This document shows, in pieces, positions 1 to 64,000 of a stretch of 64,000 nucleotides of DNA; positions within the stretch are counted from its first letter, which is position 1, and the number at the start of each line of letters is the position of its first letter. The DNA comes from Caldilineales bacterium (GTDB taxonomy: Bacteria; Chloroflexota; Anaerolineae; J102). The DNA is taken from positions 1-64,000 of the forward strand of contig JAIBAP010000001.1 in NCBI GenBank assembly GCA_019695115.1, read 5' to 3'. The position numbers and the translations under genes were made by a program. The notes under the pieces were generated by a model that ran no database searches, was not told where the DNA came from, and saw only the letters and a list, made by a program, of their open reading frames with translations.

Positions 1-211
1 AAAGTGACTTGGCTGTAGTTGCTGCCATACGTCTATGGCCGACGCTCATTTTGCCACACGCTCAACCATTGTTCAACCAGTTTCCATGCCTACTTTACTT
101 GACCATAAATAAACCAACGGCATCTGACTACTGGTTACTGAACTTCCCACTTGCGACCTGCGACCTGCCACCTGCGACCTGCCACTTGCGACCTGCCACT
201 TGCGACCCCCT
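1..211. other. Gene-free stretch at window edge
   Basis: I see no credible gene in the first 211 bases. The left part is unremarkable sequence with somewhat higher A+T. The right part is a short tandem repeat that abuts the 3' end of the NrfD gene and is listed separately. The start of the window may cut a feature lying further left. Confidence 0.6.
147..207 (+). repeat. Heptamer tandem repeat CSACYTG
   Basis: About eight to nine consecutive 7-base units of the form CCACTTG, CGACCTG or CCACCTG lie directly after the stop codon of the NrfD gene, which is on the other strand. The pyrimidine-rich strand is the plus strand and points into the 3' end of that gene. The same unit recurs upstream of the formiminotransferase and CutC genes. 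Confidence 0.9.
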
Positions 212-1354
212 CTACTTCTCGAACACAGCCAGCACCCGCACACCCAGCCACCAGGCCAGGGCGGCCGCAGCCAGGATGCCGGCGGTCGAGAACCATTCCA
301 GCAGGTGGGGCGTATACAGGGCGGCGTTGAGGGGATGTTGGGCAAAGAGGGTGGCGTCGAAACGGTTCATGCCCAGGCCGAAGATCACCAGCACGGGCGC
401 CAGCCAGCGCGTCTCAGGGCGGGAGCGCAGGCCCGGTAGGGTGAGCAGGAGGAGGGGGAGGATCACCCCCAGGCCGATCTCGGCCCACCATAACAGGCTC
501 AACTTGTCCATCGCCAGCAGCCGAGGCCATTCGCCGGCCAGGATCAGGTCGCCGAACTTCAGGCCCAGGTAGACAAGCCCGACGCCGACGATGCCCTTGC
601 CCAGACCGCGGGCGATGCCGGGGTCTTCGTGCTTGCGGGCCACGCCGGCGCCGACGATGTAGGCCAGCGTGCCCACACTCAGCCCGGCCAGGATCGAGGA
701 GACGAAGAACTGCACCGGCAGCCAGGGCGTGTACCACAGGGCGTCCAGGCGATGCGGCATGTTCAGATAGAGCGTGCCAAGGGTGGATTGGTGGAGCGAG
801 GAAAGGGTGACGCCGATGATGGTGATCGGAGTGATCAGCTTGTAGAAGAGGTTGACAGGCCGTTTCCAGCCCAGGCGCTCGAACAGATACGGGCTGACCT
901 CCAGGGCCAGCACGGTGCTGTAGAGCAGAACACACCAACTGATCTCGAACAGCGGCGAATGGATATTGAAATAGATGAGAAAGTGATAGAAGCGGTCGGG
1001 GCGGCCCAAATCCAGCACCAACAGCAGCAGGACGGCCACGTAGCCCATCAACCCGGCCAGGATGGCGGGGCGGACGGCGGCGTGGAAGCGATGCAGGTGG
1101 AGGACATGACCGACGGCCGCCATCGTGAACCCGGCGCCGGAGAGAGCGATGAGCAGGAAATCGAAGCCGATCCAGATTCCCCAGGAATAGGTGTCGTTGA
1201 GGCTGGTGGTGGCGCCCAGCCCAAGCCACAGCCGGGCAAGGCCGGCCAGGACGCCAAGTGTAATCAAGAAGCCGAGGACGCCGATCACGATCAGGTCGCG
1301 CCCGACAAAAACGGTCGGGAACAGGCGTCGCAGGGTGGGAGCATGAGCGGTCAT
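212..1354 (-). CDS. NrfD/PsrC-family polytopic membrane subunit
   Basis: A 380-residue, very hydrophobic protein with about nine or ten membrane helices. The repeated helix pattern, an early GFDFLLIALSGAG-like segment and the LDLGRPDRFYHF segment are typical of the NrfD/PsrC/HybB family, which anchors periplasmic iron-sulfur and heme subunits and exchanges electrons with membrane quinones. Its ATG overlaps the stop of the ferredoxin gene by four bases (ATGA), so the two are translationally coupled. Together with the upstream heptaheme cytochrome it should form a membrane quinol oxidoreductase module. The terminal electron acceptor cannot be read from the sequence because no catalytic molybdopterin subunit is present. 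Confidence 0.88.
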   Translation of the reverse strand: MTAHAPTLRRLFPTVFVGRDLIVIGVLGFLITLGVLAGLARLWLGLGATTSLNDTYSWGIWIGFDFLLIALSGAGFTMAAVGHVLHLHRFHAAVRPAILAGLMGYVAVLLLLVLDLGRPDRFYHFLIYFNIHSPLFEISWCVLLYSTVLALEVSPYLFERLGWKRPVNLFYKLITPITIIGVTLSSLHQSTLGTLYLNMPHRLDALWYTPWLPVQFFVSSILAGLSVGTLAYIVGAGVARKHEDPGIARGLGKGIVGVGLVYLGLKFGDLILAGEWPRLLAMDKLSLLWWAEIGLGVILPLLLLTLPGLRSRPETRWLAPVLVIFGLGMNRFDATLFAQHPLNAALYTPHLLEWFSTAGILAAAALAWWLGVRVLAVFEK

Positions 1355-2259
1355 TGGGCCTCCGGGGTGTGGGCGTCGGCGTCGTGATCAGGCTCGGCTG
1401 CGGCCGAGCGATGTTTCATGGTGAAGTGCAGGCCAGTGGCGACAACAGCGACGGTGGCGGCCACGACTGGGGTCTTGACCATCACCTGTTCGGCGTAGTG
1501 GGGCACGGTGCGGTCGTCCAATTCGGGGAAGCCAAGCTCAGAGAATGGCACGGCCGACAGGTACAGCATCGAAGTTCCCCCCGCCTCGTGTTCGCCGTAG
1601 ATGTGGTCGATATAGCGACCCGGACTCGTCTGGATGCGGGCATGGGCCTGGGCCAGCAGGTCGCGACGGCGGCCAAATTGCACGGCGCCGGTGGGACAGG
1701 CAGAGGCGCAGGCCGGTTGCTCGCCCTCGGCCAGCCGCTCCCGGCACATCTCGCACTTGTGGATGAGGCCGAGCGGGTTCTGCCAATCATAGGCCGGGAC
1801 GCTGAACGGGCAGGCATATTGACAATAGCGGCAGCCGATGCACTTGCCGGCGTCGTAGACCACGGGGCCTGTCTTCGTCTTGCGCAGCGCGCCCACCGTA
1901 CAGGCCGAGGCGCAGCCCGGATGCAGGCAGTGCATACACTGCCTTTTGACGAAGACCGGCTCTTGCTCGCCCTCGACCTTGCGTTCATCGACGAACGAAT
2001 AGGCGCCGCTATCGAGACGGGTAGGCGCCTGCTGGGGATGGGGAAGCTGGTTGCTCTCTTTGCAGGCCAGCGCGCACGACCCGCAACCGGTGCAGCGCGT
2101 GAGGTCGATGAGCATCCCCCAGGCATAGTCGTCGGCCTGCCCGCCCGATGCTTCCAGGGCCGAGCCGGTCGCCAGCGAGCCTAGCCCCACCAGGGCAGCC
2201 AGGACGCCGGCCTGTTTCAGAAAATCGCGACGGGTGAGATCGGTGGTGGGAGCGTTCAT
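1351..2259 (-). CDS. Tat-exported four-cluster 4Fe-4S ferredoxin subunit (NrfC/DsrO-like)
   Basis: A 302-residue protein with a twin-arginine signal (TRRDFLKQAG near residue 8) followed by a hydrophobic stretch. Four cysteine groups are visible: CTGCGSCALAC, CMHCLHPGCASAC, CIGCRYCQYAC and a split CEMC...CASAC group, as expected for four [4Fe-4S] clusters in NrfC/PsrB/DsrO-type electron-transfer subunits. I chose the ATG at 2259 because it overlaps the cytochrome stop (ATGA) and puts the Tat motif at the N-terminus; a longer reading frame upstream is only the cytochrome read in another frame. It should carry electrons between the NrfD subunit and the multiheme cytochrome on the outer face of the membrane. 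Confidence 0.9.
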   Translation of the reverse strand: MNAPTTDLTRRDFLKQAGVLAALVGLGSLATGSALEASGGQADDYAWGMLIDLTRCTGCGSCALACKESNQLPHPQQAPTRLDSGAYSFVDERKVEGEQEPVFVKRQCMHCLHPGCASACTVGALRKTKTGPVVYDAGKCIGCRYCQYACPFSVPAYDWQNPLGLIHKCEMCRERLAEGEQPACASACPTGAVQFGRRRDLLAQAHARIQTSPGRYIDHIYGEHEAGGTSMLYLSAVPFSELGFPELDDRTVPHYAEQVMVKTPVVAATVAVVATGLHFTMKHRSAAAEPDHDADAHTPEAQ

Positions 2260-3065
2260 GAGACCTTGCCTCCCCGGTTGAAGGCAGAGACGGCCAGGGC
2301 AAAGGCGATGCCAAGCAGCCCGCCGATCCCCAAGCCGATGCCCAGGCCAGCCACCGAAACCGCCTGCAACGAACGATTGCGGCGTTCTGCCGTCTCCAGT
2401 TGCGCGCCCAGCTCTTCGCTGGTGGTTCGCAATTGTGCGGCCTGCAACTGGGCTTCCTTGCCGGCCCGGCCGGCTTCTTCGTGGATGGTGGCGGCATGGC
2501 AATCGATGCAGGCGCGACTGTCGATGGCCGTAAACTGGTGCCCGTGTTCGGCGCCATTGACCGAGGTCGAAGCATGGCAGTCGATGCAGGTCACACCCTC
2601 GCTGTGATGGGCCGTGTGCGTAAAATCGCCGATCTGCTCGCTATGGCACGAACCGCACAACACCTCGCTGCTCAGCCGCGTCTCTTGTGAATGCGAAACA
2701 TGGCAGCTGGTGCAGAGGACGTTGTTCTGGGCGTGCTGGCTGTGGCGCCATTCATCAGTGGTGGTCGTGTGGCAGCTCATGCAGATGCGGGCGTCGGCGT
2801 TCAGTTGCATCACGCCCGCTTCGGGATGGCCGCTAACCAGGGCGCCGTGGCAGGTCTCGCAGGTCACAGCCTGGCGGTTGTGCGGCGATTGCAGCCAGGA
2901 TTGCGTCTCGGCCAGGTGGCATTCGACACACGCTTCCGACCCCGGCTGCCCGCCCGACTGCCCGGCCCCGGCCAGGGCTGTGCTGCCGGCGCCCAGACAG
3001 AACAGCACCGCCAATGCGCAGGCAAAGACGATGCTGATGCAAATGCGTGAAAGTGAGTTGGACAT
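2256..3065 (-). CDS. Seven-heme c-type cytochrome with C-terminal membrane helix
   Basis: A 269-residue protein with an N-terminal signal/anchor helix, seven CxxCH heme-binding motifs (CVECH, CETCH, CMSCH, CTSCH, CGSCH, CIDCH, CIDCH), a short charged helical segment and a C-terminal membrane helix. Many His residues between the motifs could serve as distal ligands. This resembles NapC/NrfH/cytochrome c3-like electron carriers rather than catalytic cytochromes. The start at 3065 (MSNSL) gives a normal signal sequence; an upstream in-frame ATG at 3104 adds 13 residues of low plausibility. It is the first large gene of the four-gene redox operon, coupled by ATGA to the ferredoxin gene. Confidence 0.88.
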   Translation of the reverse strand: MSNSLSRICISIVFACALAVLFCLGAGSTALAGAGQSGGQPGSEACVECHLAETQSWLQSPHNRQAVTCETCHGALVSGHPEAGVMQLNADARICMSCHTTTTDEWRHSQHAQNNVLCTSCHVSHSQETRLSSEVLCGSCHSEQIGDFTHTAHHSEGVTCIDCHASTSVNGAEHGHQFTAIDSRACIDCHAATIHEEAGRAGKEAQLQAAQLRTTSEELGAQLETAERRNRSLQAVSVAGLGIGLGIGGLLGIAFALAVSAFNRGGKVS

Positions 3066-3118
3066 GGGTTTGGGTCTCCGTGATGGCGATGATGTGGGCT
3101 GCAACGGTGGGGGCGACG

Positions 3119-3247
3119 TCAGAGCGTCTGAGGGACGATGGCCCGCAAGAGTTTGGCAAGGACGATCATCACCAGGATAGGGACCAGCAGACGCACGAAC
3201 ATGTAGCTGATCAGAATCAAGAAACCGGCAAAATCGATGGGATACAT
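3119..3247 (-). CDS. Small 42-residue membrane protein
   Basis: A short ORF starting MYPIDFAGF contains one long hydrophobic segment that probably spans the membrane once or as a hairpin. A strong ribosome-binding site (AAGGAGG) lies seven bases before the ATG, which is better than most starts in this window. It sits 53 bases upstream of the heptaheme cytochrome in the same direction. I infer it is an accessory subunit of the redox complex, as often found for small proteins in respiratory operons. I recognise no family. Confidence 0.6.
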   Translation of the reverse strand: MYPIDFAGFLILISYMFVRLLVPILVMIVLAKLLRAIVPQTL

Positions 3248-3410
3248 GGTGGCCTCCTTCTCGTTTTCGGCCCTCCTCCCTCCCCGATAGACCTGCCTGG
3301 AAAGGAGGAGATGCTCGATCTCGCCCTCAGTCTCGCGCTTCTTGCCCCCGCCCTCAATCGGGCAGACCACCCATCCTGCCACCCCAATTACGTATGGGTC
3401 ATTTACCCTA

Positions 3411-3419
3411 TGCTACAAT
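3411..3419 (+). promoter_or_regulatory. Extended -10 promoter for M48 protease gene
   Basis: TGCTACAAT forms an extended -10 element. It ends six bases before the GTG at 3426, so transcription would start at or next to the start codon (leaderless). The -35 region is weak. The same TGCTACAAT sequence precedes the TPR gene at 10051. Confidence 0.6.
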
Positions 3420-3425
3420 GTCCGC

Positions 3426-4559
3426 GTGTCCACAGCCTCAGACCGCCCCCGTCTCGACCCCGACCGCATGGCGCTTGCCCGCCTCTATGCTCGCGAGCGG
3501 CGTCGCCTCCTGCCGGTCGATCTGGCCCTCAGCCTGGCATTCTTTCTGTTCTGGTGGGCCTGCTGTCATCGCCCGCTCATCACCTGGGTGCGGTCGACCG
3601 TCGCCCATCCCGACCTGCGCGTTCTCGCCTATACCGGCGCCTTCGGGCTGGCCGCCCTGCTTGTTTCTTTCCCGCTCGAGCTGGTTGAGCATACCCGGGC
3701 CAGACACTACCGGCTCTCGGTGCAGACCTGGCCCGCCTGGTTTGCCGACCAGGCCAAAAGCCTGGCCGTTGGCGCCGTCATCGGCCTGCCTATGGTCCTC
3801 ATCCTCTACCGCCTGCTGGCCGCTGCGCCCACCACCTGGTGGCTGTGGATGGGGCTGATCTACCTGGCCCTGGCCGTGGTACTGGCCCAACTGGCGCCGG
3901 TGCTGATCATGCCGCTCTTCCTCAAGTTCACGCCCTTCGACCAGGAGCCGCTCAGCTCGCGGCTGCGCGAGCTGGCGACGCGGGCCGGGGCGGAGGTGGC
4001 CGGCGTCTTCCGCACCGATCTTTCGACCAAAACGACAGCCGCCAATGCCTGGCTTAGCGGCCTGGGTCGCACCCGGCGCATCGTCCTGGCCGACACCCTC
4101 ATCGACCACTACCCCGCCGACGAAATCCTCTCGGTCTTCGCCCACGAACTGGGCCACCATGTCCACCGGGACATCTGGCGCGGGCTGCTGATCTCGGCGG
4201 CGGTTGGGCTGGCCGGTTTCTGGCTGTCGGGATGGGTGGTCGCCTGGGCAGTTGTGCGCTTCGACTACGCCGGCCCCGCCGATCTCTCTGCCTTCCCCTG
4301 GCTGATCCTGGCCCTGACTCTGTTCGGCCTCCTCACCTCGCCCCTGCTCAACGGCTTCTCGCGCCAGCAGGAGCGCGCCGCCGACCACTACGCCCTGGCC
4401 CACGGCCCTGGCCCCGCCGCCTTTGCCGACGCCCTCACCCGCCTGGCCAACCAGAATCTGGCCGACCCCGAACCCCCTGCCTGGCTCGTCTGGTTTTCCT
4501 ACAGCCACCCGCCCATCCTGGAACGGATCGCCATGGCGGGGGGAGATGTAGACAAGTAG
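3426..4559 (+). CDS. M48-family membrane zinc metallopeptidase (Ste24/HtpX-like)
   Basis: A 377-residue polytopic protein with the zinc motif HELGHH around residue 240 (HExxH) and a downstream ERAADHYA segment supplying the third ligand, both diagnostic of M48 peptidases of the CaaX-protease/Ste24 type. Four or more membrane helices flank the catalytic part. I chose the GTG at 3426 because family members usually have a LDPxR...AR.YAR.RRRL segment before the first helix, and that segment precedes the internal ATG at 3468. It probably processes or degrades membrane proteins. It is divergent from the redox operon, and a tandem repeat begins right at its stop codon. Confidence 0.82.
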   Translation: MSTASDRPRLDPDRMALARLYARERRRLLPVDLALSLAFFLFWWACCHRPLITWVRSTVAHPDLRVLAYTGAFGLAALLVSFPLELVEHTRARHYRLSVQTWPAWFADQAKSLAVGAVIGLPMVLILYRLLAAAPTTWWLWMGLIYLALAVVLAQLAPVLIMPLFLKFTPFDQEPLSSRLRELATRAGAEVAGVFRTDLSTKTTAANAWLSGLGRTRRIVLADTLIDHYPADEILSVFAHELGHHVHRDIWRGLLISAAVGLAGFWLSGWVVAWAVVRFDYAGPADLSAFPWLILALTLFGLLTSPLLNGFSRQQERAADHYALAHGPGPAAFADALTRLANQNLADPEPPAWLVWFSYSHPPILERIAMAGGDVDK

Positions 4560-4614
4560 GCAGGTAGACAAGTAGGCAAGTAGGCAAGTAAACAAGTAGG
4601 CAAGTAGACAAGGG
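4549..4614 (+). repeat. Octamer tandem repeat AAGTAGRC
   Basis: About eight units of an 8-base sequence (AAGTAGGC or AAGTAGAC) start at the stop codon of the M48 gene. The purine-rich strand is plus, so the pyrimidine-rich strand points back into the M48 gene. An almost identical array follows the formiminotransferase gene at 5728. Confidence 0.88.
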
Positions 4615-4648
4615 CGGTTGGCAGGATTGTCGAAAGGGGAAGGGGTAG

Positions 4649-4836
4649 TAGTAAACAGTCGACAGTCAACAGTCAACAGTCAACAATCAACAGTCAACGT
4701 CCCCCTGCCACCTGCCCCACCCGCCACCTACCATCCTTCGCTGTGCTCAGGACAGGCTCTGCAACTTGCCACCCGCCACCTGCCACCCGCCACCTGCCAC
4801 CTGCCCCCCGCCACCCGCCACCTGCCACCTGCGACC
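4649..4836 (+). repeat. Heptamer arrays CAGTCAA then GCCACCT/GCCACCC
   Basis: Two arrays of 7-base units follow one another: CAGTCAA (about seven units, 4649-4698) and GCCACCT/GCCACCC (4701-4836). The second is interrupted by a dispersed repeat at 4735-4761. It runs up to three bases before the ATG of the formiminotransferase gene and occupies the place of a Shine-Dalgarno. Confidence 0.9.
4735..4761 (+). repeat. Dispersed CCTTCG..CTCAGGACAGG element, copy 1
   Basis: A 27-base sequence beginning CCTTCG and ending CAGGCTCTG interrupts the heptamer array. Related copies lie at 9926-9952 and, inside the alpha-2-macroglobulin gene, at 43465-43489. Its even occurrence in intergenic and coding DNA suggests a mobile or recombining short repeat. 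Confidence 0.65.
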
Positions 4837-4838
4837 CT

Positions 4839-5735
4839 ATGCCCCTCCTCGTCGAATCCGTCCCCAATTTCTCCGAAGGCCGCCGGCCTGATGTCATCCA
4901 GGCCATCGCCGCCGAATATGGTAGCGTCGAGGGCGCCCGCGTCATCGACCTCTCGTCTGATGCCGACCACAACCGCACGGTGGTGACGCTGGTCGGCAGC
5001 CCCGAGGCCGTCAGCGAGGCGCTGTTCCGGGGCATCGCCAAAGCCGCCAACCTGATCGATATGACCAGCCACGAAGGCGAGCATCCTTGCATCGGCGCCA
5101 CCGATGTCGTGCCCTTCATCCCCATCAGCGGCATCGGCATGGCCGATTGCGTCGGTCTCGCCCGCAGCCTGGCCCGACGGGTCAGCAGCGAGCTTGGCAT
5201 CCCAACCTATCTCTATGCCGAAGCAGCAGCCCGGCCCGACCGCGTGGTGCTGGCTGAGATCCGTAAGGGCAACTACCCCGGCCTGAAAGCCGACCTGGAA
5301 GCCGGCAAAGCCGACCGCCTGCCCGATTTTGGCCCCGCCACACTTGGTCCCGCCGGCGCCACCGTCATCGGCGCCCGCCAGTTCCTTATCGCCTATAATC
5401 TCTACCTCACCACTGGCGATGTCGAGATCGCCAAAGCCATCGCCAAAGCCGTCCGCCACTCTTCCGGCGGTATGCGCCATCTGCAGGCGATGGGAGTGCT
5501 GGTGGAGGGCCGGGCGCAAGTCTCGATGAACCTCCTTGACTACACGAAAAGCCCCCTCGCCCGCGTCACCGAACTCGTACGCCGCGAGGCTGCCCGCTAC
5601 GGCGTCGGCATCCAAAGCGCCGAACTGATCGGCCTCATCCCCCAGCAGGCCCTGCTCGACGCCGCCCAATGGTACCTTCAACTCGACAACCTCAAGCCAG
5701 AGAGCGTGTTGGAGTGGCATTTGGCAGGTAAGTAG
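4839..5735 (+). CDS. Glutamate formiminotransferase
   Basis: A 298-residue protein matching the stand-alone formiminotransferase domain, which transfers a formimino group between N-formimino-L-glutamate and tetrahydrofolate in histidine degradation. Visible family signatures are the N-terminal ESVPNFSEGRR, the HEGEHPCIGATDVVPFIP segment with the catalytic-site histidine region, and the LVEGRAQVSMNLLDYTK segment. The length fits the two-subdomain enzyme without a cyclodeaminase domain. No histidine-utilisation genes are nearby. The ATG at 4839 follows a C-rich heptamer array and has no Shine-Dalgarno; an upstream start would translate that repeat. Confidence 0.9.
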   Translation: MPLLVESVPNFSEGRRPDVIQAIAAEYGSVEGARVIDLSSDADHNRTVVTLVGSPEAVSEALFRGIAKAANLIDMTSHEGEHPCIGATDVVPFIPISGIGMADCVGLARSLARRVSSELGIPTYLYAEAAARPDRVVLAEIRKGNYPGLKADLEAGKADRLPDFGPATLGPAGATVIGARQFLIAYNLYLTTGDVEIAKAIAKAVRHSSGGMRHLQAMGVLVEGRAQVSMNLLDYTKSPLARVTELVRREAARYGVGIQSAELIGLIPQQALLDAAQWYLQLDNLKPESVLEWHLAGK

Positions 5736-5947
5736 ACAAGGAAACAAGTAGACAAGTAGACAAGTAGACAAGGAAACAAGGTGAAGACCCGCCTTCCATA
5801 CGCTCACTCCCTACTCCCTACTCCTTACTCCCTACTCCTTACTCCCTCCTCCCTACTCCCTACTCCTTACTCCCTCCTCCCTCCTCCCTACTCCCTACTC
5901 CCTACTCCCTACTCCTTACTCCCTCCTCCCTACTCCCTACTCCTCAC
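5728..5947 (+). repeat. Tandem arrays AAGTAGAC then CTCCCTA
   Basis: The gap after the formiminotransferase gene is filled by an 8-base AAGTAGAC array (5728-5780, purine-rich on plus) and then by about twenty 7-base units CTCCCTA/CTCCTTA (5804-5947, pyrimidine-rich on plus). The second ends five bases before the ATG of the next gene. Both obey the rule that the pyrimidine-rich strand points into the adjoining gene. Confidence 0.92.
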
Positions 5948-5952
5948 TTCCC

Positions 5953-6453
5953 ATGTACCTCATCGACGGCCATAATCTCATCGGCAGCGGGCTGATCCCC
6001 GGCATCGACCTGAGCCAGGAAGATGACGAACAGCGCCTGGCAGACTATCTGCGCGGGCGTCAGCCGTTGCTGAAGCAGCCGATCACGGTCGTTTTCGATG
6101 GTGGGCTGCCCGGCGGGCAGTCGCTCGAACTGTCGGGCGGCGGCGTCACCGTCATCTTCGCCGCCCAGGATCGCAGCGACGCCGATACGCTCATCCGCGC
6201 CCGCGTGCGCAAGCACAAGACGCCAGCGCAGGTGGTGGTTGTCAGCAACGACGCCCAACTGCGGCGCGACACACAGGCATTGGGCGCCGAAGTCCTCGGC
6301 GCGGCGTCCTTTCTCGAACGCCTCGCCAATCCCCGCCGCCGTCCCGCCCCGCGCCAGCCCAAACTCCAGACCGAACCGAAGCTGCCCAAGAGCGAAGTGA
6401 CCGACTGGCTGCGCGAGTTCGGGGTGATACCGCCGAAGGAGCCGAAGCCATAG
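5953..6453 (+). CDS. NYN-domain RNA-binding protein (YacP-like)
   Basis: A 166-residue protein with the PIN-like NYN/YacP fold: [11 protein letters not shown] at the N-terminus with the first acidic residue, VVFDGG near residue 48, [11 protein letters not shown] near residue 76 and [11 protein letters not shown] near residue 97. These match the acidic positions of Rae1/YacP-type ribonucleases that act on RNA or the ribosome. A basic, Pro-rich tail follows. The start is clear from the motif although a C-rich repeat rather than a Shine-Dalgarno precedes it. Confidence 0.85.
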
Positions 6454-6490
6454 CAGGCGGTGCAAGGCCCACACAATCCCGGTACGGATT

Positions 6491-6518
6491 TTGCACATTC
6501 CGCCCCCTGTGCTATGCT
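6491..6518 (+). promoter_or_regulatory. Possible promoter of a short transcript
   Basis: TTGCAC (6491-6496) and TATGCT (6513-6518) are separated by 16 bases and lie just after the NYN gene. With the terminator at 6560-6597 they would define a transcript of roughly 70 bases that contains no convincing ORF. The same TTG...-TGCTATGCT arrangement is found upstream of fabF. Confidence 0.35.
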
Positions 6519-6559
6519 CCCCCTCGCAGCGATTGACCTTTAACGTTATCGTTGCAACC

Positions 6560-6597
6560 GCCGGTGGGTCAGCCAATGACCCACCGGCACTTTTTTT
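6560..6597 (+). terminator. Rho-independent terminator
   Basis: A perfect 12-base-pair stem (GCCGGTGGGTCA and its complement, loop GCCAA) is followed by AC and seven T. It terminates plus-strand transcription from the NYN gene or from the short transcript proposed at 6491. Confidence 0.85.
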
Positions 6598-6622
6598 GGC
6601 GGGGACGGGTAATGGCTGCGAG

Positions 6623-6696
6623 TGGGGCCTCTCGGGTTCGAACCGAGGACCGGCGGTTTATGAGACCGCTGCTCTAACCTGTTGAGCTAAGACCCC
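6623..6696 (-). tRNA. tRNA-Met (CAT), elongator-like
   Basis: A 74-base cloverleaf with a seven-pair acceptor stem (GGGGTCT/AGGCCCC), T-arm CTCGG-TTCGAAC-CCGAG and anticodon loop CTCATAA. It lacks the GGG/CCC anticodon-stem pairs of an initiator, so it is elongator tRNA-Met, or possibly the tRNA-Ile whose CAT is modified. CCA is not encoded. Confidence 0.9.
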
Positions 6697-6727
6697 AAGA
6701 ACACTGCCCCAGGCTGGGTTTCAAAAA

Positions 6728-6798
6728 AGCGGGCGACGGGACTCGAACCCGTGATGAGAGCTTGGAAGGCTCGCGTGTTACCGCTACACCACGCCCGC
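6728..6798 (-). tRNA. tRNA-Gly (TCC)
   Basis: A 71-base cloverleaf with acceptor stem GCGGGCG/CGCCCGC, anticodon loop CTTCCAA and a U discriminator, as expected for glycine tRNAs. It lies between tRNA-Met and tRNA-Pro on the same strand and may be cotranscribed with them. Confidence 0.92.
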
Positions 6799-6804
6799 GA
6801 GGAG

Positions 6805-6989
6805 GTTATTGGTTATTAGTGATTAGTGATTGGAGATTGGAGATTGGAGATTGGAGCAATTGCGACAAATCAGGAACTATCTGTGTTTCTTCCCATTTGT
6901 GTCATCTCCATATCAAACCATCTGTGTTTCCTCGTATTTGTGTCATCTCCATATCAAACCATCTGCGTTTTTCCTATTTGTGTCATTTT
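6805..6989. repeat. Intergenic repeats between tRNA-Gly and tRNA-Pro
   Basis: Two unrelated repeats fill this gap. At 6829-6856 there are four units of a 7-base TTGGAGA repeat. At 6879-6989 there are two nearly identical 41-base units (6879-6919 and 6920-6960) and a partial third, beginning ATCTGYGTTT and containing TTTGTGTCATCTCC. The region is clearly richer in A+T than its surroundings. Confidence 0.88.
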
Positions 6990-6992
6990 CAA

Positions 6993-7066
6993 TCGGGGCG
7001 GCCGGACTCGAACCGGCGACTTCCTGGTCCCAAACCAGGCGCGCTACCGAGCTGCGCTACGCCCCG
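6993..7066 (-). tRNA. tRNA-Pro (TGG)
   Basis: A 74-base cloverleaf with acceptor stem CGGGGCG/CGCCCCG, T-arm GCCGG-TTCGAGT-CCGGC and anticodon loop TTTGGGA. The stop codon of the upstream lipoprotein gene lies inside its first ten bases, so the tRNA is probably cut from a joint transcript. Confidence 0.93.
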
Positions 7067-8976
7067 GCGACGATTGCCAGCGGTAAGTATAGCGCGTAGC
7101 GTCGTTCGGCGCCAAACTGACGCAACCGGGGCAAGTACAGCCCCGCAACCACATTCGCCCGGTCGGGGAGCAGCCCTGTCATCTGCCAGTCGGCCCCACG
7201 GCCGGCCTGGAAGCGAAAACTGATCGGCTCGTGCGCGCCCGGCAGGCTCAGGTCGGCGGGATGGGCCGGGTCCAGGGGCAAGGCCGCGCGCAGCGCCTCA
7301 CCCCGGCCGTCTCGCACCACCAGCTCACCGGCCCGGCTGCTGACGCTGAACAAACGCAGCCGCAGCCCTCCGTCCGCCGTGGTCAGATTCACAGCGCCGT
7401 TGGCGTCGGCGGCCGTCACGCCGCCAATCCCTGCCGCCGGATACCACAGCTCGCGCCACACCCGCATCTGGCCGGGCTGAAAGGTCAGGTTCTGATCGAA
7501 GGTCGGGGTCAGGCCGCCGTGCATCTCTACATAGCCGGAGCCATCGTCGGTGTAGGCGAGGGCCGGGATGGGGTCGGCCCAGCCAAAGCCAAAACCCTTC
7601 AGCCCCGGCGTTTGCGACGAAGCAAACACTCGCACCACACCTTCGTCGGCGGCGGCGTCATAGACGGCCGCCCACCCGGTTTGAGCCTGGGGATAGGCAA
7701 AGAAGCCCAGCCAGCGATTCCAGCTCCCCAGCCGGCTCAGATCCCGGCCATGATACTCCGGCCAGGCGATGACGCCGCCCGGCCCCGGCAGGTCGGCGTC
7801 GCCGGTCGAGTGAATGCTCATCTGCTCGCCTGGGAAGTGAAAGCGCAGGTCGGGGCCAGGCTGGTTGGCCGGGCCAGGCGCCAGCATGGCATTCGTCCAG
7901 TAGCTGACCTGCGCCGGGCGCTGCCCCAGGTTTTCCAGGTCGAAATCGAGGCTGACGGCGGCGCTATCGGGCAGCAGCCCCAGGCGCACGTTCAGTTGCA
8001 GCCGCTCCTGGTCTTGGGTGAAGACGGTCACGGCCCCCGCCGGCGGATCAGGCTCGGTGATGAAGCCCCAGACATCACCCCAGGCATAGCCGTGCTCGAC
8101 CACGGGCAGCCCCCACTCGATGCCGCCTACCGCCAACCAACCGTTGCCCGCCGGCCCCGGCCCCCACGGCGACGGCTTGATCACCGGATTCTGGTACAGC
8201 TCGTTATTGCCGGTAGCTTTGAAAACCATCTGGTAGAGGCGGCCGCCCAGCTCGGGCATGATCGTCAGCCGCAACCAGCGGTTTTCCAGCCCCACCAGCC
8301 GGTAGGTCTGCGGGCTGGGCTGCGTGTTGGCGGCTTCGTAGGCTATGCGATCGAAGCGGCGGTACTCCCAGTTGGCCGCCTCATCGAAGGCAGGCGCAGT
8401 GAACTGCTGCCAGGGATAGGTGGGCAGTGTGACCGCGGCATCGCTGATGACCACGACATCGCCGATGGCGGGCGCGGGCGAGGGGGTGGAAAGATCGGCC
8501 TGGATGGGCAGCTCCAGCCCGGCAGGGATGTCCACCAGAAAGGCGGCGATCCAGACCTCCTCATCTTCGCTTTCCAGCCGCAGCCAATCCCCGGCCGCCG
8601 TCTGCGCCCTGATCCTGACCTCCCGCCCGGCCTCGATCTCGCCGATGACCTCGAAATCCGTGCCCGGCCCCGCCCGCAAGTTGGCTGGCTCGAGCACGAT
8701 GCCGACGGGCGCCAAAGCTGGCAGGGTCAGGATGGGGGTGGGAGTTGACGTCTGGGTGGGCGTGGGCGGCTCCTGGGGCGGCTTCCGCTTTCCTTCCGGC
8801 GCTGGGAGGCTCGTTGCCGTCGCCACTCTGGGCGCCTGAGCAGGTGTGGGAGCGATGGTCGTGGTCGCAGCCGTTGGCCGGGTGAGGGTTGCGGTGGGTG
8901 AGACGATGGCGCGCTGACCACCGCAGGCCGTCAGGGCCAGACTGCACAGACTGAGGAGGAGGCCGGGAATCCGCAT
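7057..8976 (-). CDS. Lipoprotein with SH3b domain and DUF5107-like domain
   Basis: A 639-residue exported protein. The N-terminus has a signal with lipobox LTAC and a Thr/Pro-rich linker up to about residue 80. A bacterial SH3 domain follows (NLRAGPGTDFEVIGEIEAG, GDWLRL), then a large domain whose NRWLRLTIMPELGGRLYQM and GGIEWGLP segments resemble the aldose-epimerase-like DUF5107 family, suggesting carbohydrate binding. The start at 8976 is the one giving a lipoprotein signal. Its TAG stop lies within the 5' end of tRNA-Pro. I infer a cell-surface role; no enzyme activity can be assigned. Confidence 0.75.
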   Translation of the reverse strand: MRIPGLLLSLCSLALTACGGQRAIVSPTATLTRPTAATTTIAPTPAQAPRVATATSLPAPEGKRKPPQEPPTPTQTSTPTPILTLPALAPVGIVLEPANLRAGPGTDFEVIGEIEAGREVRIRAQTAAGDWLRLESEDEEVWIAAFLVDIPAGLELPIQADLSTPSPAPAIGDVVVISDAAVTLPTYPWQQFTAPAFDEAANWEYRRFDRIAYEAANTQPSPQTYRLVGLENRWLRLTIMPELGGRLYQMVFKATGNNELYQNPVIKPSPWGPGPAGNGWLAVGGIEWGLPVVEHGYAWGDVWGFITEPDPPAGAVTVFTQDQERLQLNVRLGLLPDSAAVSLDFDLENLGQRPAQVSYWTNAMLAPGPANQPGPDLRFHFPGEQMSIHSTGDADLPGPGGVIAWPEYHGRDLSRLGSWNRWLGFFAYPQAQTGWAAVYDAAADEGVVRVFASSQTPGLKGFGFGWADPIPALAYTDDGSGYVEMHGGLTPTFDQNLTFQPGQMRVWRELWYPAAGIGGVTAADANGAVNLTTADGGLRLRLFSVSSRAGELVVRDGRGEALRAALPLDPAHPADLSLPGAHEPISFRFQAGRGADWQMTGLLPDRANVVAGLYLPRLRQFGAERRYALYLPLAIVAGA

Positions 8977-9034
8977 TGCACGTAGACAAACAACAAGGCG
9001 ACTGGCCCTTCCGGCCAATCGCCTCATCCATTAG

Positions 9035-9106
<72 letters not shown>

Positions 9107-9118
9107 CCGACTTCGCAC

Positions 9119-9147
9119 AGTATAGCAAAACGGGCAGAGTTGGGCAA
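9119..9147 (-). promoter_or_regulatory. Promoter of tRNA-Gln
   Basis: Reading the minus strand, TTGCCC (9142-9147) is separated by 17 bases from TATACT (9119-9124), which is extended by TGC. The -10 ends 12 bases before the tRNA. Confidence 0.82.
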
Positions 9148-9158
9148 GTTCGGAACCG

Positions 9159-9851
9159 TCAACTCAACAATCGCTTCAATGCCGTCACCTGGCCGGCCTC
9201 CACCACGCCGAAGACCGTCGCCGGCGCCCGCGCCGCCCGCCCGACATGAAAGGCGCGAATGGACGTTCGGCTTCGGATCAGCGGCATCACCGCGGCGCTC
9301 AGCCCGCCGCCCAACAGCAGGTCGATCTCCGGTCGCGCCGCCTCAGCCTGTCTGGCCAGATCGTCGATCTTGTCGGCCCAGGCCCGCTCACCGCCGCTGG
9401 TGAGGATGTGATCGATCTGCGGCAGCGTTTTCAGGACGCGGATGGCTGCCAGGGGGTCGGGTAAGACCTCGAAAGCGCGATGAAAGGTGGCGAACAGATG
9501 CGGCGCCTGGGTCAGAACTGCCAGCATTGCCGGCAGGTCGATCGCTCCCCCGCGTACGAAGCCCAGCACCAGCCCATCCACCGGCAACCTCCTCAGATCA
9601 GATGCCGCCGCGCACAATGTCTCCAGTTCCCGCCCATCCTCCACCTCGAAACCAGCATTGGCCCGCACCATCACCCGCACCGGGATCCGCACCGCCGCCA
9701 GTACCTCCTCCACCAGAGGCAAGGGCGGGGTCAGACCACCCATCTCGAAATGGTCGATCAACTCGATGCGGTCGGCGCCGCCGCGTTCGGCCGCGACGGC
9801 GTCAGCCACCGAACAGGCAATGACTTCGAGGAGGGGAGGGTGGGTGGACAT
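9159..9851 (-). CDS. cutC: CutC-family TIM-barrel protein
   Basis: A 230-residue protein matching the CutC family over its whole length: LLEVIACSVADAVAAERGGADRIEL at the N-terminus, GGLTPP near residue 40, VMVRANAGFEV, FHRAFEV and the ILTSGG(E) segment. The family was named for copper homeostasis, but its real biochemical role is uncertain. The ATG at 9851 starts the conserved part; longer frames upstream only translate a G/C-rich repeat. No metal-related genes are adjacent. Confidence 0.9.
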   Translation of the reverse strand: MSTHPPLLEVIACSVADAVAAERGGADRIELIDHFEMGGLTPPLPLVEEVLAAVRIPVRVMVRANAGFEVEDGRELETLCAAASDLRRLPVDGLVLGFVRGGAIDLPAMLAVLTQAPHLFATFHRAFEVLPDPLAAIRVLKTLPQIDHILTSGGERAWADKIDDLARQAEAARPEIDLLLGGGLSAAVMPLIRSRTSIRAFHVGRAARAPATVFGVVEAGQVTALKRLLS

Positions 9852-9852
9852 G

Positions 9853-9920
9853 GCAGGTGGCAGGGGGCGGGGGGGCAGAGGGCGGGGGACAGGGGGCGGG
9901 GGCAGGGGGCGGGGCAGAGC
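9853..9920 (-). repeat. Degenerate C-rich tandem repeat upstream of cutC
   Basis: Approximate 7- to 8-base units (CCACCTG, CCCCCTG, CCCCCGC on the minus strand) run up to the ATG of cutC. The C-rich strand is the sense strand of cutC. The part nearest the ATG matches the array before the formiminotransferase gene. Confidence 0.7.
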
Positions 9921-9925
9921 CTGTC

Positions 9926-9952
9926 CCTTCGCTCGGTTCAGGGCAGGCTCTG
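9926..9952 (+). repeat. Dispersed CCTTCG..TCAGGGCAGG element, copy 2
   Basis: A second copy of the element described at 4735, matching at CCTTCGCT, TCAGGRCAGGCTCTG. It again sits at the edge of a tandem array. Confidence 0.65.
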
Positions 9953-10050
9953 AGTGACACGAAGGATAACAGGTCTTCCGGTTTACGAGTCTGCTCGTTC
10001 TCGCGTCTACTTGTCTACTCATCGCAAGATTGGCGACTACCGCTCGCGGC

Positions 10051-10059
10051 TGCTACAAT
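10051..10059 (+). promoter_or_regulatory. Extended -10 promoter of TPR gene
   Basis: TGCTACAAT, identical to the element before the M48 gene, lies 37 bases before the TTG start of the TPR gene. A weak -35-like TTGGCG is at 10030-10035. Confidence 0.6.
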
Positions 10060-10096
10060 CCGGGCGACGCAACCACCCTAGCTCGCGACCCCTCTC

Positions 10097-11578
10097 TTGA
10101 CACCTGATCCTCTTCCTGGCGCGCCTGCAACCGACCCTGGCTCCGGACGGCGACGCCTGCCCATCACCCGTCGCCACATCATTTTCCTTGGCGCCGCTGC
10201 CCTCTTGTTGCTCGCCGCAGCCGCGATTGCTTTTGGCGTCGTCCAATATCTGCGCACACGCGCCGGCTCCAACCAGGTTGCCTTTGCCCCGGCCCAGGAA
10301 GGCGAATTCCTGATCATCATCGCCCCCTTTCTGCGTCAGGGCGACGAAGCTGCGGCCATCGGCGGCGCCCTGGCCAACGACCTGCGCGAGACGCCCCATG
10401 CCGCCGATCTCTACCGCGTCGAAACGCTCGACCGCGCCCCGCGGGCGGCGGCGATTCCCGGCCTGATCGAGACCTACAAACCGGCGGCGCTGACCACCGG
10501 CTCCTATGATGGCGACACCATCGGCGCCGTTGTCCACCTCCTCCCACCCCAGCTGCCGCCGCTGCCGCCCGCCACCGAGGCCGCCGGCGCCGCCGCCCTC
10601 CTGCCCATCGCCGACCCGGTCGAGTTTCACCTCTACGCCCCCCAGACCAACGCCGCCCCCCTGCGCTATCTTCAATCCTGGCTGCTTGCCCAGAGCCACT
10701 TCTGGGTCGGGCAGTACGATGAGGCGGCCGCCCTGCTCCTGGAAAGCCTGCGCCTGCAACCGCGCGAGATTCCCATCACCGAGCGCGCCAACCAGGACAT
10801 CTTCCTGGCCTACACCCATACCCAACTCGGCTTCATCGCCGGCGGGGTGCAGGGCAACTGGCCGGCCGCGCTCGATTTCTACGGCCTGGCCCTGCGCCAG
10901 AACCCCGCCGACCCCATTGCCGCCGTCGGCCTGGCCGCGGCCCTCGCCCAGACCGGCCAACCGGCCCAGGCCCAAAGCCTGCTGCTTGCGGCCCTTCGCC
11001 GCAACCCCAGCACCTGGCAAATCCAGGTGGCGTTGGGCCAACTGGGGCTTCAGCAGGGCGATGTCGAGGGCGGCCTCTCCCACTACGACCAGGCCATCGC
11101 CCTGCTCGACGCCAACGACCCCATCCAACAGCGCACACTGGCCGACATCTATTTCGACCGCGGCTACTACCGCCTGACCCACAACGACCCAGCCGGCGCC
11201 CTCAGCGACCTGAAACGGACCGTCGAACTCGGTCGCGCCGGCGTCCATGCCCAGAGCAGCCTGGCCTGGGCCGCCTACCTCAGCGGCGATAACGCCACGG
11301 CCGTGCAGGCCAGCGCCGTCGCCGTTCAGCTTCAGCCCGATCGCCCCGACCTGGCCTTCAACAAAGCCCTCATCCTCCTGGCCGCCAGCCAGATCGCTGA
11401 CGCCAACGCCGCTTACGATGACGCCATCGCCGTCACCCTTCGCCTCGACGATGTCCTCGCCCGCAGCCGCTACTTCGGCGGCGCCTACCGCGACCTCGAC
11501 CAACTGCTCCAGCGCCGCCCCGACCTGGAACAAGACATCCGCGCCCTCCAAGAGCGCATCGACATCGCCAACGGCTGA
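10097..11578 (+). CDS. Membrane-anchored tetratricopeptide-repeat protein
   Basis: A 493-residue protein with a short basic cytoplasmic N-terminus, one membrane helix at about residues 28-52 and a large exported part. Residues ~65-170 form an alpha/beta segment of unknown family, and residues ~190-490 are helical repeats of TPR type (for example ALDFYGLALRQNPADPIAAVGLA). The first usable start is TTG at 10097; no ATG is near. It is followed after about 100 bases by a lipoprotein gene in the same direction, so both may form one envelope operon. TPRs mediate protein contacts; the partner is unknown. Confidence 0.75.
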   Translation: MTPDPLPGAPATDPGSGRRRLPITRRHIIFLGAAALLLLAAAAIAFGVVQYLRTRAGSNQVAFAPAQEGEFLIIIAPFLRQGDEAAAIGGALANDLRETPHAADLYRVETLDRAPRAAAIPGLIETYKPAALTTGSYDGDTIGAVVHLLPPQLPPLPPATEAAGAAALLPIADPVEFHLYAPQTNAAPLRYLQSWLLAQSHFWVGQYDEAAALLLESLRLQPREIPITERANQDIFLAYTHTQLGFIAGGVQGNWPAALDFYGLALRQNPADPIAAVGLAAALAQTGQPAQAQSLLLAALRRNPSTWQIQVALGQLGLQQGDVEGGLSHYDQAIALLDANDPIQQRTLADIYFDRGYYRLTHNDPAGALSDLKRTVELGRAGVHAQSSLAWAAYLSGDNATAVQASAVAVQLQPDRPDLAFNKALILLAASQIADANAAYDDAIAVTLRLDDVLARSRYFGGAYRDLDQLLQRRPDLEQDIRALQERIDIANG

Positions 11579-11684
11579 TGGCTGGCGATGACCGTTCGTG
11601 TGGGCGAGCCACGAAGCCAGGCCACACCTAACACACCCCGGCGCGTCCACCACCCCACTCCCCCCTCTCCCCATCGGAGGCTCC

Positions 11685-14156
11685 ATGTCCAAACGAACGC
11701 TTTGGCCGCTCCTGACGGCCCTCCTCCTGCTTCTGCTCGCGGCCGGGTGCACCGGCGGCGGCGTCAAGACGACAGTCCCGCCCGCCACCGCCGCGACGCC
11801 ATTGGCCGGCAGCCAGACACCTGCCGCCGATGCCACCGCCCCACCGCCGGCGCCCGGCCAGCTGCCTGCCACCCTGCGCCTGCAGCCGGCCGCCACCGCC
11901 CTTCCCGACGCCTGCCAACAGAGCGTGCGCCGCTTTAGCCTGGACGGCGTCGACCTGCCCAGAGAACTGGAGCCGGGCGTCGATTACCTCTTCTGTGCCC
12001 GCGGCGCCGAAGCAGGCAGCACCGTCATCTTCACCCTCACCGGCCCCGAAGACCTGCGTCTTGTCTACGAAGCCGCCAGCGCCACCCAGGGCGACACCAC
12101 CGTGGCGCCCCTGACTCTGCGCTTGAACGCCGACGCCAGGCCCGGTCGCTGGACGCTGACAGCCGCAGCCGGCGACGCCAAAGCCGATCTCGCCCTGCGC
12201 CTGGCGGCGCCGACGGCCCCCTTCATCGCCCTCACCGAGTCGCCAGGCGACAACCCGGGCCTCATCCGCGCCGGCATAGGCGGCCTCCCGCCTGATAGCC
12301 GCGCCAGCTTCGCCCTCTATCGGCTGGTCGAGGACGCCAGCGGCGGCGATGAAGGCGCCATCCTCATCTCGCTCCCCCTCAGCGCCGACGCCGCCGGCCG
12401 CGCCGACCTGGAACTGGATGTGGCTGACCTCCCCGCCGGCCGCTACCTGCTCGTCCTCCTGCCCGAGGGCGCCGAATTGGGCGACGCCGCCAGCTTGAGC
12501 GCCGCCGGTCTCGGCCGGCTCGCCGTCGCCACGGCCATCACCCGGCCTGCCGGGGTGGTGTCCGGGCCGGAAGCGGGCGGGGGCGTCTCGGTTCCCGTCG
12601 GCGGCCTTCCCCCCGCGCCCCAACCGGCGGCGAGCGGTGGTGGGCTGCCAGAGGCCGTCCAGTTCAACTTTGCGCCCGCCCAACTGCCGGTGTGCCCGCC
12701 CGCCGAAGCCCCCGCCCTGCAATTGTGGCCAGACGCGGGCGAGATCGGCAACTGGTGGCTGGGCTGCGCCAACGGCTTCCCCGCCAACGAAACCATCGAC
12801 ATCGTCGTCACAGCCCCCACCGGCCAAACAACCACCATTCCGGTGACGGCCAGCGCCAACGGCGCCGCCCCGTTCCGCTGGTACAGCGCACCGGGCGAGG
12901 GCGTGGGCGAGTACCAGGCCGTGGCCACCTCGGCCGGCGGCGCCACCGCCACCATCGCCTGGAGCATCGCCTCACCCACCCGGCCGCACGTCCTCGTCTT
13001 TGCCCACAACTACCCCAGCGCCGTTGGCGGTGAACTCTATCTCAGCGGCTTCCCGGCCAACAGCAAGGTCGATCTCGGTCTTTACAGCCTGGATGCGCAG
13101 GGAAAAGGGACGCTGGTCAAGCAATGGCAGCTTGATCTCAACCGCTTCGGCGCCCTGAGCAAACCCTTCGAAGAAGCCTTCGGCCTCGACACCGGCCAGT
13201 ACGCCGTCGTCGTCCAGGGTGGCCCGGCCTTCACCTTCGCCGGGCTGGATTTGGCGGCCAGCGCCTTCGACTTCTTCGGCTATGACGAAGAACTCGACCC
13301 CCGCTACGATGTCTACACCCTCTACCTGAACCGCGCCCCCGGAGCCGTCGCCCAGGCCACACCTGCGGCCGAACCTACGCCCACTAACGGGCCTACACCC
13401 GCGGCCGGCGAGGTGATCACCCCCACCGTCGCTGCCCCCGCCCCTCCTGACCAGATTCCCCCGGCCGTCGTCAGCATCCCCGAAGACAACAGCCCGCAGC
13501 CCACCTGCCCCGGCGCTGCGCCCGACGCCCCCAGCATCTGCCTGTTGCCCACCACCCTCGAGCGCGGCGCCTTCGCCTATCTCATGGCCCACGGCTTCCC
13601 GGCCGGGACGCGGATCGACGTCAGCGTGCGGACGCCCAAAGGCCAGCGCGTGGCCATCAGCGACCAGACCGACGCCCAGGGCTTTGCCGATTTCCACTGG
13701 TTTGCGCTCAACGACGAACCGTTGGGCGAGTACAAAGTCACGGCGCGCGGCGGCGGACAGACCTTCGAGGGCAGCTTCACGGTCGTGGCCGCAGCCAGTC
13801 CCCATCTCGTCGTCCAGCCTCGCACCGCGCCCATCGACGCCACCTCGATCATCGTCAGCGTCGCCGGCTTCCAACCCACCGAAAACCTGATCGTCGCCCG
13901 CTACCGCAGCGCCGGCGCCAGCGGCGGCGTCCTCAACTTCGAGTTGGTCGATACCATCGCTCTGCAAACCGGCGCTGGCGGCGGCGCCCAGAAGACCGTG
14001 GCCACGCCCCGCGCCCGTGCTGGCGACATCTACCTCCTCGCCGTCTACCGCCCCGACCAGGGCGAGGCCCTGGCTCAGGCCGTCTATAGCATCGGCCAGC
14101 CGCTGTACCTGCGCTATGCCTTTGCCTGGGGACAGAACTTCCAGGAAGGGCAGTGA
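11685..14156 (+). CDS. Large lipoprotein with duplicated Ig-like segments
   Basis: An 823-residue lipoprotein (signal with lipobox LLAAGC, then a Thr/Ala/Pro-rich linker). A clear CGGAGG ribosome-binding site precedes the ATG at 11685. At least two homologous segments can be seen, each with Cys-rich entry, FPA(N/G)..ID(I/V).V.(A/T)P.GQ and a W(Y/F)...(G)EY(K/Q)(V/A)(T/V)A segment, in the middle and C-terminal thirds, plus related shorter ones. This points to tandem beta-sandwich domains on the cell surface. I recognise no named family and infer an adhesion or envelope-structure role. Confidence 0.65.
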   Translation: MSKRTLWPLLTALLLLLLAAGCTGGGVKTTVPPATAATPLAGSQTPAADATAPPPAPGQLPATLRLQPAATALPDACQQSVRRFSLDGVDLPRELEPGVDYLFCARGAEAGSTVIFTLTGPEDLRLVYEAASATQGDTTVAPLTLRLNADARPGRWTLTAAAGDAKADLALRLAAPTAPFIALTESPGDNPGLIRAGIGGLPPDSRASFALYRLVEDASGGDEGAILISLPLSADAAGRADLELDVADLPAGRYLLVLLPEGAELGDAASLSAAGLGRLAVATAITRPAGVVSGPEAGGGVSVPVGGLPPAPQPAASGGGLPEAVQFNFAPAQLPVCPPAEAPALQLWPDAGEIGNWWLGCANGFPANETIDIVVTAPTGQTTTIPVTASANGAAPFRWYSAPGEGVGEYQAVATSAGGATATIAWSIASPTRPHVLVFAHNYPSAVGGELYLSGFPANSKVDLGLYSLDAQGKGTLVKQWQLDLNRFGALSKPFEEAFGLDTGQYAVVVQGGPAFTFAGLDLAASAFDFFGYDEELDPRYDVYTLYLNRAPGAVAQATPAAEPTPTNGPTPAAGEVITPTVAAPAPPDQIPPAVVSIPEDNSPQPTCPGAAPDAPSICLLPTTLERGAFAYLMAHGFPAGTRIDVSVRTPKGQRVAISDQTDAQGFADFHWFALNDEPLGEYKVTARGGGQTFEGSFTVVAAASPHLVVQPRTAPIDATSIIVSVAGFQPTENLIVARYRSAGASGGVLNFELVDTIALQTGAGGGAQKTVATPRARAGDIYLLAVYRPDQGEALAQAVYSIGQPLYLRYAFAWGQNFQEGQ

Positions 14157-14162
14157 ACAAAA

Positions 14163-14200
14163 AAACACCTGACAGGTGTTCAGACACCTGTCAGGTGTTT
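14163..14200. terminator. Bidirectional hairpin terminator between convergent genes
   Basis: A perfect 17-base-pair inverted repeat (arms 14163-14179 and 14184-14200, loop TCAG) with A residues before and T residues after it separates two convergent genes. Its core ACCTGACAG is shared with the hairpin at 25636. Confidence 0.85.
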
Positions 14201-14227
14201 CATTCGTGTGGGGGGATGGCCGGCCGC

Positions 14228-16903
14228 TTAGAAGTTCTTGCGGAAGACCAGGCTGAAGGAGTTGTGGAAGAGGGTGTTGCCGCCGCCGCCGTCGCTGCAC
14301 TCGGCTTCATCCGTGAAGTTGGAATGAACCGGTGAGGCGATGTCGCTGGCAGGCGAAGCGCCATCGTTGGAGATGAACACCATGTACTCGGCGCCCTTCC
14401 ACATGTCGAAGGTCGTTCGCCCCGGCTGAACTTCCATCGTCCAGCTGTCATGATCCTCGGTCTGTTTCTTGTCGATCACGTTGCCGGCGCCACCCGAAGA
14501 CTGGATGGCCCAGACGCCGTCGACGCCATTCCCGCCCGCATCCACAACCCGCACATACACGTTGTGCTTGCCGCGATTTTCGCACGGCGACAGGCGTCGC
14601 ATCTCGATCAGGCTGTACTGCACGCTTGGTTGGGGTGCAGCTGCCGCCGCCACCGCCGCCGGAGCCGCCGCCGGGGCAGCTGCTAGCGCTTTCGCTCGGA
14701 CGACCGGCGCCGGGGTGGGCGGCACGGGCGTGTCGGTCGGGGTGGGTAGGGGGGTCTCGGTGGGGGTTGCCGTGGGCAGAGGCGTCTCGGTGGGGGTTGG
14801 AGACGGGGTCGGTGTGTCGGTGGGGAGCGGGGTGAGGGTCGGTTCGGGTGTGTAGGTGGGCGTCGCTGCCGGTTGGTCGGCCTGCGTCTCAGCCGGGGGG
14901 TTGGCCAGGGCCAGGGCGACGGGGGCGATGCTGCTGCCGGTCGTGGCCAGGGCCAGACGCGAGACGTCTGCTTCGCCCGCCGAAGGCAGCGCCGCCGAGG
15001 TCTGCAAGGCGCCGATGAGGGCGGCCGGCAGCGAGATGCCCAGCAGGAAGACGACCAGCAGGATGATCAGCACCAGCCGCCATCTGGCGCCCGACGACAG
15101 GCCCCGGTACCAGAGGGCCAGGCCGTCCACAAGACCAGGCTTGGGGGCGGCAGCCGGGCGATCAGCCGGGCGAGCAGCCGGGCGAGCAGCCGGGCGGGGC
15201 GCAGGGGCGGGGGTGGGGCGAAGCGCCGGGGCGGGGGCCGGAGCTACGAATGCGCCGGCAGCCGCCGCCGCAGTTGCGCCTATCGCCGCCGCCACCGGGG
15301 CCATTGCCGGCAGGCGGGTGCGTCGCACCAGGCCACGGCTCAGGTTGAGGCCAAGCACCGGGAATTTGAGCGCCAAAGCCTCGAAGTCCTCGCGGCTCAA
15401 CTCCCAGATGTCGGTGTCGCCGTCGGCCACGGCCGTCACCCGGTGCGGCTCGCCGGTGAGGACCGAGCTTTCGCCGAAGAAGTCGCCGCCGCCAATGCTG
15501 ACGGCGCCACCCTGACGGCTGGAGAGGCGAACGGCGCCGGTCTCGACCAGATACAGTCGTTCGCCGGCGTCGCCCTCGCGATAGACCACCTCGCCGCTGC
15601 CGTAGCGGGCGGGGATGAGGCGGTCGGCGATGTCGCTCAGTTGGTCGGATGTCAGGCCGGCGAACAAGCCGATCTGACGCAGGTGTTTGGCGCCGAAAGC
15701 GCCGCCAGCCTGACCCAGTCGCTCGCCCAGGGTGCGGCTGAGGGCCTGGCTGAGGGCGGGGTGCCGGGCAAGCAGTTCGTCGAAATCGCTGCGATAGAGG
15801 ACCCAGAGATTGGTGGCTTCGGCGGTGCGCACACCAGTGGTGCGGCTCCGTCCGGTCAGCAACGCCATCTCGCCGAAGAAGCCACCCGCACCCAGCCGGG
15901 CGAGGACTTCGCCACGCCGGCTGACATTGCTGACGACCTCGACCCGACCGGAATCGATCAGATAGAGGGCGTCGCCGGGGCTGCCTTCGGTGTAGACGAC
16001 CTCATGGCCGGGCACATGCTGGAGCATGAGCCGTTCGGCCACGGCTTTGAGGGTCGTCGAGTCGAGGGAGGCGAAGATGGGCAGAGCCTGCAACCGCTCG
16101 ATGGCCAGTTGCTCGTCCTCCGGGCCGAGGCGCGCCCGCAATCCCTCGCTGAGATGGGCAAGAAGATTGGGGTTCTGTGCCGCCAGTTCGGTGAAGGCAG
16201 AGCGGCTGAGCGACCAGACCAGGGTTTCGGACTGGGCCTGGGCCGATTCGGCGTGCGGCTTGTCGGCCAGCATCGCCATCAGCCCCAGCACCTCGCCCGG
16301 CCCGGCATCGATCAGCAGTTCGTCGCGCTGGATGCGCGCAGCGCCGCTTTCGACGATGTAGAGGGCGTCTGGTTGGTTGCCTTCACGGAAGAGGGTGCGC
16401 CCGGCATGGAAGATCTCCACGTCCAGGTTGGCAGCGATCCGGCTTCGTTCGTCATCGCTCAGCGCTTCCAGACCCGGCGCCGTGCGCAGGCGTTGGCCGA
16501 CCAGGTAGGGCTCGAGCTGAGCCAACCGGGTGCCAAAGCTGCGCGAGAGCTGGATGCCAATGGTCGGGTTGGCGCTGACGATCTGTTCCAGATCGTGCGC
16601 GGAAAGCGCCCACACGTCCGTCTCGCCGGTGGCCTGGGCGCTGATGGTGCGCTTGCGGGCCAGGAAGACGTCGTTTTCACCGAAGATGGCGCCGACGCCA
16701 AGCGTGGCCAGGGTGACCGGGCCATAGCTGAGGCGGACGCCGCCGTGCTTGATCAGATAGAGGGCGTTGCTGGCGGCGTCTTCGCTAAAGACGATTTCAC
16801 CCGCAGCGAAATGCTGCAGGTGAAGGTGTTCCGCAAGCAGTTGGCGTTCTTCTGATTTCAAGTCGGCGAACGGTGAGGCGCGTTCCAATAAGTTCGTGCT
16901 CAC
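14228..16903 (-). CDS. Four cyclic-nucleotide-binding domains fused via a membrane helix to an exported domain
   Basis: An 891-residue protein. Residues ~10-125, 140-255, 270-390 and 410-520 are four CRP-like cyclic-nucleotide-binding domains; the third is closest to canonical (FGEMALLTGRSRT) and the second most degenerate. An Ala/Pro-rich segment leads to one membrane helix (608-632), then a Thr/Pro linker (670-735) and a C-terminal domain (760-891) with HNVYVRVVDAGGNGVDGV. No DNA-binding helix is present. The GTG at 16903 follows an AAGGAGG site. I infer cytoplasmic sensing coupled to an outer-face domain. The next gene upstream ends in a homologous domain, so the two probably act together. 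Confidence 0.8.
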   Translation of the reverse strand: MSTNLLERASPFADLKSEERQLLAEHLHLQHFAAGEIVFSEDAASNALYLIKHGGVRLSYGPVTLATLGVGAIFGENDVFLARKRTISAQATGETDVWALSAHDLEQIVSANPTIGIQLSRSFGTRLAQLEPYLVGQRLRTAPGLEALSDDERSRIAANLDVEIFHAGRTLFREGNQPDALYIVESGAARIQRDELLIDAGPGEVLGLMAMLADKPHAESAQAQSETLVWSLSRSAFTELAAQNPNLLAHLSEGLRARLGPEDEQLAIERLQALPIFASLDSTTLKAVAERLMLQHVPGHEVVYTEGSPGDALYLIDSGRVEVVSNVSRRGEVLARLGAGGFFGEMALLTGRSRTTGVRTAEATNLWVLYRSDFDELLARHPALSQALSRTLGERLGQAGGAFGAKHLRQIGLFAGLTSDQLSDIADRLIPARYGSGEVVYREGDAGERLYLVETGAVRLSSRQGGAVSIGGGDFFGESSVLTGEPHRVTAVADGDTDIWELSREDFEALALKFPVLGLNLSRGLVRRTRLPAMAPVAAAIGATAAAAAGAFVAPAPAPALRPTPAPAPRPAARPAARPADRPAAAPKPGLVDGLALWYRGLSSGARWRLVLIILLVVFLLGISLPAALIGALQTSAALPSAGEADVSRLALATTGSSIAPVALALANPPAETQADQPAATPTYTPEPTLTPLPTDTPTPSPTPTETPLPTATPTETPLPTPTDTPVPPTPAPVVRAKALAAAPAAAPAAVAAAAAPQPSVQYSLIEMRRLSPCENRGKHNVYVRVVDAGGNGVDGVWAIQSSGGAGNVIDKKQTEDHDSWTMEVQPGRTTFDMWKGAEYMVFISNDGASPASDIASPVHSNFTDEAECSDGGGGNTLFHNSFSLVFRKNF

Positions 16904-17039
16904 GTTGGGTTGCTACCTCCTTGGTTTGATGGCGGGTGATGGGGGCTGCGACACTGCATGCGGCCCCTCCGCGGGCCAAAGTTCCTCCTCAGGCGAGGAG
17001 AACGGCGCTAGGTTAACTCAGAGTATGAAAATTTTGCAA

Positions 17040-17107
17040 ACTTGGGGCGAGTCAGAAGGGGCAGAGGGCAGGGGGATAAGGAGACAAGGAGACAAGTAGA
17101 CAGGCAG
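17040..17107 (+). repeat. Purine-rich repeat between the two paired genes
   Basis: GGAGACAAGGAGACAAGTAGAC-like short repeats fill the gap after the stop of the SH3 protein gene. Unlike most arrays here, the pyrimidine-rich strand runs away from that gene and towards the start of the next gene downstream. Confidence 0.6.
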
Positions 17108-17111
17108 GCGC

Positions 17112-18365
17112 TCAGTTGTTGCGCCGGAACAGGACTTCGAAGGCATAATGGCCGACAGCAAACCAGTAGGTCTTGTTCTGCAGATCCTGTTGGCAGCTTT
17201 GCGGGTCGGCGTGAGGCTTGCAGTTGCAATAGCCGGCCGCCAACATCAGGTCGAAGTCCGGCCAGTCGGCGCTCATGCCGCGCGAGGCCTCGCCAATGCG
17301 ATTACCGGCTTCATCGACAATCTCCACCTGGCCGCCACCACCGCGATAGATATCGAACTCGACCCGACCATCTCCCTTGCCCTGGTCGCCGGTGACATGG
17401 ATCTGGCCGGTGAAGATTTCGCGCACCCGCACGCCGTTGAGTGCATTTCCAGCGGCATCGACCACCGTGACAAAGATGTTGTGGTCGCCAGCGTCACACC
17501 GCTGAGAATCCTGGCCCACCGGACGCAAGCGCACAGAAGCAGCGTAAGTCGGGGCCGCGGGCGCCGGCGGCGGCGGGGTGGGACGGGGCTGCGTGGGCGC
17601 GGGGGCGACGACGACGCGGGTGGGGGTGGGCGGCGGGGGGGCCTCGGCCACGGGGATGCCCTCGGTGTTGCCCTCGATGGTGACGAGCTGCCCCAGCACC
17701 CAGCCCACCGAGCCATCCTCGCGCTGGATCTGCCACCAATCGCCCGCCGGGTTACGGCCAACCAGCAGCGCCGCTTCGCCGGGCGCCATGTCGCCGATGA
17801 TGGCGTAGGTCAGGCCGGGGCCGCTGCGCACGTTGACTTCGCCCAGGGCGATGACCATCGGTTGGGCCGGGACGGTGGGGGTGGCCGTGGCCGGTTCGGG
17901 CGTGTAGGTGGGCGTGGCGGTGGGGATGATGGGGGTGGCGGTGGGCGGCGGGGTGGCGGTGGGCGGGACGGGGGTGGGCGTGGGGGGAGGGGTGGGGGTG
18001 GGCAGGTAGGCGACAAGGGCGCTGTTCGAGACGCCCAAAGCAGCCGCCAACTGCGCCAGCGCCGTCAATTCCTGCGGCCCGGCCCCGGCTGCAGCCCGGC
18101 GTTCGATCACTCCAGCGGTCATCTGGCCCGGATTCGGGGCCTGCAAGCTCTCGATCTGGCTGCGGGCCTGCTCCAGGTTGCCGGTTTGGGCAAAGCCCAG
18201 CGCCACCAGGGTCACGTATTCATCCTGTTGCGCGGGGGTGAGGTCGCTCACCTCGGCGCCCGACAGCCGGGGCAGCCACTGCGAGCCGGCCCAAAGTCCG
18301 ATCAGCAAACCGGCCGTAATGGCCACAAGGGCAATCAGCCAGCTAAGGTCACGTCGTTTGTTCAT
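17112..18365 (-). CDS. Membrane-anchored SH3b protein with the same C-terminal domain as the CRP-array protein
   Basis: A 417-residue protein: membrane helix at residues ~9-27, a short helical region (40-115), a Thr/Pro linker (121-165), a bacterial SH3 domain (168-230, VNVRSGPGLTYAIIGDM and WWQIQ), a second Pro-rich linker, and a C-terminal domain (275-417). That last domain aligns with the end of the CRP-array protein: DHNIFVTVVDAAGNALNGV against KHNVYVRVVDAGGNGVDGV, and both end in VLFRRN/LVFRKN. Several Cys residues in it could form disulfides. It lies directly upstream of the CRP-array gene in the same direction. The ligand of the shared domain is unknown. Confidence 0.75.
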   Translation of the reverse strand: MNKRRDLSWLIALVAITAGLLIGLWAGSQWLPRLSGAEVSDLTPAQQDEYVTLVALGFAQTGNLEQARSQIESLQAPNPGQMTAGVIERRAAAGAGPQELTALAQLAAALGVSNSALVAYLPTPTPPPTPTPVPPTATPPPTATPIIPTATPTYTPEPATATPTVPAQPMVIALGEVNVRSGPGLTYAIIGDMAPGEAALLVGRNPAGDWWQIQREDGSVGWVLGQLVTIEGNTEGIPVAEAPPPPTPTRVVVAPAPTQPRPTPPPPAPAAPTYAASVRLRPVGQDSQRCDAGDHNIFVTVVDAAGNALNGVRVREIFTGQIHVTGDQGKGDGRVEFDIYRGGGGQVEIVDEAGNRIGEASRGMSADWPDFDLMLAAGYCNCKPHADPQSCQQDLQNKTYWFAVGHYAFEVLFRRNN

Positions 18366-18379
18366 GGGTGGGTGGGGTT

Positions 18380-18466
18380 AATCTCCAATCTCTAATCGCT
18401 GGTTATTGGAGAGTGGAGATTGGAGATTAGGGATTGGGGAGTGGAGATTGGGGAATGGGCGACAAA
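18380..18466. repeat. Heptamer repeat with inverted arms
   Basis: A CCAATCT-type stretch (18380-18397) is followed by TGGAGAT/TGGGGAT heptamers (18404-18466). AATCTCCAATCTC at 18380-18392 is exactly complementary to 18416-18428, so a hairpin can form just upstream of the SH3 protein gene. Confidence 0.8.
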
Positions 18467-18549
18467 AAAGGGAGACTTCACGAGGGCCGGGGCCGCGGGT
18501 GCGGGTGGCATTCGATCAAGTTTCCCTCTGGCGTGGTTGAAATGATGTC

Positions 18550-18558
18550 TGCTATAAT
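18550..18558 (+). promoter_or_regulatory. Extended -10 promoter-like site
   Basis: TGCTATAAT (18550-18558) on the plus strand is the best candidate promoter for the ECF sigma gene starting at 18803. The transcript would cross the tRNA-Leu gene in antisense. The -35 region is weak. Confidence 0.4.
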
Positions 18559-18601
18559 GAAGTCAGGTCGCCCTGTTCATGGGCTTCCCCTGAAGTCAGA
18601 G

Positions 18602-18685
18602 TGCCGAAGGTGGGACTTGAACCCACATGGAGCTATCTCCAACGGTGTTTGAGACCGTCGCGTCTGCCAATTCCGCCACTTCGGC
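18602..18685 (-). tRNA. tRNA-Leu (CAA)
   Basis: An 84-base class II tRNA with acceptor GCCGAAG/CTTCGGC, a long variable arm, anticodon loop CTCAAAC and A discriminator. Confidence 0.94.
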
Positions 18686-18695
18686 GCAGCACGAG

Positions 18696-18724
18696 AGTAT
18701 AACGAACGTCGATGACCACGTCAA
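18696..18724 (-). promoter_or_regulatory. Promoter of tRNA-Leu
   Basis: On the minus strand TTGACG (18719-18724) and TATACT (18696-18701) are separated by 17 bases, and the -10 ends ten bases before the tRNA. Confidence 0.85.
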
Positions 18725-18802
18725 GAAAGCCCGGCTCCCACATTGGGCCTTGCGCCCGCCGCCCGGATGCCATCTGGCCCGCCGCCAAAGGGGTTGAGGC
18801 TG

Positions 18803-19405
18803 ATGGATGAGACGCGTTTGGTGCAGGCTGCGCGCGCGGGTGAGTTGGCGGCCTTCAATCAGTTGGTGCTCAGCTATCAGGGCATGGCCTACAACGTGGC
18901 CTATCGCGTCATGGGCGACCCGGATGCGGCCGCCGACGCCGCCCAGGATGCCTTCATCAAAGCCTACAAGGCGCTGGATAGTCTGCGCGGCGAATCGTTT
19001 CGGGCCTGGTTGATGCGGATCGTCACCAACACCTGCTACGACCAGTTGCGGGCCAAACAGCGCCGGCCGGCTACCAGCCTGGACGACCTGCTGGCCGAAA
19101 CCGAGGACCACTCCTGGCGACTGGCCGAACCGGGCGAGGGGCCAGACGAGCATGCCGAACGGGAGGAGTTGAGCCGCCTGCTGCAATGGGCCATCCAACA
19201 GCTGCCCGATGACCAGCGCGCGGTCGTCGTCCTTTCTGATATCGAGGGGCTTTCCTACGACGAGATCGCCCTCGCCACCGGCGCCCAGCTCGGCACGGTC
19301 AAATCCCGTCTCAGCCGGGCGCGAGCCAAGCTGCGCGACCTGCTGCAACAGCAACAGGAACTTCTGCCCCATCGCTATCGTCTAAGCACCGAACCCGTCC
19401 ACTGA
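18803..19405 (+). CDS. ECF-type RNA polymerase sigma factor
   Basis: A 200-residue sigma-70 family protein of the ECF group. Region 2 is seen at DAAADAAQDAFIKAYKALDSLRG and FRAWLMRIVTNTCYDQLR, region 4 at LPDDQRAVVVLSDIEGLSYDEIA with the helix-turn-helix GTVKSRLSRARAKLR. The ATG at 18803 begins the conserved part. It is followed after 13 bases by a membrane protein that fits an anti-sigma factor, so the pair is probably an envelope-stress or surface-signalling switch. Its target promoters cannot be read here. Confidence 0.9.
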   Translation: MDETRLVQAARAGELAAFNQLVLSYQGMAYNVAYRVMGDPDAAADAAQDAFIKAYKALDSLRGESFRAWLMRIVTNTCYDQLRAKQRRPATSLDDLLAETEDHSWRLAEPGEGPDEHAEREELSRLLQWAIQQLPDDQRAVVVLSDIEGLSYDEIALATGAQLGTVKSRLSRARAKLRDLLQQQQELLPHRYRLSTEPVH

Positions 19406-19418
19406 GACTCCCCCACCG

Positions 19419-20225
19419 ATGACCACGCCTCCGCCCCGTTCCCCCCTCCCCGCCATCAGCGACGAACTGCTTTCCGCCTATCTCGACGGACAGCTGACCG
19501 CCGCCGAAACGGCGCGGGTCGAGCAGGCGCGGGCGCTGAATGTGGAGGTGGCGATGCGGCTGGAGGCGATGGCGCACACGGTCGGGCTGCTGCGCCAGAC
19601 CCCGCGGCTGGCTGTGCCCCGCTCGTTCGTCCTCTCGGAGGCGCAGGTGCTGGCCGCGGGCGGACGTGTGAAGGGGACGCAACCGGCCCGACGCGCAGGT
19701 GGGTTCTGGGCCTGGCTGGGTGGGCTTTCCCCGCGCCTGATGCCGCTGGCGACGGCGGCAGTGGCGCTGGCGCTGTTGGTAGTGGTGGGGATGGATGTGC
19801 GCGGCGCCCAGGCGCCGGCGGCCCGCCCGGCGTCGCTGGCCCCGGCGCCGTCCGAGACGCCGGCAGAGATGACGATGGACGCCCTGAGATCGGCCAACGC
19901 GCCCGAACCGGCGGCAACCGCAGAAGTGGCGGCGGCAGCTGAAGCAAAGATGCCTGCTGCCACGCCGACAGAAGCGGCGTCTCTGGCGGCAGAGTCGGCG
20001 CCGGTGGGAGAAGCCGCGCAGCTTGGGGCCGAGGCCGGCGAAGACGGCGCGACCGAAAAAGCCGCTTTCATCGGCGAAGAAGGATCCGCCCCGACCATGC
20101 CAACCCCTCCAGCCGGCCCGGCGCCCCTGCGCCTGCTGGAACTGGCACTGGCGGGGATGCTGGCGGCCCTGGCGGCCCTGACGTTGCTGGCCAGGCGGGC
20201 GCGAGAGCACGGCGATCATATTTGA
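19419..20225 (+). CDS. Anti-sigma factor-like membrane protein
   Basis: A 268-residue protein. The N-terminus (ISDELLSAYLDGQLTAAETARVEQ) matches the helical anti-sigma domain found in many membrane anti-sigma factors, but the zinc-binding His/Cys residues are absent. One membrane helix follows (~105-125), then an Ala/Glu/Pro-rich exported segment, and a second helix near the C-terminus (~230-255) before a basic tail. The position right after the ECF sigma gene supports a role in holding that sigma at the membrane. Confidence 0.75.
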   Translation: MTTPPPRSPLPAISDELLSAYLDGQLTAAETARVEQARALNVEVAMRLEAMAHTVGLLRQTPRLAVPRSFVLSEAQVLAAGGRVKGTQPARRAGGFWAWLGGLSPRLMPLATAAVALALLVVVGMDVRGAQAPAARPASLAPAPSETPAEMTMDALRSANAPEPAATAEVAAAAEAKMPAATPTEAASLAAESAPVGEAAQLGAEAGEDGATEKAAFIGEEGSAPTMPTPPAGPAPLRLLELALAGMLAALAALTLLARRAREHGDHI

Positions 20226-20250
20226 CAGTCATCTAGCCAACACGTACAAT
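20222..20250 (+). promoter_or_regulatory. Promoter of tRNA-Asn
   Basis: A near-consensus promoter: TTGACA (20222-20227), 17 bases, TACAAT (20245-20250). It overlaps the end of the anti-sigma gene and lies 18 bases before the tRNA. Confidence 0.88.
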
Positions 20251-20268
20251 GCCGGACGTTGTAAGCAT

Positions 20269-20341
20269 TCCTCGGTAGCTCAACAGGCAGAGCGAGCGGC
20301 TGTTAACCGCTATGTTCCAGGTTCGATTCCTGGCCGAGGAG
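20269..20341 (+). tRNA. tRNA-Asn (GTT)
   Basis: A 73-base cloverleaf with acceptor TCCTCGG/CCGAGGA, anticodon loop CTGTTAA and G discriminator. CCA is not encoded. Confidence 0.94.
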
Positions 20342-20347
20342 CTAAGC

Positions 20348-20374
20348 AAAGCCGCCCGTTGTGGCGGCTTTTTT
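20348..20374 (+). terminator. Terminator after tRNA-Asn
   Basis: AAAGCCGCC and GGCGGCTTT form a stem around CGTTGT, followed by a run of T. It separates the tRNA transcript from the acetyltransferase gene. Confidence 0.88.
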
Positions 20375-20401
20375 CGTAGGCGGTTCACCCCCATTTCTGT
20401 C

Positions 20402-21268
20402 ATGACTGCTTCTCAGGTCGAAGTTCGCCCCGCCCAATCGGTGGATATCGAACGCATCCACGAGCTGCAACGGCAAGCGCGGCACACCTGTGTGCGCTTT
20501 GGCTATGAAGATATGGCGCGCATGATCGGTCGCGACTACTTTTTCGTGGCCGAAAACGGGCGCAAGCTCCGGGGATATGTCTGCGCGGCCGTGCAGCAGC
20601 CGGGGCTGGCGCAACTGCGCGGCCTGGGGCTGGCCAATGGCTGGGGTTTGGAGGCGGGCGTCGATCACCTGCTGCGACCGCTGGAGGCGGCCTTGCGCCG
20701 CGACCAGGTGGATCATGTGCTCCATCTGGGCATCGAACAGTGGACGGTGCCGCCGTTGCAGCACCAGCGCTTCGACACGCCCGATTACATCGTCAGTTTC
20801 GAGCGGGCAATCTCGACCGCACCGCAGACGCCGCAGCATTTCAACCCGCTGGTCGAGTTGCGCGCGCCCGCCCCCGACGAATTCGAGCAACTGGCCGATC
20901 TCGACCACCGCTGCTTCCCCTGGCCGTGGCAGCTCTCCCCCGAAGATCTGATCAACCTGCTGATGATGTCGAGCCGGTTGGTCGTCCTGGACTACCAGGG
21001 CATCCTGGTGGGCTATGCCTGCACCGATTTGGCCGGCATCCAGGCGCAGATCGCCCGGCTGGCCGTCGATCCGGTCTATCATGGCGTGGGCTTTGGGCGC
21101 TATCTCCTGGCCGACGCCCTGGATTTTGCCGCCGCCCGCGGGGCGCTCAGCGTCACACTGAACACGCAATCCTACAACCAGGCTTCGCAGCGGCTGTATC
21201 AAGGCTTTGGCTTTCGACCGGTCGGGCCGCGCATCCCGGTCATGATCAAGCACCTGCACGGCGAATGA
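20402..21268 (+). CDS. GNAT-family N-acetyltransferase, probably two-domain
   Basis: A 288-residue protein. The C-terminal half (from about residue 150) has the acetyl-CoA-binding pattern of GNATs: IARLAVDPVYHGVGFGRYLLADAL followed by VTLNTQSYNQASQRLYQGFGF. The N-terminal half looks like a degenerate GNAT domain. The ATG at 20402 lies beyond the tRNA terminator. The stop overlaps the HAD gene start (ATGA). The substrate is unknown; the context does not point to ribosomal alanine acetylation. Confidence 0.82.
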   Translation: MTASQVEVRPAQSVDIERIHELQRQARHTCVRFGYEDMARMIGRDYFFVAENGRKLRGYVCAAVQQPGLAQLRGLGLANGWGLEAGVDHLLRPLEAALRRDQVDHVLHLGIEQWTVPPLQHQRFDTPDYIVSFERAISTAPQTPQHFNPLVELRAPAPDEFEQLADLDHRCFPWPWQLSPEDLINLLMMSSRLVVLDYQGILVGYACTDLAGIQAQIARLAVDPVYHGVGFGRYLLADALDFAAARGALSVTLNTQSYNQASQRLYQGFGFRPVGPRIPVMIKHLHGE

Positions 21269-21888
21269 TCCGGGCCATCGTTTTCGACTTTGGCGGCGTG
21301 CTGGCTACCGACACGGTTGTACGCCAGCGGCTGGCCGGCTTCGACAGGATGTTAGGGTGGGAAGCCGGCGCCCTCTACGAACGGCTGTATGGCGGCCACG
21401 CCTGGCGACAGGTCTCGACAGGGGCGTGGGATGTGGCTCAGTATTGGGCAGAGGCCGGGGCGCCCTACGAAGCGAAACTGCCGGCCGCCGTGCGGGATGA
21501 GTTCCGCCATTACCGCGATCCTTTCTTCGGCGAGCCGCTGGACCCGGACATGGTAACGCTGGCCTGGCAGCTCCGCGGGCGCTATCCTGTCGCCCTCCTC
21601 TCCAATGCCACGCCGCTCCTGGCCGACCGGCTGCAGGCAGAGCCTGACCTGCACGGCCTGTTCAGCGCCGTTGTCATCAGCGCCCTGGCCGGGGTGCGCA
21701 AACCCGAGGCGGGGGCCTTCGCACTCGTCTGCCGTCTGTTGGGCCTTTCCCCCGCGGCCTGTGTGATGATCGACGACAAGGAACGGAATACGACCGCCGC
21801 CAGCGCCGCCGGGATGCAGGCCATCCGCCATCTCGACGCCCAACGCACACGCGCGGCCCTAGCCGGGTTGGGAGTGGAAGGGCTTTGA
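21265..21888 (+). CDS. HAD-superfamily hydrolase
   Basis: A 207-residue HAD phosphatase: motif I VFDFGGVL with the nucleophile Asp at residue 8, motif II LLSNAT, motif III Lys in GVRKPEAGAF and motif IV MIDDKERN. The position two residues after the nucleophile is Gly instead of Asp, as in the YihX-like DFGGV(L/I) subgroup. It is coupled by ATGA to the acetyltransferase gene and followed after three bases by a thioesterase gene. Confidence 0.88.
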   Translation: MIRAIVFDFGGVLATDTVVRQRLAGFDRMLGWEAGALYERLYGGHAWRQVSTGAWDVAQYWAEAGAPYEAKLPAAVRDEFRHYRDPFFGEPLDPDMVTLAWQLRGRYPVALLSNATPLLADRLQAEPDLHGLFSAVVISALAGVRKPEAGAFALVCRLLGLSPAACVMIDDKERNTTAASAAGMQAIRHLDAQRTRAALAGLGVEGL

Positions 21889-21891
21889 TCT

Positions 21892-22329
21892 ATGGACGAT
21901 CTGCTGGCCGGCTATCCGGTCATTCTTTCCTTCGACATCGCCTGGGGCGAGATGGATGCCTTTCGGCATGTCAACAACATCATCTACTTCCGCTATTTCG
22001 AGAGCGGGCGGGTGAAGTATCTGGATGACGCCGGCGCCATGGCCGAGATGGAGCGCAGTGGCATCGGCCCCATCCTCCACAGCATTGGCTGTCGCTTCCG
22101 CTTCCCACTCACCTACCCCGACCGCATCCACGTAGGTGTGCGCGTGACTGAGATGGGCGTCGATCGCTTCACCGTCCACCACCGCATCGTCAGCGACCGC
22201 CACGGTCGCATCGCCGCCGAAGGCGACGGCATCGTGGTGATGTTCGATTACAACCGTAACCAGAAGGCCCCGGTGCCCGCCTTCGTGCGCGAGGCCATCA
22301 CCCGGCTGGAGGGGTGGAACACCGGGTGA
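21892..22329 (+). CDS. Hotdog-fold acyl-CoA thioesterase
   Basis: A 145-residue protein of the 4-hydroxybenzoyl-CoA thioesterase/YbgC group: the segment WGEMDAFRHVNNIIYFRYFESGR carries the conserved Asp and HVNN of the active-site helix, followed by the hotdog strands GVRVTEMGVDRFTVHHRIV. It ends an apparent three-gene operon and is convergent with a FabH-like gene, which makes a role in acyl-CoA or acyl-ACP turnover plausible. Confidence 0.88.
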   Translation: MDDLLAGYPVILSFDIAWGEMDAFRHVNNIIYFRYFESGRVKYLDDAGAMAEMERSGIGPILHSIGCRFRFPLTYPDRIHVGVRVTEMGVDRFTVHHRIVSDRHGRIAAEGDGIVVMFDYNRNQKAPVPAFVREAITRLEGWNTG

Positions 22330-22351
22330 CGGCTGTGCAGCCGTCACCCGG
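22322..22351. terminator. Palindrome between convergent genes
   Basis: A perfect 14-base-pair inverted repeat (arms 22322-22335 and 22338-22351, two-base loop) overlaps the stop codon of the thioesterase gene and ends six bases before the stop of the FabH-like gene. There is no T run, so it is a barrier or processing site rather than a classic terminator. Confidence 0.6.
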
Positions 22352-22357
22352 CGGGCG

Positions 22358-23545
22358 TCATTTGCCCAGGCGTTTCTTTACACCCTTGCGGAAAGTGTAG
22401 AGCGGCAACATGACGGCGGTGGCCGCGTCCATGACTTTGACGCGGGCCTCCAATTGGGCGCGGCCGGCGGCCACGCGCATCTGCTGCATCCGCTCGCGCA
22501 AGACCTCGGAGATCGGCCAGTTCTCGACCAGGATCGGCTCGGCCTCGGCTTCGACCGACTGCCATTCCCAGGCGCAGGCGGCAAAGGTGAGGCCGGCGCC
22601 AAACGCCGCCATGACAATGCGGGCGCCAGGCTGGATGCGGCCATCGTCCAGGGCCTCGCACAGGGCCAGGGGCACCGAGGCGGCCGAGGTGTTGCCATAG
22701 CGGTCGATGTTGACGACCATCTTGCCGCGATCGACCCCCAGTCGCCGCGCCGCCAGGTCGATGATGCGGTCGTTGGCCTGATGAGGGATGATCAGATCGA
22801 CCTGGTCGATGGTGAGACCGGCGTCGGCCACGACCTTGATCACCGAATCGGTGAGGACGCGGGCGGCAAATTTGAACACGCGCTGCCCATCCATGCGCAG
22901 CTTGTGTTTTTTCTGCGCCAGGGTTTCAGGAGTCAGTTCGACGACACAGCCGTAGCTGGGAACGATGAGGGCGTCGGCTTCACTGCCGTCCGAGCCGGTG
23001 ACATGGCTGAGCAGGCCGCCGGGCTGTGTGCTCTGGCTGACGATCACCGCCCCGGCCCCGTCGCCGAAGAGAATGTTGGTGTTGCGGTCGCTCCAGTCCA
23101 CGGCAAAGCTAAGTTTCTCGGCCCCCACCACCAGGATGTGGCGATACGCGCCCGTCTGGACGAACTGGGAAGCAGTGATGAGGCCGTAGACGAAGCCCGA
23201 ACACCCGGCCACCAGCGTCATCGCCCCGGTCTTGGTTGCGCCCAGCCGGTCCTGTAGCAGGCTGGAGGCGGGGGGGCAGAAGTAATCGGGGGTGGAGGTG
23301 GCGAGGATGATGAGGTCGAGGTCGGCGGCTGTGATCTCGGCCTTTGCCAGCGCTCGTTGGGCGGCAATGACCGACATATCGACGGTGGTTTCGTCGGCTG
23401 CGGCCAGGCGTCGCTCGCGGATGCCGGTGCGACTGACGATCCATTCGTCGCTGGTATCCACCAGGGCGGCCAGTTCGTGATTGGTGAGCACGCGTTCAGG
23501 CACATACATGCCCCAACCGCTGATTTTGCTGTGGAAATGAGTCAT
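22358..23545 (-). CDS. FabH-like 3-oxoacyl-ACP synthase III with C-terminal extension
   Basis: A 395-residue condensing enzyme of the KAS III type. The catalytic triad is visible: Cys in VAGCSGFVYG, His in PHQANDRI and Asn in RYGNTSAAS. The N-terminus SKISGWGMYVPERVLTN and SDEWIVSRTGIRERR are classic. The core ends about 65 residues before the stop; the rest is a charged amphipathic tail ending in basic residues. The start at 23545 is the first sensible ATG. It probably primes fatty-acid synthesis or makes a specialised ketide; the extension is unusual for a housekeeping FabH. Confidence 0.9.
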   Translation of the reverse strand: MTHFHSKISGWGMYVPERVLTNHELAALVDTSDEWIVSRTGIRERRLAAADETTVDMSVIAAQRALAKAEITAADLDLIILATSTPDYFCPPASSLLQDRLGATKTGAMTLVAGCSGFVYGLITASQFVQTGAYRHILVVGAEKLSFAVDWSDRNTNILFGDGAGAVIVSQSTQPGGLLSHVTGSDGSEADALIVPSYGCVVELTPETLAQKKHKLRMDGQRVFKFAARVLTDSVIKVVADAGLTIDQVDLIIPHQANDRIIDLAARRLGVDRGKMVVNIDRYGNTSAASVPLALCEALDDGRIQPGARIVMAAFGAGLTFAACAWEWQSVEAEAEPILVENWPISEVLRERMQQMRVAAGRAQLEARVKVMDAATAVMLPLYTFRKGVKKRLGK

Positions 23546-23567
23546 GATTGGTCCTTGTGAACAAAAG

Positions 23568-23960
23568 TTACGCCGCCAGGGGCTGGTCGGTGGCGGCGGT
23601 CTGGCGGTTGCGCCGCCAATAGGCATAGGCGCCCACGCCCACCAGCGAGACAGTGCCGATGGCGGTGGCAGGAGCCAACCAACGCGAGCGCGCTGGCTGG
23701 CGTGGGGGCAGGCCCAGCGCCCGCTGTGTCTGCTGGCGCCGTGCTTCGGTCTCGAGCTGCTGGCCCAGGCTGGCGCGAAAAACCGGCGAGGGAGCGACAG
23801 GGCGGAGCAGGCGCCAGAGATCGTGCACCAGGCTGAACAATGCTGTCAAGATAGCCGGTGTGCCAGGCGCGTTTTCGATCAGGCCCGTCTTGGCCTCGCC
23901 TTGCTGCAACAGCGTCTGCAAATGGATGTCGAGAATGTCAGGGTAGGTGTAGGTGGTCAT
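23568..23960 (-). CDS. Small protein with C-terminal membrane helix
   Basis: A 130-residue protein I do not recognise. The first 60 residues are mixed helical (YPDILDIHLQTLLQQGEAKTG), the middle is rich in Gln and Arg, and a single membrane helix lies near residues 98-116, followed by a basic tail. It starts 14 bases after the stop of the DegV gene and ends 22 bases before the FabH-like gene, so all three are likely cotranscribed. Confidence 0.6.
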   Translation of the reverse strand: MTTYTYPDILDIHLQTLLQQGEAKTGLIENAPGTPAILTALFSLVHDLWRLLRPVAPSPVFRASLGQQLETEARRQQTQRALGLPPRQPARSRWLAPATAIGTVSLVGVGAYAYWRRNRQTAATDQPLAA

Positions 23961-23974
23961 CTTCGCTCCCGTTG

Positions 23975-24823
23975 TCAGGCGGCATAAGCCACCACGCCCA
24001 CTGTGCCGGGGCCGAGGTGAACGGCGACCGAAGTCGCCAGCGGCGTCAACCAGACTTCGCGGCAATTGACAGCCTGGCCAACCATGGAGGCGAGCAAGGC
24101 GGCGTCGGCGGGGGCGCGGGCGTGGACGACGGCCGCCCGGGCCGGCGCGCCGCCCAGACGGTCGGAAATCGTTTGCACCATGTGCGCAAGCGCCCGTTTG
24201 CGGCTGCGCACGCGTTCGCCGGCTGCCAGGGCGCCATCTTCCAGGGCGATGATGGGTTTGACATCCAACAGGGAAGCGATGGCCGAACCCAGGGCGCTGA
24301 TGCGGCCGCTCATTTGGGCGTATTTCAGGGTGGCGGGCGTGAGGAGGATGTTCATGCCCTTGCGGATGGCGTCCAGCCGCGCCAGCATCTGCTCGATCGA
24401 GCGCCCGGCAGCCAGGGCTTCCAGCGTCTCAGCAGCCATGAAACCCAGCCCAGCCGAGCCACAGGCCGAATCGAAAGGATAGACGGGGATGGCATCCTTG
24501 ACCATTTCGGCGGCCAGAACGGCCGACTGATAGGTGCCGCTCAGCCGGGCGGTGACGTGCATCGAGAGGATGGCGTCGAACTGCCCGCTCAGGCTGCGAT
24601 AGAGATCGGCGAACTCGCCGGGGCTGGGTTGCGAAGTCTGGGGGATGTGGCGCTCGGCCTCGACGCGGGCGTAGAAGCTGGCCTCGTCGATGTCTACCCC
24701 TTCGCGAAAACTATCCTGCCCAAAACGAATGTGGATGGGGATGATGTGCAGCAGGTGGCGGTGCGGCCAGTCGAGGGGTGTGTCGCAGGTGGAATCGGCG
24801 ACGATGGCGATGCGGTGGGGCAT
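23975..24823 (-). CDS. DegV-family fatty-acid-binding protein
   Basis: A 282-residue protein matching DegV/FakB throughout: N-terminal IAIVADSTCDTP, the TSQPSPGEFADLY segment with the fatty-acid carboxylate-binding region, LSGTYQSA and the C-terminal LGPGTVGVVAY. FakB proteins present fatty acids to a kinase. No FakA kinase is in the window. Placement with a FabH-like gene agrees with a lipid role. Confidence 0.9.
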   Translation of the reverse strand: MPHRIAIVADSTCDTPLDWPHRHLLHIIPIHIRFGQDSFREGVDIDEASFYARVEAERHIPQTSQPSPGEFADLYRSLSGQFDAILSMHVTARLSGTYQSAVLAAEMVKDAIPVYPFDSACGSAGLGFMAAETLEALAAGRSIEQMLARLDAIRKGMNILLTPATLKYAQMSGRISALGSAIASLLDVKPIIALEDGALAAGERVRSRKRALAHMVQTISDRLGGAPARAAVVHARAPADAALLASMVGQAVNCREVWLTPLATSVAVHLGPGTVGVVAYAA

Positions 24824-24884
24824 GGCTGGGTTAGTCGGACAGACGCTGGCAGAGGGTGGGAGATCAGCGGCCGGCGATGGGGTT

Positions 24885-25436
24885 CTACGGCTCCCCCAGA
24901 TCGGAACGCAAAGACAGGAGCGTGCGGTGATAGAGGGATTTGATCGAGGATTCGGTGCGCCCCATGATCTGACCGATCTGGGCGTTGGGCATGTGCTCGA
25001 CGAATTTGAGAATGAGCAGTTGTTGGCGGTCGGCCGGCAGACGGTGAATGGCCTGCAACAGTTCGGCCTGTGTTTCTCTGGCTTCGACCACGGGGCCGGG
25101 GCCAGGGCGCCGCACCCCGATCAGGGCCGGGTCTTCAAGGGGGACGGTGCGATGGCGGGCGTGGTGGCGATGCCAGTTGGCGACCAGGTTGTGGGCGATG
25201 CGGTAGAGCCAGGCAGAAAAAGGGGCGCCACGGTCTTCGTAAGCGGCCAGGTTGTCAAGGGCCTGAAAGAAGGTGCGCGCGGTCAGGTCTTCGGCCTCCT
25301 CATGGCTGCCCACCCGATAGTAGACATAGCTATAGATTCGGTCGACGTAGCGCTGATAGAGTTCACCAAATGCTTCCGGTTCGACTCTGGCTCGTTCGAC
25401 AAGGTTGGCTTCGTTCAGGTGTTCGAGGGGACGCAC
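24885..25436 (-). CDS. ECF-type RNA polymerase sigma factor (second)
   Basis: A 183-residue sigma factor: region 2 at ELYQRYVDRIYSYVYYRVG, EDLTARTFFQAL and FSAWLYRIAHNLVANWHR, region 4 at LPADRQQLLILKFVEHMPNAQIG with the helix SSIKSLYHRTLLSLR. The start is GTG at 25436, preceded by AGGA. No anti-sigma gene is adjacent; downstream lies degV after about 60 bases. It resembles ECF groups without an obvious partner. Confidence 0.88.
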   Translation of the reverse strand: MRPLEHLNEANLVERARVEPEAFGELYQRYVDRIYSYVYYRVGSHEEAEDLTARTFFQALDNLAAYEDRGAPFSAWLYRIAHNLVANWHRHHARHRTVPLEDPALIGVRRPGPGPVVEARETQAELLQAIHRLPADRQQLLILKFVEHMPNAQIGQIMGRTESSIKSLYHRTLLSLRSDLGEP

Positions 25437-25461
25437 AATTCATCCTGGGCGCCCGACGAGT

Positions 25462-25486
25462 GTCTGGCAACTGCCTGGTCTGGCAA
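25462..25486 (-). promoter_or_regulatory. Direct repeat upstream of ECF sigma gene
   Basis: The 9-base sequence TTGCCAGAC occurs twice on the minus strand (25478-25486 and 25462-25470), 16 bases apart, 26 bases before the GTG. The spacing suits a dimeric activator or a repeated promoter element. Confidence 0.4.
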
Positions 25487-25591
25487 TTGTTTACTAGAAC
25501 ACCGCCGCGGCGGTCTGGTTGCGGTGGGAGGGCGCGAAACTGGGTGGAGATGGCGGGCCATTGTAGCACGGGCCAGAGCACCGACAAAGCG

Positions 25592-25621
25592 TTGGCATCG
25601 GCGACGCCCTTATGCTATGCT
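25592..25621 (+). promoter_or_regulatory. Promoter of fabF-lutABC operon
   Basis: TTGGCA (25592-25597), 18 bases, TATGCT (25616-25621), extended by TGC. It lies about 70 bases before the TTG start of the fabF gene, with a hairpin between. Confidence 0.5.
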
Positions 25622-25635
25622 TCGGCGCCACTTTC

Positions 25636-25668
25636 ACATCTGTCAGGTTTGTGGAACCTGACAGATGT
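25636..25668 (+). repeat. Hairpin in leader of fabF operon
   Basis: Arms ACATCTGTCAGGTT (25636-25649) and its complement (25655-25668) form a perfect 14-base-pair stem. The core CTGTCAGGT is the same as in the terminator at 14163, and a further CTGTCAGG lies next to the ribosome-binding site. Confidence 0.75.
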
Positions 25669-25690
25669 CTTACTCTGTCAGGAGGCCGCT

Positions 25691-26944
25691 TTGACTTCAG
25701 ATTCCACTTCCAACCGTGTGGTCATCACCGGTATGGGCGCCGTCAGCGCTCTGGGCAACGATGTTGCCACGACATGGGAGGGCATGCTGGCCGGGCGCAG
25801 CGGGGCTGTGCATCTGGCCGATGAGATCGACGATGTGCCCGCCCAGATTGCCTGCACCCTCAAGGACTTCCGACCCGAAGAACGTCTGTCGCCGCGGGAG
25901 GCGCGGCGCCTGGGGCGCCTGACCCTGATGGCGATGCTCACCGCCGAGGAGGCCATTGCCGCCGCAGGCATCGAATTGCCCGCAGAGGACCCGACCCGAT
26001 TTGGGATTGAGGTTGGCAGCGCGTTCGGCGCCCTCGACATCGTCGAGGAGGAATCGTTCAAGATCCGCACCCGCGGGCCAAAGAGCCTGAACGTCATCCT
26101 GGCCCCGGCCGTGCTCGTCACCACCACGCCCTGCCATCTGGCCATCCGCTACGGCGCCCAGGGGCCGGTCAATTCGCCGGTGGCAGCCTGCGCCACGGGC
26201 GTGTTCAGCATCGGCGAGGCGGCGCGACGCATCCGGATGGGCGAGGCGGATGTCATGCTGGCGGGCGGCACCGACTCGTATCTGACGCCACTCTTGCGCA
26301 CGGCTTTCAGCCGGCTGGGAGCGATGTCCACCCGCAACGACGAGCCACAGACCGCCTGCCGGCCCTTCGACCTCAACCGCGACGGCATGGTGGCCGGTGA
26401 AGGCGCCGTGACCCTGGTGCTGGAATCGTTGGCGCACGCCCAACGACGGGGCGCCACCATCCTGGCCGAGGTCTGCGGCCTGGGCTTCACCTCCGACGCC
26501 TATCACATGGCTGCGCCCGACCCAGAAGGAAGCGGCGCCGCACGGGCCATGCAGATGGCCCTGCGCCAATCGGCGCTGCGGGCCGAGGACATCGACTATG
26601 TGGCCGCGCACGGCACTGGCACCAAACTCAACGACGCCTCCGAGACCAAGGCGATGAAGCGCGCCCTGGGCGAACACGCCTATGCCCTCCCGGTGGTCTC
26701 GATCAAGCCGATGATCGGACACACGATGGGCGCGGCGGGGGCGTTCGGCGTCTTGACCATCGTCCAGGCCATCCGCACGGGGTGGGTGCCGCCAACCATC
26801 AACTACGAAACCCCCGACCCGGAATGCGACCTGGACTACGCGCCCAACAGCGCCCGTCAGGTGCATGTCGATGCTGGCATGGCCAATGCCTTTGGCTTCG
26901 GCGGCCAGAACGCCTCTCTCATCGTCCGTCGCTTCGAAGCATGA
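25691..26944 (+). CDS. fabF: Beta-ketoacyl-ACP synthase II (FabF-type)
   Basis: A 417-residue KAS I/II enzyme with the catalytic Cys in VAACATGVFSIGEA, the two active-site histidines in AAHGTGTKLND and MIGHTMGAAGA, and a C-terminal NAFGFGGQNASLI. The start is TTG at 25691, seven bases after CAGGAGG; the upstream frame has no good start. It elongates acyl-ACP chains. Its stop overlaps the lutA start (ATGA), an unusual linkage of fatty-acid synthesis with lactate oxidation. Confidence 0.92.
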   Translation: MTSDSTSNRVVITGMGAVSALGNDVATTWEGMLAGRSGAVHLADEIDDVPAQIACTLKDFRPEERLSPREARRLGRLTLMAMLTAEEAIAAAGIELPAEDPTRFGIEVGSAFGALDIVEEESFKIRTRGPKSLNVILAPAVLVTTTPCHLAIRYGAQGPVNSPVAACATGVFSIGEAARRIRMGEADVMLAGGTDSYLTPLLRTAFSRLGAMSTRNDEPQTACRPFDLNRDGMVAGEGAVTLVLESLAHAQRRGATILAEVCGLGFTSDAYHMAAPDPEGSGAARAMQMALRQSALRAEDIDYVAAHGTGTKLNDASETKAMKRALGEHAYALPVVSIKPMIGHTMGAAGAFGVLTIVQAIRTGWVPPTINYETPDPECDLDYAPNSARQVHVDAGMANAFGFGGQNASLIVRRFEA

Positions 26945-27678
26945 CCGGCCCCCAACCTCAGACCGCCCAACTCTTCATCACCTGCCTGGTCGATCACCTC
27001 TATCCTGAGATCGCCGAGGCCGTGGTGACGGTATTGGAGCGGGAGGGCGTGACCGTCGAGGTCCCGCCCGACCAGACCTGCTGCGGCCAGCCGGCCTTCA
27101 ACGGCGGCTTTCTGGCCGAAGCGCGGCAGATGGCGCGGTATTTCCTCGACATCTTCGCCGCCAGCGAGGGGCCGATCGTCTGCCCGTCCGGGTCTTGCGC
27201 CAGCATGGTGGCCCACCACTACACGGGGCTGTTTGCCGGCGAACCAGACTATCTGGCCAAAGCCACGGCCGTAGCCGCCCGGCTGCGCGAGTTCAGCCAA
27301 TTTCTGGTCGAAGACCTGGGCCTGGAGAGCGCCGGCGGGCGGCCCGGTCTTTACACCTACCACCCCACCTGCCACCTGACGCGTGACCTGGGCGTACACG
27401 GCTGCGCCGAGACCCTGCTCGACCACATCCCCGGCGCCGAGCGCCTGCCCTTGCCCGAAGCCGACGCCTGTTGCGGCTTTGGCGGCCTGTTCGCGGTCAA
27501 GTTGCCGGCCGTCTCGTCGGCGATGCTGCACCGCAAGCTGGAAAACGTGAGTGCGAGTGGGGCCGAGACCTGCGTGCTCTGCGACGCCTCGTGTATGACG
27601 CAAATGAACGGCGGGCTGATCGCGGCCGGAAAGCCGCCGATGGTGAGACATCTGGCCGAGGTGCTGGCCGAACGATGA
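26941..27678 (+). CDS. lutA: Lactate utilisation protein A (CCG-domain Fe-S protein)
   Basis: A 245-residue protein with two CCG domains: TCLVDHLYPEIAEAVV, DQTCCGQPAFNGG, YHPTCHLTRDLG and EADACCGFGG. It matches LutA/YkgE, a subunit of the three-part L-lactate dehydrogenase LutABC, which oxidises lactate to pyruvate. The ATG at 26941 overlaps the fabF stop, and its own stop overlaps the lutB ATG. Confidence 0.93.
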   Translation: MTGPQPQTAQLFITCLVDHLYPEIAEAVVTVLEREGVTVEVPPDQTCCGQPAFNGGFLAEARQMARYFLDIFAASEGPIVCPSGSCASMVAHHYTGLFAGEPDYLAKATAVAARLREFSQFLVEDLGLESAGGRPGLYTYHPTCHLTRDLGVHGCAETLLDHIPGAERLPLPEADACCGFGGLFAVKLPAVSSAMLHRKLENVSASGAETCVLCDASCMTQMNGGLIAAGKPPMVRHLAEVLAER

Positions 27679-29078
27679 ACAGCGGCTTCAACCGGCGGGC
27701 CGAGATCGCCCTGGTGAACGATTCGCTGCAACAGGCCCTGCGGCTGACGCGCAGCAAGTTCGTGGATTCGCGCTTGCGCGCCCTGGGCAGCCTGCCACAC
27801 GGCGAAGCCCTGCGCGACCAGGCTCGCATCATCCGCGCCAACACCCTGGCCCGGCTGGACGAGCATCTGCTGGCATTCGAGGCCAGCGCCCGGGCCAACG
27901 GCAGCCAGGTGCACTGGGCGCAAGACGGGGCCGAAGCCTGCGCCATCGTCCGCCAGATCGCCCAAGAGAACGGCGTGCAACGCATCGTCAAGGGCAAGTC
28001 GATGCTAAGCGAGGAGATCGAACTCAATCGCGCCCTGGAGGGAGCCGGGTTGACGGTGTTGGAGACCGACCTGGGCGAGTACATCGTGCAGATCAGCCAC
28101 GACCGCCCCAGCCACATCATCGCCCCCATCATCCACAAAACCAAAGACGAGGTGGCGGCCCTGTTTCACGACCATCTGGGCACCCCAGCCGACGCCGACA
28201 TCCCCACCCTCACCGCCGCCGCCCGCCGCACCTTGCGCCAGGGCTTCCTCCAGGCCGAGATGGGGATCACCGGCGCCAACTTCGGCCTGGCCGAGACGGG
28301 CAGCATCGTGTTGGTGACCAACGAGGGCAACGGCCGTCTGTGCTCGACCGCGCCCTCCATCCACGTCGCCCTCATTGGCACCGAACGGATCGTCCCCACC
28401 CTGGCCGACCTGGGGGTGTTGTTGCAGGTGTTGGCGGCCAGCGCCACGGGTCAGTCCCTCAGCGTCTACACCAGCCTGATCACCGGCCCCCGCCGCAGCC
28501 GCGACGAAGACGGCCCCGACCAGGTGCATATCGTGTTGGTGGACAACGGCCGCACCGCGGCCCTGGCCGGCGAACTGGCCGAGATCCTCTATTGCATCCG
28601 TTGTGGCGCCTGTCTGAATGTGTGCCCGGTGTACCAAAATGTGGGCGGGCACGCCTACGACGCCGTCTATCCCGGCCCGGTCGGCATCGTCGTCAACCCG
28701 GCGCTGGATGGGTTGGGGCCGTGGAACGAGTTGCCGCAAGCCTCCAGCCTGTGCGGGGCCTGCACCGAAGCCTGCCCCGTGCGCATCGACGTCCCGCGCA
28801 TGTTGCTCAAGCTGCGCGCCGATGCCGTGGCCGAGGGCTACGCGCCTGCCTGGCTGCGGGCCGGCATCCGTCTGTACGCCTGGGCCGCCACCCATCCCCG
28901 GCTCTTTCGCCTGGGCGGGCGTTTTGCCCGGCTCGGCCAGCGACTGGCCCCGCGCGCCGCGTTCGGCTGGACGCGACGTCTGCCCGGCCCCCTCGCCGCC
29001 TGGACCGAGACCCGCGCCTTCCCACCGTTGGCCGCCGAGAGTTTCAGCCAGCGGTGGGAGAAGAGGCCCAAGCCATGA
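27675..29078 (+). CDS. lutB: Lactate utilisation protein B (Fe-S/LUD)
   Basis: A 467-residue protein: an LUD domain in the N-terminal two thirds (KGKSMLSEEIELN, GITGANFGLAETGSIVLVTNEGNGR) and a ferredoxin part with CIRCGACLNVCPVY and CGACTEACPVRI. This is the LutB/YkgF architecture. Four-base overlaps with lutA and lutC indicate strict cotranslation. Confidence 0.94.
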   Translation: MNSGFNRRAEIALVNDSLQQALRLTRSKFVDSRLRALGSLPHGEALRDQARIIRANTLARLDEHLLAFEASARANGSQVHWAQDGAEACAIVRQIAQENGVQRIVKGKSMLSEEIELNRALEGAGLTVLETDLGEYIVQISHDRPSHIIAPIIHKTKDEVAALFHDHLGTPADADIPTLTAAARRTLRQGFLQAEMGITGANFGLAETGSIVLVTNEGNGRLCSTAPSIHVALIGTERIVPTLADLGVLLQVLAASATGQSLSVYTSLITGPRRSRDEDGPDQVHIVLVDNGRTAALAGELAEILYCIRCGACLNVCPVYQNVGGHAYDAVYPGPVGIVVNPALDGLGPWNELPQASSLCGACTEACPVRIDVPRMLLKLRADAVAEGYAPAWLRAGIRLYAWAATHPRLFRLGGRFARLGQRLAPRAAFGWTRRLPGPLAAWTETRAFPPLAAESFSQRWEKRPKP

Positions 29079-29764
29079 CCACACCCGCCCGCGCCGCCAT
29101 CCTCGACCGCATCCGCCAGGGCAAGGAACGCGCCTACCTGCCCTCGCTCACCGGCGCCACGCCCCCACCGCCGGCGCCGCCACCCTTCGACGAGCCACTG
29201 ACCCAGGTCTTCAGCCGTGCGGCCACGGCCGTGCAGGCCCAGGTGCACCGCGTCCGCGGCGAGGCCGAGGCCGTGGCGCTGCTGGCGTCTGAGTTCAGGG
29301 CCAGGGGCTGCCGGCAGGTGTTGGGCTGGGCGGCCGGCCAGTTGCAGTTGCCGGGATTGGCCGCGGCCCTGCGTGCGGCCGAGGTCGAACTCATCCCCAG
29401 CCGCTTGCCTGGTCTCCGCCGCCTGGCCGACCTAGAGCAATTGGACCCGATCCCTGCCGGTCTGACGGCGGCGGCGGCCGGGCTCGCCCGCACCGGCAGC
29501 CTGGTGATGTTCGCCGACCGCGACCACGGACGGCTGGCGTCGCTGCTCCCGCCCGTCCATTTCGCCCTCTTGCGCGCCGAGCAGATCTATCCCGACATCG
29601 CCGACTGGTTGGCCGCCGACGCCACCGCCCGCCAGATCGCCGCCAGCAGCAACACCCTCATCATCACCGGCCCCAGCCGCACCGGCGACATCGCCCAGAC
29701 GCTGACACTGGGGGCGCACGGCCCGCGCGAGTTGCACATCGTGCTCGTGGGCAGGCCGGTTTGA
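29075..29764 (+). CDS. lutC: Lactate utilisation protein C (LUD domain)
   Basis: A 229-residue LUD-domain protein of the LutC/YkgG type. Family segments are the ILDRIRQG start, GLTAAAAGLARTGSLVMF, VHFALLRAEQI and the C-terminal TGPSRTGDIAQTLTLGAHGPRELHIVLV. It completes the lutABC operon. A promoter for the next gene overlaps its stop codon. Confidence 0.93.
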   Translation: MTTPARAAILDRIRQGKERAYLPSLTGATPPPPAPPPFDEPLTQVFSRAATAVQAQVHRVRGEAEAVALLASEFRARGCRQVLGWAAGQLQLPGLAAALRAAEVELIPSRLPGLRRLADLEQLDPIPAGLTAAAAGLARTGSLVMFADRDHGRLASLLPPVHFALLRAEQIYPDIADWLAADATARQIAASSNTLIITGPSRTGDIAQTLTLGAHGPRELHIVLVGRPV

Positions 29765-29788
29765 CCGGGCCGGACGAACGGCTATAAT
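29761..29788 (+). promoter_or_regulatory. Promoter overlapping lutC stop
   Basis: TTGACC (29761-29766), 16 bases, TATAAT (29783-29788). The next supported gene starts at 30038, so the leader would be about 240 bases and contains a small ORF at 29827-29907 and a dispersed repeat. Confidence 0.75.
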
Positions 29789-29951
29789 CGCGCTGTTTCT
29801 AGTTTTCGTCTGGAAGGTGAGGTGCAATGTCCGATTCAGCAAACGGCGTGGTTCAGATTCCTGCACCTCGGTCTTGGCGATTGATAGCGGAGAAAACACC
29901 CCATTGATAGTGGAGGAGGCACCCCCAGGTGCGGCTTGAGCACATAAGACC

Positions 29952-29978
29952 CGCACGTGGGCGTGCTCGACTCCGCAG
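29952..29978 (+). repeat. Dispersed CGCAC..GCGTGCTCG element, copy 1
   Basis: This sequence shares the pattern CGCACRT..GCGTGCTCG..CCGCRG with 37161-37189 and 48151-48179. All three are intergenic and on the plus strand. The surrounding ~60 bases are also rich in short inverted GC motifs. Confidence 0.65.
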
Positions 29979-30037
29979 AAACCCGCAGGCGGCACGGACT
30001 GACAAGTGAGATATGCCCAGAAAACGAGGAATAAAAC

Positions 30038-30406
30038 ATGGCAATGTGCTGTTATGATGAAAAAGTAGATATTCTGTACGTTTCCTTCGCAGAGGGCGAG
30101 AAGGCGACTGCCGCCGTGGAATTGAACGACAATATCTTGCTTCGCTTCAACCGCGCCGAGAAGCGTGCGATTGGCCTGACACTGATGGATTTCTCTGTCC
30201 TCATCCAACTCACGCAGCTTGGCCCGCGCCATTTTCGGCTGAGTGGTTTGCAGGATCTCGAACCTGACTGGCAGGAGTTGGTCATCGCCATGATCACGCG
30301 ACCACCGGTCAGCGATATCCTAAAGGTCTCCAGTTTTGTTTCATCGCCGCTCGAAATCGTGCCAATCACCTCTGTCGCCAAACCGCCGCTCCTGATGGCA
30401 GCCTGA
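30038..30406 (+). CDS. DUF2283 family protein
   Basis: A 122-residue protein. The segment YDEKVDILYVSFAEG...VELNDNILLRFNRAEKRAIGLTLMDFS is the typical DUF2283 beta-rich domain, of unknown function and often near toxin-like or mobile genes. The C-terminal 50 residues are an extension beyond the usual short family length. AGGA lies eight bases before the ATG. It ends three bases before yifB. Confidence 0.85.
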   Translation: MAMCCYDEKVDILYVSFAEGEKATAAVELNDNILLRFNRAEKRAIGLTLMDFSVLIQLTQLGPRHFRLSGLQDLEPDWQELVIAMITRPPVSDILKVSSFVSSPLEIVPITSVAKPPLLMAA

Positions 30407-30409
30407 GTC

Positions 30410-31933
30410 ATGCTCGCCAAAGTGCTTTCCTGCGCCGTAGTCGGTCTCGATGGCCGCTTGATCGAGGTGGAACTCGACAAGATCGGGGGCGTGGCGAATT
30501 TCCTCATGGTGGGGCTGCCCGACGCGGCCGTGCAGGAATCGCGAGTACGGGTGCGTTCGGCCATCCGCAACAGCGGCCTGCGCTTCCCCATGGGCACCTA
30601 CACCGTCAACCTGGCCCCGGCCGACCTGCCCAAGCGCGGCCCGGCCTTCGACCTGCCCATCGCCGTCGGCGTGCTGGCCGCCACCGAACAGGCGCCGCTG
30701 GACGCACTCGAGGGCGCGATCTTCGTTGGCGAACTGGCGCTGGATGGCAGTCTGCGCCACGTCAACGGCGTCTTGCCCGTGGCCGACTTTGCCCGCCGCA
30801 ACGGTTTTCGCCGCGTCTACGTGCCCGAGTGCGATGCCGCCGAGGCGGCGCTGATCGACGGCCCCGAAGTCATCCCCGTCGATCATCTCACCCACCTGAT
30901 CAACCACCTGGCGGGCGTCGTCCCCATCCCGCCACAGCCACACCCGCCTGTGACCGAGCCGAGCGGAAGCGGCCAGGCCGTCGATCTGGCCGATGTCAAG
31001 GGGCAGGAGCATGTCAAACGGGCGCTGGAAGTGGCAGCGGCCGGGGGGCACAACATGGTCATGGTGGGGCCGCCCGGTTCGGGCAAGACGCTGTTGGCCC
31101 GCTGTCTGCCCGCCATCTTGCCACGGCTGACCGACGACGAAGCCCTGGAGGTCACGCGCATCTACTCGGTGGCTGACCAACTGCCCGCCGAAAGCCCGCT
31201 GATGCGCGCCCGGCCTTTTCGCTCGCCTCACCACACCATCTCCTATGCCGGGCTGATCGGCGGCGGCCGCGTCCCCCGCCCCGGCGAGATCAGTCTGGCC
31301 CATCGCGGCGTCCTCTTCCTGGACGAACTGCCCGAATTCGGCAACCACATGCTGGAAATGCTGCGACAGCCGCTGGAAGATAAGCAGATCACCCTCTCAC
31401 GGGCGGCCACCGCCGTCACCTTTCCCACCAACTTCATGCTGGTGGGCAGCATGAACCCCTGCCCGTGCGGCTATTTTGGCGACCCGGTGCGCGCCTGCAC
31501 CTGCGCCAGCGCCGCCGTCCAGAACTATCAGAAGCGGATCTCCGGCCCCCTGCTCGACCGCATCGACATCCATGTGCAGGTGCCGCGTGTGGATTTTGAC
31601 AAGCTGACCGACGACACGCGCGGCGAAGCCTCCAGCACGGTGCGCGAACGAGTGCAGGCGGCCCGCGCCCGCCAGGAAAGGCGGCTGCAGAACACGCCCG
31701 CGCGCTGCAACGCCGACATGGGGCCGACCGAGGTGCGGGAGTTCTGCCAGCTGGACGAGACCGGGCACAGTCTCATCGGCGCCGCCATGCGCCAGCTCAA
31801 CCTCAGCGCCCGCGCCTATCATCGCGTCCTCAAGCTGGCGCGCACTATCGCCGACCTGGCCGACAGCGACGCCATCCGCCCGGCGCACATCGCCGAAGCG
31901 ATCCAATATCGCCCGCGGCAGCGGAGCAGCTAG
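30410..31933 (+). CDS. YifB/ComM-family Mg-chelatase-like AAA+ ATPase
   Basis: A 507-residue protein with three parts: an N-terminal Lon-protease-like ChlI domain (residues 1-170), a AAA+ domain with Walker A GPPGSGKT near residue 223 and Walker B GVLFLDELPEF near 302, and a C-terminal Mg-chelatase helical domain. Family members with this layout (ComM) are hexameric helicases that promote branch migration during natural transformation. The FGDPVRACTC cysteine cluster is also conserved in the family. Confidence 0.93.
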   Translation: MLAKVLSCAVVGLDGRLIEVELDKIGGVANFLMVGLPDAAVQESRVRVRSAIRNSGLRFPMGTYTVNLAPADLPKRGPAFDLPIAVGVLAATEQAPLDALEGAIFVGELALDGSLRHVNGVLPVADFARRNGFRRVYVPECDAAEAALIDGPEVIPVDHLTHLINHLAGVVPIPPQPHPPVTEPSGSGQAVDLADVKGQEHVKRALEVAAAGGHNMVMVGPPGSGKTLLARCLPAILPRLTDDEALEVTRIYSVADQLPAESPLMRARPFRSPHHTISYAGLIGGGRVPRPGEISLAHRGVLFLDELPEFGNHMLEMLRQPLEDKQITLSRAATAVTFPTNFMLVGSMNPCPCGYFGDPVRACTCASAAVQNYQKRISGPLLDRIDIHVQVPRVDFDKLTDDTRGEASSTVRERVQAARARQERRLQNTPARCNADMGPTEVREFCQLDETGHSLIGAAMRQLNLSARAYHRVLKLARTIADLADSDAIRPAHIAEAIQYRPRQRSS

Positions 31934-31974
31934 GGCCAGGTCACTTTGTCTCCCTGTCCGGCTGAAGGGACGGT

Positions 31975-32004
31975 TTGACGCCCGGCGGGGCGGCGGCATA
32001 TAAT
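31975..32004 (+). promoter_or_regulatory. Promoter of DUF151 gene
   Basis: TTGACG (31975-31980), 18 bases, TATAAT (31999-32004), 30 bases before the ATG. Confidence 0.8.
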
Positions 32005-32034
32005 CTGGCTATCCCTTTCGCTTGGAGCCAGACC

Positions 32035-32562
32035 ATGATCGAAGTCGTCATTGACAGCGTTCGTATCAGCCTGATGTCGCAGCACCGCGTGGTCGTTTTG
32101 CGCGAGAAAGGCGGCCAGCGCTATTTGCCGATCTGGATTGGCGCGCCCGAAGCCGATGCCATCACCTTGCGTTTACAGGGCGTGCAGGTCGACCGGCCGC
32201 TGACGCATGACCTGCTGGCGCGCACGATCCGCACCCTGGGCGGCGAGATGCAGCACGTCGTCGTCAATGACCTGCGCTCGGACGTGTTCTATGCCCAGAT
32301 CGTGGTGGAGTACAACGAGCGCGAGATGCACATCGACTCCCGGCCCAGCGATGCCATCGCTCTGGCAGTGCGGGCGGAAGTGCCGCTGTTCGTCAGCGAC
32401 AAGGTGATGAAGGAGGCCGGGCGCTATCCTGACGAGGACGTGGCCCCCAGCCTGGTGGAGGGCGCGCAAGCGCCGGAGCCGGAAGTGACGAGCGAAGACC
32501 TGAGCGCCTTCGCCGACTTCATCGAAGAACTGAACCTGGACGATTTCGGCGGCAAACGCTAA
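32035..32562 (+). CDS. Bifunctional nuclease-family protein (DUF151)
   Basis: A 175-residue protein with the DUF151 fold: [53 protein letters not shown] second, UVR-like C-terminal segment is replaced by an acidic tail. Plant homologues have nuclease activity; the bacterial role is not established. A hairpin with a short T run separates it from dnaB. Confidence 0.9.
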
Positions 32563-32587
32563 CCCCGGCGCGGCCGCCAGCCCACCT

Positions 32588-32616
32588 GCGACGCCTGCTT
32601 GCCAGGCGTCGCTTTG
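32588..32616 (+). terminator. Hairpin between DUF151 gene and dnaB
   Basis: GCGACGCCTG and its complement (32588-32597 and 32603-32612) form a ten-base-pair stem followed by TTTGT, ending 11 bases before the dnaB ATG. It may be a weak terminator. Confidence 0.6.
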
Positions 32617-32626
32617 TCTCTGCCCC

Positions 32627-33976
32627 ATGAGCACCCCGCCCGATAAAACCATCCCCAGCAACATCCAGGCCGAAGAAGCCCTGCTCGGCAGCCTGATGAT
32701 CGATTCGGATGCGGTCATCCAGGTGGCGACGATTGTGGCGGCCGAGGATTTCTACGTGCAGCGGCACGGCTGGATCTACGAGGCCATCCGCAAGCTGCAC
32801 GACGAGCGCCAGCCGATCGACTTCCTGACGGTGGTGGATGAACTGGAGCGGCGGGGGCAGTTGGCCGATGTAGGCGGGGCCGCGGCCATCAGTTCGCTGA
32901 TCAATGCCGTGCCCTCGGCCGTCCATGCCGTCAGCTACGCCGAGATCGTGCAACGCACCTCGACCCTGCGCCAACTGATCACGGCGGCCGGCCAGATCGT
33001 GCGCATGGCCTATGAGGACACGCAGGATGTTCAGCAGGTGGTGGATCAGTCGGAACAGCTGATCTTCAGCATCTCCGAGCGGCGGCTGCACCGCGACCTG
33101 GAGCCGGTGCGCAGCATCATGCGCGAGGTGATGAGCGAACTGGACGAGCTTCACCGCCGCAAGGGCGAGGTGTTGGGCGTCCCAACCGGCTTCAAGGCCC
33201 TGGACAAGCTGCTGGGCGGGATGCAGGAGTCGGATCTGATCATCGTCGCCGCCCGGCCGGGCATGGGCAAGACCAGTCTGGCGCTGACGATGGCGTTGAA
33301 TGCCTCCAAGCGCCACGGCGTCCGCGTGGGCATCTTCAGCCTGGAGATGAGCTCCGAGCAGTTGGTGCAGCGCCTGCTCTCGCAAGAGACGCGCATCGAT
33401 TCGCAGCGGCTGCGGCTGGGCCAGATCCAGGACAACGAGTGGGAGCGCATCGCCCTGGCCTCGGGTGTGCTCTCAGAGTGCCCGATCTTCATCGACGACA
33501 GCGCCGCCCTGACCCCGTTCGAGCTGCGCACCAAAGCCCGGCGGCTGGATGCGGAGTACGGCGTCGATCTGTTGATCATCGACTACATGCAACTGATGTA
33601 CTCTGGTACGCGCTCCGAAAACCGCGTCCAGGAGATCAGCTTCATCTCGCGTTCGCTCAAGCAGCTGGCCCGCGAGCTGGAGGTGCCGGTGATCGCCATT
33701 TCGCAGCTCAGCCGCCAGGTGGAGTCGCGGGCCGACAAGAAGCCGCAACTGAGCGACCTGCGCGAGAGCGGCTCGATCGAACAGGACGCCGATGTGGTTA
33801 TGTTCGTCTTTCGCGAGGATCAATATAAAGAAGAGAGCGAGCGCAAGAACATCGCCGAGATCATCATCGCCAAACACCGCCACGGCCCCACCGGCAATGT
33901 CGATTTGTACTTCAACAAGGAATTCACCCATTTCGACGAGCTGGCGATGGTGAGGGAGGATATTCGGATCGAGTAG
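32627..33976 (+). CDS. dnaB: Replicative DNA helicase DnaB
   Basis: A 449-residue protein of standard DnaB length. The N-terminal domain ([24 protein letters not shown]) binds primase, and the RecA-like domain carries Walker [10 protein letters not shown] near residue 211, [12 protein letters not shown], Walker [11 protein letters not shown] and ISQLSRQVE, ending in DRL-like [15 protein letters not shown]. No intein is present. The DnaD-like and DnaC-like genes directly downstream should supply its loading apparatus. Confidence 0.96.
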
Positions 33977-33978
33977 GA

Positions 33979-34240
33979 AGGTCGCAAGTGGCAAGTGGCA
34001 AGTGGCAAGTGGCAAGTGGCAAGTGGCAAGTGGCAAGTGGCAAGTGGCAAGTGGCAAGTGGCAGGTGGCAAGTGGCAAGTGGCAAGTGGCAAGTGGCAAG
34101 TGGCAGGTGGCAAGTGGCAAGTGGCAAGTGGCAGGTCGCAAGTGGCAGGTCGCAAGTGGCAGGTCGCAAGTGGCAGGTCGCAAGTGGCAGGTCGCAAGTG
34201 GCAGGTCGCAAGTGGCAGGTCGCAAGTGACAAGTGGCAAT
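33979..34240 (-). repeat. Long heptamer array ACTTGCC
   Basis: About 37 consecutive units of GGCAAGT, in places GGCAGGT or CGCAAGT, follow the dnaB stop codon without a gap. This is the longest and most regular array in the window. Variant units cluster at the far end in an alternating GGCAGGT/CGCAAGT pattern. The pyrimidine-rich strand is minus and points into dnaB. All three frames stay open over most of it, but I do not regard it as coding. Confidence 0.95.
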
Positions 34241-34263
34241 TTAGTAACCAATTACCAATAACC

Positions 34264-34325
34264 AGTTACCGACGCCAACTCCGCAATTCGCATTTCGCAA
34301 TCCGCAATCCACAGTCCGCACTCCC
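34264..34325 (+). repeat. Heptamer array CGCAATY before DnaD-like gene
   Basis: About six units of CGCAATC/CGCATTT-like heptamers run up to the ATG at 34326. The pyrimidine-rich strand is plus and no Shine-Dalgarno is visible. Confidence 0.75.
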
Positions 34326-35060
34326 ATGCCCCCCACCCTCCGCGGCTTCCCCGGCTTTGTCGCCGGCAAAACCCGCTTCACCGCCCTCCCCAACGACTTC
34401 TTTGGCGAGTTACTGCCCCTGGTCGATGACCTGGACGAGCTGAAGGCCATCCTCTATGTCTTCTGGCGGCTGGGGCAGGGCGAGGGCGACACCCGCTACC
34501 TGCGGCTGGACGACGCCCTGGCCGACCTGCTCTTTTTGGAAGGGCTTTCGGGCCAGGCCGAGGGCCGGGAGCAGACGGCGCGGCGGGCATTCGTGCGGGC
34601 GGCGCAGCGCGGCGTCCTGGTCGAAATCGAGGTCAAGGCCGGGCAACGCCGCGAAACCTGGTATTTCCTCAACTCGCAGAAAGGCCGCGAGGCGGTGGCG
34701 CGTTTGCGGCGGGGCGACTTCAGCGGCCTGGTGCACGACATCGACGATGTGGTGGTGGGGCTGGAGAAAGAGCGCCCCAACATCTTCCTCCTCTACGAAC
34801 AAAACATCGGCGTCATCACCCCCCTGTTGGCCGACCAACTGCGCCAGGCCGAGCGCACCTACCCCGAAGCCTGGCTGCGCGACGCCTTCAGCATCGCCGT
34901 CACACAGAACAAACGCGCCTGGGCCTACATCTACCGCATCCTCCAGAACTGGGCCGAACATGGCAAAGACACCCCCTCGCAAACTGGCCGATCTCTTGCC
35001 GCAGGCGATCACGAATCTGCCGGCGACGACCGCGACTTCGAGTTTGATTATGTCGAGTAG
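34326..35060 (+). CDS. DnaD-like primosome protein
   Basis: A 244-residue protein. The N-terminal part (residues 1-120) looks like a winged-helix DnaD-type domain, and residues 155-215 match the DnaD/DnaB_2 C-terminal domain: YEQNIGVITPLLADQL, the helical middle and W.YIYRILQNW. In Firmicutes DnaD helps load DnaB at origins and restart sites. It lies between dnaB and the DnaC-like gene, overlapping the latter by 11 bases, so the three form a helicase-loading operon. Confidence 0.85.
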   Translation: MPPTLRGFPGFVAGKTRFTALPNDFFGELLPLVDDLDELKAILYVFWRLGQGEGDTRYLRLDDALADLLFLEGLSGQAEGREQTARRAFVRAAQRGVLVEIEVKAGQRRETWYFLNSQKGREAVARLRRGDFSGLVHDIDDVVVGLEKERPNIFLLYEQNIGVITPLLADQLRQAERTYPEAWLRDAFSIAVTQNKRAWAYIYRILQNWAEHGKDTPSQTGRSLAAGDHESAGDDRDFEFDYVE

Positions 35061-36369
35061 TCTCGGCGACCCGAACTGCCCGATCTGCGGCGGCCGAGGC
35101 TTCTACAGCCGCGATGTGCCGGTCGGCCACCCCGATTTCGGCAAGGCGCTGACCTGCACCTGCGCCGCGCCCGCCCTGCGCCAGGCGCGCAAGCGGCAGA
35201 TGAACGCCCTCGGCTCGGCGGAAATGCTGTCGGAGATGACCTTCACCGCCTTCCGGCCCGACGGCGTCGCCCTGCCCGCCGAGCGTCAGCGCACCCTGCG
35301 CGCCGCCTACGACGCCGCCCATGCCTTCGCCCATCATCCGCACGGCTGGCTGCTGCTCTCCGGCGGCTTCGGCGTGGGCAAGACGCACCTGGCCGCGGCC
35401 ATCGCCAACCAGGTGACCGGGCGCGGGGACGAAGCCCTGTTCGTCCTCGTCCCCGACCTGCTCGACCACCTGCGCGCCAGTTTCTCGCCCAGCAGCGAGG
35501 AATCGTACGACGATCTCTTCGAGCGCCTGAAGAACACCCCCCTCCTCATCCTCGACGACCTGGGGGCCGAAAGCCCCACCGCCTGGGCGCAGGAGAAGCT
35601 CTTCCAGCTTTTCAACCACCGCTATCTGCGCCGCCTGCCTACCGTCATCACCACCAACCGCCCGATCGAGGCCATCGAGCCGCGGCTGCGCTCGCGGCTG
35701 ATGGACATGGATCTGGTTGTACACATGCGGATTCTGGCAGCCGACTACCGCGGCGGCGGCTACGTCGACCATCTCATCGAGTTGAGCGACCTCGATCTCC
35801 ACGCCGACCAGACCTTCGAGAGCTTCCACATCCCTGGCAGCGGGCGCGAGGAGGTGCGGCAGGCGTTGCTGGTGGCCCGCAACACGGCCCAGGACTACGC
35901 ACAGCGGCCCGATGGCTGGATTGTCTTCGTGGGCAAAGCGGGCGTGGGCAAGACGCACCTGGCCGCGGCCATCGCCAACTTCGTCCGCCAGAACCAACCC
36001 CAGCTCCTCTTCGTCTCCATCCCCCGGCTGCTCGACCACCTGCGCGCGGCCTTCTCGCCCACCAGCAGCCTGCCCTACGATGTCCGTTTCGAGCAGATCA
36101 AACAGGCGCCGCTGCTGGTGCTCGATGACCTGCGCGCCCAGGCCGGCTCGGTTTGGGCCGAGGAGAAGCTCTTCCAGCTGGTCGATTACCGCTATCTCAC
36201 CCGCCGCCCGACCGTCTTCACCATCAGCGCCGCCGACCGCGATCTGAAGGAACTGGCGACAGCCGCCCCGCGCATCGCCGCGCGCCTGGCCGATGGCAAC
36301 CTCTGCAAACTCTGCTTCCTGCGCGAATCCGGCCGCCCGCGCAACCGCCAGCGCGAATTGAATGAATGA
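35050..36369 (+). CDS. DnaC/DnaI-like helicase loader with two AAA+ domains
   Basis: A 439-residue protein. The N-terminus has a zinc-type cluster CPICGG...CTC typical of DnaI/DnaC-like loaders. Two complete AAA+ domains follow: Walker [10 protein letters not shown] (about 105) with Walker [11 protein letters not shown], and GKAGVGKTH (about 295) with [11 protein letters not shown] stretch of 39 bases over the two Walker A regions is identical (35371-35409 and 35941-35979), so an internal duplication is likely. Usual loaders have one such domain. The first has a canonical sensor region (TTNRP), the second a changed one (FTISAADR), which may make it a regulatory half. Confidence 0.85.
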
Positions 36370-36441
36370 CCTTCGCTTGCAGCCAAAAAGATCACGCATG
36401 ACACCCATGGACGAATGTCACCAATGAGACCGCGTCCTGGT

Positions 36442-36545
36442 CCTCACGCCTCACGCCTCACGTTTCACGCCTCACGTTTCACGCCTCACGCCTCACGCCT
36501 CACGTTTCACGCCTCACGTTTCACGGAACACGGAACACGCAACCC
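36442..36545 (+). repeat. Heptamer array CACGCCT/CACGTTT
   Basis: About thirteen units of CACGCCT or CACGTTT end 11 bases before the stop of the minus-strand CBS gene. The pyrimidine-rich strand points into that gene. The same unit recurs at 37228. Confidence 0.92.
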
Positions 36546-36555
36546 GGAACCTGCC

Positions 36556-36999
36556 TCACCCATACACCCTCCTCCCCATAATAAACGTCTCCAACTGCCC
36601 GATCATGAACTCTTGCTCGGAGATGATGGCCTTGACCACATCGCCGATCGAGATCAGACCCAGCAGCCGGTCATTCTGCATCACCGGCAGGTGCCGCAGC
36701 CGGTGCTCGGTCATCAGGGCCATGCAATCCTCCACCGTTTGATCGGGATGGACGGTCAACACGCGTTTGGTCATGATCTCGCGCACCGCCGTCCCCGCCG
36801 CCGTGCGTCCCTCCAGCTCCACCTTGCGGGCGTAATCGCGCTCCGAGAGAATCCCGACCATGGCATTGCCGGCCATGACCACGATGGCGCCGATGTTGCG
36901 GTCGCTCATCAGCTCCAGCGCCTCCTGCACCGTGGCGTTGGGTGAGATCGACCAGACCGCATTGCCTTTGACCTTGAGTAAATCGCGAACTGTCTTCAT
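36556..36999 (-). CDS. Two-CBS-domain protein
   Basis: A 147-residue protein made of one CBS pair: SISPNATVQEALELMSDRNIGAIVV...GILSERDYARK and TVHPDQTVEDCMALMTEHRLRHLPV...GLISIGDVVKAII. Such stand-alone pairs bind adenine nucleotides and act as energy sensors. GGAGG lies five bases before the ATG. A good promoter is upstream. Confidence 0.93.
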   Translation of the reverse strand: MKTVRDLLKVKGNAVWSISPNATVQEALELMSDRNIGAIVVMAGNAMVGILSERDYARKVELEGRTAAGTAVREIMTKRVLTVHPDQTVEDCMALMTEHRLRHLPVMQNDRLLGLISIGDVVKAIISEQEFMIGQLETFIMGRRVYG

Positions 37000-37059
37000 T
37001 GCAGCCTCCTGGAGCTGTTGAAATCGGACATGAGTGGGGAGAGAGCGATTTGTTCCTTG

Positions 37060-37088
37060 ATTGTACCAGATTTGTAGGTCATCCACAA
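37060..37088 (-). promoter_or_regulatory. Promoter of CBS gene
   Basis: On the minus strand TTGTGG (37083-37088), 17 bases, TACAAT (37060-37065), about 60 bases before the ATG. Confidence 0.72.
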
Positions 37089-37160
37089 ACGGCGTCAGGG
37101 CCGAAGAGTCCTCTTGCAGGGCCGGAGTACACCCGCCAACCCCCTCTTACTGCCTTCATT

Positions 37161-37189
37161 CGCACATCGGCGTGCTCGCCCCGCGGATG
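37161..37189 (+). repeat. Dispersed CGCAC..GCGTGCTCG element, copy 2
   Basis: It differs from the copy at 48151 by only four of 29 bases. It lies between the CBS promoter and the next tandem array. Confidence 0.7.
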
Positions 37190-37227
37190 ACTGGCGCCTC
37201 GTTCGCACGTCTCCTCACCTTGTTCAA

Positions 37228-37345
37228 GCCTCACCTTTCACGCCTCACGTTTCACCCCTCACGTTTCACGCCTTACGCCTCACGCCTCACGTTTCACGCC
37301 TCACGTTTCACGCTTCACGGAACACGCAACACGCAACACGCAACC
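37228..37345 (+). repeat. Heptamer array CACGCCT/CACGTTT then ACACGCA
   Basis: About sixteen heptamer units, first as at 36442 and then changing to ACACGCA, end nine bases before the ATG of the acetyltransferase gene. No Shine-Dalgarno is present. Confidence 0.92.
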
Positions 37346-37353
37346 CTCATCCC

Positions 37354-37815
37354 ATGCCCCCGCACCTCCGCGACGTCATCGACTCCGACCTCCCCATCTT
37401 CTTCGAGCAGCAGAATGATGAGGAAGCCAACCGTATGGCCGCCTTCCCGGCCCGCGCCCGCGACGCCTTCTTCGCCCACTGGCAGAAGATCCTGGCCGAT
37501 GCCTCCGGGCACCAACAGACCATTGTCTACGCCGGGCAGGTGGCGGGCTATATCGTTGGCTTCGACCGCGGGCGCGAGCGCGAGGTTGGCTACTGGCTGG
37601 GGCGGGCGTTCTGGGGCAAGGGCATTGCCAGCGCCGCCCTGGCGGCCTTCTTGGACATCGAAACGACCCGCCCCCTCACCGCCTTTGCCGCCGCCCACAA
37701 CCTCGGTTCGATCCGCGTCCTGGAGAAAAACGGGTTCAGAAGGGTCGGCGCCTTCTTGGACATCGAGACCCTCGACGCCCAGCCGGTCGAAGGCGTCATT
37801 TTCCGGCTTGAATAG
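37354..37815 (+). CDS. GNAT-family N-acetyltransferase (RimJ/RimL-like)
   Basis: A 153-residue GNAT: VGYWLGRAFWGKGIASAAL is the acetyl-CoA-binding A motif and HNLGSIRVLEKNGFRRVG the B motif of the RimJ/RimL group. The N-terminal LRDVIDSDLPIFFEQQ is typical. The ATG at 37354 starts the conserved part; any upstream start would translate the tandem repeat. The substrate is unknown. Confidence 0.88.
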   Translation: MPPHLRDVIDSDLPIFFEQQNDEEANRMAAFPARARDAFFAHWQKILADASGHQQTIVYAGQVAGYIVGFDRGREREVGYWLGRAFWGKGIASAALAAFLDIETTRPLTAFAAAHNLGSIRVLEKNGFRRVGAFLDIETLDAQPVEGVIFRLE

Positions 37816-38097
37816 ACGGAACTCTTTTGCGAAGCGAAACGTCATCGATGTTTGTAAGGGCGAACACGCCGGCGCGCCATCTGGGTGCGCCCCCAAGCCT
37901 TGCGGCCGCCGACCTCGACCCTACGCCCAACCCACGCGCCTTTGTAGGCAGTTCGCTTAGCTGGCGTCCAGCAATCGTTCCCCGACTATCAGATAATGAC
38001 GACAAACCACCGGCAGCCGTTTGCTGCCACCGGCCAGGCGACGCTCACACAGCGCCGCCATTCTGCCATTCCCATTGCCACCGGCGGAGACAAAGTA
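37816..38097. other. Intergenic region before alpha-2-macroglobulin gene
   Basis: I see no gene in this 282-base gap. It holds GC-rich imperfect inverted sequences around 37855-37950 related in style to the dispersed elements, and no clear promoter. The in-frame ATG at 37996 would add 34 residues without signal character. Confidence 0.5.
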
Positions 38098-41000
38098 ATG
38101 AAAGTTCAACCTCGTCTGCTCCTTCCCTCCCTCCTCATCTTCATCGTCCTCATCGCTGCCTGCGGGCCGCGCCCCACGCCCACCCCGCCCCCCGCCACCC
38201 CGACGGCGGTTGTGGAGGAGCTGACGCCCGAGCCCACCGCCACCACCGGCCCCACCCCCACCCCCCCGCCCACCGCCCCGCAAATCATCGACACCGAACC
38301 GGCGCGCGGGGCCGAACTGGCGCCCGACCAGCCGCTGGCGATCACCTTCGACCGGCCGCTGGACGAAAATAGCGTCCAACTGGCCTTCGAGCCGGCGCTG
38401 GCCGGCGAGACCACCGTGCAGGGAGCCAAAGTCCTCTTCCAGCCGGCCCAATTCAGCTACGGCCAGCGCTTCACGCTGCAACTACAGGCCAGCGCCAACG
38501 GCTACGACACCGGCCCCCTGCGCCTGCCCGTGCAGATGCAGGGCTATTTGCAGGTGGCCAACACCACCCCTGCCGACGCCAACGAGAACGTCGGCGCCGC
38601 CGCCCCGCTCACCATCGCCTTCAACCGCCCGGTCGTCCCCCTCGGCCCGGCCGGCGATGACCCCAGCCTGCCCCAGCCCCTGACCCTCGACCCGCCCGCC
38701 GCCGGCAAGGGCGCCTGGCTGAACACCAGCATCTACCAGTTCCAGCCCGACCCACCCCTGCTGGCCGGGACCAGCTACGTCGCCTCGGTGGCGGGCGTGA
38801 CCGACCTGAGCGGCAGCCCGCTGGAAGCAACCTACACCTTCAGCTTCACCACCGACCTGCCCGTGGTGGTCAGCGTGCTGCCAGAAGGCAACCTGGCCCC
38901 ACCATCTTCACCCATCACCGTCACCTTCAGCGCCCCCATGGATGCCGCCAGCACCGAGGCGGCGCTGAGTGTGACCGCCAATGGCGAGGAGGTGGCGGGA
39001 GCCTCGAGATGGTCGGACGATGGCCGGGTGCTGAGCTTCCGGCCGGATGGTGACCTGCCGTTGGGAGCGCGGGTCGAGGTGGGGGTCAGCACCGATGCCC
39101 TGGCCGCCGGCGGGGCCGGGTCTCTGCGCCGCAGCCACAGCCACAACTTCGGCGTCGCCCCCTTCCCGGCCATCATCCGCACCCAACCGAAGGATGGCGA
39201 CCAGAACGCCTCGCTCGAAGACCCGGTGCAGTTCGTCTTCAACGCCCCCATCCTGCCCGACAGCATCGACATCAGCCTCAGCCCACCGATCAGCGCCACC
39301 CAGGTCTATTCGTTCTACAACGAGTACGAGACCACTTTCTACCTCTTCTTCCCGCGCCGCGCCCTTAGCGATTACACCGTCACTCTGGCCGCGGGCGTGA
39401 AAGACCCCTACGGCAACGCCATCGCCCAACCGACGACCATCCGCTTCCGCACCGGCGAGCGCCGGCCCGAATTGACATTGGTGACACCGGGCGTCATCGG
39501 CGCCTTCGACGCCTACACCGAAACGGCCGTCATCTTCCAGAGCATCAACGTCGCGCAGATCAACGCCGAGCTTTATCGGATGACGCCCGACCAGGTGGCA
39601 AACCTCGATCCGCAGGATGACTACGACCGCTGGCGCAACTACCGGCCGGCGGCTAACCAACTCATCCGGCGCTGGACGATCCAACCCGATGGCCCGCGCA
39701 ACGAACGGGTGATGACCCGCGAGGTGCTGCTCGACCAGAACGGCGAACTGCTCGGCCCCGGCCTCTACTATCTGCGGGCCGAATCGCCGCAGGTGAATTA
39801 CGGCGAATACGACACCAAACCAAGCGTGATCCTGGTCGTCAGCCACTACAACGTCATCATCAAGCGCGGGCGCGACGACGGCCTGGTGTGGGTGACAGAC
39901 CTGGCCAGTGGCAAACCGGTCGCCGACCTGCCGGTGACCATCTACCCCTGGGCCGGCCAGCCGGTCTCGGGCCGCACCGATGCCGAGGGCGTGTTCGAGG
40001 CCGATCTGCCGGTCTCGGCCGAACCCTGGCGCAGCACCGAAGCCTTTATGGGGCCGGAGGACGACCCCGGTTGGGCCAGCACCACCGCCAGCGCCAGCAT
40101 CGCCGCCTGGGATTTCAGCATCCCCGGCGAGCTCTACCTGCAACCCTATCGCATCCACCTCTACACCGACCGGCCGCTCTACCGCGCCGGCGACACCATC
40201 CACTTCCGCGGGATCATCCGGGCCGACAACGACGCCGTCTACAGCCTGCCGGCGAACTTGACCGTCGATGTCATCCTGCGCAATCCGCGCGGGGATGTCA
40301 TCCTCGAACAGACTCTGCCCACCGACGCCTTTGGCGCCATCCATAGCGACGCCGCCCTGGCCGCCGAAGCGGAACTGGGCATCTACACCCTGGAACTGAA
40401 GGCCGGGGAGAACAACAGCGCCTGGGTTTATGTCATGGTGGCGGCCTTCCGCAAGCCAGAATACACGGTCGAGGCAGCCGCCAGCCCGGCCGAAGTGGTG
40501 GCCACCCAGCCGGCCACGGCTACGGTGCAGGCAGCCTACTATTTCGGCGGCGCCGTGAAAAACGCCCCTGTGCGCTGGACGGTCTACAGCGGCTCCTACA
40601 CCTTCGCCTACGAAGGCGGCTGGTCGTTCAGCGACTACCAGCCCAGCGCCGAACCGGGGCCATTCACCCCCACCTTCCGCCAGCCCATCGCCAGCGGCCT
40701 GGGCCAGACCGATGATCAGGGCCGCTTCAGCCTGGATGTGCCCACCGATCTGGCCGCCGAACCCGGCCGGACGCCGGGCGGCTCGGAGACGCGCACGATC
40801 GAGTTCGCCATCACCGACATCAGCGACCAGGAAGTGGCCGGGAACACCGCCCTGGTCGTCCATGCCGCCGGCGTCTATGCCGGCGTGCGCCCGCAGAGCT
40901 ATGTCGGGCAGGCCGGCAGCCCGCAGACGGCCGAATTCATCGCCGTAGACGCCCTCAGTCGCCAGCCTCAGCCCGGCCAGACCATCGAGGCTGTCGTCAA

Positions 41001-44000
41001 CCTGGTGACCTGGCGCACCGTGCGCGAGAAAGACAAGGTCGGCGCCACCCGCTTCGTCACCAAAGTCGATGAGCAGAAAGTCAGCGAAGGAACCGTGACC
41101 ACCGGCGCCGACGGCCAGGCCGCGCTGCGCTGGACGCCCGCCGAACCCGGCCAATACTTGATCCGCGGCGTCATCCGCGACGAATTGGGCAATGCCAGCC
41201 GCAGCGCCGCCTTTGTGTGGGTGGCGGGCGACGAGTACGCCTTCTGGCCGGTGCAGAACAACGACCGCATCGAACTGGTGGCCGACAAGAAGCTTTATGA
41301 AGTCGGCGAGACGGCCCAGGTGCTGGTTCCCTCGCCCTGGCAGGGTCAGACCACCGCCCTGATCACCATCGAACGGGCGGGCGTGTTCAGCCATGAGGTG
41401 CGGACGTTGGCCACCAACTCCGAGACGCTGGCCATCCCCATCCGGCCCGACTATGCGCCCACCGTCTATGTCTCGGTCGTGCTCGTGGCCCCGCCCGTCG
41501 GCGGCGAAGCCCCCACCTTCAAACTCGGCTACGCCCAGATCAACGTCGATCCCGAACAACACCTGCTCGACCTCTCGATCAGCGCCTCGCCCAACCCCGC
41601 CCGACCGGGCGACGCCGTCACCTATCAGATTCAGGCCACCGACCACGAGGGCAAACCCGTGCGGGCGCAACTCTCGCTGGCTTTGGTCGATAAGGCCCTG
41701 CTCGCCCTCCTGCCCGACGCCGCCCCCGGCATCGAGCAGACCTTCTGGGCCACGCGCGGCCTCGGCGTCCAGACCGGCGTCACCCTGGTGGCATCGCTCA
41801 ACCGGGTGGACGAGGCCCAGCGCAAGGGGGCCAAGGGCGGCGGTGGGGGCGGCGAAGCGGCCATGGCGCAGTTCGATGTACGCAGCGACTTCCGCGACCT
41901 GGCCTTCTGGCAGGCCGACGCCGAAACCGGCGATGACGGCAGGCTGGAGGTCACGGTGACGCTGCCCGACAACCTGACCACCTGGCAGATGGCCGCAGTG
42001 GCCGCGACTGGCGAGACGCAGGTGGCCGACGAGACGCACGAGCTGCTTGTGACCAAGCCCTTGCTGATCCGGCCGGTGCTGCCGCGCTTCGTCGTCCACA
42101 ACGACCGCTTCCGCGCCGGCGCCATTGTCCAGAACAACACCGGCGCCGACCAGACCGTGACCCTCACCTTCGCCCTGACCGGCCTCACCGCGCAGGGCGA
42201 CACAACCTACCGCCTGGAGATCCCCGACGGCGGGCTGGCTCGCGTCGATCTGCCGGTGCAGGTGGATGACATCGACCCCACCAGCCGCCTGGTGATGGAC
42301 AATGTGACGGTGCAGATGGCGGCGGTCGCTGGCGGCTATACCGACGCCGTGGAGATCGCGCTGCCCGTCCGCCGCTACAGCAGCCCAGAGACGGTGGCCA
42401 CGGCCGGGATCGTCACGGCCGATGAGCCACGCTACGAGGCCATCACCCTGCCCGACCGCTACGACCCCACCCAGGGCGACCTGACCGTGCGGGTCGAGCC
42501 ATCCCTGGCCGCCGGCATGACCGCCGGCCTGGACTATCTGGAGCACTATCCCTACGAATGCACCGAACAGACCGTCAGCCGCTTCCTGCCCAACGTCTTC
42601 ACGGCGCAGGCGCTGGCCGGGTTGGGCCTCGACCGGCCCGAACTCAAAGCCAAGCTGGACGAGCAGATACCACTGGGCCTGCAGCAGTTGTACACCCGCC
42701 AGAACCCCGATGGCGGCTGGGGCTGGTTTGCGCGTGAGCAATCCAATCCCTACACCAGCGGCTATGTGCTCTTTGGCCTCACCGCCGCCCAGTCTGGCGG
42801 TTACGCGGTGGATGCCGCGGTGATGGCCCGCGGCGCCACCTACCTCAGGCGCCAGCTCAGCGCGCCCGACAAGCTCCAAGGCTACAAGCTCAACCAGCAG
42901 GCGTTCTTCGTCTTCGTCCTCGATCGCTATGCCCAGGTCGCGGGGACCGAGCGACCGCTGGCCGAAGCGCAACTGCTGTTCGAGGAGCGAGAACGGCTGG
43001 CCCACTATGCCGCCGGCTATCTGGCCCTGACCCTGCACGCCCAGGCCGAGGTGGCCGACACGGCCTCCCAGTCGCAGGCCCTGCTCGATGCCATCACCGG
43101 CCAGGCCCTCACCTCGGCCACTGGCGCCCACTGGGAAGAAGCGGCGACCGACTGGTGGACGATGAACACCGACACCCGCTCCACCGCCGTCATCCTCAGC
43201 GCCCTCGTCGCCATCCAACCCGACCATCCGCTCGGCCCCAACGTGGTGCGCTGGCTGATGAGCGCCCGCACAGCCGACACCTGGCAAACGACGCACGAGA
43301 CGGCCTGGGCGCTGATCGCCCTCACCGATTGGATGGTCGCGACCGGCGAGTTGCAGGGTGGCTACAGTTGGGATGCCAGCCTCAACGGCCAGCCCCTGGG
43401 CAACGCCGCGGTTGCGCCCGACAACGTGGACGAGGCCGTGATCCTGCATGCGGCCATCGGCGACCCTTCGACAGGCTCAGGGCAGGGCCTGCTGGCCAAC
43501 CAGATCAACACTTTGCTGATCGAGCGCACCGCCGGCCCCAACCTCTATTACAGCGCCTACCTGCGCACCTTCCTGCCCGTGGCCGACCTGCAACCGCTCA
43601 GCCGGGGCCTCAGCATCGCCCGCCGCTACACCCTGAACGGCGACGAAAGCCATACCGAGATCAAGACGGCCAACGTCGGCGATGTCATCGATGTAGAACT
43701 GACCTTAGTCGTCCCCACCACCATGCACTATCTGCTGGTCGAGGACCCCATCCCCGCCGGAACCGAACCGGTGGACACCAGCTTCGCCACCACCAGCCAG
43801 AGCGCCAGCGGCCCGGAGGTGGAGAAAGGGTCGGAGGGAGGCCAGCAGCCGGGCAGTGAGCCGGTTCCCTACTGGTGGTGGCTGCCCACCAGCTTCCAGT
43901 TGAAAGATGACAGGGTGGCCATGTTCGCCACCGAACTGCTCCCTGGCAGCTACACCTTCCGCTACCAGCTGCGCGCCAGCATCGCCGGCGAGTTCAACGT

Positions 44001-44085
44001 CCTGCCCCCGCGTGGCGAGATGATGTACTTCCCCGAGGTCTTCGGCCACGGCGCCGGCAGTGCATTCACCGTTACGCGACCCTAG
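38098..44085 (+). CDS. Bacterial alpha-2-macroglobulin lipoprotein
   Basis: A 1995-residue protein. The signal peptide ends in lipobox LIAAC and is followed by a Thr/Pro linker. Several beta-sandwich (MG-like) domains lead to LYTDRPLYRAGDTIHFRG, typical of the MG3 region, and the thioester motif YECTEQ with Cys at about residue 1488, inside an alpha-toroid (LQQLYTRQNPDGGWGWF). Bacterial alpha-2-macroglobulins trap proteases attacking the cell. A subtilisin gene follows after 20 bases. A short dispersed repeat is inserted in frame near residue 1790. No penicillin-binding partner is adjacent. Confidence 0.92.
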   Translation: MKVQPRLLLPSLLIFIVLIAACGPRPTPTPPPATPTAVVEELTPEPTATTGPTPTPPPTAPQIIDTEPARGAELAPDQPLAITFDRPLDENSVQLAFEPALAGETTVQGAKVLFQPAQFSYGQRFTLQLQASANGYDTGPLRLPVQMQGYLQVANTTPADANENVGAAAPLTIAFNRPVVPLGPAGDDPSLPQPLTLDPPAAGKGAWLNTSIYQFQPDPPLLAGTSYVASVAGVTDLSGSPLEATYTFSFTTDLPVVVSVLPEGNLAPPSSPITVTFSAPMDAASTEAALSVTANGEEVAGASRWSDDGRVLSFRPDGDLPLGARVEVGVSTDALAAGGAGSLRRSHSHNFGVAPFPAIIRTQPKDGDQNASLEDPVQFVFNAPILPDSIDISLSPPISATQVYSFYNEYETTFYLFFPRRALSDYTVTLAAGVKDPYGNAIAQPTTIRFRTGERRPELTLVTPGVIGAFDAYTETAVIFQSINVAQINAELYRMTPDQVANLDPQDDYDRWRNYRPAANQLIRRWTIQPDGPRNERVMTREVLLDQNGELLGPGLYYLRAESPQVNYGEYDTKPSVILVVSHYNVIIKRGRDDGLVWVTDLASGKPVADLPVTIYPWAGQPVSGRTDAEGVFEADLPVSAEPWRSTEAFMGPEDDPGWASTTASASIAAWDFSIPGELYLQPYRIHLYTDRPLYRAGDTIHFRGIIRADNDAVYSLPANLTVDVILRNPRGDVILEQTLPTDAFGAIHSDAALAAEAELGIYTLELKAGENNSAWVYVMVAAFRKPEYTVEAAASPAEVVATQPATATVQAAYYFGGAVKNAPVRWTVYSGSYTFAYEGGWSFSDYQPSAEPGPFTPTFRQPIASGLGQTDDQGRFSLDVPTDLAAEPGRTPGGSETRTIEFAITDISDQEVAGNTALVVHAAGVYAGVRPQSYVGQAGSPQTAEFIAVDALSRQPQPGQTIEAVVNLVTWRTVREKDKVGATRFVTKVDEQKVSEGTVTTGADGQAALRWTPAEPGQYLIRGVIRDELGNASRSAAFVWVAGDEYAFWPVQNNDRIELVADKKLYEVGETAQVLVPSPWQGQTTALITIERAGVFSHEVRTLATNSETLAIPIRPDYAPTVYVSVVLVAPPVGGEAPTFKLGYAQINVDPEQHLLDLSISASPNPARPGDAVTYQIQATDHEGKPVRAQLSLALVDKALLALLPDAAPGIEQTFWATRGLGVQTGVTLVASLNRVDEAQRKGAKGGGGGGEAAMAQFDVRSDFRDLAFWQADAETGDDGRLEVTVTLPDNLTTWQMAAVAATGETQVADETHELLVTKPLLIRPVLPRFVVHNDRFRAGAIVQNNTGADQTVTLTFALTGLTAQGDTTYRLEIPDGGLARVDLPVQVDDIDPTSRLVMDNVTVQMAAVAGGYTDAVEIALPVRRYSSPETVATAGIVTADEPRYEAITLPDRYDPTQGDLTVRVEPSLAAGMTAGLDYLEHYPYECTEQTVSRFLPNVFTAQALAGLGLDRPELKAKLDEQIPLGLQQLYTRQNPDGGWGWFAREQSNPYTSGYVLFGLTAAQSGGYAVDAAVMARGATYLRRQLSAPDKLQGYKLNQQAFFVFVLDRYAQVAGTERPLAEAQLLFEERERLAHYAAGYLALTLHAQAEVADTASQSQALLDAITGQALTSATGAHWEEAATDWWTMNTDTRSTAVILSALVAIQPDHPLGPNVVRWLMSARTADTWQTTHETAWALIALTDWMVATGELQGGYSWDASLNGQPLGNAAVAPDNVDEAVILHAAIGDPSTGSGQGLLANQINTLLIERTAGPNLYYSAYLRTFLPVADLQPLSRGLSIARRYTLNGDESHTEIKTANVGDVIDVELTLVVPTTMHYLLVEDPIPAGTEPVDTSFATTSQSASGPEVEKGSEGGQQPGSEPVPYWWWLPTSFQLKDDRVAMFATELLPGSYTFRYQLRASIAGEFNVLPPRGEMMYFPEVFGHGAGSAFTVTRP
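43465..43489 (+). repeat. Dispersed CCTTCG..CTCAGGGCAGG element inside a gene, copy 3
   Basis: The element adds the in-frame peptide DPSTGSGQG to the alpha-2-macroglobulin between two regular segments. The reading frame is kept. Confidence 0.6.
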
Positions 44086-44105
44086 TCGCCACCGAGAACA
44101 CCCCT

Positions 44106-47100
44106 ATGAAGCTCAAACTCCTCCTCACCCTGATCACCTTCCTGATCCTGGCCCCGGCGGGGCTGGCGCAAGGCCCGGAGACGCCGCCAGGCGAAGCCGC
44201 CCCACCCGCCCTCCAGCCCGACCTGCCCTTCGCCGCCGACCACATCCTCGTCCGGTTGGCCGAGGCAGGCGCGGCGGCGGCGCTGCCCCAGGGCGCCGAA
44301 CTCATCTTCGGCGACTGGTACCGCGTTCCCACCGGCGACGCCGCCTCGCCGCAGGAGGCGATGGCGCGGCTGGAGGACGCCGCCGGGGTGGAGGAGGTCG
44401 AACTCGATACCATCGTCCGCCTGAGTCCGGGCGAGCGCGTGGGGCTGACCGAAGCCGGGGCGCAGGCCAGCGCGCCCGATCTCACACCCAATGACCCGTA
44501 TTACAACCTGCAGTGGCACTTTCCGGCCGTGCAGGCGCCCGCAGCCTGGGACCGCAGCAGCGGCCAGGGTGTGGTGGTGGCGGTGATCGACACCGGCGTG
44601 GCCAGGGGCAGCGACCTGGAATGCCGGACGCTGGTGGATGAGTTCAACGCCATCACCAACCAGAGCGGCCAGGGCGTGGCCACCGACGACGAAGGCCACG
44701 GCACGCATGTGGCCGGGACCATCGCCCAGTGCACCAACAACGGCGCCGGTGTGGCCGGGCTGGCCCACAATGCGACGCTGATGCCGGTCAAGGTGCTGGA
44801 CAGCGAGGGTTCGGGGCTGATCAGCGACATCGCCCAGGGCGTCGATTGGGCGCGCAGCCACAATGCCCGCGTCATCAACCTCTCGTTGGGGATGGATTGC
44901 GGTTCGAGCGGCTGGCCGTCGTGTTCGTCGTCGATCCTGAACTCGGCCCTGGCCGCGGCTGCCGCCGCCGACATCGTCATCGTCGCCGCCGCCGGCAACG
45001 CCAACCAGGCGGTGGTCGGCTTTCCGGCCAACCACCCCGATGTCATGGCCGTGAGCGCAGTCGAATACAACCTCAACCGCGCCCCCTACTCCTCCTACGG
45101 CTCGGCCCTGAGTGTGGCCGCGCCGGGCGGGAACACGCACATCGACCGCAACAACGATGGCTATGTGGATGGCGTGCTCCAACAGACTTTCGGCGGCCAG
45201 GGCTGGGGCTACTATTTCTTCGAGGGCACTTCGATGGCGACGCCGCATGTGACGGGCGCCGTCGCCATGCTGCGCTCGGCCAGGCCCGACGCCACCCGCC
45301 AGCAGATCCGCCAGGCCCTGCAAGCCACCGCCCTCGACCGCGGGCCGGCCGGCTTCGACAACGAATATGGCTACGGCGTCATCCAGATCGACGCCGCCCT
45401 CAGCTATCTGCTGGGCAACACCGTCACCCCGCCCGGCGATTTCAGCGAACCGGCCAACGAGGCCCAGGTGACAGCGCCGGTGTGGCTGCGGGTGCAAGTG
45501 ACGAACCCGAACGACATCGCCCATGTGCAGTTCACCAGCAACGGCGCTGGCCCCTGGACGGCCATCTTCGACGATACCCAGGCCCCGTTCGAGGTCTTGT
45601 GGCAGATGGCCGGTGTGCCCAACAACCAGCGTTTTCTGATCGGGGCCGAGATTTATGACAAGTCGGGCAATCGCGTCGACCGCGCCCGCTGGATCACGAA
45701 GTTGCCCGGCGGCGCCGGCGACACGACCGCCCCCAGCGGTGATTTCACCGCCCCCGCGGCTGGCGCCCAGGTGACGGCGCCGGTCTGGCTGCGGGTGTCG
45801 GCGCAGGACAACGCCGGCGGGTCGGGCATGGCCAAGGTGCGGTTCACGACCAACGCCACGGGGCAGTGGCAGTTGATCGCCGAAGACACGACCGCGCCTT
45901 TTGAAATCCAATGGAATATGGCGGGCGTGGCCGACAACGCCAGCTTTATGATCGGGGCCGAGCTGATCGACAACGCCGGCAACCGGGCCGACCGTGTGCG
46001 CACGATCAGCAAACGGCCCGCTGGCGGCGACACGACGCCCCCCACCGGCGATTTCACCGCCCCGGCCGCCAATGCCCAGGTGACGGCCCCGGTCTGGCTG
46101 CGGGTGTCGGCGCAGGACAATGCCGGCGGGTCAGGCGTGGCCAAGGTCCGCTTCACCAGCAACGGCACGGGGCAGTGGCGCCTGCTGGCCGAAGACACCT
46201 CGGCGCCGTATGAGTTCCAATGGGATTTGGCCGGTGTGCCGGAGGCGACGCCGTTCCTGATCGGGGCCGAGATCTATGACGCCGCCGGCAACCGGGCCGA
46301 CCGCGCCCGCTGGATCGTGCGCCGCTCGAACGATACCACGCCCCCCAGCGGCGATTTCAGCGAACCGGCCTCGGGGGCCAGGGTGAACGCGCCGGTGTGG
46401 CTGCGAGCGCAGGTCCAGGACAACACCGGCGGCTCTGGCATCGACCGGGTGCTGTTCACCACCAACGCCACTGGCTCGTGGACGATGTTGGCCGCCGATT
46501 CGGCTGCGCCCTACGAGTTCCAATGGAACATGGCCGGCGCGCCGGAGAACACGCCTTTCTTGATCGGTCTGCAAATCTACGACCGGGCGGGCAACCGCAC
46601 TGACCGCGTGCGCTGGATCATCAAGAACGGCGCCTCCTCGACCCTGCAGAACGGGAATTTCGAGCAGGGCCGCAATGTGGGCTGGCAGGAGTATTCGCAG
46701 AAGGGCTGGCAATTGGTGGTGAACGACCTGCCCGGCACAACCGCGCCTCACGGCGGCCAATGGGCGGCCTGGCTGGGCGGCGACCACAACGAGGTTTCGT
46801 CGCTGTGGCAGAATGTGGCCATCCCGGCCGGGGCCTCGACGCTGCGTTTCTGGTATTGGATCGCCTCCGCCGACGTCTGCGGCTACGACACCGGCGGGGT
46901 GATCATCGACACGACCGTCGTCGCCACCTTCGACCTCTGTGACAGCAACGACACCGACGGCTGGGTGCAGCGGACGCTGAACCTGAGCGCCTATGCCGGC
47001 CGCACGGTGCGCTTGCAGTTCCGGGTGGAGACGGACGGTTCGTTGAACAGCAATTTCTTCCTCGATGACGTCAGTCTGGGTGCGACGGCGCTGGGCGACG

Positions 47101-47285
47101 GCCCGGATGCCACCCTCGCCCCGGCGCCAATCTTCGACGAGGCCGAGATCGAAGCGACCCGCGGCGAGGCCCTGACCCCCGGCCAGTCGTCCGCCTCTCG
47201 GCCCGCGCCCCAACCTGCTCCCCAGCCTGCCCCCGGCCCCGCCTGGCCGCGGCTGTGGCCGAGTTCGACGGCGCCGAAAGAGTAA
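44106..47285 (+). CDS. Secreted S8 subtilisin-like protease with four Ig-like repeats
   Basis: A 1059-residue exported protein: signal peptide (MKLKLLLTLITFLILAPAGLAQ), short inhibitor-like propeptide region, and a subtilase domain with the triad Asp162 (VIDTG), His198 (GHGTHVAGT) and Ser376 (GTSMATPH) plus oxyanion Asn298. Four repeats of about 95 residues follow, each starting (T)PPxGDF.(E/A)PA and containing APVWLRV and a conserved IGAEIYD; parts are nearly identical in DNA, which suggests recent duplication. A C-terminal region (NFEQGRNVGWQEY) looks like a MAM/jelly-roll domain. It follows the alpha-2-macroglobulin gene and could be its paired protease. Confidence 0.92.
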   Translation: MKLKLLLTLITFLILAPAGLAQGPETPPGEAAPPALQPDLPFAADHILVRLAEAGAAAALPQGAELIFGDWYRVPTGDAASPQEAMARLEDAAGVEEVELDTIVRLSPGERVGLTEAGAQASAPDLTPNDPYYNLQWHFPAVQAPAAWDRSSGQGVVVAVIDTGVARGSDLECRTLVDEFNAITNQSGQGVATDDEGHGTHVAGTIAQCTNNGAGVAGLAHNATLMPVKVLDSEGSGLISDIAQGVDWARSHNARVINLSLGMDCGSSGWPSCSSSILNSALAAAAAADIVIVAAAGNANQAVVGFPANHPDVMAVSAVEYNLNRAPYSSYGSALSVAAPGGNTHIDRNNDGYVDGVLQQTFGGQGWGYYFFEGTSMATPHVTGAVAMLRSARPDATRQQIRQALQATALDRGPAGFDNEYGYGVIQIDAALSYLLGNTVTPPGDFSEPANEAQVTAPVWLRVQVTNPNDIAHVQFTSNGAGPWTAIFDDTQAPFEVLWQMAGVPNNQRFLIGAEIYDKSGNRVDRARWITKLPGGAGDTTAPSGDFTAPAAGAQVTAPVWLRVSAQDNAGGSGMAKVRFTTNATGQWQLIAEDTTAPFEIQWNMAGVADNASFMIGAELIDNAGNRADRVRTISKRPAGGDTTPPTGDFTAPAANAQVTAPVWLRVSAQDNAGGSGVAKVRFTSNGTGQWRLLAEDTSAPYEFQWDLAGVPEATPFLIGAEIYDAAGNRADRARWIVRRSNDTTPPSGDFSEPASGARVNAPVWLRAQVQDNTGGSGIDRVLFTTNATGSWTMLAADSAAPYEFQWNMAGAPENTPFLIGLQIYDRAGNRTDRVRWIIKNGASSTLQNGNFEQGRNVGWQEYSQKGWQLVVNDLPGTTAPHGGQWAAWLGGDHNEVSSLWQNVAIPAGASTLRFWYWIASADVCGYDTGGVIIDTTVVATFDLCDSNDTDGWVQRTLNLSAYAGRTVRLQFRVETDGSLNSNFFLDDVSLGATALGDGPDATLAPAPIFDEAEIEATRGEALTPGQSSASRPAPQPAPQPAPGPAWPRLWPSSTAPKE

Positions 47286-47310
47286 GAGGCGCTATTGGCG
47301 TTGGCATGAA

Positions 47311-47343
47311 ACAGCCGCCCGGTTTGCCGGGCGGCTGTTCTTG
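47311..47343 (+). terminator. Rho-independent terminator after subtilisin gene
   Basis: ACAGCCGCCCGG and its complement (47311-47322, 47327-47338) form a 12-base-pair stem with loop TTTG, followed by a T-rich tail. Confidence 0.82.
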
Positions 47344-47379
47344 TTAGCGCCAGGGTTCAGCCGCACAACCGGCAGAAAC

Positions 47380-47769
47380 TCAGTAGCTGACGGTGCGCAA
47401 CCCTGGCACACGCTGAAATTCGGCGGTGTTGCGCGTGAGCAGTGGCAGATCGTGTTGGCGAGCTGAGGCGGCAATCCACAGGTCGTGCGGGCCGATCAGC
47501 GTGTTGAGGCGGCGTAACTGTGCATAGAGGTGGGCGTACAATGCCAGTGTGTCCTCATCGGGCCAGATGGTTTTGTGGCGGCTCAGAAAAGCATTCACCT
47601 GGGCATAATCATGACTAGCGACGGCGGCGCCGCGCAAGAATTCGGCTTTCACCACCCACACCAGCCGGATCTCGCTGTCGAGAAATGGGGCCAGATCGCG
47701 CAATCGCTCAGGCGAGAGAGCGTCGCGCCAACAGCGAATGAGAAAGTTGGTGTCGGCAAGGTAGATCAT
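47380..47769 (-). CDS. vapC: VapC-type PIN-domain toxin
   Basis: A 129-residue PIN protein with the acidic residues of the nuclease centre: Asp in MIYLADTNFLIR, Glu in VVKAEFLRG, Asp in IGPHDLWIAASA and Asn/Glu in LLTRNTAEF. VapC toxins cut tRNA or rRNA. It starts three bases after the antitoxin stop. Confidence 0.9.
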   Translation of the reverse strand: MIYLADTNFLIRCWRDALSPERLRDLAPFLDSEIRLVWVVKAEFLRGAAVASHDYAQVNAFLSRHKTIWPDEDTLALYAHLYAQLRRLNTLIGPHDLWIAASARQHDLPLLTRNTAEFQRVPGLRTVSY

Positions 47770-47772
47770 GGA

Positions 47773-48048
47773 TCAACTCTGTGCCGGCGGTAATTCCGAA
47801 CTGGCCAGCCACGGGTCCATACCCTCCTCCACATTTTTCCAATCGTTTGCCCAGGCCAGGGTCTCGGCCATGACCTGCGCCTGCGGGTCGGTCAGCGGTG
47901 GCAGTTGCTTGAAAGCCTCGATCATGTCGGCCAGGGTGCCGTGCTTGGGCACGACGCGCAACACGACGTTGGAGAATGAATCCTGGGTGCCTGATTTCCA
48001 GTCCTTCAGGCGGGTGTAGGCTTCCTCGGTCAGGGTAATCGTTTTCAT
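47773..48048 (-). CDS. vapB: VapB-type antitoxin (DUF217-like)
   Basis: A 91-residue protein whose N-terminus MKTITLTEEAYTRLKDWKSG matches the short ribbon-helix-helix-like antitoxins of the DUF217/UPF0330 group common in archaea and Chloroflexi; the C-terminal half would wrap the toxin. The ATG at 48048 is six bases from a -10 box, so the mRNA is probably leaderless. Confidence 0.85.
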   Translation of the reverse strand: MKTITLTEEAYTRLKDWKSGTQDSFSNVVLRVVPKHGTLADMIEAFKQLPPLTDPQAQVMAETLAWANDWKNVEEGMDPWLASSELPPAQS

Positions 48049-48054
48049 GCAGGC

Positions 48055-48083
48055 ATGATAGCACGAGTCGTGCGGTCGTGCAA
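48055..48083 (-). promoter_or_regulatory. vapBC promoter with overlapping operator
   Basis: On the minus strand TTGCAC (48078-48083) and TATCAT (48055-48060) are 17 bases apart. Between them lies the palindrome GCACGACTCGTGC (48061-48073), and GCACGAC occurs once more upstream. This is the expected place for autorepression by the VapBC complex. Confidence 0.78.
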
Positions 48084-48150
48084 GGGCCATCGCGGAGTCA
48101 GCACGCAGTACCCTGCGTCGCCCACGTGCGGCCCATTCGAAGGCGACCAT

Positions 48151-48179
48151 CGCACGTACGCGTGCTCGCTCCGCGGATG
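48151..48179 (+). repeat. Dispersed CGCAC..GCGTGCTCG element, copy 3
   Basis: Third copy of the element, 11 bases from the stop codon of the STAND gene and upstream of vapB. Confidence 0.7.
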
Positions 48180-48189
48180 TGATGCCCTA

Positions 48190-51100
48190 TCAATCCAGGC
48201 CGTAACGCTGGAGTTCTTCCGGCGTCAATGCCAGCGGGTCGCGCTGGATGAGCGGGGCGGAGAGGGTGAGGAGGCGTTCGGGGTCGGTAGGGCGGAGGCG
48301 GGGGTCATCATGGACGGAGGTCAAAATGTATTGCCCATCTGGGCTGAAGACGCCCAGCGATTCCCCGCCCAATTGCCAGAGATGCCGATGATCCCGGATA
48401 TCCCAGACATCGACGCCCGTCTCATCTTTGATAGCTACAAGGCGGTTGTCGAGGCTGAAAACGACTTCGCCGATAGCGCCAGTCACATCAAGCGATGTAA
48501 TCTGCTGCTCGCTCTTGGTTTCGGCAATGACCACTTTCTGCAGCTTGGCATCGTGCAGGGCGACAAAAGCGCCATCAGGGCTTACGGCTACGACGCGCCC
48601 CAATGGACTGGCTGCGAACAACTCGTTGCCGTTGCGGAGATCGAAAAGGCGCTTGACACGCTGATCCTGCGACAAATCCTCCACGATGAGATAGTTGTTA
48701 TCGACACTGAAATTGCTAAAGAAAGAATCCAAAGGCCCCAGGATTCTTCTACCCGTGGATAGATCGAAAACATGAAGGCGACGATCCTCATCATCATCAA
48801 CAGCAATCTTGCTGCTATCATCACTAAAGTAGAAATAGTATGAGGAAGTGGGGATTTCTGCAGGAAGAGGAATGTCAGTTCCATCCTGGCTGTCAACGAG
48901 TCGGATTTTTCCTTCTTCGGTGATAAAACCGATCAACCTGCCATCCGGGCTGATTTTATACTCCTCAGTCGCGCCATTTAGAGAAAAAAGTTCTTTCGTG
49001 CCAGCAAGATCCCATACATGCCCAGTTGAGTCATCTGTAACAATGATAACGAAATCTCCTCTGGGACTGATGATCGGGGAGAATGAATCATCACTGAGCA
49101 TATCGATATCGAGTTCAGTCGCTTCTCCTGTCGAGATGTTCCATAGACGCGTGACATCATCGATCCCTTTGACTATGATGAAGGGACTGCTCATGTTCCA
49201 AGTGTGCTGCGACAGAATCTCGACTACCCCGATCGGAAACAGGCTCTCGCCCGTCTTGGCATCCCATACAGCGGTATAGCCGACGGAATTCCGTGTAAGG
49301 ATACGGGCACCTTCGTTGAAGAAAATTGCCCTCTCATAGCTGCCGCCATTTCCAAGACTCAAATGGGAACTGGAAATGGTTGTATCCCAAGCGAAGTAAG
49401 GACCAATCGTAGAATCACTGGTTACGTGACCAACGACGAAGCGACCATCAGTGCTGAAATCAAAATCACCAGACGGCCTGCCTAGAAGGAATTCATCGCC
49501 CGTATCGGTATTCCAGAACTTGTCCCGGTACTGAAGGAGTCGGGAATCAGGACTGAATCCAAGCGCATCGACGTCGGTAATGCCCCGCAGATTCAGAAGG
49601 ACGCGGCCGGACAACGCATCCTGAATCCATGCCCCGTCTTCACTGGTATGGGTGAGGACTAGCGAGCCATCGCGGTTGAGAATGGCGAAGTCCACCAGTC
49701 CTTCGCTATCGAATGGCTTAGGATTTTCATTGCTCGTCAGGTCGTGCAGCCACGCGGTGCCATCCTCGCGCACAATCAGTAGTCGTGTATCTTTCGCATC
49801 GAACTGACGATCAATCTCTTGGCTCGCGCCCCTGATTCGCCCCAACGATCTCACCTCCTGCAAGTTGTCCGCCAGCAAAAGCCTTGCTACACCATCGTTC
49901 GCGCGGACAAGCAGATACTTGCCGGTCTTGCTAAACCGAACCTTGTCGATGTTGCGCCCTCTCAGTCTCTGCTGCACTTCGCCGGTGTCAGTGCGAAGTA
50001 TGAGCGCCCGGCCATCGGCGCTGACGACTGCAATCTGGCTGCTATCAGGGCTAATATCGAGTTGTTCGAGGCCAACACCCCCGCCAAACGGGTTCAACGC
50101 CCGCCCGCTCTCTGCCTTCACGATGCGATTCAAAGCCTCGCCGTCTGTAACTATCAGCAGATTGCCGGGGATTTTGACATCCTCACCGCTCACGTTTACA
50201 CCATCTTCAAGTGGTATTTCATCTCCCGTCCCTGCATCCAAGAGATGATAGCGGCCACCTTCATCAAAGTCATCCAGCAGTAACCACTCGCTATTCTGGC
50301 TAAATAAACCTGTATAGCTATTGACATCGGAAGTCCACAATTTTTGTTTCGATCGAAGATCCCACAGGGTTGGGCCAAAGTTAACATCAAAAACCATAAG
50401 AGATGCGTTGTCAGGGCTGAAAATACCAGGACTTACAACAAGTGCAGCATCTTCCAATTCGTAACGCACATCCCATGTTTCTGTATCCCATATCTTGATG
50501 CTTTCATCACCTACACTAGCCAAGAGCGCGCCATCTTCGCTAAAGGAGATGCCTCCCAATTGACCATCCCATGTATCGACAGGCATCGCGATTTCTTGCC
50601 CTGGTCGCAAATCCCATACATGGAACGTGCCATTCTGATCAGTTGTTACAAGCAGTTCACCGCTTGGGCTTAGCTCCGCGCTCTGAAGCGGCCCATTTTC
50701 GCTGCCCGCAACCAGCCGCCACGGCCACGACTTGGCCATCGCCTGCATCAGCGCGTCGCTGGCCTGGGGATGAATGTAGCCATCTTCGAGGGTCGTCGTC
50801 ATAGCGCGCCTTGCCAGCAGGATGGCCAGGTCGGGGTCCTCTGGGTATTGGTCGATAGCGATTTTGGCTTGGGCGGCCAGTTCGCCAGCGGTCGAGCGCC
50901 GTCTTTGTTTGTCCGCTTCAGCGGCCTTGTCCTTAGCCAACTTGGTTTGGCCCACGGCATCCTCTTTTGCTGCCACCGCTTCCTCTTTTGCTTTCACCGC
51001 TTCGGCGGTCTTCACATCGGCTAGGGACTTTGCGCTTCGCCAACGCAAACCCATCAATAGCGCCAACACCAAAAGGGCCGCGCCAATGCCAACAAAAATG

Positions 51101-52782
51101 CGCAGGCGGTTATTGTTCTTCCGCTCCGCCTCCGCCCGCCTGCGCGCTTCCTCGGCCTTCGCCTCCAGCAAGGCCTCGCGCTCGCGGCGGGCGGCTGCCG
51201 CTTGCTGCTCTCGCTGCTCCGCCGCGATGCGGCTGGCGGCCAGGAACAGGTTCTCGCGCCCGCTCAGTTGCGGCGCCGCTCGGGCTAGCCATGCCTCCGC
51301 AGTATCCAGCCGCAACCCACCCCACAAGAAATCTTCACTCGCTTTGCTGGCCTCCCATTCCCGCGCCGCCTCCTCCACCTGCAACTGGAAGCGCAAGTCC
51401 TCGCGCCCATTCTCGATCCACTCGCGCAGGGTCGGCCAGGCCCGGATCAGGGCCTCGTGCGAGACCTCGGCCGTTTCCCCACCCGTGGCCGGGTCGCGGC
51501 CCGTGGTCAGCAGGCGCTCGTCCACCAACGGCTTCAGCAGCGCCTGCACCTCGTCGGGCGTGTGGCCGGCCGGGGTCAGGTCATCCAACAAGGCCCGGCG
51601 GCGGCTGTCCAGCGCCCCTTCGCCCGGCTGGATCAGCTTGAGCAACAGGTGGCGCAATTGTTCGCGCTCATCTTCGCCGTATTTTTCATGCAGGATGGCG
51701 TCGGCGCGGGCGGCCAGCGCCCCCTCCACCCCGCCCATCGCCTTGTAGGCCGCCCAGGTCATGGCGCCCTCGCCGTCCCGCTGCTCCCACAGCTTCGACA
51801 GTGTGTATTCCAGCAGCGGCAGCGCGCCCGGCTTGCCCGCCACCTGCTCGACCAGCTCCTCGGCCAGCCCCGCCTCGAACTCGCCGCCCACTTCCAGGGC
51901 CGGGTCGTAGATGGCCGAGCCTAATTCCTCCGGCGTCATGGCGCTGACGATGACATCATGGTCGGCGATCCAGCGCGCCAGTTCGGGGTACTCCGCCACC
52001 CGGTGCAGGAAATCGGCCCGCAGGGTGATGATCAGGCAGACAGGCGTCTGCACGGCGGCGACGGCGGCCAGCAGTTGGCGAACGAAGGGGATGCTCTGCC
52101 CGGCCTCGTGGGCGGCGCGGGCGTCCTTGTCGGCCGGGGCCAGCGTCACCAGTTCCTCGGCCTGATCCACCACCAGCACCAGCCGGCGGTTGCCGGCCTG
52201 GCCCAGCAGCAGGTCGGCGGCCAGTAGCAGCCCCCGCTCATCTTCGGCCAGCAGCCGGCGCATCGACAGCACCGCCTCGGCGCTATCGCCGCCCTTGAGT
52301 TGGGCCAGGGCCACGGCCAACGCATCCAGGGGCCGGCCGCCCGGTTTGAAGATGGCGTAGAGCCAGCCCTCGCTGCCCGGCAAAGCGCCGCCTTTCAACT
52401 CCGGGAGCAGCCCCGCCCGCACCACGCTGCTCTTGCCGCTGCCCGACGGCCCCATCACGGCCAGGAACGGCCACTGCCGCACCTTGTCCACCAGTTCGGC
52501 GGTGAGGGCATCGCGGCCGAAAAAGAGGTCGGCGTCTTTCTCCTCGAAGGTGCGCAGACCGACATAGGGGTTGAAGTCGGCGGCGGGCGCCTCCCGCAGT
52601 GCGTCCCACTCGGCCTCGACTTTCTTCAGCTCCTCCTCGACCTGCTTTCTTTCGTGGACAAGCTCGAAGGGCGCATCCACCCCCTTGATGGCAATCTGCC
52701 CATCGAGATAGCCCAGCTTATTCAGCAGAAGCTCGCGTTGTTGGCGTAATTCCCGCACTCTTTGGCGCTGTTCGCGGCGCAT
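48190..52782 (-). CDS. STAND-type NTPase with membrane helix and WD40-like propeller repeats
   Basis: A 1530-residue protein. Residues 1-65 are a charged coiled coil that could be an effector-associated domain. Residues ~70-510 are a STAND ATPase of the nSTAND1 type: NPYVGLRTFEEKDADLFFGRD, Walker A GPSGSGKSS (111-119), Walker B LVLVVDQAEE (201-210), and LPLLEYTLSKLW with the winged-helix part. A coiled coil and one membrane helix (561-580) follow, then WD40-like repeats (about 690-1500; DG..LASVGD.SIKIWD). The repeat half has markedly lower G+C than the ATPase half. Such proteins sense a ligand with the propeller and signal through the N-terminus, often in defence or programmed death. Confidence 0.88.
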   Translation of the reverse strand: MRREQRQRVRELRQQRELLLNKLGYLDGQIAIKGVDAPFELVHERKQVEEELKKVEAEWDALREAPAADFNPYVGLRTFEEKDADLFFGRDALTAELVDKVRQWPFLAVMGPSGSGKSSVVRAGLLPELKGGALPGSEGWLYAIFKPGGRPLDALAVALAQLKGGDSAEAVLSMRRLLAEDERGLLLAADLLLGQAGNRRLVLVVDQAEELVTLAPADKDARAAHEAGQSIPFVRQLLAAVAAVQTPVCLIITLRADFLHRVAEYPELARWIADHDVIVSAMTPEELGSAIYDPALEVGGEFEAGLAEELVEQVAGKPGALPLLEYTLSKLWEQRDGEGAMTWAAYKAMGGVEGALAARADAILHEKYGEDEREQLRHLLLKLIQPGEGALDSRRRALLDDLTPAGHTPDEVQALLKPLVDERLLTTGRDPATGGETAEVSHEALIRAWPTLREWIENGREDLRFQLQVEEAAREWEASKASEDFLWGGLRLDTAEAWLARAAPQLSGRENLFLAASRIAAEQREQQAAAARREREALLEAKAEEARRRAEAERKNNNRLRIFVGIGAALLVLALLMGLRWRSAKSLADVKTAEAVKAKEEAVAAKEDAVGQTKLAKDKAAEADKQRRRSTAGELAAQAKIAIDQYPEDPDLAILLARRAMTTTLEDGYIHPQASDALMQAMAKSWPWRLVAGSENGPLQSAELSPSGELLVTTDQNGTFHVWDLRPGQEIAMPVDTWDGQLGGISFSEDGALLASVGDESIKIWDTETWDVRYELEDAALVVSPGIFSPDNASLMVFDVNFGPTLWDLRSKQKLWTSDVNSYTGLFSQNSEWLLLDDFDEGGRYHLLDAGTGDEIPLEDGVNVSGEDVKIPGNLLIVTDGEALNRIVKAESGRALNPFGGGVGLEQLDISPDSSQIAVVSADGRALILRTDTGEVQQRLRGRNIDKVRFSKTGKYLLVRANDGVARLLLADNLQEVRSLGRIRGASQEIDRQFDAKDTRLLIVREDGTAWLHDLTSNENPKPFDSEGLVDFAILNRDGSLVLTHTSEDGAWIQDALSGRVLLNLRGITDVDALGFSPDSRLLQYRDKFWNTDTGDEFLLGRPSGDFDFSTDGRFVVGHVTSDSTIGPYFAWDTTISSSHLSLGNGGSYERAIFFNEGARILTRNSVGYTAVWDAKTGESLFPIGVVEILSQHTWNMSSPFIIVKGIDDVTRLWNISTGEATELDIDMLSDDSFSPIISPRGDFVIIVTDDSTGHVWDLAGTKELFSLNGATEEYKISPDGRLIGFITEEGKIRLVDSQDGTDIPLPAEIPTSSYYFYFSDDSSKIAVDDDEDRRLHVFDLSTGRRILGPLDSFFSNFSVDNNYLIVEDLSQDQRVKRLFDLRNGNELFAASPLGRVVAVSPDGAFVALHDAKLQKVVIAETKSEQQITSLDVTGAIGEVVFSLDNRLVAIKDETGVDVWDIRDHRHLWQLGGESLGVFSPDGQYILTSVHDDPRLRPTDPERLLTLSAPLIQRDPLALTPEELQRYGLD

Positions 52783-52945
52783 GGGGGGTGCTCCTGAACG
52801 GGGAATGGCAGAGGTCGGAGGGCGGAGGTCAGAGGACGGAGGTCAGAACATCCGTCATGGTGCTTTCCTATCGAGCAGAAACTTCGTCGTTGGTTGTTCG
52901 TCTCTGGGAAGCATGTCGCTACCGCAGTCACTTCGGTTCGCGGGA

Positions 52946-52974
52946 ACTATAGGTGATGGTGGGGACAACGACAA
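52946..52974 (-). promoter_or_regulatory. Promoter of STAND gene
   Basis: On the minus strand TTGTCG (52969-52974), 17 bases, TATAGT (52946-52951). The leader to the ATG at 52782 is about 155 bases and contains GGAGGTC-like short repeats near 52805-52845. Confidence 0.68.
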
Positions 52975-53023
52975 ATCGGGCGGGAGGACAGGGGACGAAT
53001 GGGATCGAAGGAATCAGGTGAAA

Positions 53024-53113
53024 TCAGGCATGTAGTCCGCGTTGCACCACTCGGTCGAGTTCCACGACTTCTCCTCGTATGCGCTTTGCGACTTGCAGAT
53101 AACGATCCGTCAC
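53024..53113 (-). pseudogene. Truncated 29-residue remnant of an MNT partner (HepT-like N-terminus)
   Basis: Reading from a GTG that overlaps the MNT stop (GTGA), a 29-residue ORF (VTDRYLQVAKRIRGEVVELD...) ends at a TGA. The sequence looks like the first helix of HEPN/HepT-like toxins that normally follow MNT genes and are about 150 residues long. The rest of such a protein is missing. The pair would thus be a broken toxin-antitoxin module. Confidence 0.45.
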
Positions 53114-53517
53114 AGTTCGATTCCATCCGCTTGAATAGCCGCGCGCAATGGCTCCGACGCGGTCTCCAAGGCAACAAAATCCACCGCTCGATCAGCGATG
53201 ACTTCCTCGACCAGGCGCCAGGCGCGCCAGAAATCTCCGCCCTTCATACCCTCCACAGCCATGTCAACATCGGTGGTGTCATCATACCAGGCGCCATGCG
53301 CCAATGAGCCAAAGAGCACCACGCGCTGGACATCAAAACGATGCTTCAACTCGCGCACTGCCTCCCGAACGCGCTCTAACAGCAGGGAGCGATCTATCTC
53401 CTGCGCTGGTGTGATGGGCGCGGGTAATTGGCGCTGTCGCGCCGCTCTCAGATATCGCTGTCGTTCTTCAAGGCTAAGTGTCAGAGCTGTGCTCATGGCC
53501 ACCGATTTCGAGTCCAT
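53110..53517 (-). CDS. MNT-type nucleotidyltransferase (antitoxin-like)
   Basis: A 135-residue protein of the minimal nucleotidyltransferase group: VVLFGSLAHGAW and DDTTDVDMAVEG give the GS...DxD catalytic motif. Such proteins (MntA-like) add AMP groups to the HEPN partner and neutralise it. The start could be the ATG at 53517 or the internal one at 53496. The intact partner gene is absent. Confidence 0.85.
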   Translation of the reverse strand: MDSKSVAMSTALTLSLEERQRYLRAARQRQLPAPITPAQEIDRSLLLERVREAVRELKHRFDVQRVVLFGSLAHGAWYDDTTDVDMAVEGMKGGDFWRAWRLVEEVIADRAVDFVALETASEPLRAAIQADGIEL

Positions 53518-53669
53518 GTCGTGGGAGGAGGCGCCTCCGCCCCCATTCTACGACAAAGTTCGACTGGATGCCAGTTGACCTCACACGACCTCTTTCGCTT
53601 TGCGCATACGGGGCTTCCACCCTCAGCCGGGCGGATTCCGGCCCCCGGCGGCCCATGCGATCTCCCAAT

Positions 53670-53699
53670 CAAAACAAAAGCCCGGTCTCTCGACCGGGC
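53670..53699 (-). terminator. Terminator of DUF35 gene
   Basis: GCCCGGTC and GACCGGGC pair around TCTC (53680-53699). On the minus strand the stem is followed by TTTTGTTTT. It lies 30 bases after the DUF35 stop. Confidence 0.85.
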
Positions 53700-53729
53700 G
53701 AAACAACAGAACGAAAAGTCTTTGCGGGA

Positions 53730-54137
53730 TCAGGCAGCCAGCGCCATCATCTGCGGGCGGAATTTGTAGCCGTATTGGATCAGACCCTCGTCGCCTTCGA
53801 CGCTGAGCTTGCGCGTGACCATCTCCACCGGCATACCGATGCGGATGTCCTTCGCTTCGACATCGGTCAGTTGCGCCGTCAGCATCGGGCCTTCGTGCAA
53901 CTTGATCAGGGCCAGGCTGTAGGGCGACTGGGCGTCGAAACCCTTGGGGGCCTCGAACACGGTGGTGAAGCTGTAGACCTCCCCCTTGCCACTCAGACGG
54001 ATGGGGTCATAGGCCGGTTTGGCGCATTCGGGGCAGACGTCGCGGGGGGGGAAGACGGTCGAGCCACAGTGATGGCAGAGTTCACCGGTGAGACTGTAGC
54101 GTTGTTTTTTGACTCGCCAACTGCGTGCGATAGACAT
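53730..54137 (-). CDS. DUF35 zinc-ribbon/OB-fold protein of HMG-CoA synthesis complex
   Basis: A 135-residue protein with a rubredoxin-like zinc ribbon (CHHCGSTVFPPRDVCPEC, residues ~21-38) and an OB-fold (YSFTTVFEAPKGFDAQSPYSLALIKL). In archaea such DUF35 proteins hold thiolase and HMG-CoA synthase in one complex and share a CoA site. Both enzymes are encoded just upstream on the same strand. AGGAG lies seven bases before the ATG at 54137. Confidence 0.9.
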   Translation of the reverse strand: MSIARSWRVKKQRYSLTGELCHHCGSTVFPPRDVCPECAKPAYDPIRLSGKGEVYSFTTVFEAPKGFDAQSPYSLALIKLHEGPMLTAQLTDVEAKDIRIGMPVEMVTRKLSVEGDEGLIQYGYKFRPQMMALAA

Positions 54138-54156
54138 TGGGGATTCTCCTGATTGC

Positions 54157-54189
54157 AAACCCTAAAGGTTTCGGAAACCTTTAGGGTTT
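54157..54189 (-). repeat. Perfect hairpin in leader of DUF35 gene
   Basis: AAACCCTAAAGGTTT and its exact complement (54157-54171, 54175-54189) form a 15-base-pair stem with loop CGG, ending 20 bases before the start codon. Two further TTTAGGGTTT copies lie next to it (to 54214). It looks like a REP-type element. Confidence 0.85.
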
Positions 54190-54309
54190 TTAGGGTTTGG
54201 AACGTTTTAGGGTTTGGGACGTTCGTAGCGCCTCTGACTCTAGCCCGTTCGGCCTCTCAAAAACCATCAGTCTGGCCACCAGGCCAGCGGTGATAGGCTT
54301 TGACAGCAC

Positions 54310-54370
54310 TTGCAAAAGTTCTATTTCACTTTTGCAATGGTATTGTACAGAATATCTTCGCCCATGTCAA
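54310..54370 (-). promoter_or_regulatory. Consensus promoter with palindromic operator upstream of DUF35 gene
   Basis: On the minus strand TTGACA (54365-54370), 17 bases, TACAAT (54342-54347). Four bases downstream begins an inverted repeat TTGCAAAAGT-N8-ACTTTTGCAA (54310-54337) covering the expected transcription start. This is the layout of a repressor-controlled promoter. The DUF35 ATG is about 200 bases downstream. Confidence 0.82.
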
Positions 54371-54419
54371 ATTCCGATCAGCCCGATCCGCGTTCATCCG
54401 CGTTTCTCCGCGTACCCTG

Positions 54420-55583
54420 TCAATCCTGCCCGCGCAGGATGTGGGTGACGATGGTGGCGCCGGAGCCGCCGATGTTTTGAGTCATAGCGATGTGGGCCTG
54501 GGCGATCTGGTTGGCGCCGACCTCGCCCCGCAGCTGCTGCACCGCCTCCACCACCTGGTAGACGCCCGTGGCCCCCACCGGATGCCCGCGCGCCTTCAGC
54601 CCGCCCATCGTCGTGATCGGCAGCCTCCCCGCCAGCGTGATCGCCCCCGAAGCGCCCAACTCGACCCCCCGCCCGCGCTCGGCAAAGCCGCACGCCTCCA
54701 AGGCCAGCACCGACATGATGCTGAAGGCATCGTGCAGCTCGAAGAGATCGATGTCCTCCGGGCGCAGGCCGGCCTGGGTCAGAGCGCGCTGGCTGGAAAG
54801 CCAGGCGGCGCTAAGGAAGAGCGGGTCGCTGCGGTCGTGGACGGCCAGGGTGTCGGTGGCCGAAGCCGAGCCGGCGATGTGAACGAGACGCTGGCCCCGC
54901 CCGAACTCCCGCGCCCGCTCGGCCGGCATCAGCACCACCGCCGCCGCCCCGTCGCAGATGGGCGAACTGTCGAGCACATTGATCGGCGGGGCCACCAGGG
55001 CGGCCTTCTCGTACTTATCCACCGAGATGGGCATGGGGAACATGGCGTTGGGGTTGTTGCGGGCGTTCTGATGGGCGTTGACCGGGAAAGGCGCAAAATC
55101 GTGATGCGAAACGCCGTATTCGTGCATATAACGCTGCATCAGCATCGCATTCAGGGCCAGGAAGGTGGCGCCCTCGGCCACTTCATACTCCTGGTCGGCC
55201 GCCAGCGCCAGCCCGGCCGTGGTCTCGTCGGGGAGGGTGTCGGTCATCTTCTCCACCCCCGCCACCACCACCGTCTCAACCTGGCCGCTGGCCACGGCCA
55301 TCATGCCCAGCCGCAGCGCCGCCGCGCCCGAGGCGCAGGCCGCCTCGATCTTGGCCGCCTCGATCCCGCGCAGACCGACGAAATCGGCGATGAGCGTGGC
55401 CAGATGCTCTTGCCCGGCCAATTCGCCCGAAAGCATGTTGCCCACAAAGAGGGCGTCGGCCGTCTCGACCCCGGCATCCTGCATGGCTGCCACCACAGCA
55501 TCATGGCCGAGATGGCGGATGCTCTTGTCCCACAGTTCGCCCACGGGCGTCTGCCCGATGCCAACGATAGCTACTTGTCTCAT
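54420..55583 (-). CDS. Acetyl-CoA acetyltransferase (archaeal/SCP-x-type thiolase)
   Basis: A 387-residue thiolase-fold protein of the type paired with DUF35: [16 protein letters not shown], the nucleophile Cys in [15 protein letters not shown]-like ELHDAFSIM in place of the usual NEAFA segment, and [14 protein letters not shown]. It should condense two acetyl-CoA to acetoacetyl-CoA and pass it to HMG-CoA synthase. Its ATG overlaps the synthase stop (ATGA). Confidence 0.92.
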
Positions 55584-56638
55584 TTCATCTTCAACTTGCC
55601 GCGATAGCGGAGATAGGTGGCGTAGTCGATGACCGTCCGCCGGCGGATGTAGTCTTCGGTGCTGGGGGCCAGCAGGCGGCGGTCGTGGATGCCGTCGGTC
55701 ACTTCGAACGACATGGCATCGCTGCCGGCGCCGGAGCCAAACGAGACGACCAGGATGCGGTCGCCCGGCTGCGCCACATCTAGCACAGCCGTCAGGCCGA
55801 CGATGGAGGCCCCAGAATAGGTGTTGCCGATCCGCCCCACCAGCAGGCCGGTCTCCCACTGCTGGCGCTTGAAACCGAGTTGCTGCGCGGCTTTGGTGGG
55901 AAACTTGGTGTTGGGCTGGTGCAGGACGACATAGCGATAGTCGGTGGCGGTGCGGCCCATCGCCTGCAAGATCATCTCACCGGCGGTGACGATGTGGTGG
56001 AAATAGGCCGGTTCGCCGGTGAAGCGCATCCCGTGCGACGGATACTCGGCCTGGGGCCGCCGCCAGAAGTCGGGCGTGTCGGTGACATAGGAAAGCGAAC
56101 CCTCGAAACGGGCCAACGACGGCTCGGCCGGGCCGACGATGATGGCGGCGCCGCCGGCGCCAGCGGTATATTCCAGGGCGTCGCCGGGCCGGCCCTGGGC
56201 GGTGTCGGCGCCCACGCCCATGGCATAGTCGGCCATGCCCGACCCAACCATGCCGATGGCGGCGACGATGGCCTCGGAGCCGGCCTTGCAGGCAAACTCC
56301 CAGTCGGCGGCCTGCACCATGGGCGCCGCGCCCAGGGCCTCAGCGACGATGGTGGAGGTGGGTTTGACGGCGTAGGGGTGGCTTTCGCTGCCAACCCAGA
56401 TGGCGCGCAGGTCGGTGGGGGCGATGCCAGCGCGGATCAAGGCGTTGCGGGCGGCCTCGATGGCGATGGTGGCGGTGTCTTCGTCCAGGCCAGGGACGGC
56501 TTTTTCTTCGATCGGCGGTTCGGCGGTTCCGTCCGTCCACATCTCCGAGACTTCTTTGGCCGGGAGGCGGTAGCGGGGGATGTAGGCGCCATAGCCGGCA
56601 ATGCCGACGGCGCGGGTGGGTTGGAGGAGGGTGGTCAT
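55580..56638 (-). CDS. Hydroxymethylglutaryl-CoA synthase (archaeal type)
   Basis: A 352-residue condensing enzyme of the short archaeal HMG-CoA synthase type: [15 protein letters not shown], the Cys in [14 protein letters not shown], His in [11 protein letters not shown] and the IGNTYSGAS segment. It makes HMG-CoA, the second step of the mevalonate pathway. A G-rich heptamer array lies right upstream instead of a Shine-Dalgarno. The HMG-CoA reductase gene precedes it on the same strand. Confidence 0.94.
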
Positions 56639-56646
56639 TTTGCGGG

Positions 56647-56750
56647 GTGCGTGTTACGTGTTGCGTGTTGCGTGGTGCGTGGGGCGTGATGCGTGATGCG
56701 TGGTGCGTGGTGCGTGGTGCGTGGTGCGTGGCGCGTAGTGCGTGGTGCGT
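56647..56750 (-). repeat. Heptamer array CACGCAC upstream of HMG-CoA synthase gene
   Basis: About fourteen units of GTGCGTG/GTGCGTT on plus (CACGCAC on the sense strand of the synthase gene) end nine bases before its ATG. The unit matches the end of the array at 37228. Confidence 0.92.
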
Positions 56751-56791
56751 TTCTTCTTCGATTATCGGTCATAGCGCGATTTCGACGAAAC

Positions 56792-56870
56792 AACCTGCTT
56801 CAGCAGGTTTTTCATGTCAGGCCGTGAATTCATTCACGGCCCTCATTCACGGCACTCTCATTCACAGCAC
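56792..56870. repeat. REP-like hairpins between HMG-CoA reductase and synthase genes
   Basis: AACCTGC-TTCA-GCAGGTT (56792-56809) and GCCGTGAAT-TC-ATTCACGGC (56821-56840) are perfect small hairpins, and TCATTCACGGC or a variant is repeated twice more up to 56870. They resemble dispersed intergenic palindromes. Confidence 0.72.
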
Positions 56871-56901
56871 GGAACACGGAACACGCAACACGGAACACCC
56901 C

Positions 56902-58068
56902 TCACGTCAACCTCGAACGCCTGGCATGCAAGGCCATGTGGCCGGCCTGGATGCCCTCGGCGGCCAGGGCGCGCAGGGCGGCCAGATTCTGGGCCAGGCC
57001 GGCGGCGGCCAGGATTTGGGAGAGGGTGCGGGCGTCGGGCTGGTCGAGGATCTTGAGGGCGAGGCGGGCGGTGGGGTGCAGCCGGGTCATGCCGCCCACG
57101 ACGCCGACGGCCAGCGGCAACTCCAGCCGCCCGACCAGGTCTTCGCCCTCCTGCCGCCACTCGCTGAGCGAGCGATAGCGGCCATCACGGGCGGCATAGG
57201 CATGGCCGCCGGCCTCGATCGCCCGCCAATCCTGGCCGGTGGCCAGGGCGACGGCGTCGATGCCGTTGAAGATGCCCTTGTTGTGGGTGGCGGCGCGATA
57301 GGGGTCGGCCAGGGCGAAGGCGGTGGCGAGTTCGATGCCACGGGCCACCTCGCTACCCTCGAATTCGGGCGTGGCGAAGGCGGTGGCAGGGATGCGGCAG
57401 GAGGCCCAGGCCCGGCGCTGGTCGCTGAGATTGCTGAGGATGCGAAGCAGCGCCCGCCCGCCGCTCAGCGACTCGAGGGCGGGGGCCAGCGCCTCGGCGG
57501 CGGTGTTGATAGCGTTGGCGCCCATGGCGTCACGGGCGTCGAAGAGCAGGTGGACGATGAGCATCGGCCCGGCGGGGGTGTCGTCCAGGCGGCGAACCTG
57601 GAGGTCGCGCGGGCCGCCGCCCAGCCGCTGGATAGTAGGGTGGAGGTCTGCAATTTGGGCCAGCAGATCGGCTTTGTTCCGGAGGATGCGTTCGGCTGCC
57701 AGGTCGGGATCAGGTACATCCAACAGCTGCACCTGGCCGATCATCACCGGCTGTGTGCTGCCGGTGCTGAAGCCGCCGCCCGCCCGCGCCAACCTGGCCG
57801 CATTGGCCATCGCCGCCACCACCGAGGGTTCTTCGACCACCATCGGCAGCAGCAGCTCGCGGCCATCGATGATGAAATTGGGGGCGATGGCAAAAGGCAG
57901 GGCGTAGAGGCCGACGGTGTTCTCGACCAGGGTATCGGCCGCTTCCAGGCTGAGGCCGCCCGCCATCGCTGCCAGATCGTCCTCGCTCAACCCGGCCCAA
58001 AGGGCGAGTTGCTCACGGCGGTGGCGAGGCGGCAGTTGGTAGAAACCCTGGAGTCGGCTGCTAGGCAT
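56902..58068 (-). CDS. Hydroxymethylglutaryl-CoA reductase, class II
   Basis: A 388-residue enzyme of the bacterial class II type: N-terminal SRLQGFYQLPPRHRREQL, VENTVGLYALPFAIAPNF, DARDAMGANAINTAAE, HNKGIFNGIDAVALATGQDW and GGMTRLHPTARL, with the C-terminal GHMALHARR holding the catalytic His. It reduces HMG-CoA to mevalonate. It starts at 58068, 25 bases after a strong terminator-like hairpin. Together with the three genes downstream it supplies the upper mevalonate pathway; kinases are not in the window. Confidence 0.93.
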   Translation of the reverse strand: MPSSRLQGFYQLPPRHRREQLALWAGLSEDDLAAMAGGLSLEAADTLVENTVGLYALPFAIAPNFIIDGRELLLPMVVEEPSVVAAMANAARLARAGGGFSTGSTQPVMIGQVQLLDVPDPDLAAERILRNKADLLAQIADLHPTIQRLGGGPRDLQVRRLDDTPAGPMLIVHLLFDARDAMGANAINTAAEALAPALESLSGGRALLRILSNLSDQRRAWASCRIPATAFATPEFEGSEVARGIELATAFALADPYRAATHNKGIFNGIDAVALATGQDWRAIEAGGHAYAARDGRYRSLSEWRQEGEDLVGRLELPLAVGVVGGMTRLHPTARLALKILDQPDARTLSQILAAAGLAQNLAALRALAAEGIQAGHMALHARRSRLT

Positions 58069-58092
58069 GAAAGGGGAGGGGGATCGAAGCGC

Positions 58093-58120
58093 AAAAAAGC
58101 CCCCACATGGCGGTGGGAGC
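58093..58120 (-). terminator. Terminator or attenuator before HMG-CoA reductase gene
   Basis: On the minus strand GCTCCCAC and GTGGGGGC pair around CGCCAT and are followed by six T. It could end the antiporter-like operon whose last stop is at 58201. A TGCTACAGT box at 58159-58167 lies before it, so it might instead attenuate the reductase transcript. Confidence 0.7.
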
Positions 58121-58200
58121 AAAGATGGTTGGCGCAGGTGGGGGGGGATGCCAGGGGCACTGTAGCACCGGTTGGCTGCCAAAAGCTATCAGGGCTGTGC

Positions 58201-59598
58201 TCAGGGCGCCTGAGCCAGCCAGTTGCTGAGGGTGAAGGTGATGGGGTCGAAGAGAGAGGGGTGGATGGAGAGGAGGAAGCCGACGAGAAGCAGGGGGATG
58301 ATCAGCCAGGCCAGATGGGGGGCCTCACGCAAGAGGGCGGCATCGGTCAGGGGCCGGCCGAGTGCGCGCAGGATGCGCACGGCGGTCACGGTCATCAGCA
58401 GGAGCGAGAGCATCAGCCACAGGAAAACGCCCGGTTGGCTGGCCTCGGCCAGGCGGATGACGGCCAGCCGCAACGGAAACAGCGCGCCCAGCGGCCAACC
58501 CAAGAGAAAGAGACCGCCGGCCACCAGGCCGATGCTGGCCAGCGGCAGGCGCTCGAAGCCGCCGTGGATTTCGCTGAGCGAGGCGTTGGCGCCAAAACGA
58601 CGGCCAAAGGCCTGCAAACCGCCGGCAACCAGCACCAACACCAGTGGACGCGCCAGCGCAAGCCAGACCTGGGCTTCGTTGCCGAACTCGCCGCTTAGGC
58701 TCCAGAGCAAAAAGGCGGCGCCGTAATCCCATAACAGCAGATAGCCCCACCATTGGCCCAGCCGATGGCTGCCCAAGCCCAGCACTGCCGCCCACAGGAG
58801 TTGAATGACAGCCAACCACGGCAGCCATAGGGCAGGATCGGCGTATTCGGCCACGGTGGGATAGGCCAGCAAGATGCGGCGCACGAGCGCGTAGGCGGTG
58901 ATCTGCCAGACGCCGACGAGAAAGGCGGCGGCGAAGGGGGGGGCGTGCTCACCCAGGCCGGTGATCCAGCTGTGCAAAGGCACGGGCGTGAGGAGCACGG
59001 CCAGGCCGATGACCAGGCCACGCCAGGCCGCCACCCACAGTTCGTGTTCGCGCACGGCCAGGTCGCTTTGCGCCAAGGCCCAAGCGGCAAAGAGAAAGAA
59101 GGGGAAGGCAAGGGTGGGGATAAGAAGGATGCGCAAGGCGGGGCGCGAGAGGCGCGGGCTGGCGCCCTGGGCGGGGAAAGCCATGAGCACAGCAGCCACC
59201 AGCAGCCAAAGGGGCGCCCACAGAACAGGTGCGCTGCTCAGGGCGATGGTCAAGGCGGCCAGGATGAGGGGAATGGTGGAGAACAGGACCCGGTCGGCCC
59301 CGGTCCAGCCTGCGGCCAACCCAAAGACCCCGCCCCAGCAAGCCAACAAGAAGACCGGGGCGCGCGCCGAGGCATCCAGCAAAAGGTTGAAGCCCAGAAA
59401 GACGTTGGGGCGAGTCAGGCTGATGGCCCGGCCCATGACCATCATCTCGCCTGCGGTGGGAAGGCGCCAAAGGAACCACAGCAGCACCGCCATCCCCATG
59501 GCGATGACCAGTCCCGGCAGCCCTGGCAGGCGTCGCAGCAGGTGCGCTACCAGTGCCAGCAGTAGTAGCCAGAGCACCACAGCCACAAGCAGGGTCAC
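58201..59598 (-). CDS. NuoN/NuoM-like membrane protein lacking key charged residues
   Basis: A 465-residue protein with about 13 membrane helices. VLLTPVPLHSWITGLGEHAPPFAAAFLVG aligns with the antiporter signature of NuoN (usually FKLSLVPFH.W....EGAP.P..AFL), but the conserved Lys of helix 7 is Leu, and I cannot find the helix-5 Glu. It starts with GTG at 59598, overlapping the previous stop (GTGA). It may be a structural or diverged ion-translocating unit. Confidence 0.72.
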   Translation of the reverse strand: MTLLVAVVLWLLLLALVAHLLRRLPGLPGLVIAMGMAVLLWFLWRLPTAGEMMVMGRAISLTRPNVFLGFNLLLDASARAPVFLLACWGGVFGLAAGWTGADRVLFSTIPLILAALTIALSSAPVLWAPLWLLVAAVLMAFPAQGASPRLSRPALRILLIPTLAFPFFLFAAWALAQSDLAVREHELWVAAWRGLVIGLAVLLTPVPLHSWITGLGEHAPPFAAAFLVGVWQITAYALVRRILLAYPTVAEYADPALWLPWLAVIQLLWAAVLGLGSHRLGQWWGYLLLWDYGAAFLLWSLSGEFGNEAQVWLALARPLVLVLVAGGLQAFGRRFGANASLSEIHGGFERLPLASIGLVAGGLFLLGWPLGALFPLRLAVIRLAEASQPGVFLWLMLSLLLMTVTAVRILRALGRPLTDAALLREAPHLAWLIIPLLLVGFLLSIHPSLFDPITFTLSNWLAQAP

Positions 59599-60254
59599 AT
59601 ATCCTCCGTGTGCGTCCAGAAGCGGGCGCCATCCACGACCATGAGATAGGAAATGGCAAAACCGAGCAGGATCTCCAGCCCGGCCAAAAGCCCCACCGTC
59701 CCGACATCGACGCGCAGATGCTGGAGGGCGAAACTGGCCGCCAGCACCCAAATGCCCAGACACAACCCCCAGCGCAAGGGGCGGTCGCCCAGGCCCAGGC
59801 CGAGCAGCCCGGTCAGGGCCAGGATGGTGGCGAAGCGGGCGCGTTGCAGGTCGAGGTTGGGGAACGGCAGGGCGGGCCGCACGACATAGACAACCACGAT
59901 CAGCAAGAGCACCAACGCCAGCCGCTGGAGGGTGGAAGCATTGAGCCGCCAGCGCGGCCGCCACCAGGGGGTGCCCTGCTGACGGCGCTGGATGGTGTCG
60001 ACCCGGCGAGCAGAAAGGAACCACATCACGCCCACCAGGGCGCCAACGATCCATTGTAACAGACCCCACTCGCGCGGCAGGTTGGCTTCGAGCAGGAGCG
60101 CCCCCGCCAGCACGTGCAGCCCGGCAAAGGCCGCCAGCGCCAACCGCCAGTCGCTGAGGACAAGGATGCCAGTCGCCAGGAGGAGGGAGAGGCCCTGGAT
60201 GGTCGGGGCGGAGAGCGGACGGATGTATTGGAGGAAGTCGTTGAGTTCAGGCAT
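59595..60254 (-). CDS. Membrane protein in antiporter-like operon
   Basis: A 219-residue protein with six predicted membrane helices and a basic loop near residues 80-100 (RRVDTIQRRQQ). I do not recognise its family with confidence; the position between two antiporter-like genes and the helix pattern recall HyfE/NuoK-type subunits. It is coupled by GTGA to the following gene. Confidence 0.6.
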   Translation of the reverse strand: MPELNDFLQYIRPLSAPTIQGLSLLLATGILVLSDWRLALAAFAGLHVLAGALLLEANLPREWGLLQWIVGALVGVMWFLSARRVDTIQRRQQGTPWWRPRWRLNASTLQRLALVLLLIVVVYVVRPALPFPNLDLQRARFATILALTGLLGLGLGDRPLRWGLCLGIWVLAASFALQHLRVDVGTVGLLAGLEILLGFAISYLMVVDGARFWTHTEDM

Positions 60255-60299
60255 GAGCGGCGAAGAGAACAGGCGGCGGATACGGCACGGCGTGGCGCC

Positions 60300-61931
60300 T
60301 CAGCCTCGCAGGAGCAGCCAGGCCACGAGGACGACCAGGATCACCCAGCCGAACTGGCCGGCGCCATCCACCAAATCGGCGATAAAGCTGAGGACGACGC
60401 GCAACAGGTGCGAGACCCTCCCCAGGGCGGCTGCCAGCCAGTCCAGACCGGCCAGAGAAGCAGCAAGCCGCTGCCCCGACCGCCAGGCGCCAAACCAACG
60501 ATCGCCGGTGCGCAGCAGCAGCCCACCCAGGGCCAGGGACAGGAAAAGCGTCAGCCATTGCAGCACGGTCACAGCGCCGAGAGGGACGGAAATGGGGGCG
60601 GAAGCGGGCTGGACCGAGGCGCCAAGCAACGACGCCAGCGCCTGCGGGGCAAGTGCGTACCAGATGACGGCGCCGGCGACCGGAGCCAACGCGACCTGAA
60701 GCGCGACCGGGCCGAGATCGGCGGGCGCGGGGGCGGCAGGCGCAGGGGCAGGCCAGCTGAAGAAGGTGGCGATGAACAGGCCCTGGGCCAGGAGCAGGAC
60801 CAACCAGCCGGGGGCGGCGATCCAGGTCCCCGCCAGGCTGGCCAGCCCCAGGGTGGGGACGAAGCCAGGGGTGAAGGGAAGGCCAAACCACACGGCCGCA
60901 GCCAGCCAGAGCGGCCAGTTGCGGCGCGCTGGCCGCTGGCCGGCGCCGGCCAGCGCCCACAGCGAAGCGCCCAGGCCCAGGCTGAGCAAGGCCAGCAATG
61001 ACACGACGACGTTGTTCGTTTGCGCAAGACCCACCACCAGCAGCGCCCAGGCGCAACGATTGACCAGGAGAAAGACCCGGGCGCGCTGCTCGTCCTGCTC
61101 GGCCCAGGCAGCCACGGCGCTGCCCAGCAGGGCCACGGTGCCCAGCGGCGCCCAGGCTTGCGTCGCCAGCAAGGGCAGATCGAACAAGCCAAGCAGATAG
61201 AGGGCCGCCAGGGCAGGGACAAGGTGCGCGGCCAGACGCTGGCCGGTCAGGGGCGGCTCCTCGCGGCCTTGTCCGCCGGAAGGGAGAAGCCAGAGGTGGA
61301 ACGGGTAGGCGGCCAGGGTGATGGCAACGGCCAAAATGACGAGGAATTGCGCCTGCAAGTTGAGCGCCAGGGTGTCGAGCGATGCCTCCAGGCTGCGGCC
61401 GCCGTTGAACAGCGGCGCCGAGATCAAAAACAGACTGCCCAACACACCATACGACCAGGCCCGCACCGAAGCCGCCCCCCCCGCCGCCAGCCCGGCCAGT
61501 AGCACCAGCCCCACCCACAGCCCCAGCAGCGTCAGCCAGTTGCCGGCCAACAAGACCAGCAATGCCTGCGCCGCCAGGAAAAGCAACCAAACCCGCGCCG
61601 AAACGAAACCCGGTCGCCGGCTCCATCCCGGCAGGGCGAGGAAGACAAAGGCCACCAGCAGCACGATCAACCCCGCCAGCCAGGACCCTGGCAGCAGACG
61701 GAATTGCAGGCTGGTGGGTAAGCTCAACGGCGGCGACCACAGCCACTGGACGGCCTCGAGGCCGGCCTGGAGGCGCAGCAACAGCCAGGACACCCAGGCC
61801 AGACCGGCGATGGCGCACGACGCCCAGGCCAGACGGCGCGGCGGCAAGCGCCGATCGAGAACGATCAAGAGAAGCCCACCGATTGCCAGCAACGCAACCG
61901 GGCCAAACGGCGAAGTCCAGAAGAAGGTCAC
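60300..61931 (-). CDS. NuoL/HyfF-like membrane protein lacking key charged residues
   Basis: A 543-residue protein with about 14-15 membrane helices. AITLAAYPFHLWLLPS aligns with the KSAQFPFHxWLPDAM signature of NuoL-type subunits, yet Thr replaces the essential Lys; WVGLVLLAG replaces WELVGL, losing the helix-5 Glu. No NuoB, C, D or hydrogenase gene is near. The start is GTG at 61931, ten bases after a TGCTAAAAT box, suggesting a nearly leaderless mRNA. Confidence 0.72.
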   Translation of the reverse strand: MTFFWTSPFGPVALLAIGGLLLIVLDRRLPPRRLAWASCAIAGLAWVSWLLLRLQAGLEAVQWLWSPPLSLPTSLQFRLLPGSWLAGLIVLLVAFVFLALPGWSRRPGFVSARVWLLFLAAQALLVLLAGNWLTLLGLWVGLVLLAGLAAGGAASVRAWSYGVLGSLFLISAPLFNGGRSLEASLDTLALNLQAQFLVILAVAITLAAYPFHLWLLPSGGQGREEPPLTGQRLAAHLVPALAALYLLGLFDLPLLATQAWAPLGTVALLGSAVAAWAEQDEQRARVFLLVNRCAWALLVVGLAQTNNVVVSLLALLSLGLGASLWALAGAGQRPARRNWPLWLAAAVWFGLPFTPGFVPTLGLASLAGTWIAAPGWLVLLLAQGLFIATFFSWPAPAPAAPAPADLGPVALQVALAPVAGAVIWYALAPQALASLLGASVQPASAPISVPLGAVTVLQWLTLFLSLALGGLLLRTGDRWFGAWRSGQRLAASLAGLDWLAAALGRVSHLLRVVLSFIADLVDGAGQFGWVILVVLVAWLLLRG

Positions 61932-61940
61932 AAGTCAGCG

Positions 61941-61949
61941 ATTTTAGCA
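61941..61949 (-). promoter_or_regulatory. Extended -10 promoter of antiporter-like operon
   Basis: TGCTAAAAT on the minus strand, with its last base ten bases upstream of the GTG start. The -35 region is weak. Confidence 0.5.
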
Positions 61950-62074
61950 CGGTTGCGGGCGAAGCTGAAAAGGTGCTGGCGTTCATGCGAGTGCCACCTG
62001 CCCGGTGGCGGCATGACGCCCGGCCATGAACTCCCATCCTGCCCCCTCTGGTGGCGCAGCAGCGCGAATCGCGG

Positions 62075-62080
62075 TATAAT
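62075..62080 (+). promoter_or_regulatory. -10 box of two-component operon
   Basis: TATAAT, preceded by CGG, lies 25 bases before the ATG of the kinase gene. The -35 region (around 62052) is weak, which fits a regulated promoter. Confidence 0.6.
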
Positions 62081-62105
62081 GGATTCGGTATTACCAACGC
62101 GAACC

Positions 62106-63695
62106 ATGAACCTCATCTCGGCCTTCTTCGTCCGCAATATCATCGTTGTCTATTTCGTCTACGGCCTGGCCTTCTTCGCCCTCAGCCTGGCGCTGCTGCA
62201 GGCCGGCCGGAGACGTTCGGACTTCCGCTTTGCCACGGCCATCCTGCCGCTGGCCGGGTTTGGCGCCCTGCACGGCACACACGAATGGATCGAGATGTTT
62301 CAGAAGATCGGGTCGTTGACGGCCGGCTTCACCCCCAGCCTGGCGGCCGAGTGGCTGCGCACCACCTTTCTGATCGCCTCTTTCGTCCTGCTTTTGGTCT
62401 TCGGCATGTATCTGCTGGCCGCACCTGGGCGCACCTGGCAACAACTGGCCCTGCCGCTCTTCTGCATCCTCAGCCTGTGGGCCGTATCCCTGGTCGTGAG
62501 CGCACGGCTGTTGCATGCCGACGCCGCTGCGACGGTGGCGCTGGCCGATGTCCTGGGCCGCTACAGCCTCGGCATCCCCGGCGCTCTGGTGGGTACATGG
62601 GCCTTGATGCGGCAACAACGCACCTTTCGCGAACATGGGATGCCGCAGTTTGGTCGCGATCTGGTGTGGGCGGCGACGGCGATGGCGCTGTTCGGCATCG
62701 TCGGGCAGGTCTTCGTCCGCCAGACCGCCCTCGTCCCCTCCACCTTCCTCAATAGCGCCGCCTTCTTGCAATGGTTTGGTATCCCGATCCAGCTCTTTCG
62801 GGCCATCACCGCCGCGGCCATGACCTGGTTCATCACCCGCGCCCTCAACGCCTTCGAATTGGAGAGCCGGCGACAACTCGACGCCGCCATTGGCGCCAAG
62901 GCCCAGGCGCAGGAGATGCAACTGGCCAGCGAACGCCGCGACCGCCAGGAGATCGAACGTCTCTACCGCGAGGTGCAGGGCCGGGAGGACCGCCTGGGGC
63001 AGCTCCTGCGACGGATCGTCAGCGCGCAGGAGGCCGAACGGCAGCGCATCGCCCGCGAACTGCACGACGCCACCGGCCAATCGCTCACAGCTATCTCACT
63101 CGGTCTCAAAGGCGTGGAAACGAGGGCTTTCAACGAAGCCAGCCCGGTGGTGGCGCAAGTGCATGAATTGGGCGCCATGAGCACGCAAGCCCTGGGCGAA
63201 CTAAGGCAGATCATCGCCGACCTGCGCCCCTCCCATCTCGACGACCTGGGTCTGGCCCCGACCCTGCGCTGGTACCTGAAGCAATACGAGGCGCGCTGGC
63301 GCATCCAGACCCGCCTGGTCGTCGGCGATGAGCAGACACGCCTGCCGGCCGAATACGAGACCGTCCTCTTCCGTATCACCCAAGAGGCGCTGAACAACGT
63401 CGCCAAACACGCTCAGGCCCAGAACGTGACCGTGACGTTGGCGCTGAAATCGCCGGAGGCCACGCTCACGGTCGAGGACGATGGCTGCGGCTTCGACCCG
63501 GCGGCCGTACAGCCGCGCGACAGTCGCCAGGGCGGATGGGGTTTGCTGGGCATCCGCGAGCGAGCGACGCTGGTGGGCGGCCGTGTCGAAATCCTCTCCC
63601 GACCGGGTCAGGGAACCCGGCTGGTCGTTACCCTCCCCATGCCTTTGGAGTCCCAACATGCCGGACAAGAAGATCAAATTGCTGCTGGTGGATGA
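62106..63695 (+). CDS. Membrane sensor histidine kinase (NarX/HisKA_3 family)
   Basis: A 529-residue kinase. Residues ~1-250 form seven or so membrane helices without a large outer loop, so sensing is probably within the membrane. A coiled coil (260-310) leads to the HisKA_3 dimerisation domain with the phospho-His in RIARELHDATGQSLTAIS, and an HATPase domain with TQEALNNVAKHAQA, DDGCGFD and GGWGLLGIRERA. The response-regulator gene overlaps its 3' end by 38 bases. Confidence 0.93.
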   Translation: MNLISAFFVRNIIVVYFVYGLAFFALSLALLQAGRRRSDFRFATAILPLAGFGALHGTHEWIEMFQKIGSLTAGFTPSLAAEWLRTTFLIASFVLLLVFGMYLLAAPGRTWQQLALPLFCILSLWAVSLVVSARLLHADAAATVALADVLGRYSLGIPGALVGTWALMRQQRTFREHGMPQFGRDLVWAATAMALFGIVGQVFVRQTALVPSTFLNSAAFLQWFGIPIQLFRAITAAAMTWFITRALNAFELESRRQLDAAIGAKAQAQEMQLASERRDRQEIERLYREVQGREDRLGQLLRRIVSAQEAERQRIARELHDATGQSLTAISLGLKGVETRAFNEASPVVAQVHELGAMSTQALGELRQIIADLRPSHLDDLGLAPTLRWYLKQYEARWRIQTRLVVGDEQTRLPAEYETVLFRITQEALNNVAKHAQAQNVTVTLALKSPEATLTVEDDGCGFDPAAVQPRDSRQGGWGLLGIRERATLVGGRVEILSRPGQGTRLVVTLPMPLESQHAGQEDQIAAGG

Positions 63696-64000
63696 TCACG
63701 AAATCGTGCGCGCCGGTTTGCGCATGCTGTTCATGGCCGAGCCGGACTTGAACATCGTTGGCGAAGCGGCCACCGGCGAGGCGGCGCTGGCCGCGGTGCA
63801 GGAATTGAAGCCGGACGTGGTGCTGATGGACATTGCCATGCCCGGCATGAGCGGCATCGAGGCCACGCGGCGGATCAAGACCCTCAGCCCCAACACCGCC
63901 ATCCTGGCCCTGACCATGTACGAAGACGAACCCTATTTCTTCCAGATGCTAGAGGCGGGGGCGTCGGGCTATGTGCCCAAGCGGGCTGCGGCGGATGATC
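63658..64000 (+). CDS. NarL/FixJ-type response regulator (cut by window end)
   Basis: The first 114 residues are a receiver domain: LLLVDDHEIVRAGL with the acidic pocket, phospho-acceptor Asp in DVVLMDIAMPGMSG, Thr in LALTMYEDE and Lys in GYVPKRAAADD. The output domain, presumably a LuxR-type helix-turn-helix, lies beyond the window. It is the partner of the overlapping kinase. Confidence 0.93.
   Translation, partial: MPDKKIKLLLVDDHEIVRAGLRMLFMAEPDLNIVGEAATGEAALAAVQELKPDVVLMDIAMPGMSGIEATRRIKTLSPNTAILALTMYEDEPYFFQMLEAGASGYVPKRAAADD

Follow-up and report, generated by a model that had tools for sequence, protein, structure and literature searches.

The genes Q and P could form the envelope-facing half of a conserved Anaerolineae envelope-signalling locus in which P is a transmembrane transducer acting on a sigma/anti-sigma pair, a tentative reading to which we assign a probability of about 0.42. 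The other half would be a divergent ECF sigma factor together with a membrane ZAS anti-sigma factor. All four genes lie in the window, which denotes the whole stretch of 64,000 nucleotides from a Caldilineales bacterium that was analysed (Table 1). The four-gene locus, in which a membrane-bound CRP-like array is next to an ECF sigma switch, appears to be a bacterial system of envelope signalling that has not yet been described. Provided that the link is functional, P would represent a new kind of sensor for ECF signalling, and P, Q and their unnamed outer domain would obtain a testable role. Sediments and sludge are rich in Anaerolineae Chloroflexota, and to our knowledge little is known about envelope sensing in this group.

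Table 1. Features of the Q-P-sigma-ZAS locus, numbered from the first nucleotide of the window
Feature	Position	Strand	Remarks
Terminator-like hairpin, 3' of P	14162..14201	-	18-pair stem and T run; consensus match only, number found equals that in shuffles
P	14228..16903	-	891 aa, bitopic: four CNB domains, TM, Thr/Pro stalk, outer domain
P outer domain	14231..14632	-	modelled as transthyretin/CnaB-like beta-sandwich, pLDDT 83.5
P Thr/Pro stalk	14705..14857	-	from sequence and alignment
P juxtamembrane and TM segment	14993..15112	-	W598, R/K607, L620 and P626 in 18/18 aligned relatives
P CNB4 (residues ~407-530)	15314..15685	-	His in place of Arg in the P of the window; intact 15/35
P CNB3 (residues ~271-398)	15710..16093	-	canonical FFGEMALLTG.xRT cassette, intact 30/35
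P CNB2 (residues ~139-262)	16118..16489	-	degenerate, Arg 0/35
P CNB1 (residues ~10-130)	16514..16876	-	Glu/Asp 35/35, Arg 13/35 in four-CNB orthologues
Q	17112..18365	-	417 aa, N-terminally anchored SH3 protein; its outer domain is a homologue of the P outer domain
Q outer domain	17115..17546	-	residues 274-417; model pLDDT 65.6; same types of Foldseek match as P
Q SH3_3 domain	17682..17840	-	Pfam, E 7e-9
TGnTATAATG -10 element	18550..18559	+	conserved; beyond tRNA-Leu and oriented towards sigma
tRNA-Leu(CAA)	18601..18685	-	between sigma and Q; kept in most relatives, even where Q is lost
ECF sigma factor	18743..19405	+	divergent from Q-P; Pfam, NCBIfam TIGR02937
Membrane ZAS (zf-HC2) anti-sigma-like protein	19419..20225	+	zinc site degenerate here; relatives with canonical Cys

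The architecture that the initial annotation had given for P, with four CNB domains, one TM helix, a Thr/Pro stalk and an outer domain, and with no DNA-binding, kinase or channel part, is borne out by Pfam, TM prediction and the sequence. The Pfam scan found four cNMP_binding (PF00027) stretches (E 1.6e-76), all of the CNB fold, and no HTH, kinase or channel domain. A single strong TM helix (residues 612-630) is followed by the TP-rich stalk, and residues 758-891 form the outer domain. The 18 relatives aligned over the juxtamembrane and TM segment include two-CNB members, and judged from this alignment the conservation of the TM motif exceeds the need of a mere anchor.

Four cNMP-binding domains need not mean four nucleotide sensors. 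Among 35 four-CNB orthologues of P, the phosphate-binding Glu/Asp and Arg are both intact in CNB3 in 30, in CNB4 in 15, in CNB1 in 13, and in CNB2 in none. Thus, CNB3 is the only domain of P in which the canonical phosphate-binding cassette is preserved family-wide, and none of the seven two-CNB orthologues has an intact cassette. The proposed four-fold nucleotide sensing is weak, given the Arg lost from CNB2 everywhere, the two-CNB orthologues without any intact pocket, and the many genomes with P that have no class III cyclase. Nucleotide sensing by P is only partly supported by these sequence data.

The claim that Q, encoded directly upstream of P, is a membrane-anchored SH3 protein ending in a homologue of the outer domain of P has likewise been confirmed. 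Q has a TM helix at its N-terminus. The outer domains of P and Q match each other in blastp (E 2e-7), the Q profile matches every P orthologue of the order, mostly over the full length, and hhalign gives a probability of 97.9, which becomes 99.6% (E 2.3e-24) with added sequences. No named sequence family was found for this domain in Pfam, NCBIfam or the PDB sequences, and the libraries searched thus do not place it in a well-known family with a fixed function. The domain models as a transthyretin/CnaB-like beta-sandwich. The best structural matches of the P model, 6FWV (Z 8.5, rmsd 3.4, 85 aligned residues) and 3KPT (Z 8.2, rmsd 2.3, 83 aligned residues) from the VIA comparison, are at the level of a generic beta-sandwich, and the fold search returned only generic transthyretin/CnaB-like sandwiches. 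By itself, such a fold assigns no function to the outer domain.

The gene divergent from Q encodes regions 2 and 4 only of a sigma factor (PF04542 and PF08281 in Pfam), and its match to TIGR02937 of 124.9 bits is far above the NCBIfam cut-off of 42.9. The following gene encodes a protein with an N-terminal zf-HC2 domain and a TM helix, which is, from its sequence, anti-sigma-like and a predicted anti-sigma factor. In the window the zf-HC2 match is close to the gathering score (8e-5, 23.1 bits versus 22.2 in Pfam). Relatives reach 1e-10 with canonical Cys, a TM follows the domain in nearly all of them, and one family adds an extracytoplasmic PD40 propeller. The initial annotation overlooked these two genes, and the Q-P pair described there is half of a four-gene locus.

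The gene order is widely conserved. P is found on the same strand and downstream of Q in 44 of 52 Q loci, directly in 35 (within 500 nt) and usually one gene away in nine, and this order spans at least 12 families of Chloroflexota, so that the adjacency seen in the window recurs in many relatives. A sigma gene was identified in 41 loci, always divergent from Q-P, and ZAS is present in 39. Both P and Q, with P searched class-wide by a profile of CNB4 and the TM, occur in 56 of 396 class genomes (Fisher p 1.5e-25 for the co-occurrence, a conservative value). In one genus (two loci, L252 and L253) P ends just past the TM and there is no stalk, outer domain or Q; here the divergent sigma and tRNA-Leu persist beside the shortened P, in L253 also ZAS. 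The initial proposal of a sensor joined to an exported domain therefore holds for P of the window but is not universal. Other exceptions are L154 and L156, where Q and sigma are together without an adjoining P, and three loci of one family (f94: L255, L256, L259), where P has neither sigma nor Q nearby.

The envelope-signalling reading is based on this arrangement of Q, P, sigma and ZAS, on the co-occurrence of P and Q, on the recurrence of sigma and ZAS compared to flanking genes in 37 distant loci, on the shortened P that is still beside sigma and tRNA-Leu, on the TM residues kept in all aligned relatives, and on the zf-HC2 and TM of ZAS. The loci with Q and sigma but no P, those with P but neither sigma nor Q, the sigma70-like promoter of sigma, with no ECF autoregulatory motif found, and the tRNA-Leu that is likewise kept at the locus count against it. 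P would be a single-pass transducer with a cytoplasmic tandem CNB array and an external, stalked transthyretin-like domain beside Q, which it may contact. Q would combine a P-like domain with an SH3 module likely touching the cell wall. The trigger could come from outside, via P/Q and the envelope, or from inside, via a putative CNB3 ligand or a rearrangement of the array. The change would be relayed via the conserved TM helix, possibly by contact with the anti-sigma factor, and modulate the sigma/anti-sigma switch. That P is more specifically a ligand-gated transmembrane regulator of ECF sigma/anti-sigma, integrating CNB3 binding inside with the condition of Q and of the wall outside across one TM, appears unlikely to us; this would be a signalling type not described before.

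Alternatively, P and Q could be the outputs of the system, namely structural surface proteins whose production is controlled by the adjacent ECF sigma. The CNB array, with most of its pockets decayed, would then serve as a folded cytoplasmic anchor or as a scaffold for multimerisation. ECF sigma factors often have divergent genes among their targets, and Thr/Pro stalks are a usual feature of surface-displayed proteins. The lack of intact pockets in the two-CNB orthologues and the outer domain of P, which is lost or swapped among subtypes, also agree with this explanation, which we consider possible although somewhat unlikely. It does not account for the Glu/Asp and Arg retained in CNB3, for a TM motif conserved beyond the requirement of an anchor, and for a P lacking any outer part still beside sigma. 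The model of the initial annotation would make P a receptor for cyclic nucleotides that passes its signal inside-out to the surface domain, comparable to LapD for c-di-GMP. The topology fits, the CNB3 cassette is canonical and conserved, and class III cyclase domains are matched 13 times in the genome from which the window comes. However, class III cyclases are found in only 6 of 20 genomes of the order and, although present in 24 of the 35 class genomes bearing the locus, are absent from 11. Their presence is not associated with an intact CNB pocket (18/8 versus 6/3, Fisher p 1.0), and one genus has lost the whole outer domain. CYTH proteins, found in 14 of the 20 order genomes, could make cAMP, so that this model is weakened rather than refuted; we consider it quite improbable.

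The retention of tRNA-Leu in the block would suit a vertically inherited synteny about a tRNA gene with no functional link between the genes, and some of the gene order may indeed be positional inertia. As the whole explanation synteny is very unlikely, because the order is spread over at least 12 families and because eight flanking genes of the window recur in 0-2 of 37 distant loci (seven in none, one in two), compared to 30 for sigma and 27 for ZAS. It is extremely improbable that P is a Pycsar-like antiphage effector, combining CNB with a membrane killer domain. The PADLOC Pycsar models do match P, but these matches, including that of the PycC model, are restricted to the CNB part, the neighbours of P in the window (MG2 and TPR proteins, Q, sigma, ZAS) include no cyclase, and the locus is family-conserved and not patchy.

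The four-gene locus resembles ECF sigma/ZAS systems (RpoE/SigW/SigM-like) in having an ECF sigma gene followed by that of a TM protein whose N-terminus is a zf-HC2/ZAS domain, but beyond these it has two envelope proteins, conserved and divergently encoded, that include a CNB array. We are not aware of any ECF locus described with such a pair, and none turned up in the open-access literature searched. P shares tandem PF00027 domains and one canonical phosphate-binding cassette with CRP/Fnr-type proteins and PKA regulatory subunits, but has no HTH, kinase partner or channel, is membrane-tethered, and has several degenerate pockets in most members. The c-di-GMP inside-out receptor LapD also links a cytoplasmic nucleotide-type domain across the membrane to an outside domain (PMC3032545, PMC3032553). 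In contrast to LapD, P is devoid of GGDEF/EAL domains in the Pfam scan, has a single TM, and uses other folds inside and outside. The P/Q domain is alike in predicted fold to CnaB, transthyretin and carboxypeptidase regulatory-like beta-sandwiches but has no sequence family match. Pycsar effectors share the CNB domains with P, but P has no cyclase partner beside it in the window. In the open-access literature nothing relevant was found on proteins combining CNB, TM and an exported domain, or on CNB with ECF sigma in Chloroflexi.

Upstream of Q, P and sigma no ECF-type (autoregulatory) promoter motif was found, the tRNA sequence masking other signals. Apparent matches to such a motif turned out to be tRNA-Leu sequence, and the conserved sigma70-like -10 element alone remained. 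The gap between Q and P is 208 nt in the window and co-transcription in this genome is therefore not certain; in relatives both genes are frequently a few bases apart or overlapping. P starts with GTG, 5' of which is the sequence aaggagg, and the true start of the sigma gene is probably the ATG at 18803.

The genes encoding P, the membrane protein with the cyclic-nucleotide-binding (CNB) domains, and Q, the SH3 protein upstream of it, belong to a four-gene block that is held together in the relatives while its surroundings are not. The adjacency of P and Q, marked for checking in the initial annotation, is conserved: P follows Q on the same strand in 44 of the 52 annotated Q loci, covering at least 12 families, with a spacing of at most 500 nt in 35 and of about 0.7-1.4 kb, usually with one extra gene between, in nine. 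A sigma gene was detected in 41 of these loci; in every one it encodes an ECF sigma factor and is transcribed divergently from Q, and in 39 there is a membrane protein with an anti-sigma-like ZAS/zf-HC2 N-terminus, normally right behind sigma. Since the Q or P domain served to select the loci, the presence of the search gene carries no weight as evidence; its companions do, sigma and ZAS above all. In a control of 37 distant loci sigma recurs in 30 and ZAS in 27, whereas seven of eight other window genes recur in none and one in two. P-like proteins, defined as matches to a CNB4+TM profile that reach the transmembrane (TM) helix, occur in 81 of 396 class genomes, the Q outer domain in 89, and both in 56 (Fisher p 1.5e-25). 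This value errs on the conservative side, since in several P-bearing genomes the P match is interrupted by insertions. A tandem duplication of Q lies upstream of P in one locus (L011:5104-7787), and tandem Q was also seen in genome G415 (locus L158).

Features of the locus in the window
Feature	Position	Strand	Remarks
MG2-domain protein	11598-14156	+	lipoprotein-like; convergent neighbour of P; not conserved at locus
P	14228-16903	-	891 aa; GTG start; good ribosome-binding site
Q	17112-18365	-	N-terminal helix anchor, SH3_3 domain (Pfam), outer domain
Predicted TGnTATAATG promoter element	18540-18560	+	beyond tRNA-Leu; points at sigma
ECF sigma factor	18743-19405		divergent from Q
ZAS protein	19419-20225		directly after sigma, the normal order

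The ZAS site of the window protein has lost its cysteines, which relatives retain; in two loci of the two-CNB lineage (L178, L180) the ZAS protein bears a PD40/TolB-like propeller outside. A tRNA-Leu(CAA) sits between sigma and Q; a sigma leader starting from the predicted promoter, on its far side, would therefore cross it in antisense. TATAAT is directed toward sigma in 36 of 46 upstream regions of relatives, and in three it is on the opposite strand.

The gene calls confirm the positions assigned before to P and Q, which are 208 nt apart. The four proposed CNB domains correspond to four cNMP_binding stretches, next to which Pfam reports nothing further of note, and the single membrane helix to one strong TM helix at 612-630. 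Positive residues flank its N-terminal side, which would place the CNB array in the cytoplasm and leave the stalk and outer domain outside. That P and Q share the outer domain is borne out by blastp (E 2e-7), by matches of the Q profile across P orthologues, and by hhalign (99.6%, E 2.3e-24). The domain matches no family among Pfam, NCBIfam, and PDB sequences. AlphaFold2 predicts a β-sandwich for each, confidently for P (pLDDT 83.5) and less so for Q (65.6), both resembling CnaB, transthyretin, and carboxypeptidase regulatory-like domains; as modelled, the fold is generic and without fixed function. P orthologues have at least two outer-domain subtypes. Searches with this domain matched in 18 of 20 order genomes, a few of them only via other domain-bearing proteins, and relatives are present in other Chloroflexota proteins. 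Proteins of ~320 aa that have a related domain close to their N-terminus and lack an obvious signal peptide (L002, L086, L099-L108, L113) are widespread within the order, and in L111 a relative lies inside a long protein that, judged by eye, resembles a glycoside hydrolase bearing carboxypeptidase-regulatory-like repeats.

By its domains the sigma/ZAS half is like an ordinary ECF pair; the Q-P half is, to our knowledge, part of no ECF system, and none with such a half was found in the open-access literature. Our favoured but tentative reading, with a probability of roughly 0.4, is that the locus serves ECF-sigma envelope signalling and that P acts in it as a transducer. The main rival, in which P and Q are regulon products, seems rather unlikely, and the inside-out nucleotide signalling by P that was proposed initially is more doubtful still. 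In CRP and PKA an Arg clamps the cyclic phosphate. The cassette, scored as intact with Glu/Asp and Arg, is found in 30 of 35 four-CNB orthologues at CNB3, in 15 at CNB4, in 13 at CNB1, and in none at CNB2, as well as in none of seven two-CNB orthologues. Class III cyclases are encoded in 6/20 order genomes and in 24/35 class genomes with the locus, and pocket intactness does not track their presence (p 1.0). CYTH proteins, some of which may be class IV cyclases, occur in 14/20 order genomes; G184, a 96% complete genome with P, has neither. CNB3 may therefore sense cyclic nucleotides, but such sensing is not characteristic of the family as a whole. In function, LapD (PMC3032545, PMC3032553) comes closest to the inside-out model; it has no domain in common with P.

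Several lineages contain only parts of the block. In the two loci read of genus g335 (L252, L253), P terminates immediately behind the TM helix and Q is absent; sigma is still divergent with tRNA-Leu between, and ZAS was found in only one of the two, L253. In L258, which has no Q, sigma and ZAS accompany a P with two CNB domains, and a few genomes (L154, L156) have kept sigma and Q with no P beside them. The parts of P that vary least are CNB3 and the juxtamembrane and TM motif (W598, R/K607, L620, P626), conserved in 18/18 aligned relatives. Family f94 has P alone: in L255, L256, and L259 it stands without sigma or Q, and its divergent neighbour resembles, by eye, an HD-type phosphohydrolase.

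Follow-up and report, generated by a model that had tools for sequence, protein, structure and literature searches.

A promoter box shared by HMG-CoA reductase operons and detached DUF35 genes suggests co-regulation of the mevalonate pathway in Chloroflexota

Activators of the PhoB type touch RNA polymerase, and their sites lie over the -35 region, upstream of the -10 hexamer; the operators of TetR/MarR proteins usually take the form of a dyad laid over the start site. In animals, the mevalonate pathway is under the control of SREBP (PMC7472741), and the Pho box consists of two 11-nt direct repeat units with 7 conserved and 4 less conserved nucleotides (PMC4415409). As for the pathway itself, an archaeal DUF35 protein mediates the tight association of thiolase with HMG-CoA synthase (PMC12329534), and mevalonate pathways of archaeal type (PMC13001223) and of haloarchaea type (PMC11052028) have been reported in some Chloroflexota. 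The descriptions of the archaeal complex that we consulted concern the complex itself and none of them gene control. To our knowledge, no bacterial mevalonate pathway has been assigned a transcriptional regulator of its own, and the openly licensed papers that we searched, which are weak evidence of novelty, hold no mevalonate regulator, box or regulon in Chloroflexota. The promoter box described here is of a known kind and apparently a new instance of it.

The window (the whole stretch of 64,000 nucleotides that was analysed) carries on its minus strand, in the order HMGR, HMG-CoA synthase, thiolase and DUF35, the following genes:

56902-58068, minus strand: HMG-CoA reductase (HMGR) gene (PF00368, E=1.2e-102)
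55580-56638, minus strand: HMG-CoA synthase gene (PDB 6ESQ chain I, E=1.2e-123)
54420-55577, minus strand: acetoacetyl-CoA thiolase gene (Pfam; PDB 7YVY, then 6ESQ chain A)
53730-54137, minus strand: DUF35 gene, zinc ribbon and OB fold (Pfam; PDB 6ESQ chain E, E=4.9e-35)

The archaeal thiolase/HMG-CoA synthase/DUF35 complex, 6ESQ, is the best PDB match for DUF35 and for HMG-CoA synthase, a protein that Pfam recognised only as having the thiolase fold and whose identity the PDB match makes precise, and the second best for the thiolase; homologues of all three subunits of the archaeal complex are present in the window. These matches fit the idea of the initial annotation that DUF35 is the scaffold of the thiolase/HMG-CoA synthase complex, which we consider likely. 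The DUF35 gene was found in 57 of 61 genomes, our own and 60 relatives, and in the window it starts 286 bp past the thiolase match.

That annotation had also proposed that DUF35 is driven separately, by a TTGACA-N17-TACAAT promoter with a 28-base palindrome that would mark a regulon and be bound by a neighbouring TetR/MarR protein. The elements that we recognise upstream of DUF35 and of HMGR are these:

54342-54370, minus strand: P1, sigma-70-type promoter, with -35 TTGACA (54370-54365), 17 nt and -10 TACAAT (54347-54342)
54310-54337, unstranded: palindrome TTGCAAAAGT-N8-ACTTTTGCAA, spanning the expected P1 start near 54335
54291-54306, minus strand: distal (inverted) arm CTGTCAAAGCCTATCA of the mevalonate box
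54254-54269, minus strand: proximal arm TGATGGTTTTTGAGAG of the mevalonate box
54237-54242, minus strand: -10 hexamer TAGAGT of promoter P2, 11 nt past the proximal arm, with no -35 hexamer (profile E = 0.0012)
54157-54189, unstranded: perfect 16-bp hairpin AAACCCTAAAGGTTTC/GAAACCTTTAGGGTTT in the DUF35 leader
58176-58191, minus strand: mevalonate box arm TGATAGCTTTTGGCAG before HMGR (profile E = 1.0e-4)
58159-58164, minus strand: HMGR promoter -10 TACAGT with TG extension (GTGC-TACAGT), 11 nt past the arm
58093-58120, minus strand: terminator-like hairpin with T run in the HMGR leader (GCTCCCACCGCCATGTGGGGGC-TTTTTT)

The promoter sequence is indeed present, on the minus strand and facing DUF35 (ATG at 54137), and with 11 of 12 consensus bases it is the top of four promoter-like sites between 50000 and 58000 (shuffle mean 1.2). 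The palindrome is likewise there as claimed, its two 10-bp arms being 100% complementary and 8 nt apart. It is more than local chance: when the intergenic region 54138-54419 was shuffled 2000 times with its dinucleotides preserved, only 5 of the shuffles held any perfect 10-bp inverted repeat with a gap of at most 20; the whole window has 11 such repeats versus 0-4 in 10 shuffles. As a regulon marker it did not hold up. Allowing up to three mismatches, it occurs once, with no second copy in the window or in the 6-Mb genome, and none of 19 family relatives has it near DUF35; the 3-mismatch matches that three of the 19 have away from DUF35 are at chance level. The regulon idea fails because there is neither a second occurrence nor conservation, the yardstick set by the initial annotation itself, and genome uniqueness together with the zero count in relatives led us to reject the palindrome as a conserved operator.

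Within the genus, the TTGACA/TACAAT pair recurs in both other species (G001 and G002, with spacers of 17 and 16); it is weaker in G003 and G005 (10 of 12 consensus bases), and a P1-like promoter is absent from most of the 17 family DUF35 loci. At the site of the palindrome, G001 has the short dyad TGCAAA-N3-TTTGCA and G002 no dyad. The distance from the end of the -10 to the next conserved arm is 24 nt in G001, G002, G003 and G005 and 35 nt in the window, and the 11 extra bases of the window lie in the centre of the palindrome, which was formed by an 11-bp insertion with respect to these four relatives. The palindrome is real and apparently species-specific, and would represent a local change of the spacer between P1 and the arm. 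It is possible that it serves as a species-specific operator. That it is the operator of a TetR/MarR-type repressor, setting the level of DUF35 apart from that of the enzymes, we regard as unlikely: it has the usual layout, a perfect dyad, locally rare by chance, placed where transcription from a strong promoter is expected to begin, and G001 has its shorter dyad at the same place, but no second site or conserved copy accompanies it, G002 lacks it, the eight nearby proteins scanned with Pfam include no TetR/MarR regulator, the relatives show no conserved regulator cluster, and the box shared with HMGR predicts co-regulation instead.

This box lies just downstream of the palindrome, where the sequence reads CTGTCAAAGCCTATCA, 21 nt, TGATGGTTTTTGAGAG, 11 nt, TAGAGT. 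The unit made of an arm TGATRGYTTTTGACAG placed 11 nt ahead of a -10 hexamer is common to DUF35 (54269-54237) and HMGR (58191-58159), and within the 16-bp box TGATRGYTTTTGACAG the half-site TGAYAG repeats at 10 bp. At a 17-nt spacing from the -10, the window has GGTTTT before DUF35 and AGCTTT before HMGR, each with 0 of 6 bases matching TTGACA. The distal (left) arm is found in 17 of the 17 family DUF35 loci read, and in 16 of them the arms lie 37, 38 or 39 bp apart from start to start (6, 9 and 1 loci); in the seventeenth (L016), the proximal arm was missed by our rule because the -10 is GATACT. The two-arm element persists even when a non-thiolase gene stands upstream of DUF35. Our first description, a two-arm dyad peculiar to DUF35, was discarded, since the broad pattern occurs in 90 of 298 genomes of the class and, outside the family, mostly at random places; replacing it with the promoter-proximal arm and its -10 exposed the link to HMGR. 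The half-site search gave a match before HMGR in five genomes: that of the window, G001, G007, G018 and G006.

The inverted arms before DUF35 could in principle work at the level of RNA and not of DNA, folding in the P1 transcript into a hairpin that serves as an attenuator or stability element, and they could indeed pair, for instance in genus g6 (CTGTCAAAAAC with GTTTTTGACAG). We give this reading hardly any credence: HMGR mostly has one arm, upstream of its -10, the arms mismatch in the window, G001, G003 and G005, most of the 17 family loci are without a P1-like promoter, and 53000-59000 has no Rfam match.

Upstream of HMGR, most regions read TGATAGYTTTTGACAG-N11-TATAnT or a near variant. 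We compared 75 HMGR upstream regions, distinct over the 180 bases used, although the presence of a genome in more than one collection may have led to some being counted twice. An arm matching 12 or more of 15 bases was found in 73 regions, and in 64 of the 73 it is followed at exactly 11 nt by TA...T; the median distance from arm to start codon is 96 nt. The 64 sites have an extended -10, with G (72%), T (77%), G (92%) and any base before the hexamer. In the table of these sites, positions 5, 6, 8-12, 15, 16, 28, 29 and 33 were set wholly or partly by the search rule, so that only the remaining columns are informative. A terminator-like hairpin with a T run is present in 28 of 62 HMGR leaders, compared with a mean of 4.0 and a maximum of 9 in 30 rounds of shuffling. 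The enrichment is real, and the hairpin, which sits close after the promoter and varies in sequence among relatives, is possibly an attenuator.

The promoters with the box have the layout of class II promoters, with a site over the -35 region (the arm covers about -39 to -24), no -35 hexamer and a recognisable -10. The fixed phasing to the -10 and the lack of a -35 suggest an activator that touches the polymerase. At HMGR, an extended -10 needs no activator, which leaves room for repression: the box could be a repressor operator, the extended -10 promoters running unaided unless an abundance of isoprenoids brings a repressor to -39 to -24, where it would keep polymerase out. The TG extension of the HMGR promoters speaks for such an operator, as does the distal arm, which in five genomes is so placed after P1 that a protein bound to it would obstruct that promoter. 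Nevertheless, an operator does not need a spacing as strict as the 11 nt kept in 64 of 73 regions, and the TG extension is mostly missing from the P2 promoters of DUF35. We find a repressor operator rather unlikely, if worth keeping in mind, and prefer activation over repression by roughly two to one.

The specificity of the box was assessed with R1, a 33-bp profile made from 29 sites. In the 61 genomes, R1 gave 50 matches at E<=0.01, spread over 42 genomes; according to tblastn with the four proteins of the window, they precede HMGR (40), DUF35 (9) and HMG-CoA synthase (1), at 19-455 bp from their genes. While 28 of the 50 are training sites, the 22 from outside the training set also all stand before HMGR or DUF35. 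When the columns of the profile were shuffled, nothing reached E<=0.01 in these 61 genomes (18 matches up to 0.3, the best at 0.029), and seven of the 61 genomes lack an R1 match at E<=0.3. Eight matches with E between 0.01 and 0.3 and away from mevalonate genes were inspected: at seven of them (L189, L190, L192, L193, L194, L195 and L196) no mevalonate gene was seen, and the eighth, L191, is an unplanned partial box before a type 2 IPP isomerase (G034, 2460-2484). The IPP isomerase gene was found in 57 of 61 genomes; none of the 30 of its loci that were inspected has a box, and only the G034 locus, taken separately, has one, so that IPP isomerase is not a general target.

Beyond these genomes, the exact pattern TGATAGNTTTTGRCAG-N11-TATANT was run over the roughly 85,000 species of GTDB and returned 35 stretches; for 34 of them the record title names Chloroflexota, Chloroflexi or a subgroup, and for one Woesebacteria. 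Thirty precede HMGR, one HMG-CoA synthase and one HMGR as judged by eye (L251, cut by the end of the locus); two end too early to judge and one (L234) is off target. A search with strict filters of 400 genomes, drawn evenly from the phylum irrespective of whether they have the pathway, gave 27 matches at E<=0.01 in 24 genomes, the other 376 having none. Of these, 14 lie before HMGR, 6 before HMG-CoA synthase and 2 before DUF35; two are ambiguous, HMG-CoA synthase being about 1.2 kb (L208) and 0.7 kb (L217) downstream, and three are off target, namely L209 and two that fall within a long open frame (L206 and L207). Outside the class, the box stands before HMGR in G307, G444 and G597, and before HMG-CoA synthase in six genomes of one genus. 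All these counts come from related species and are not independent by descent. Judging from the sequence matches, the box is specific to the pathway and spread across the class and other Chloroflexota; within the phylum it is not confined to a single class, and it occurs only before the committed enzymes and the scaffold.

This specificity weighs against the possibility that the box is a general response-regulator site of the OmpR/PhoB type with many targets, in which the mevalonate link would be incidental. The box resembles a Pho box in several respects: tandem half-sites in direct repeat about one helical turn apart, a likewise placed site over the -35 and upstream of the -10, and a half-site, CTRTCA on the bottom strand, similar to the E. 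coli CTGTCAT (PMC4415409). However, the period is 11 in the Pho box and 10 bp between the TGAYAG half-sites, the orientation at the proximal arm is opposite, and Pho boxes stand before phosphate genes, whereas the strong matches of our box in the 61 genomes stand 50 out of 50 before mevalonate genes. A general site of this type is therefore very unlikely in our judgement.

The distribution of the box follows gene order. Adding 40 neighbourhood loci to the window gave a set of 41 sequences (629 kb), in which R1 at E<=1 has 60 matches. HMGR, HMG-CoA synthase or DUF35 follows within 420 bp for 59 of them, and the last lies 455 bp before the HMGR of G008; 22 of 23 HMGR genes have a match within 420 bp. 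DUF35 has a box of its own in 25 of the 27 loci where it is split from the thiolase (15 of 16 when at least 125 bp from it, 10 of 11 when no thiolase is adjacent in the stretch), versus 0 of the 14 where the two are adjacent (<125 bp). The Fisher P of 3.4e-9 has to be read with a 125-bp cut chosen post hoc, species that are related and a profile partly trained on these sequences. Four of the split loci (L127, L131, L134 and L138) have the inverted arm only. Box matches are present where DUF35 would otherwise lose the promoter of its operon, and this gene-order test is a natural indication that the synthesis of DUF35 has to keep pace with that of the enzymes it holds together.

The proposal that DUF35 is driven separately thus stands in one part: the gene does have its own control region, whose P1 pair recurs in relatives. 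The same box, however, precedes the HMGR operon, and a box common to both argues for co-regulation and against separate control of DUF35. Enzymes and scaffold made in step fit better than a scaffold switched alone, and such co-regulation makes sense because DUF35 holds thiolase and HMG-CoA synthase together in the archaeal complex. In the reading that we favour and consider probable, a putative DNA-binding protein, probably an activator, co-regulates the HMGR operon and DUF35 through the box. Most likely, a sequence-specific protein encoded away from the operon would bind the box as a tandem dimer and, like other activators of class II type, make contact with RNA polymerase; HMGR, HMG-CoA synthase, thiolase and DUF35 would then rise and fall together, the natural guess for the signal being the demand on the pathway. 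A DUF35 gene split from the thiolase would stay in the regulon through its own box. In the family of the window the DUF35 box has a second, inverted arm, and in its genus a strong extra promoter, P1, lies just upstream of the two-arm element. The distal arm, which starts 24 nt after the -10 of P1 in four relatives and one helical turn farther in the window, would begin about 18 nt into the expected P1 transcript, and the same protein may also curb P1. The box itself, its positions, spacing and specificity and its tie to gene order are seen in the sequence, from which the binding of a protein, activation, the signal and any effect on P1 are inferred.

A broader reading, which we find about equally easy to believe and to doubt, is that Chloroflexota have a dedicated mevalonate transcription factor with an SREBP-like role, whose small and ancient regulon follows the detached DUF35, the copying of the promoter keeping the stoichiometry of the channelling complex. 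Its members would be the HMGR operon, the detached DUF35 and occasionally IPP isomerase. The likeness to SREBP lies in one dedicated element common to genes of the pathway; the mevalonate box differs in being part of a bacterial promoter, with an unrelated sequence, presumably an unrelated protein and few target genes. Looking for the regulator by neighbourhood gave no candidate: gene clusters in 45 sequences include no conserved regulator, and among the 42 of 59 listed genes upstream of boxes that were scanned with Pfam (10 and 32) there is no DNA-binding regulator, one member of an upstream gene cluster having matched a histidine kinase N-terminal region. The box itself can be used as bait for its protein, which makes the question of the regulator directly testable.

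Some other features of the locus deserve mention. The hairpin at 54157-54189 belongs to a palindromic repeat of which at least 14 copies are scattered over the 6-Mb genome. Low-complexity repeats of the GCACCACGC/GCATCACGC type fill 56640-56760, before HMG-CoA synthase, and similar ones are found upstream of DUF35 in L004 and L013. Adjoining DUF35, a small nucleotidyltransferase of 135 aa (PF18765/PF01909) is encoded at 53110-53517 (minus strand); beyond it come a protein of 1530 aa that combines an nSTAND1 NTPase domain with WD40 repeats (48190-52782, minus strand) and, at 47380-48150 (minus strand), a PIN-domain protein with a VapB-type antitoxin, likely a toxin-antitoxin pair.
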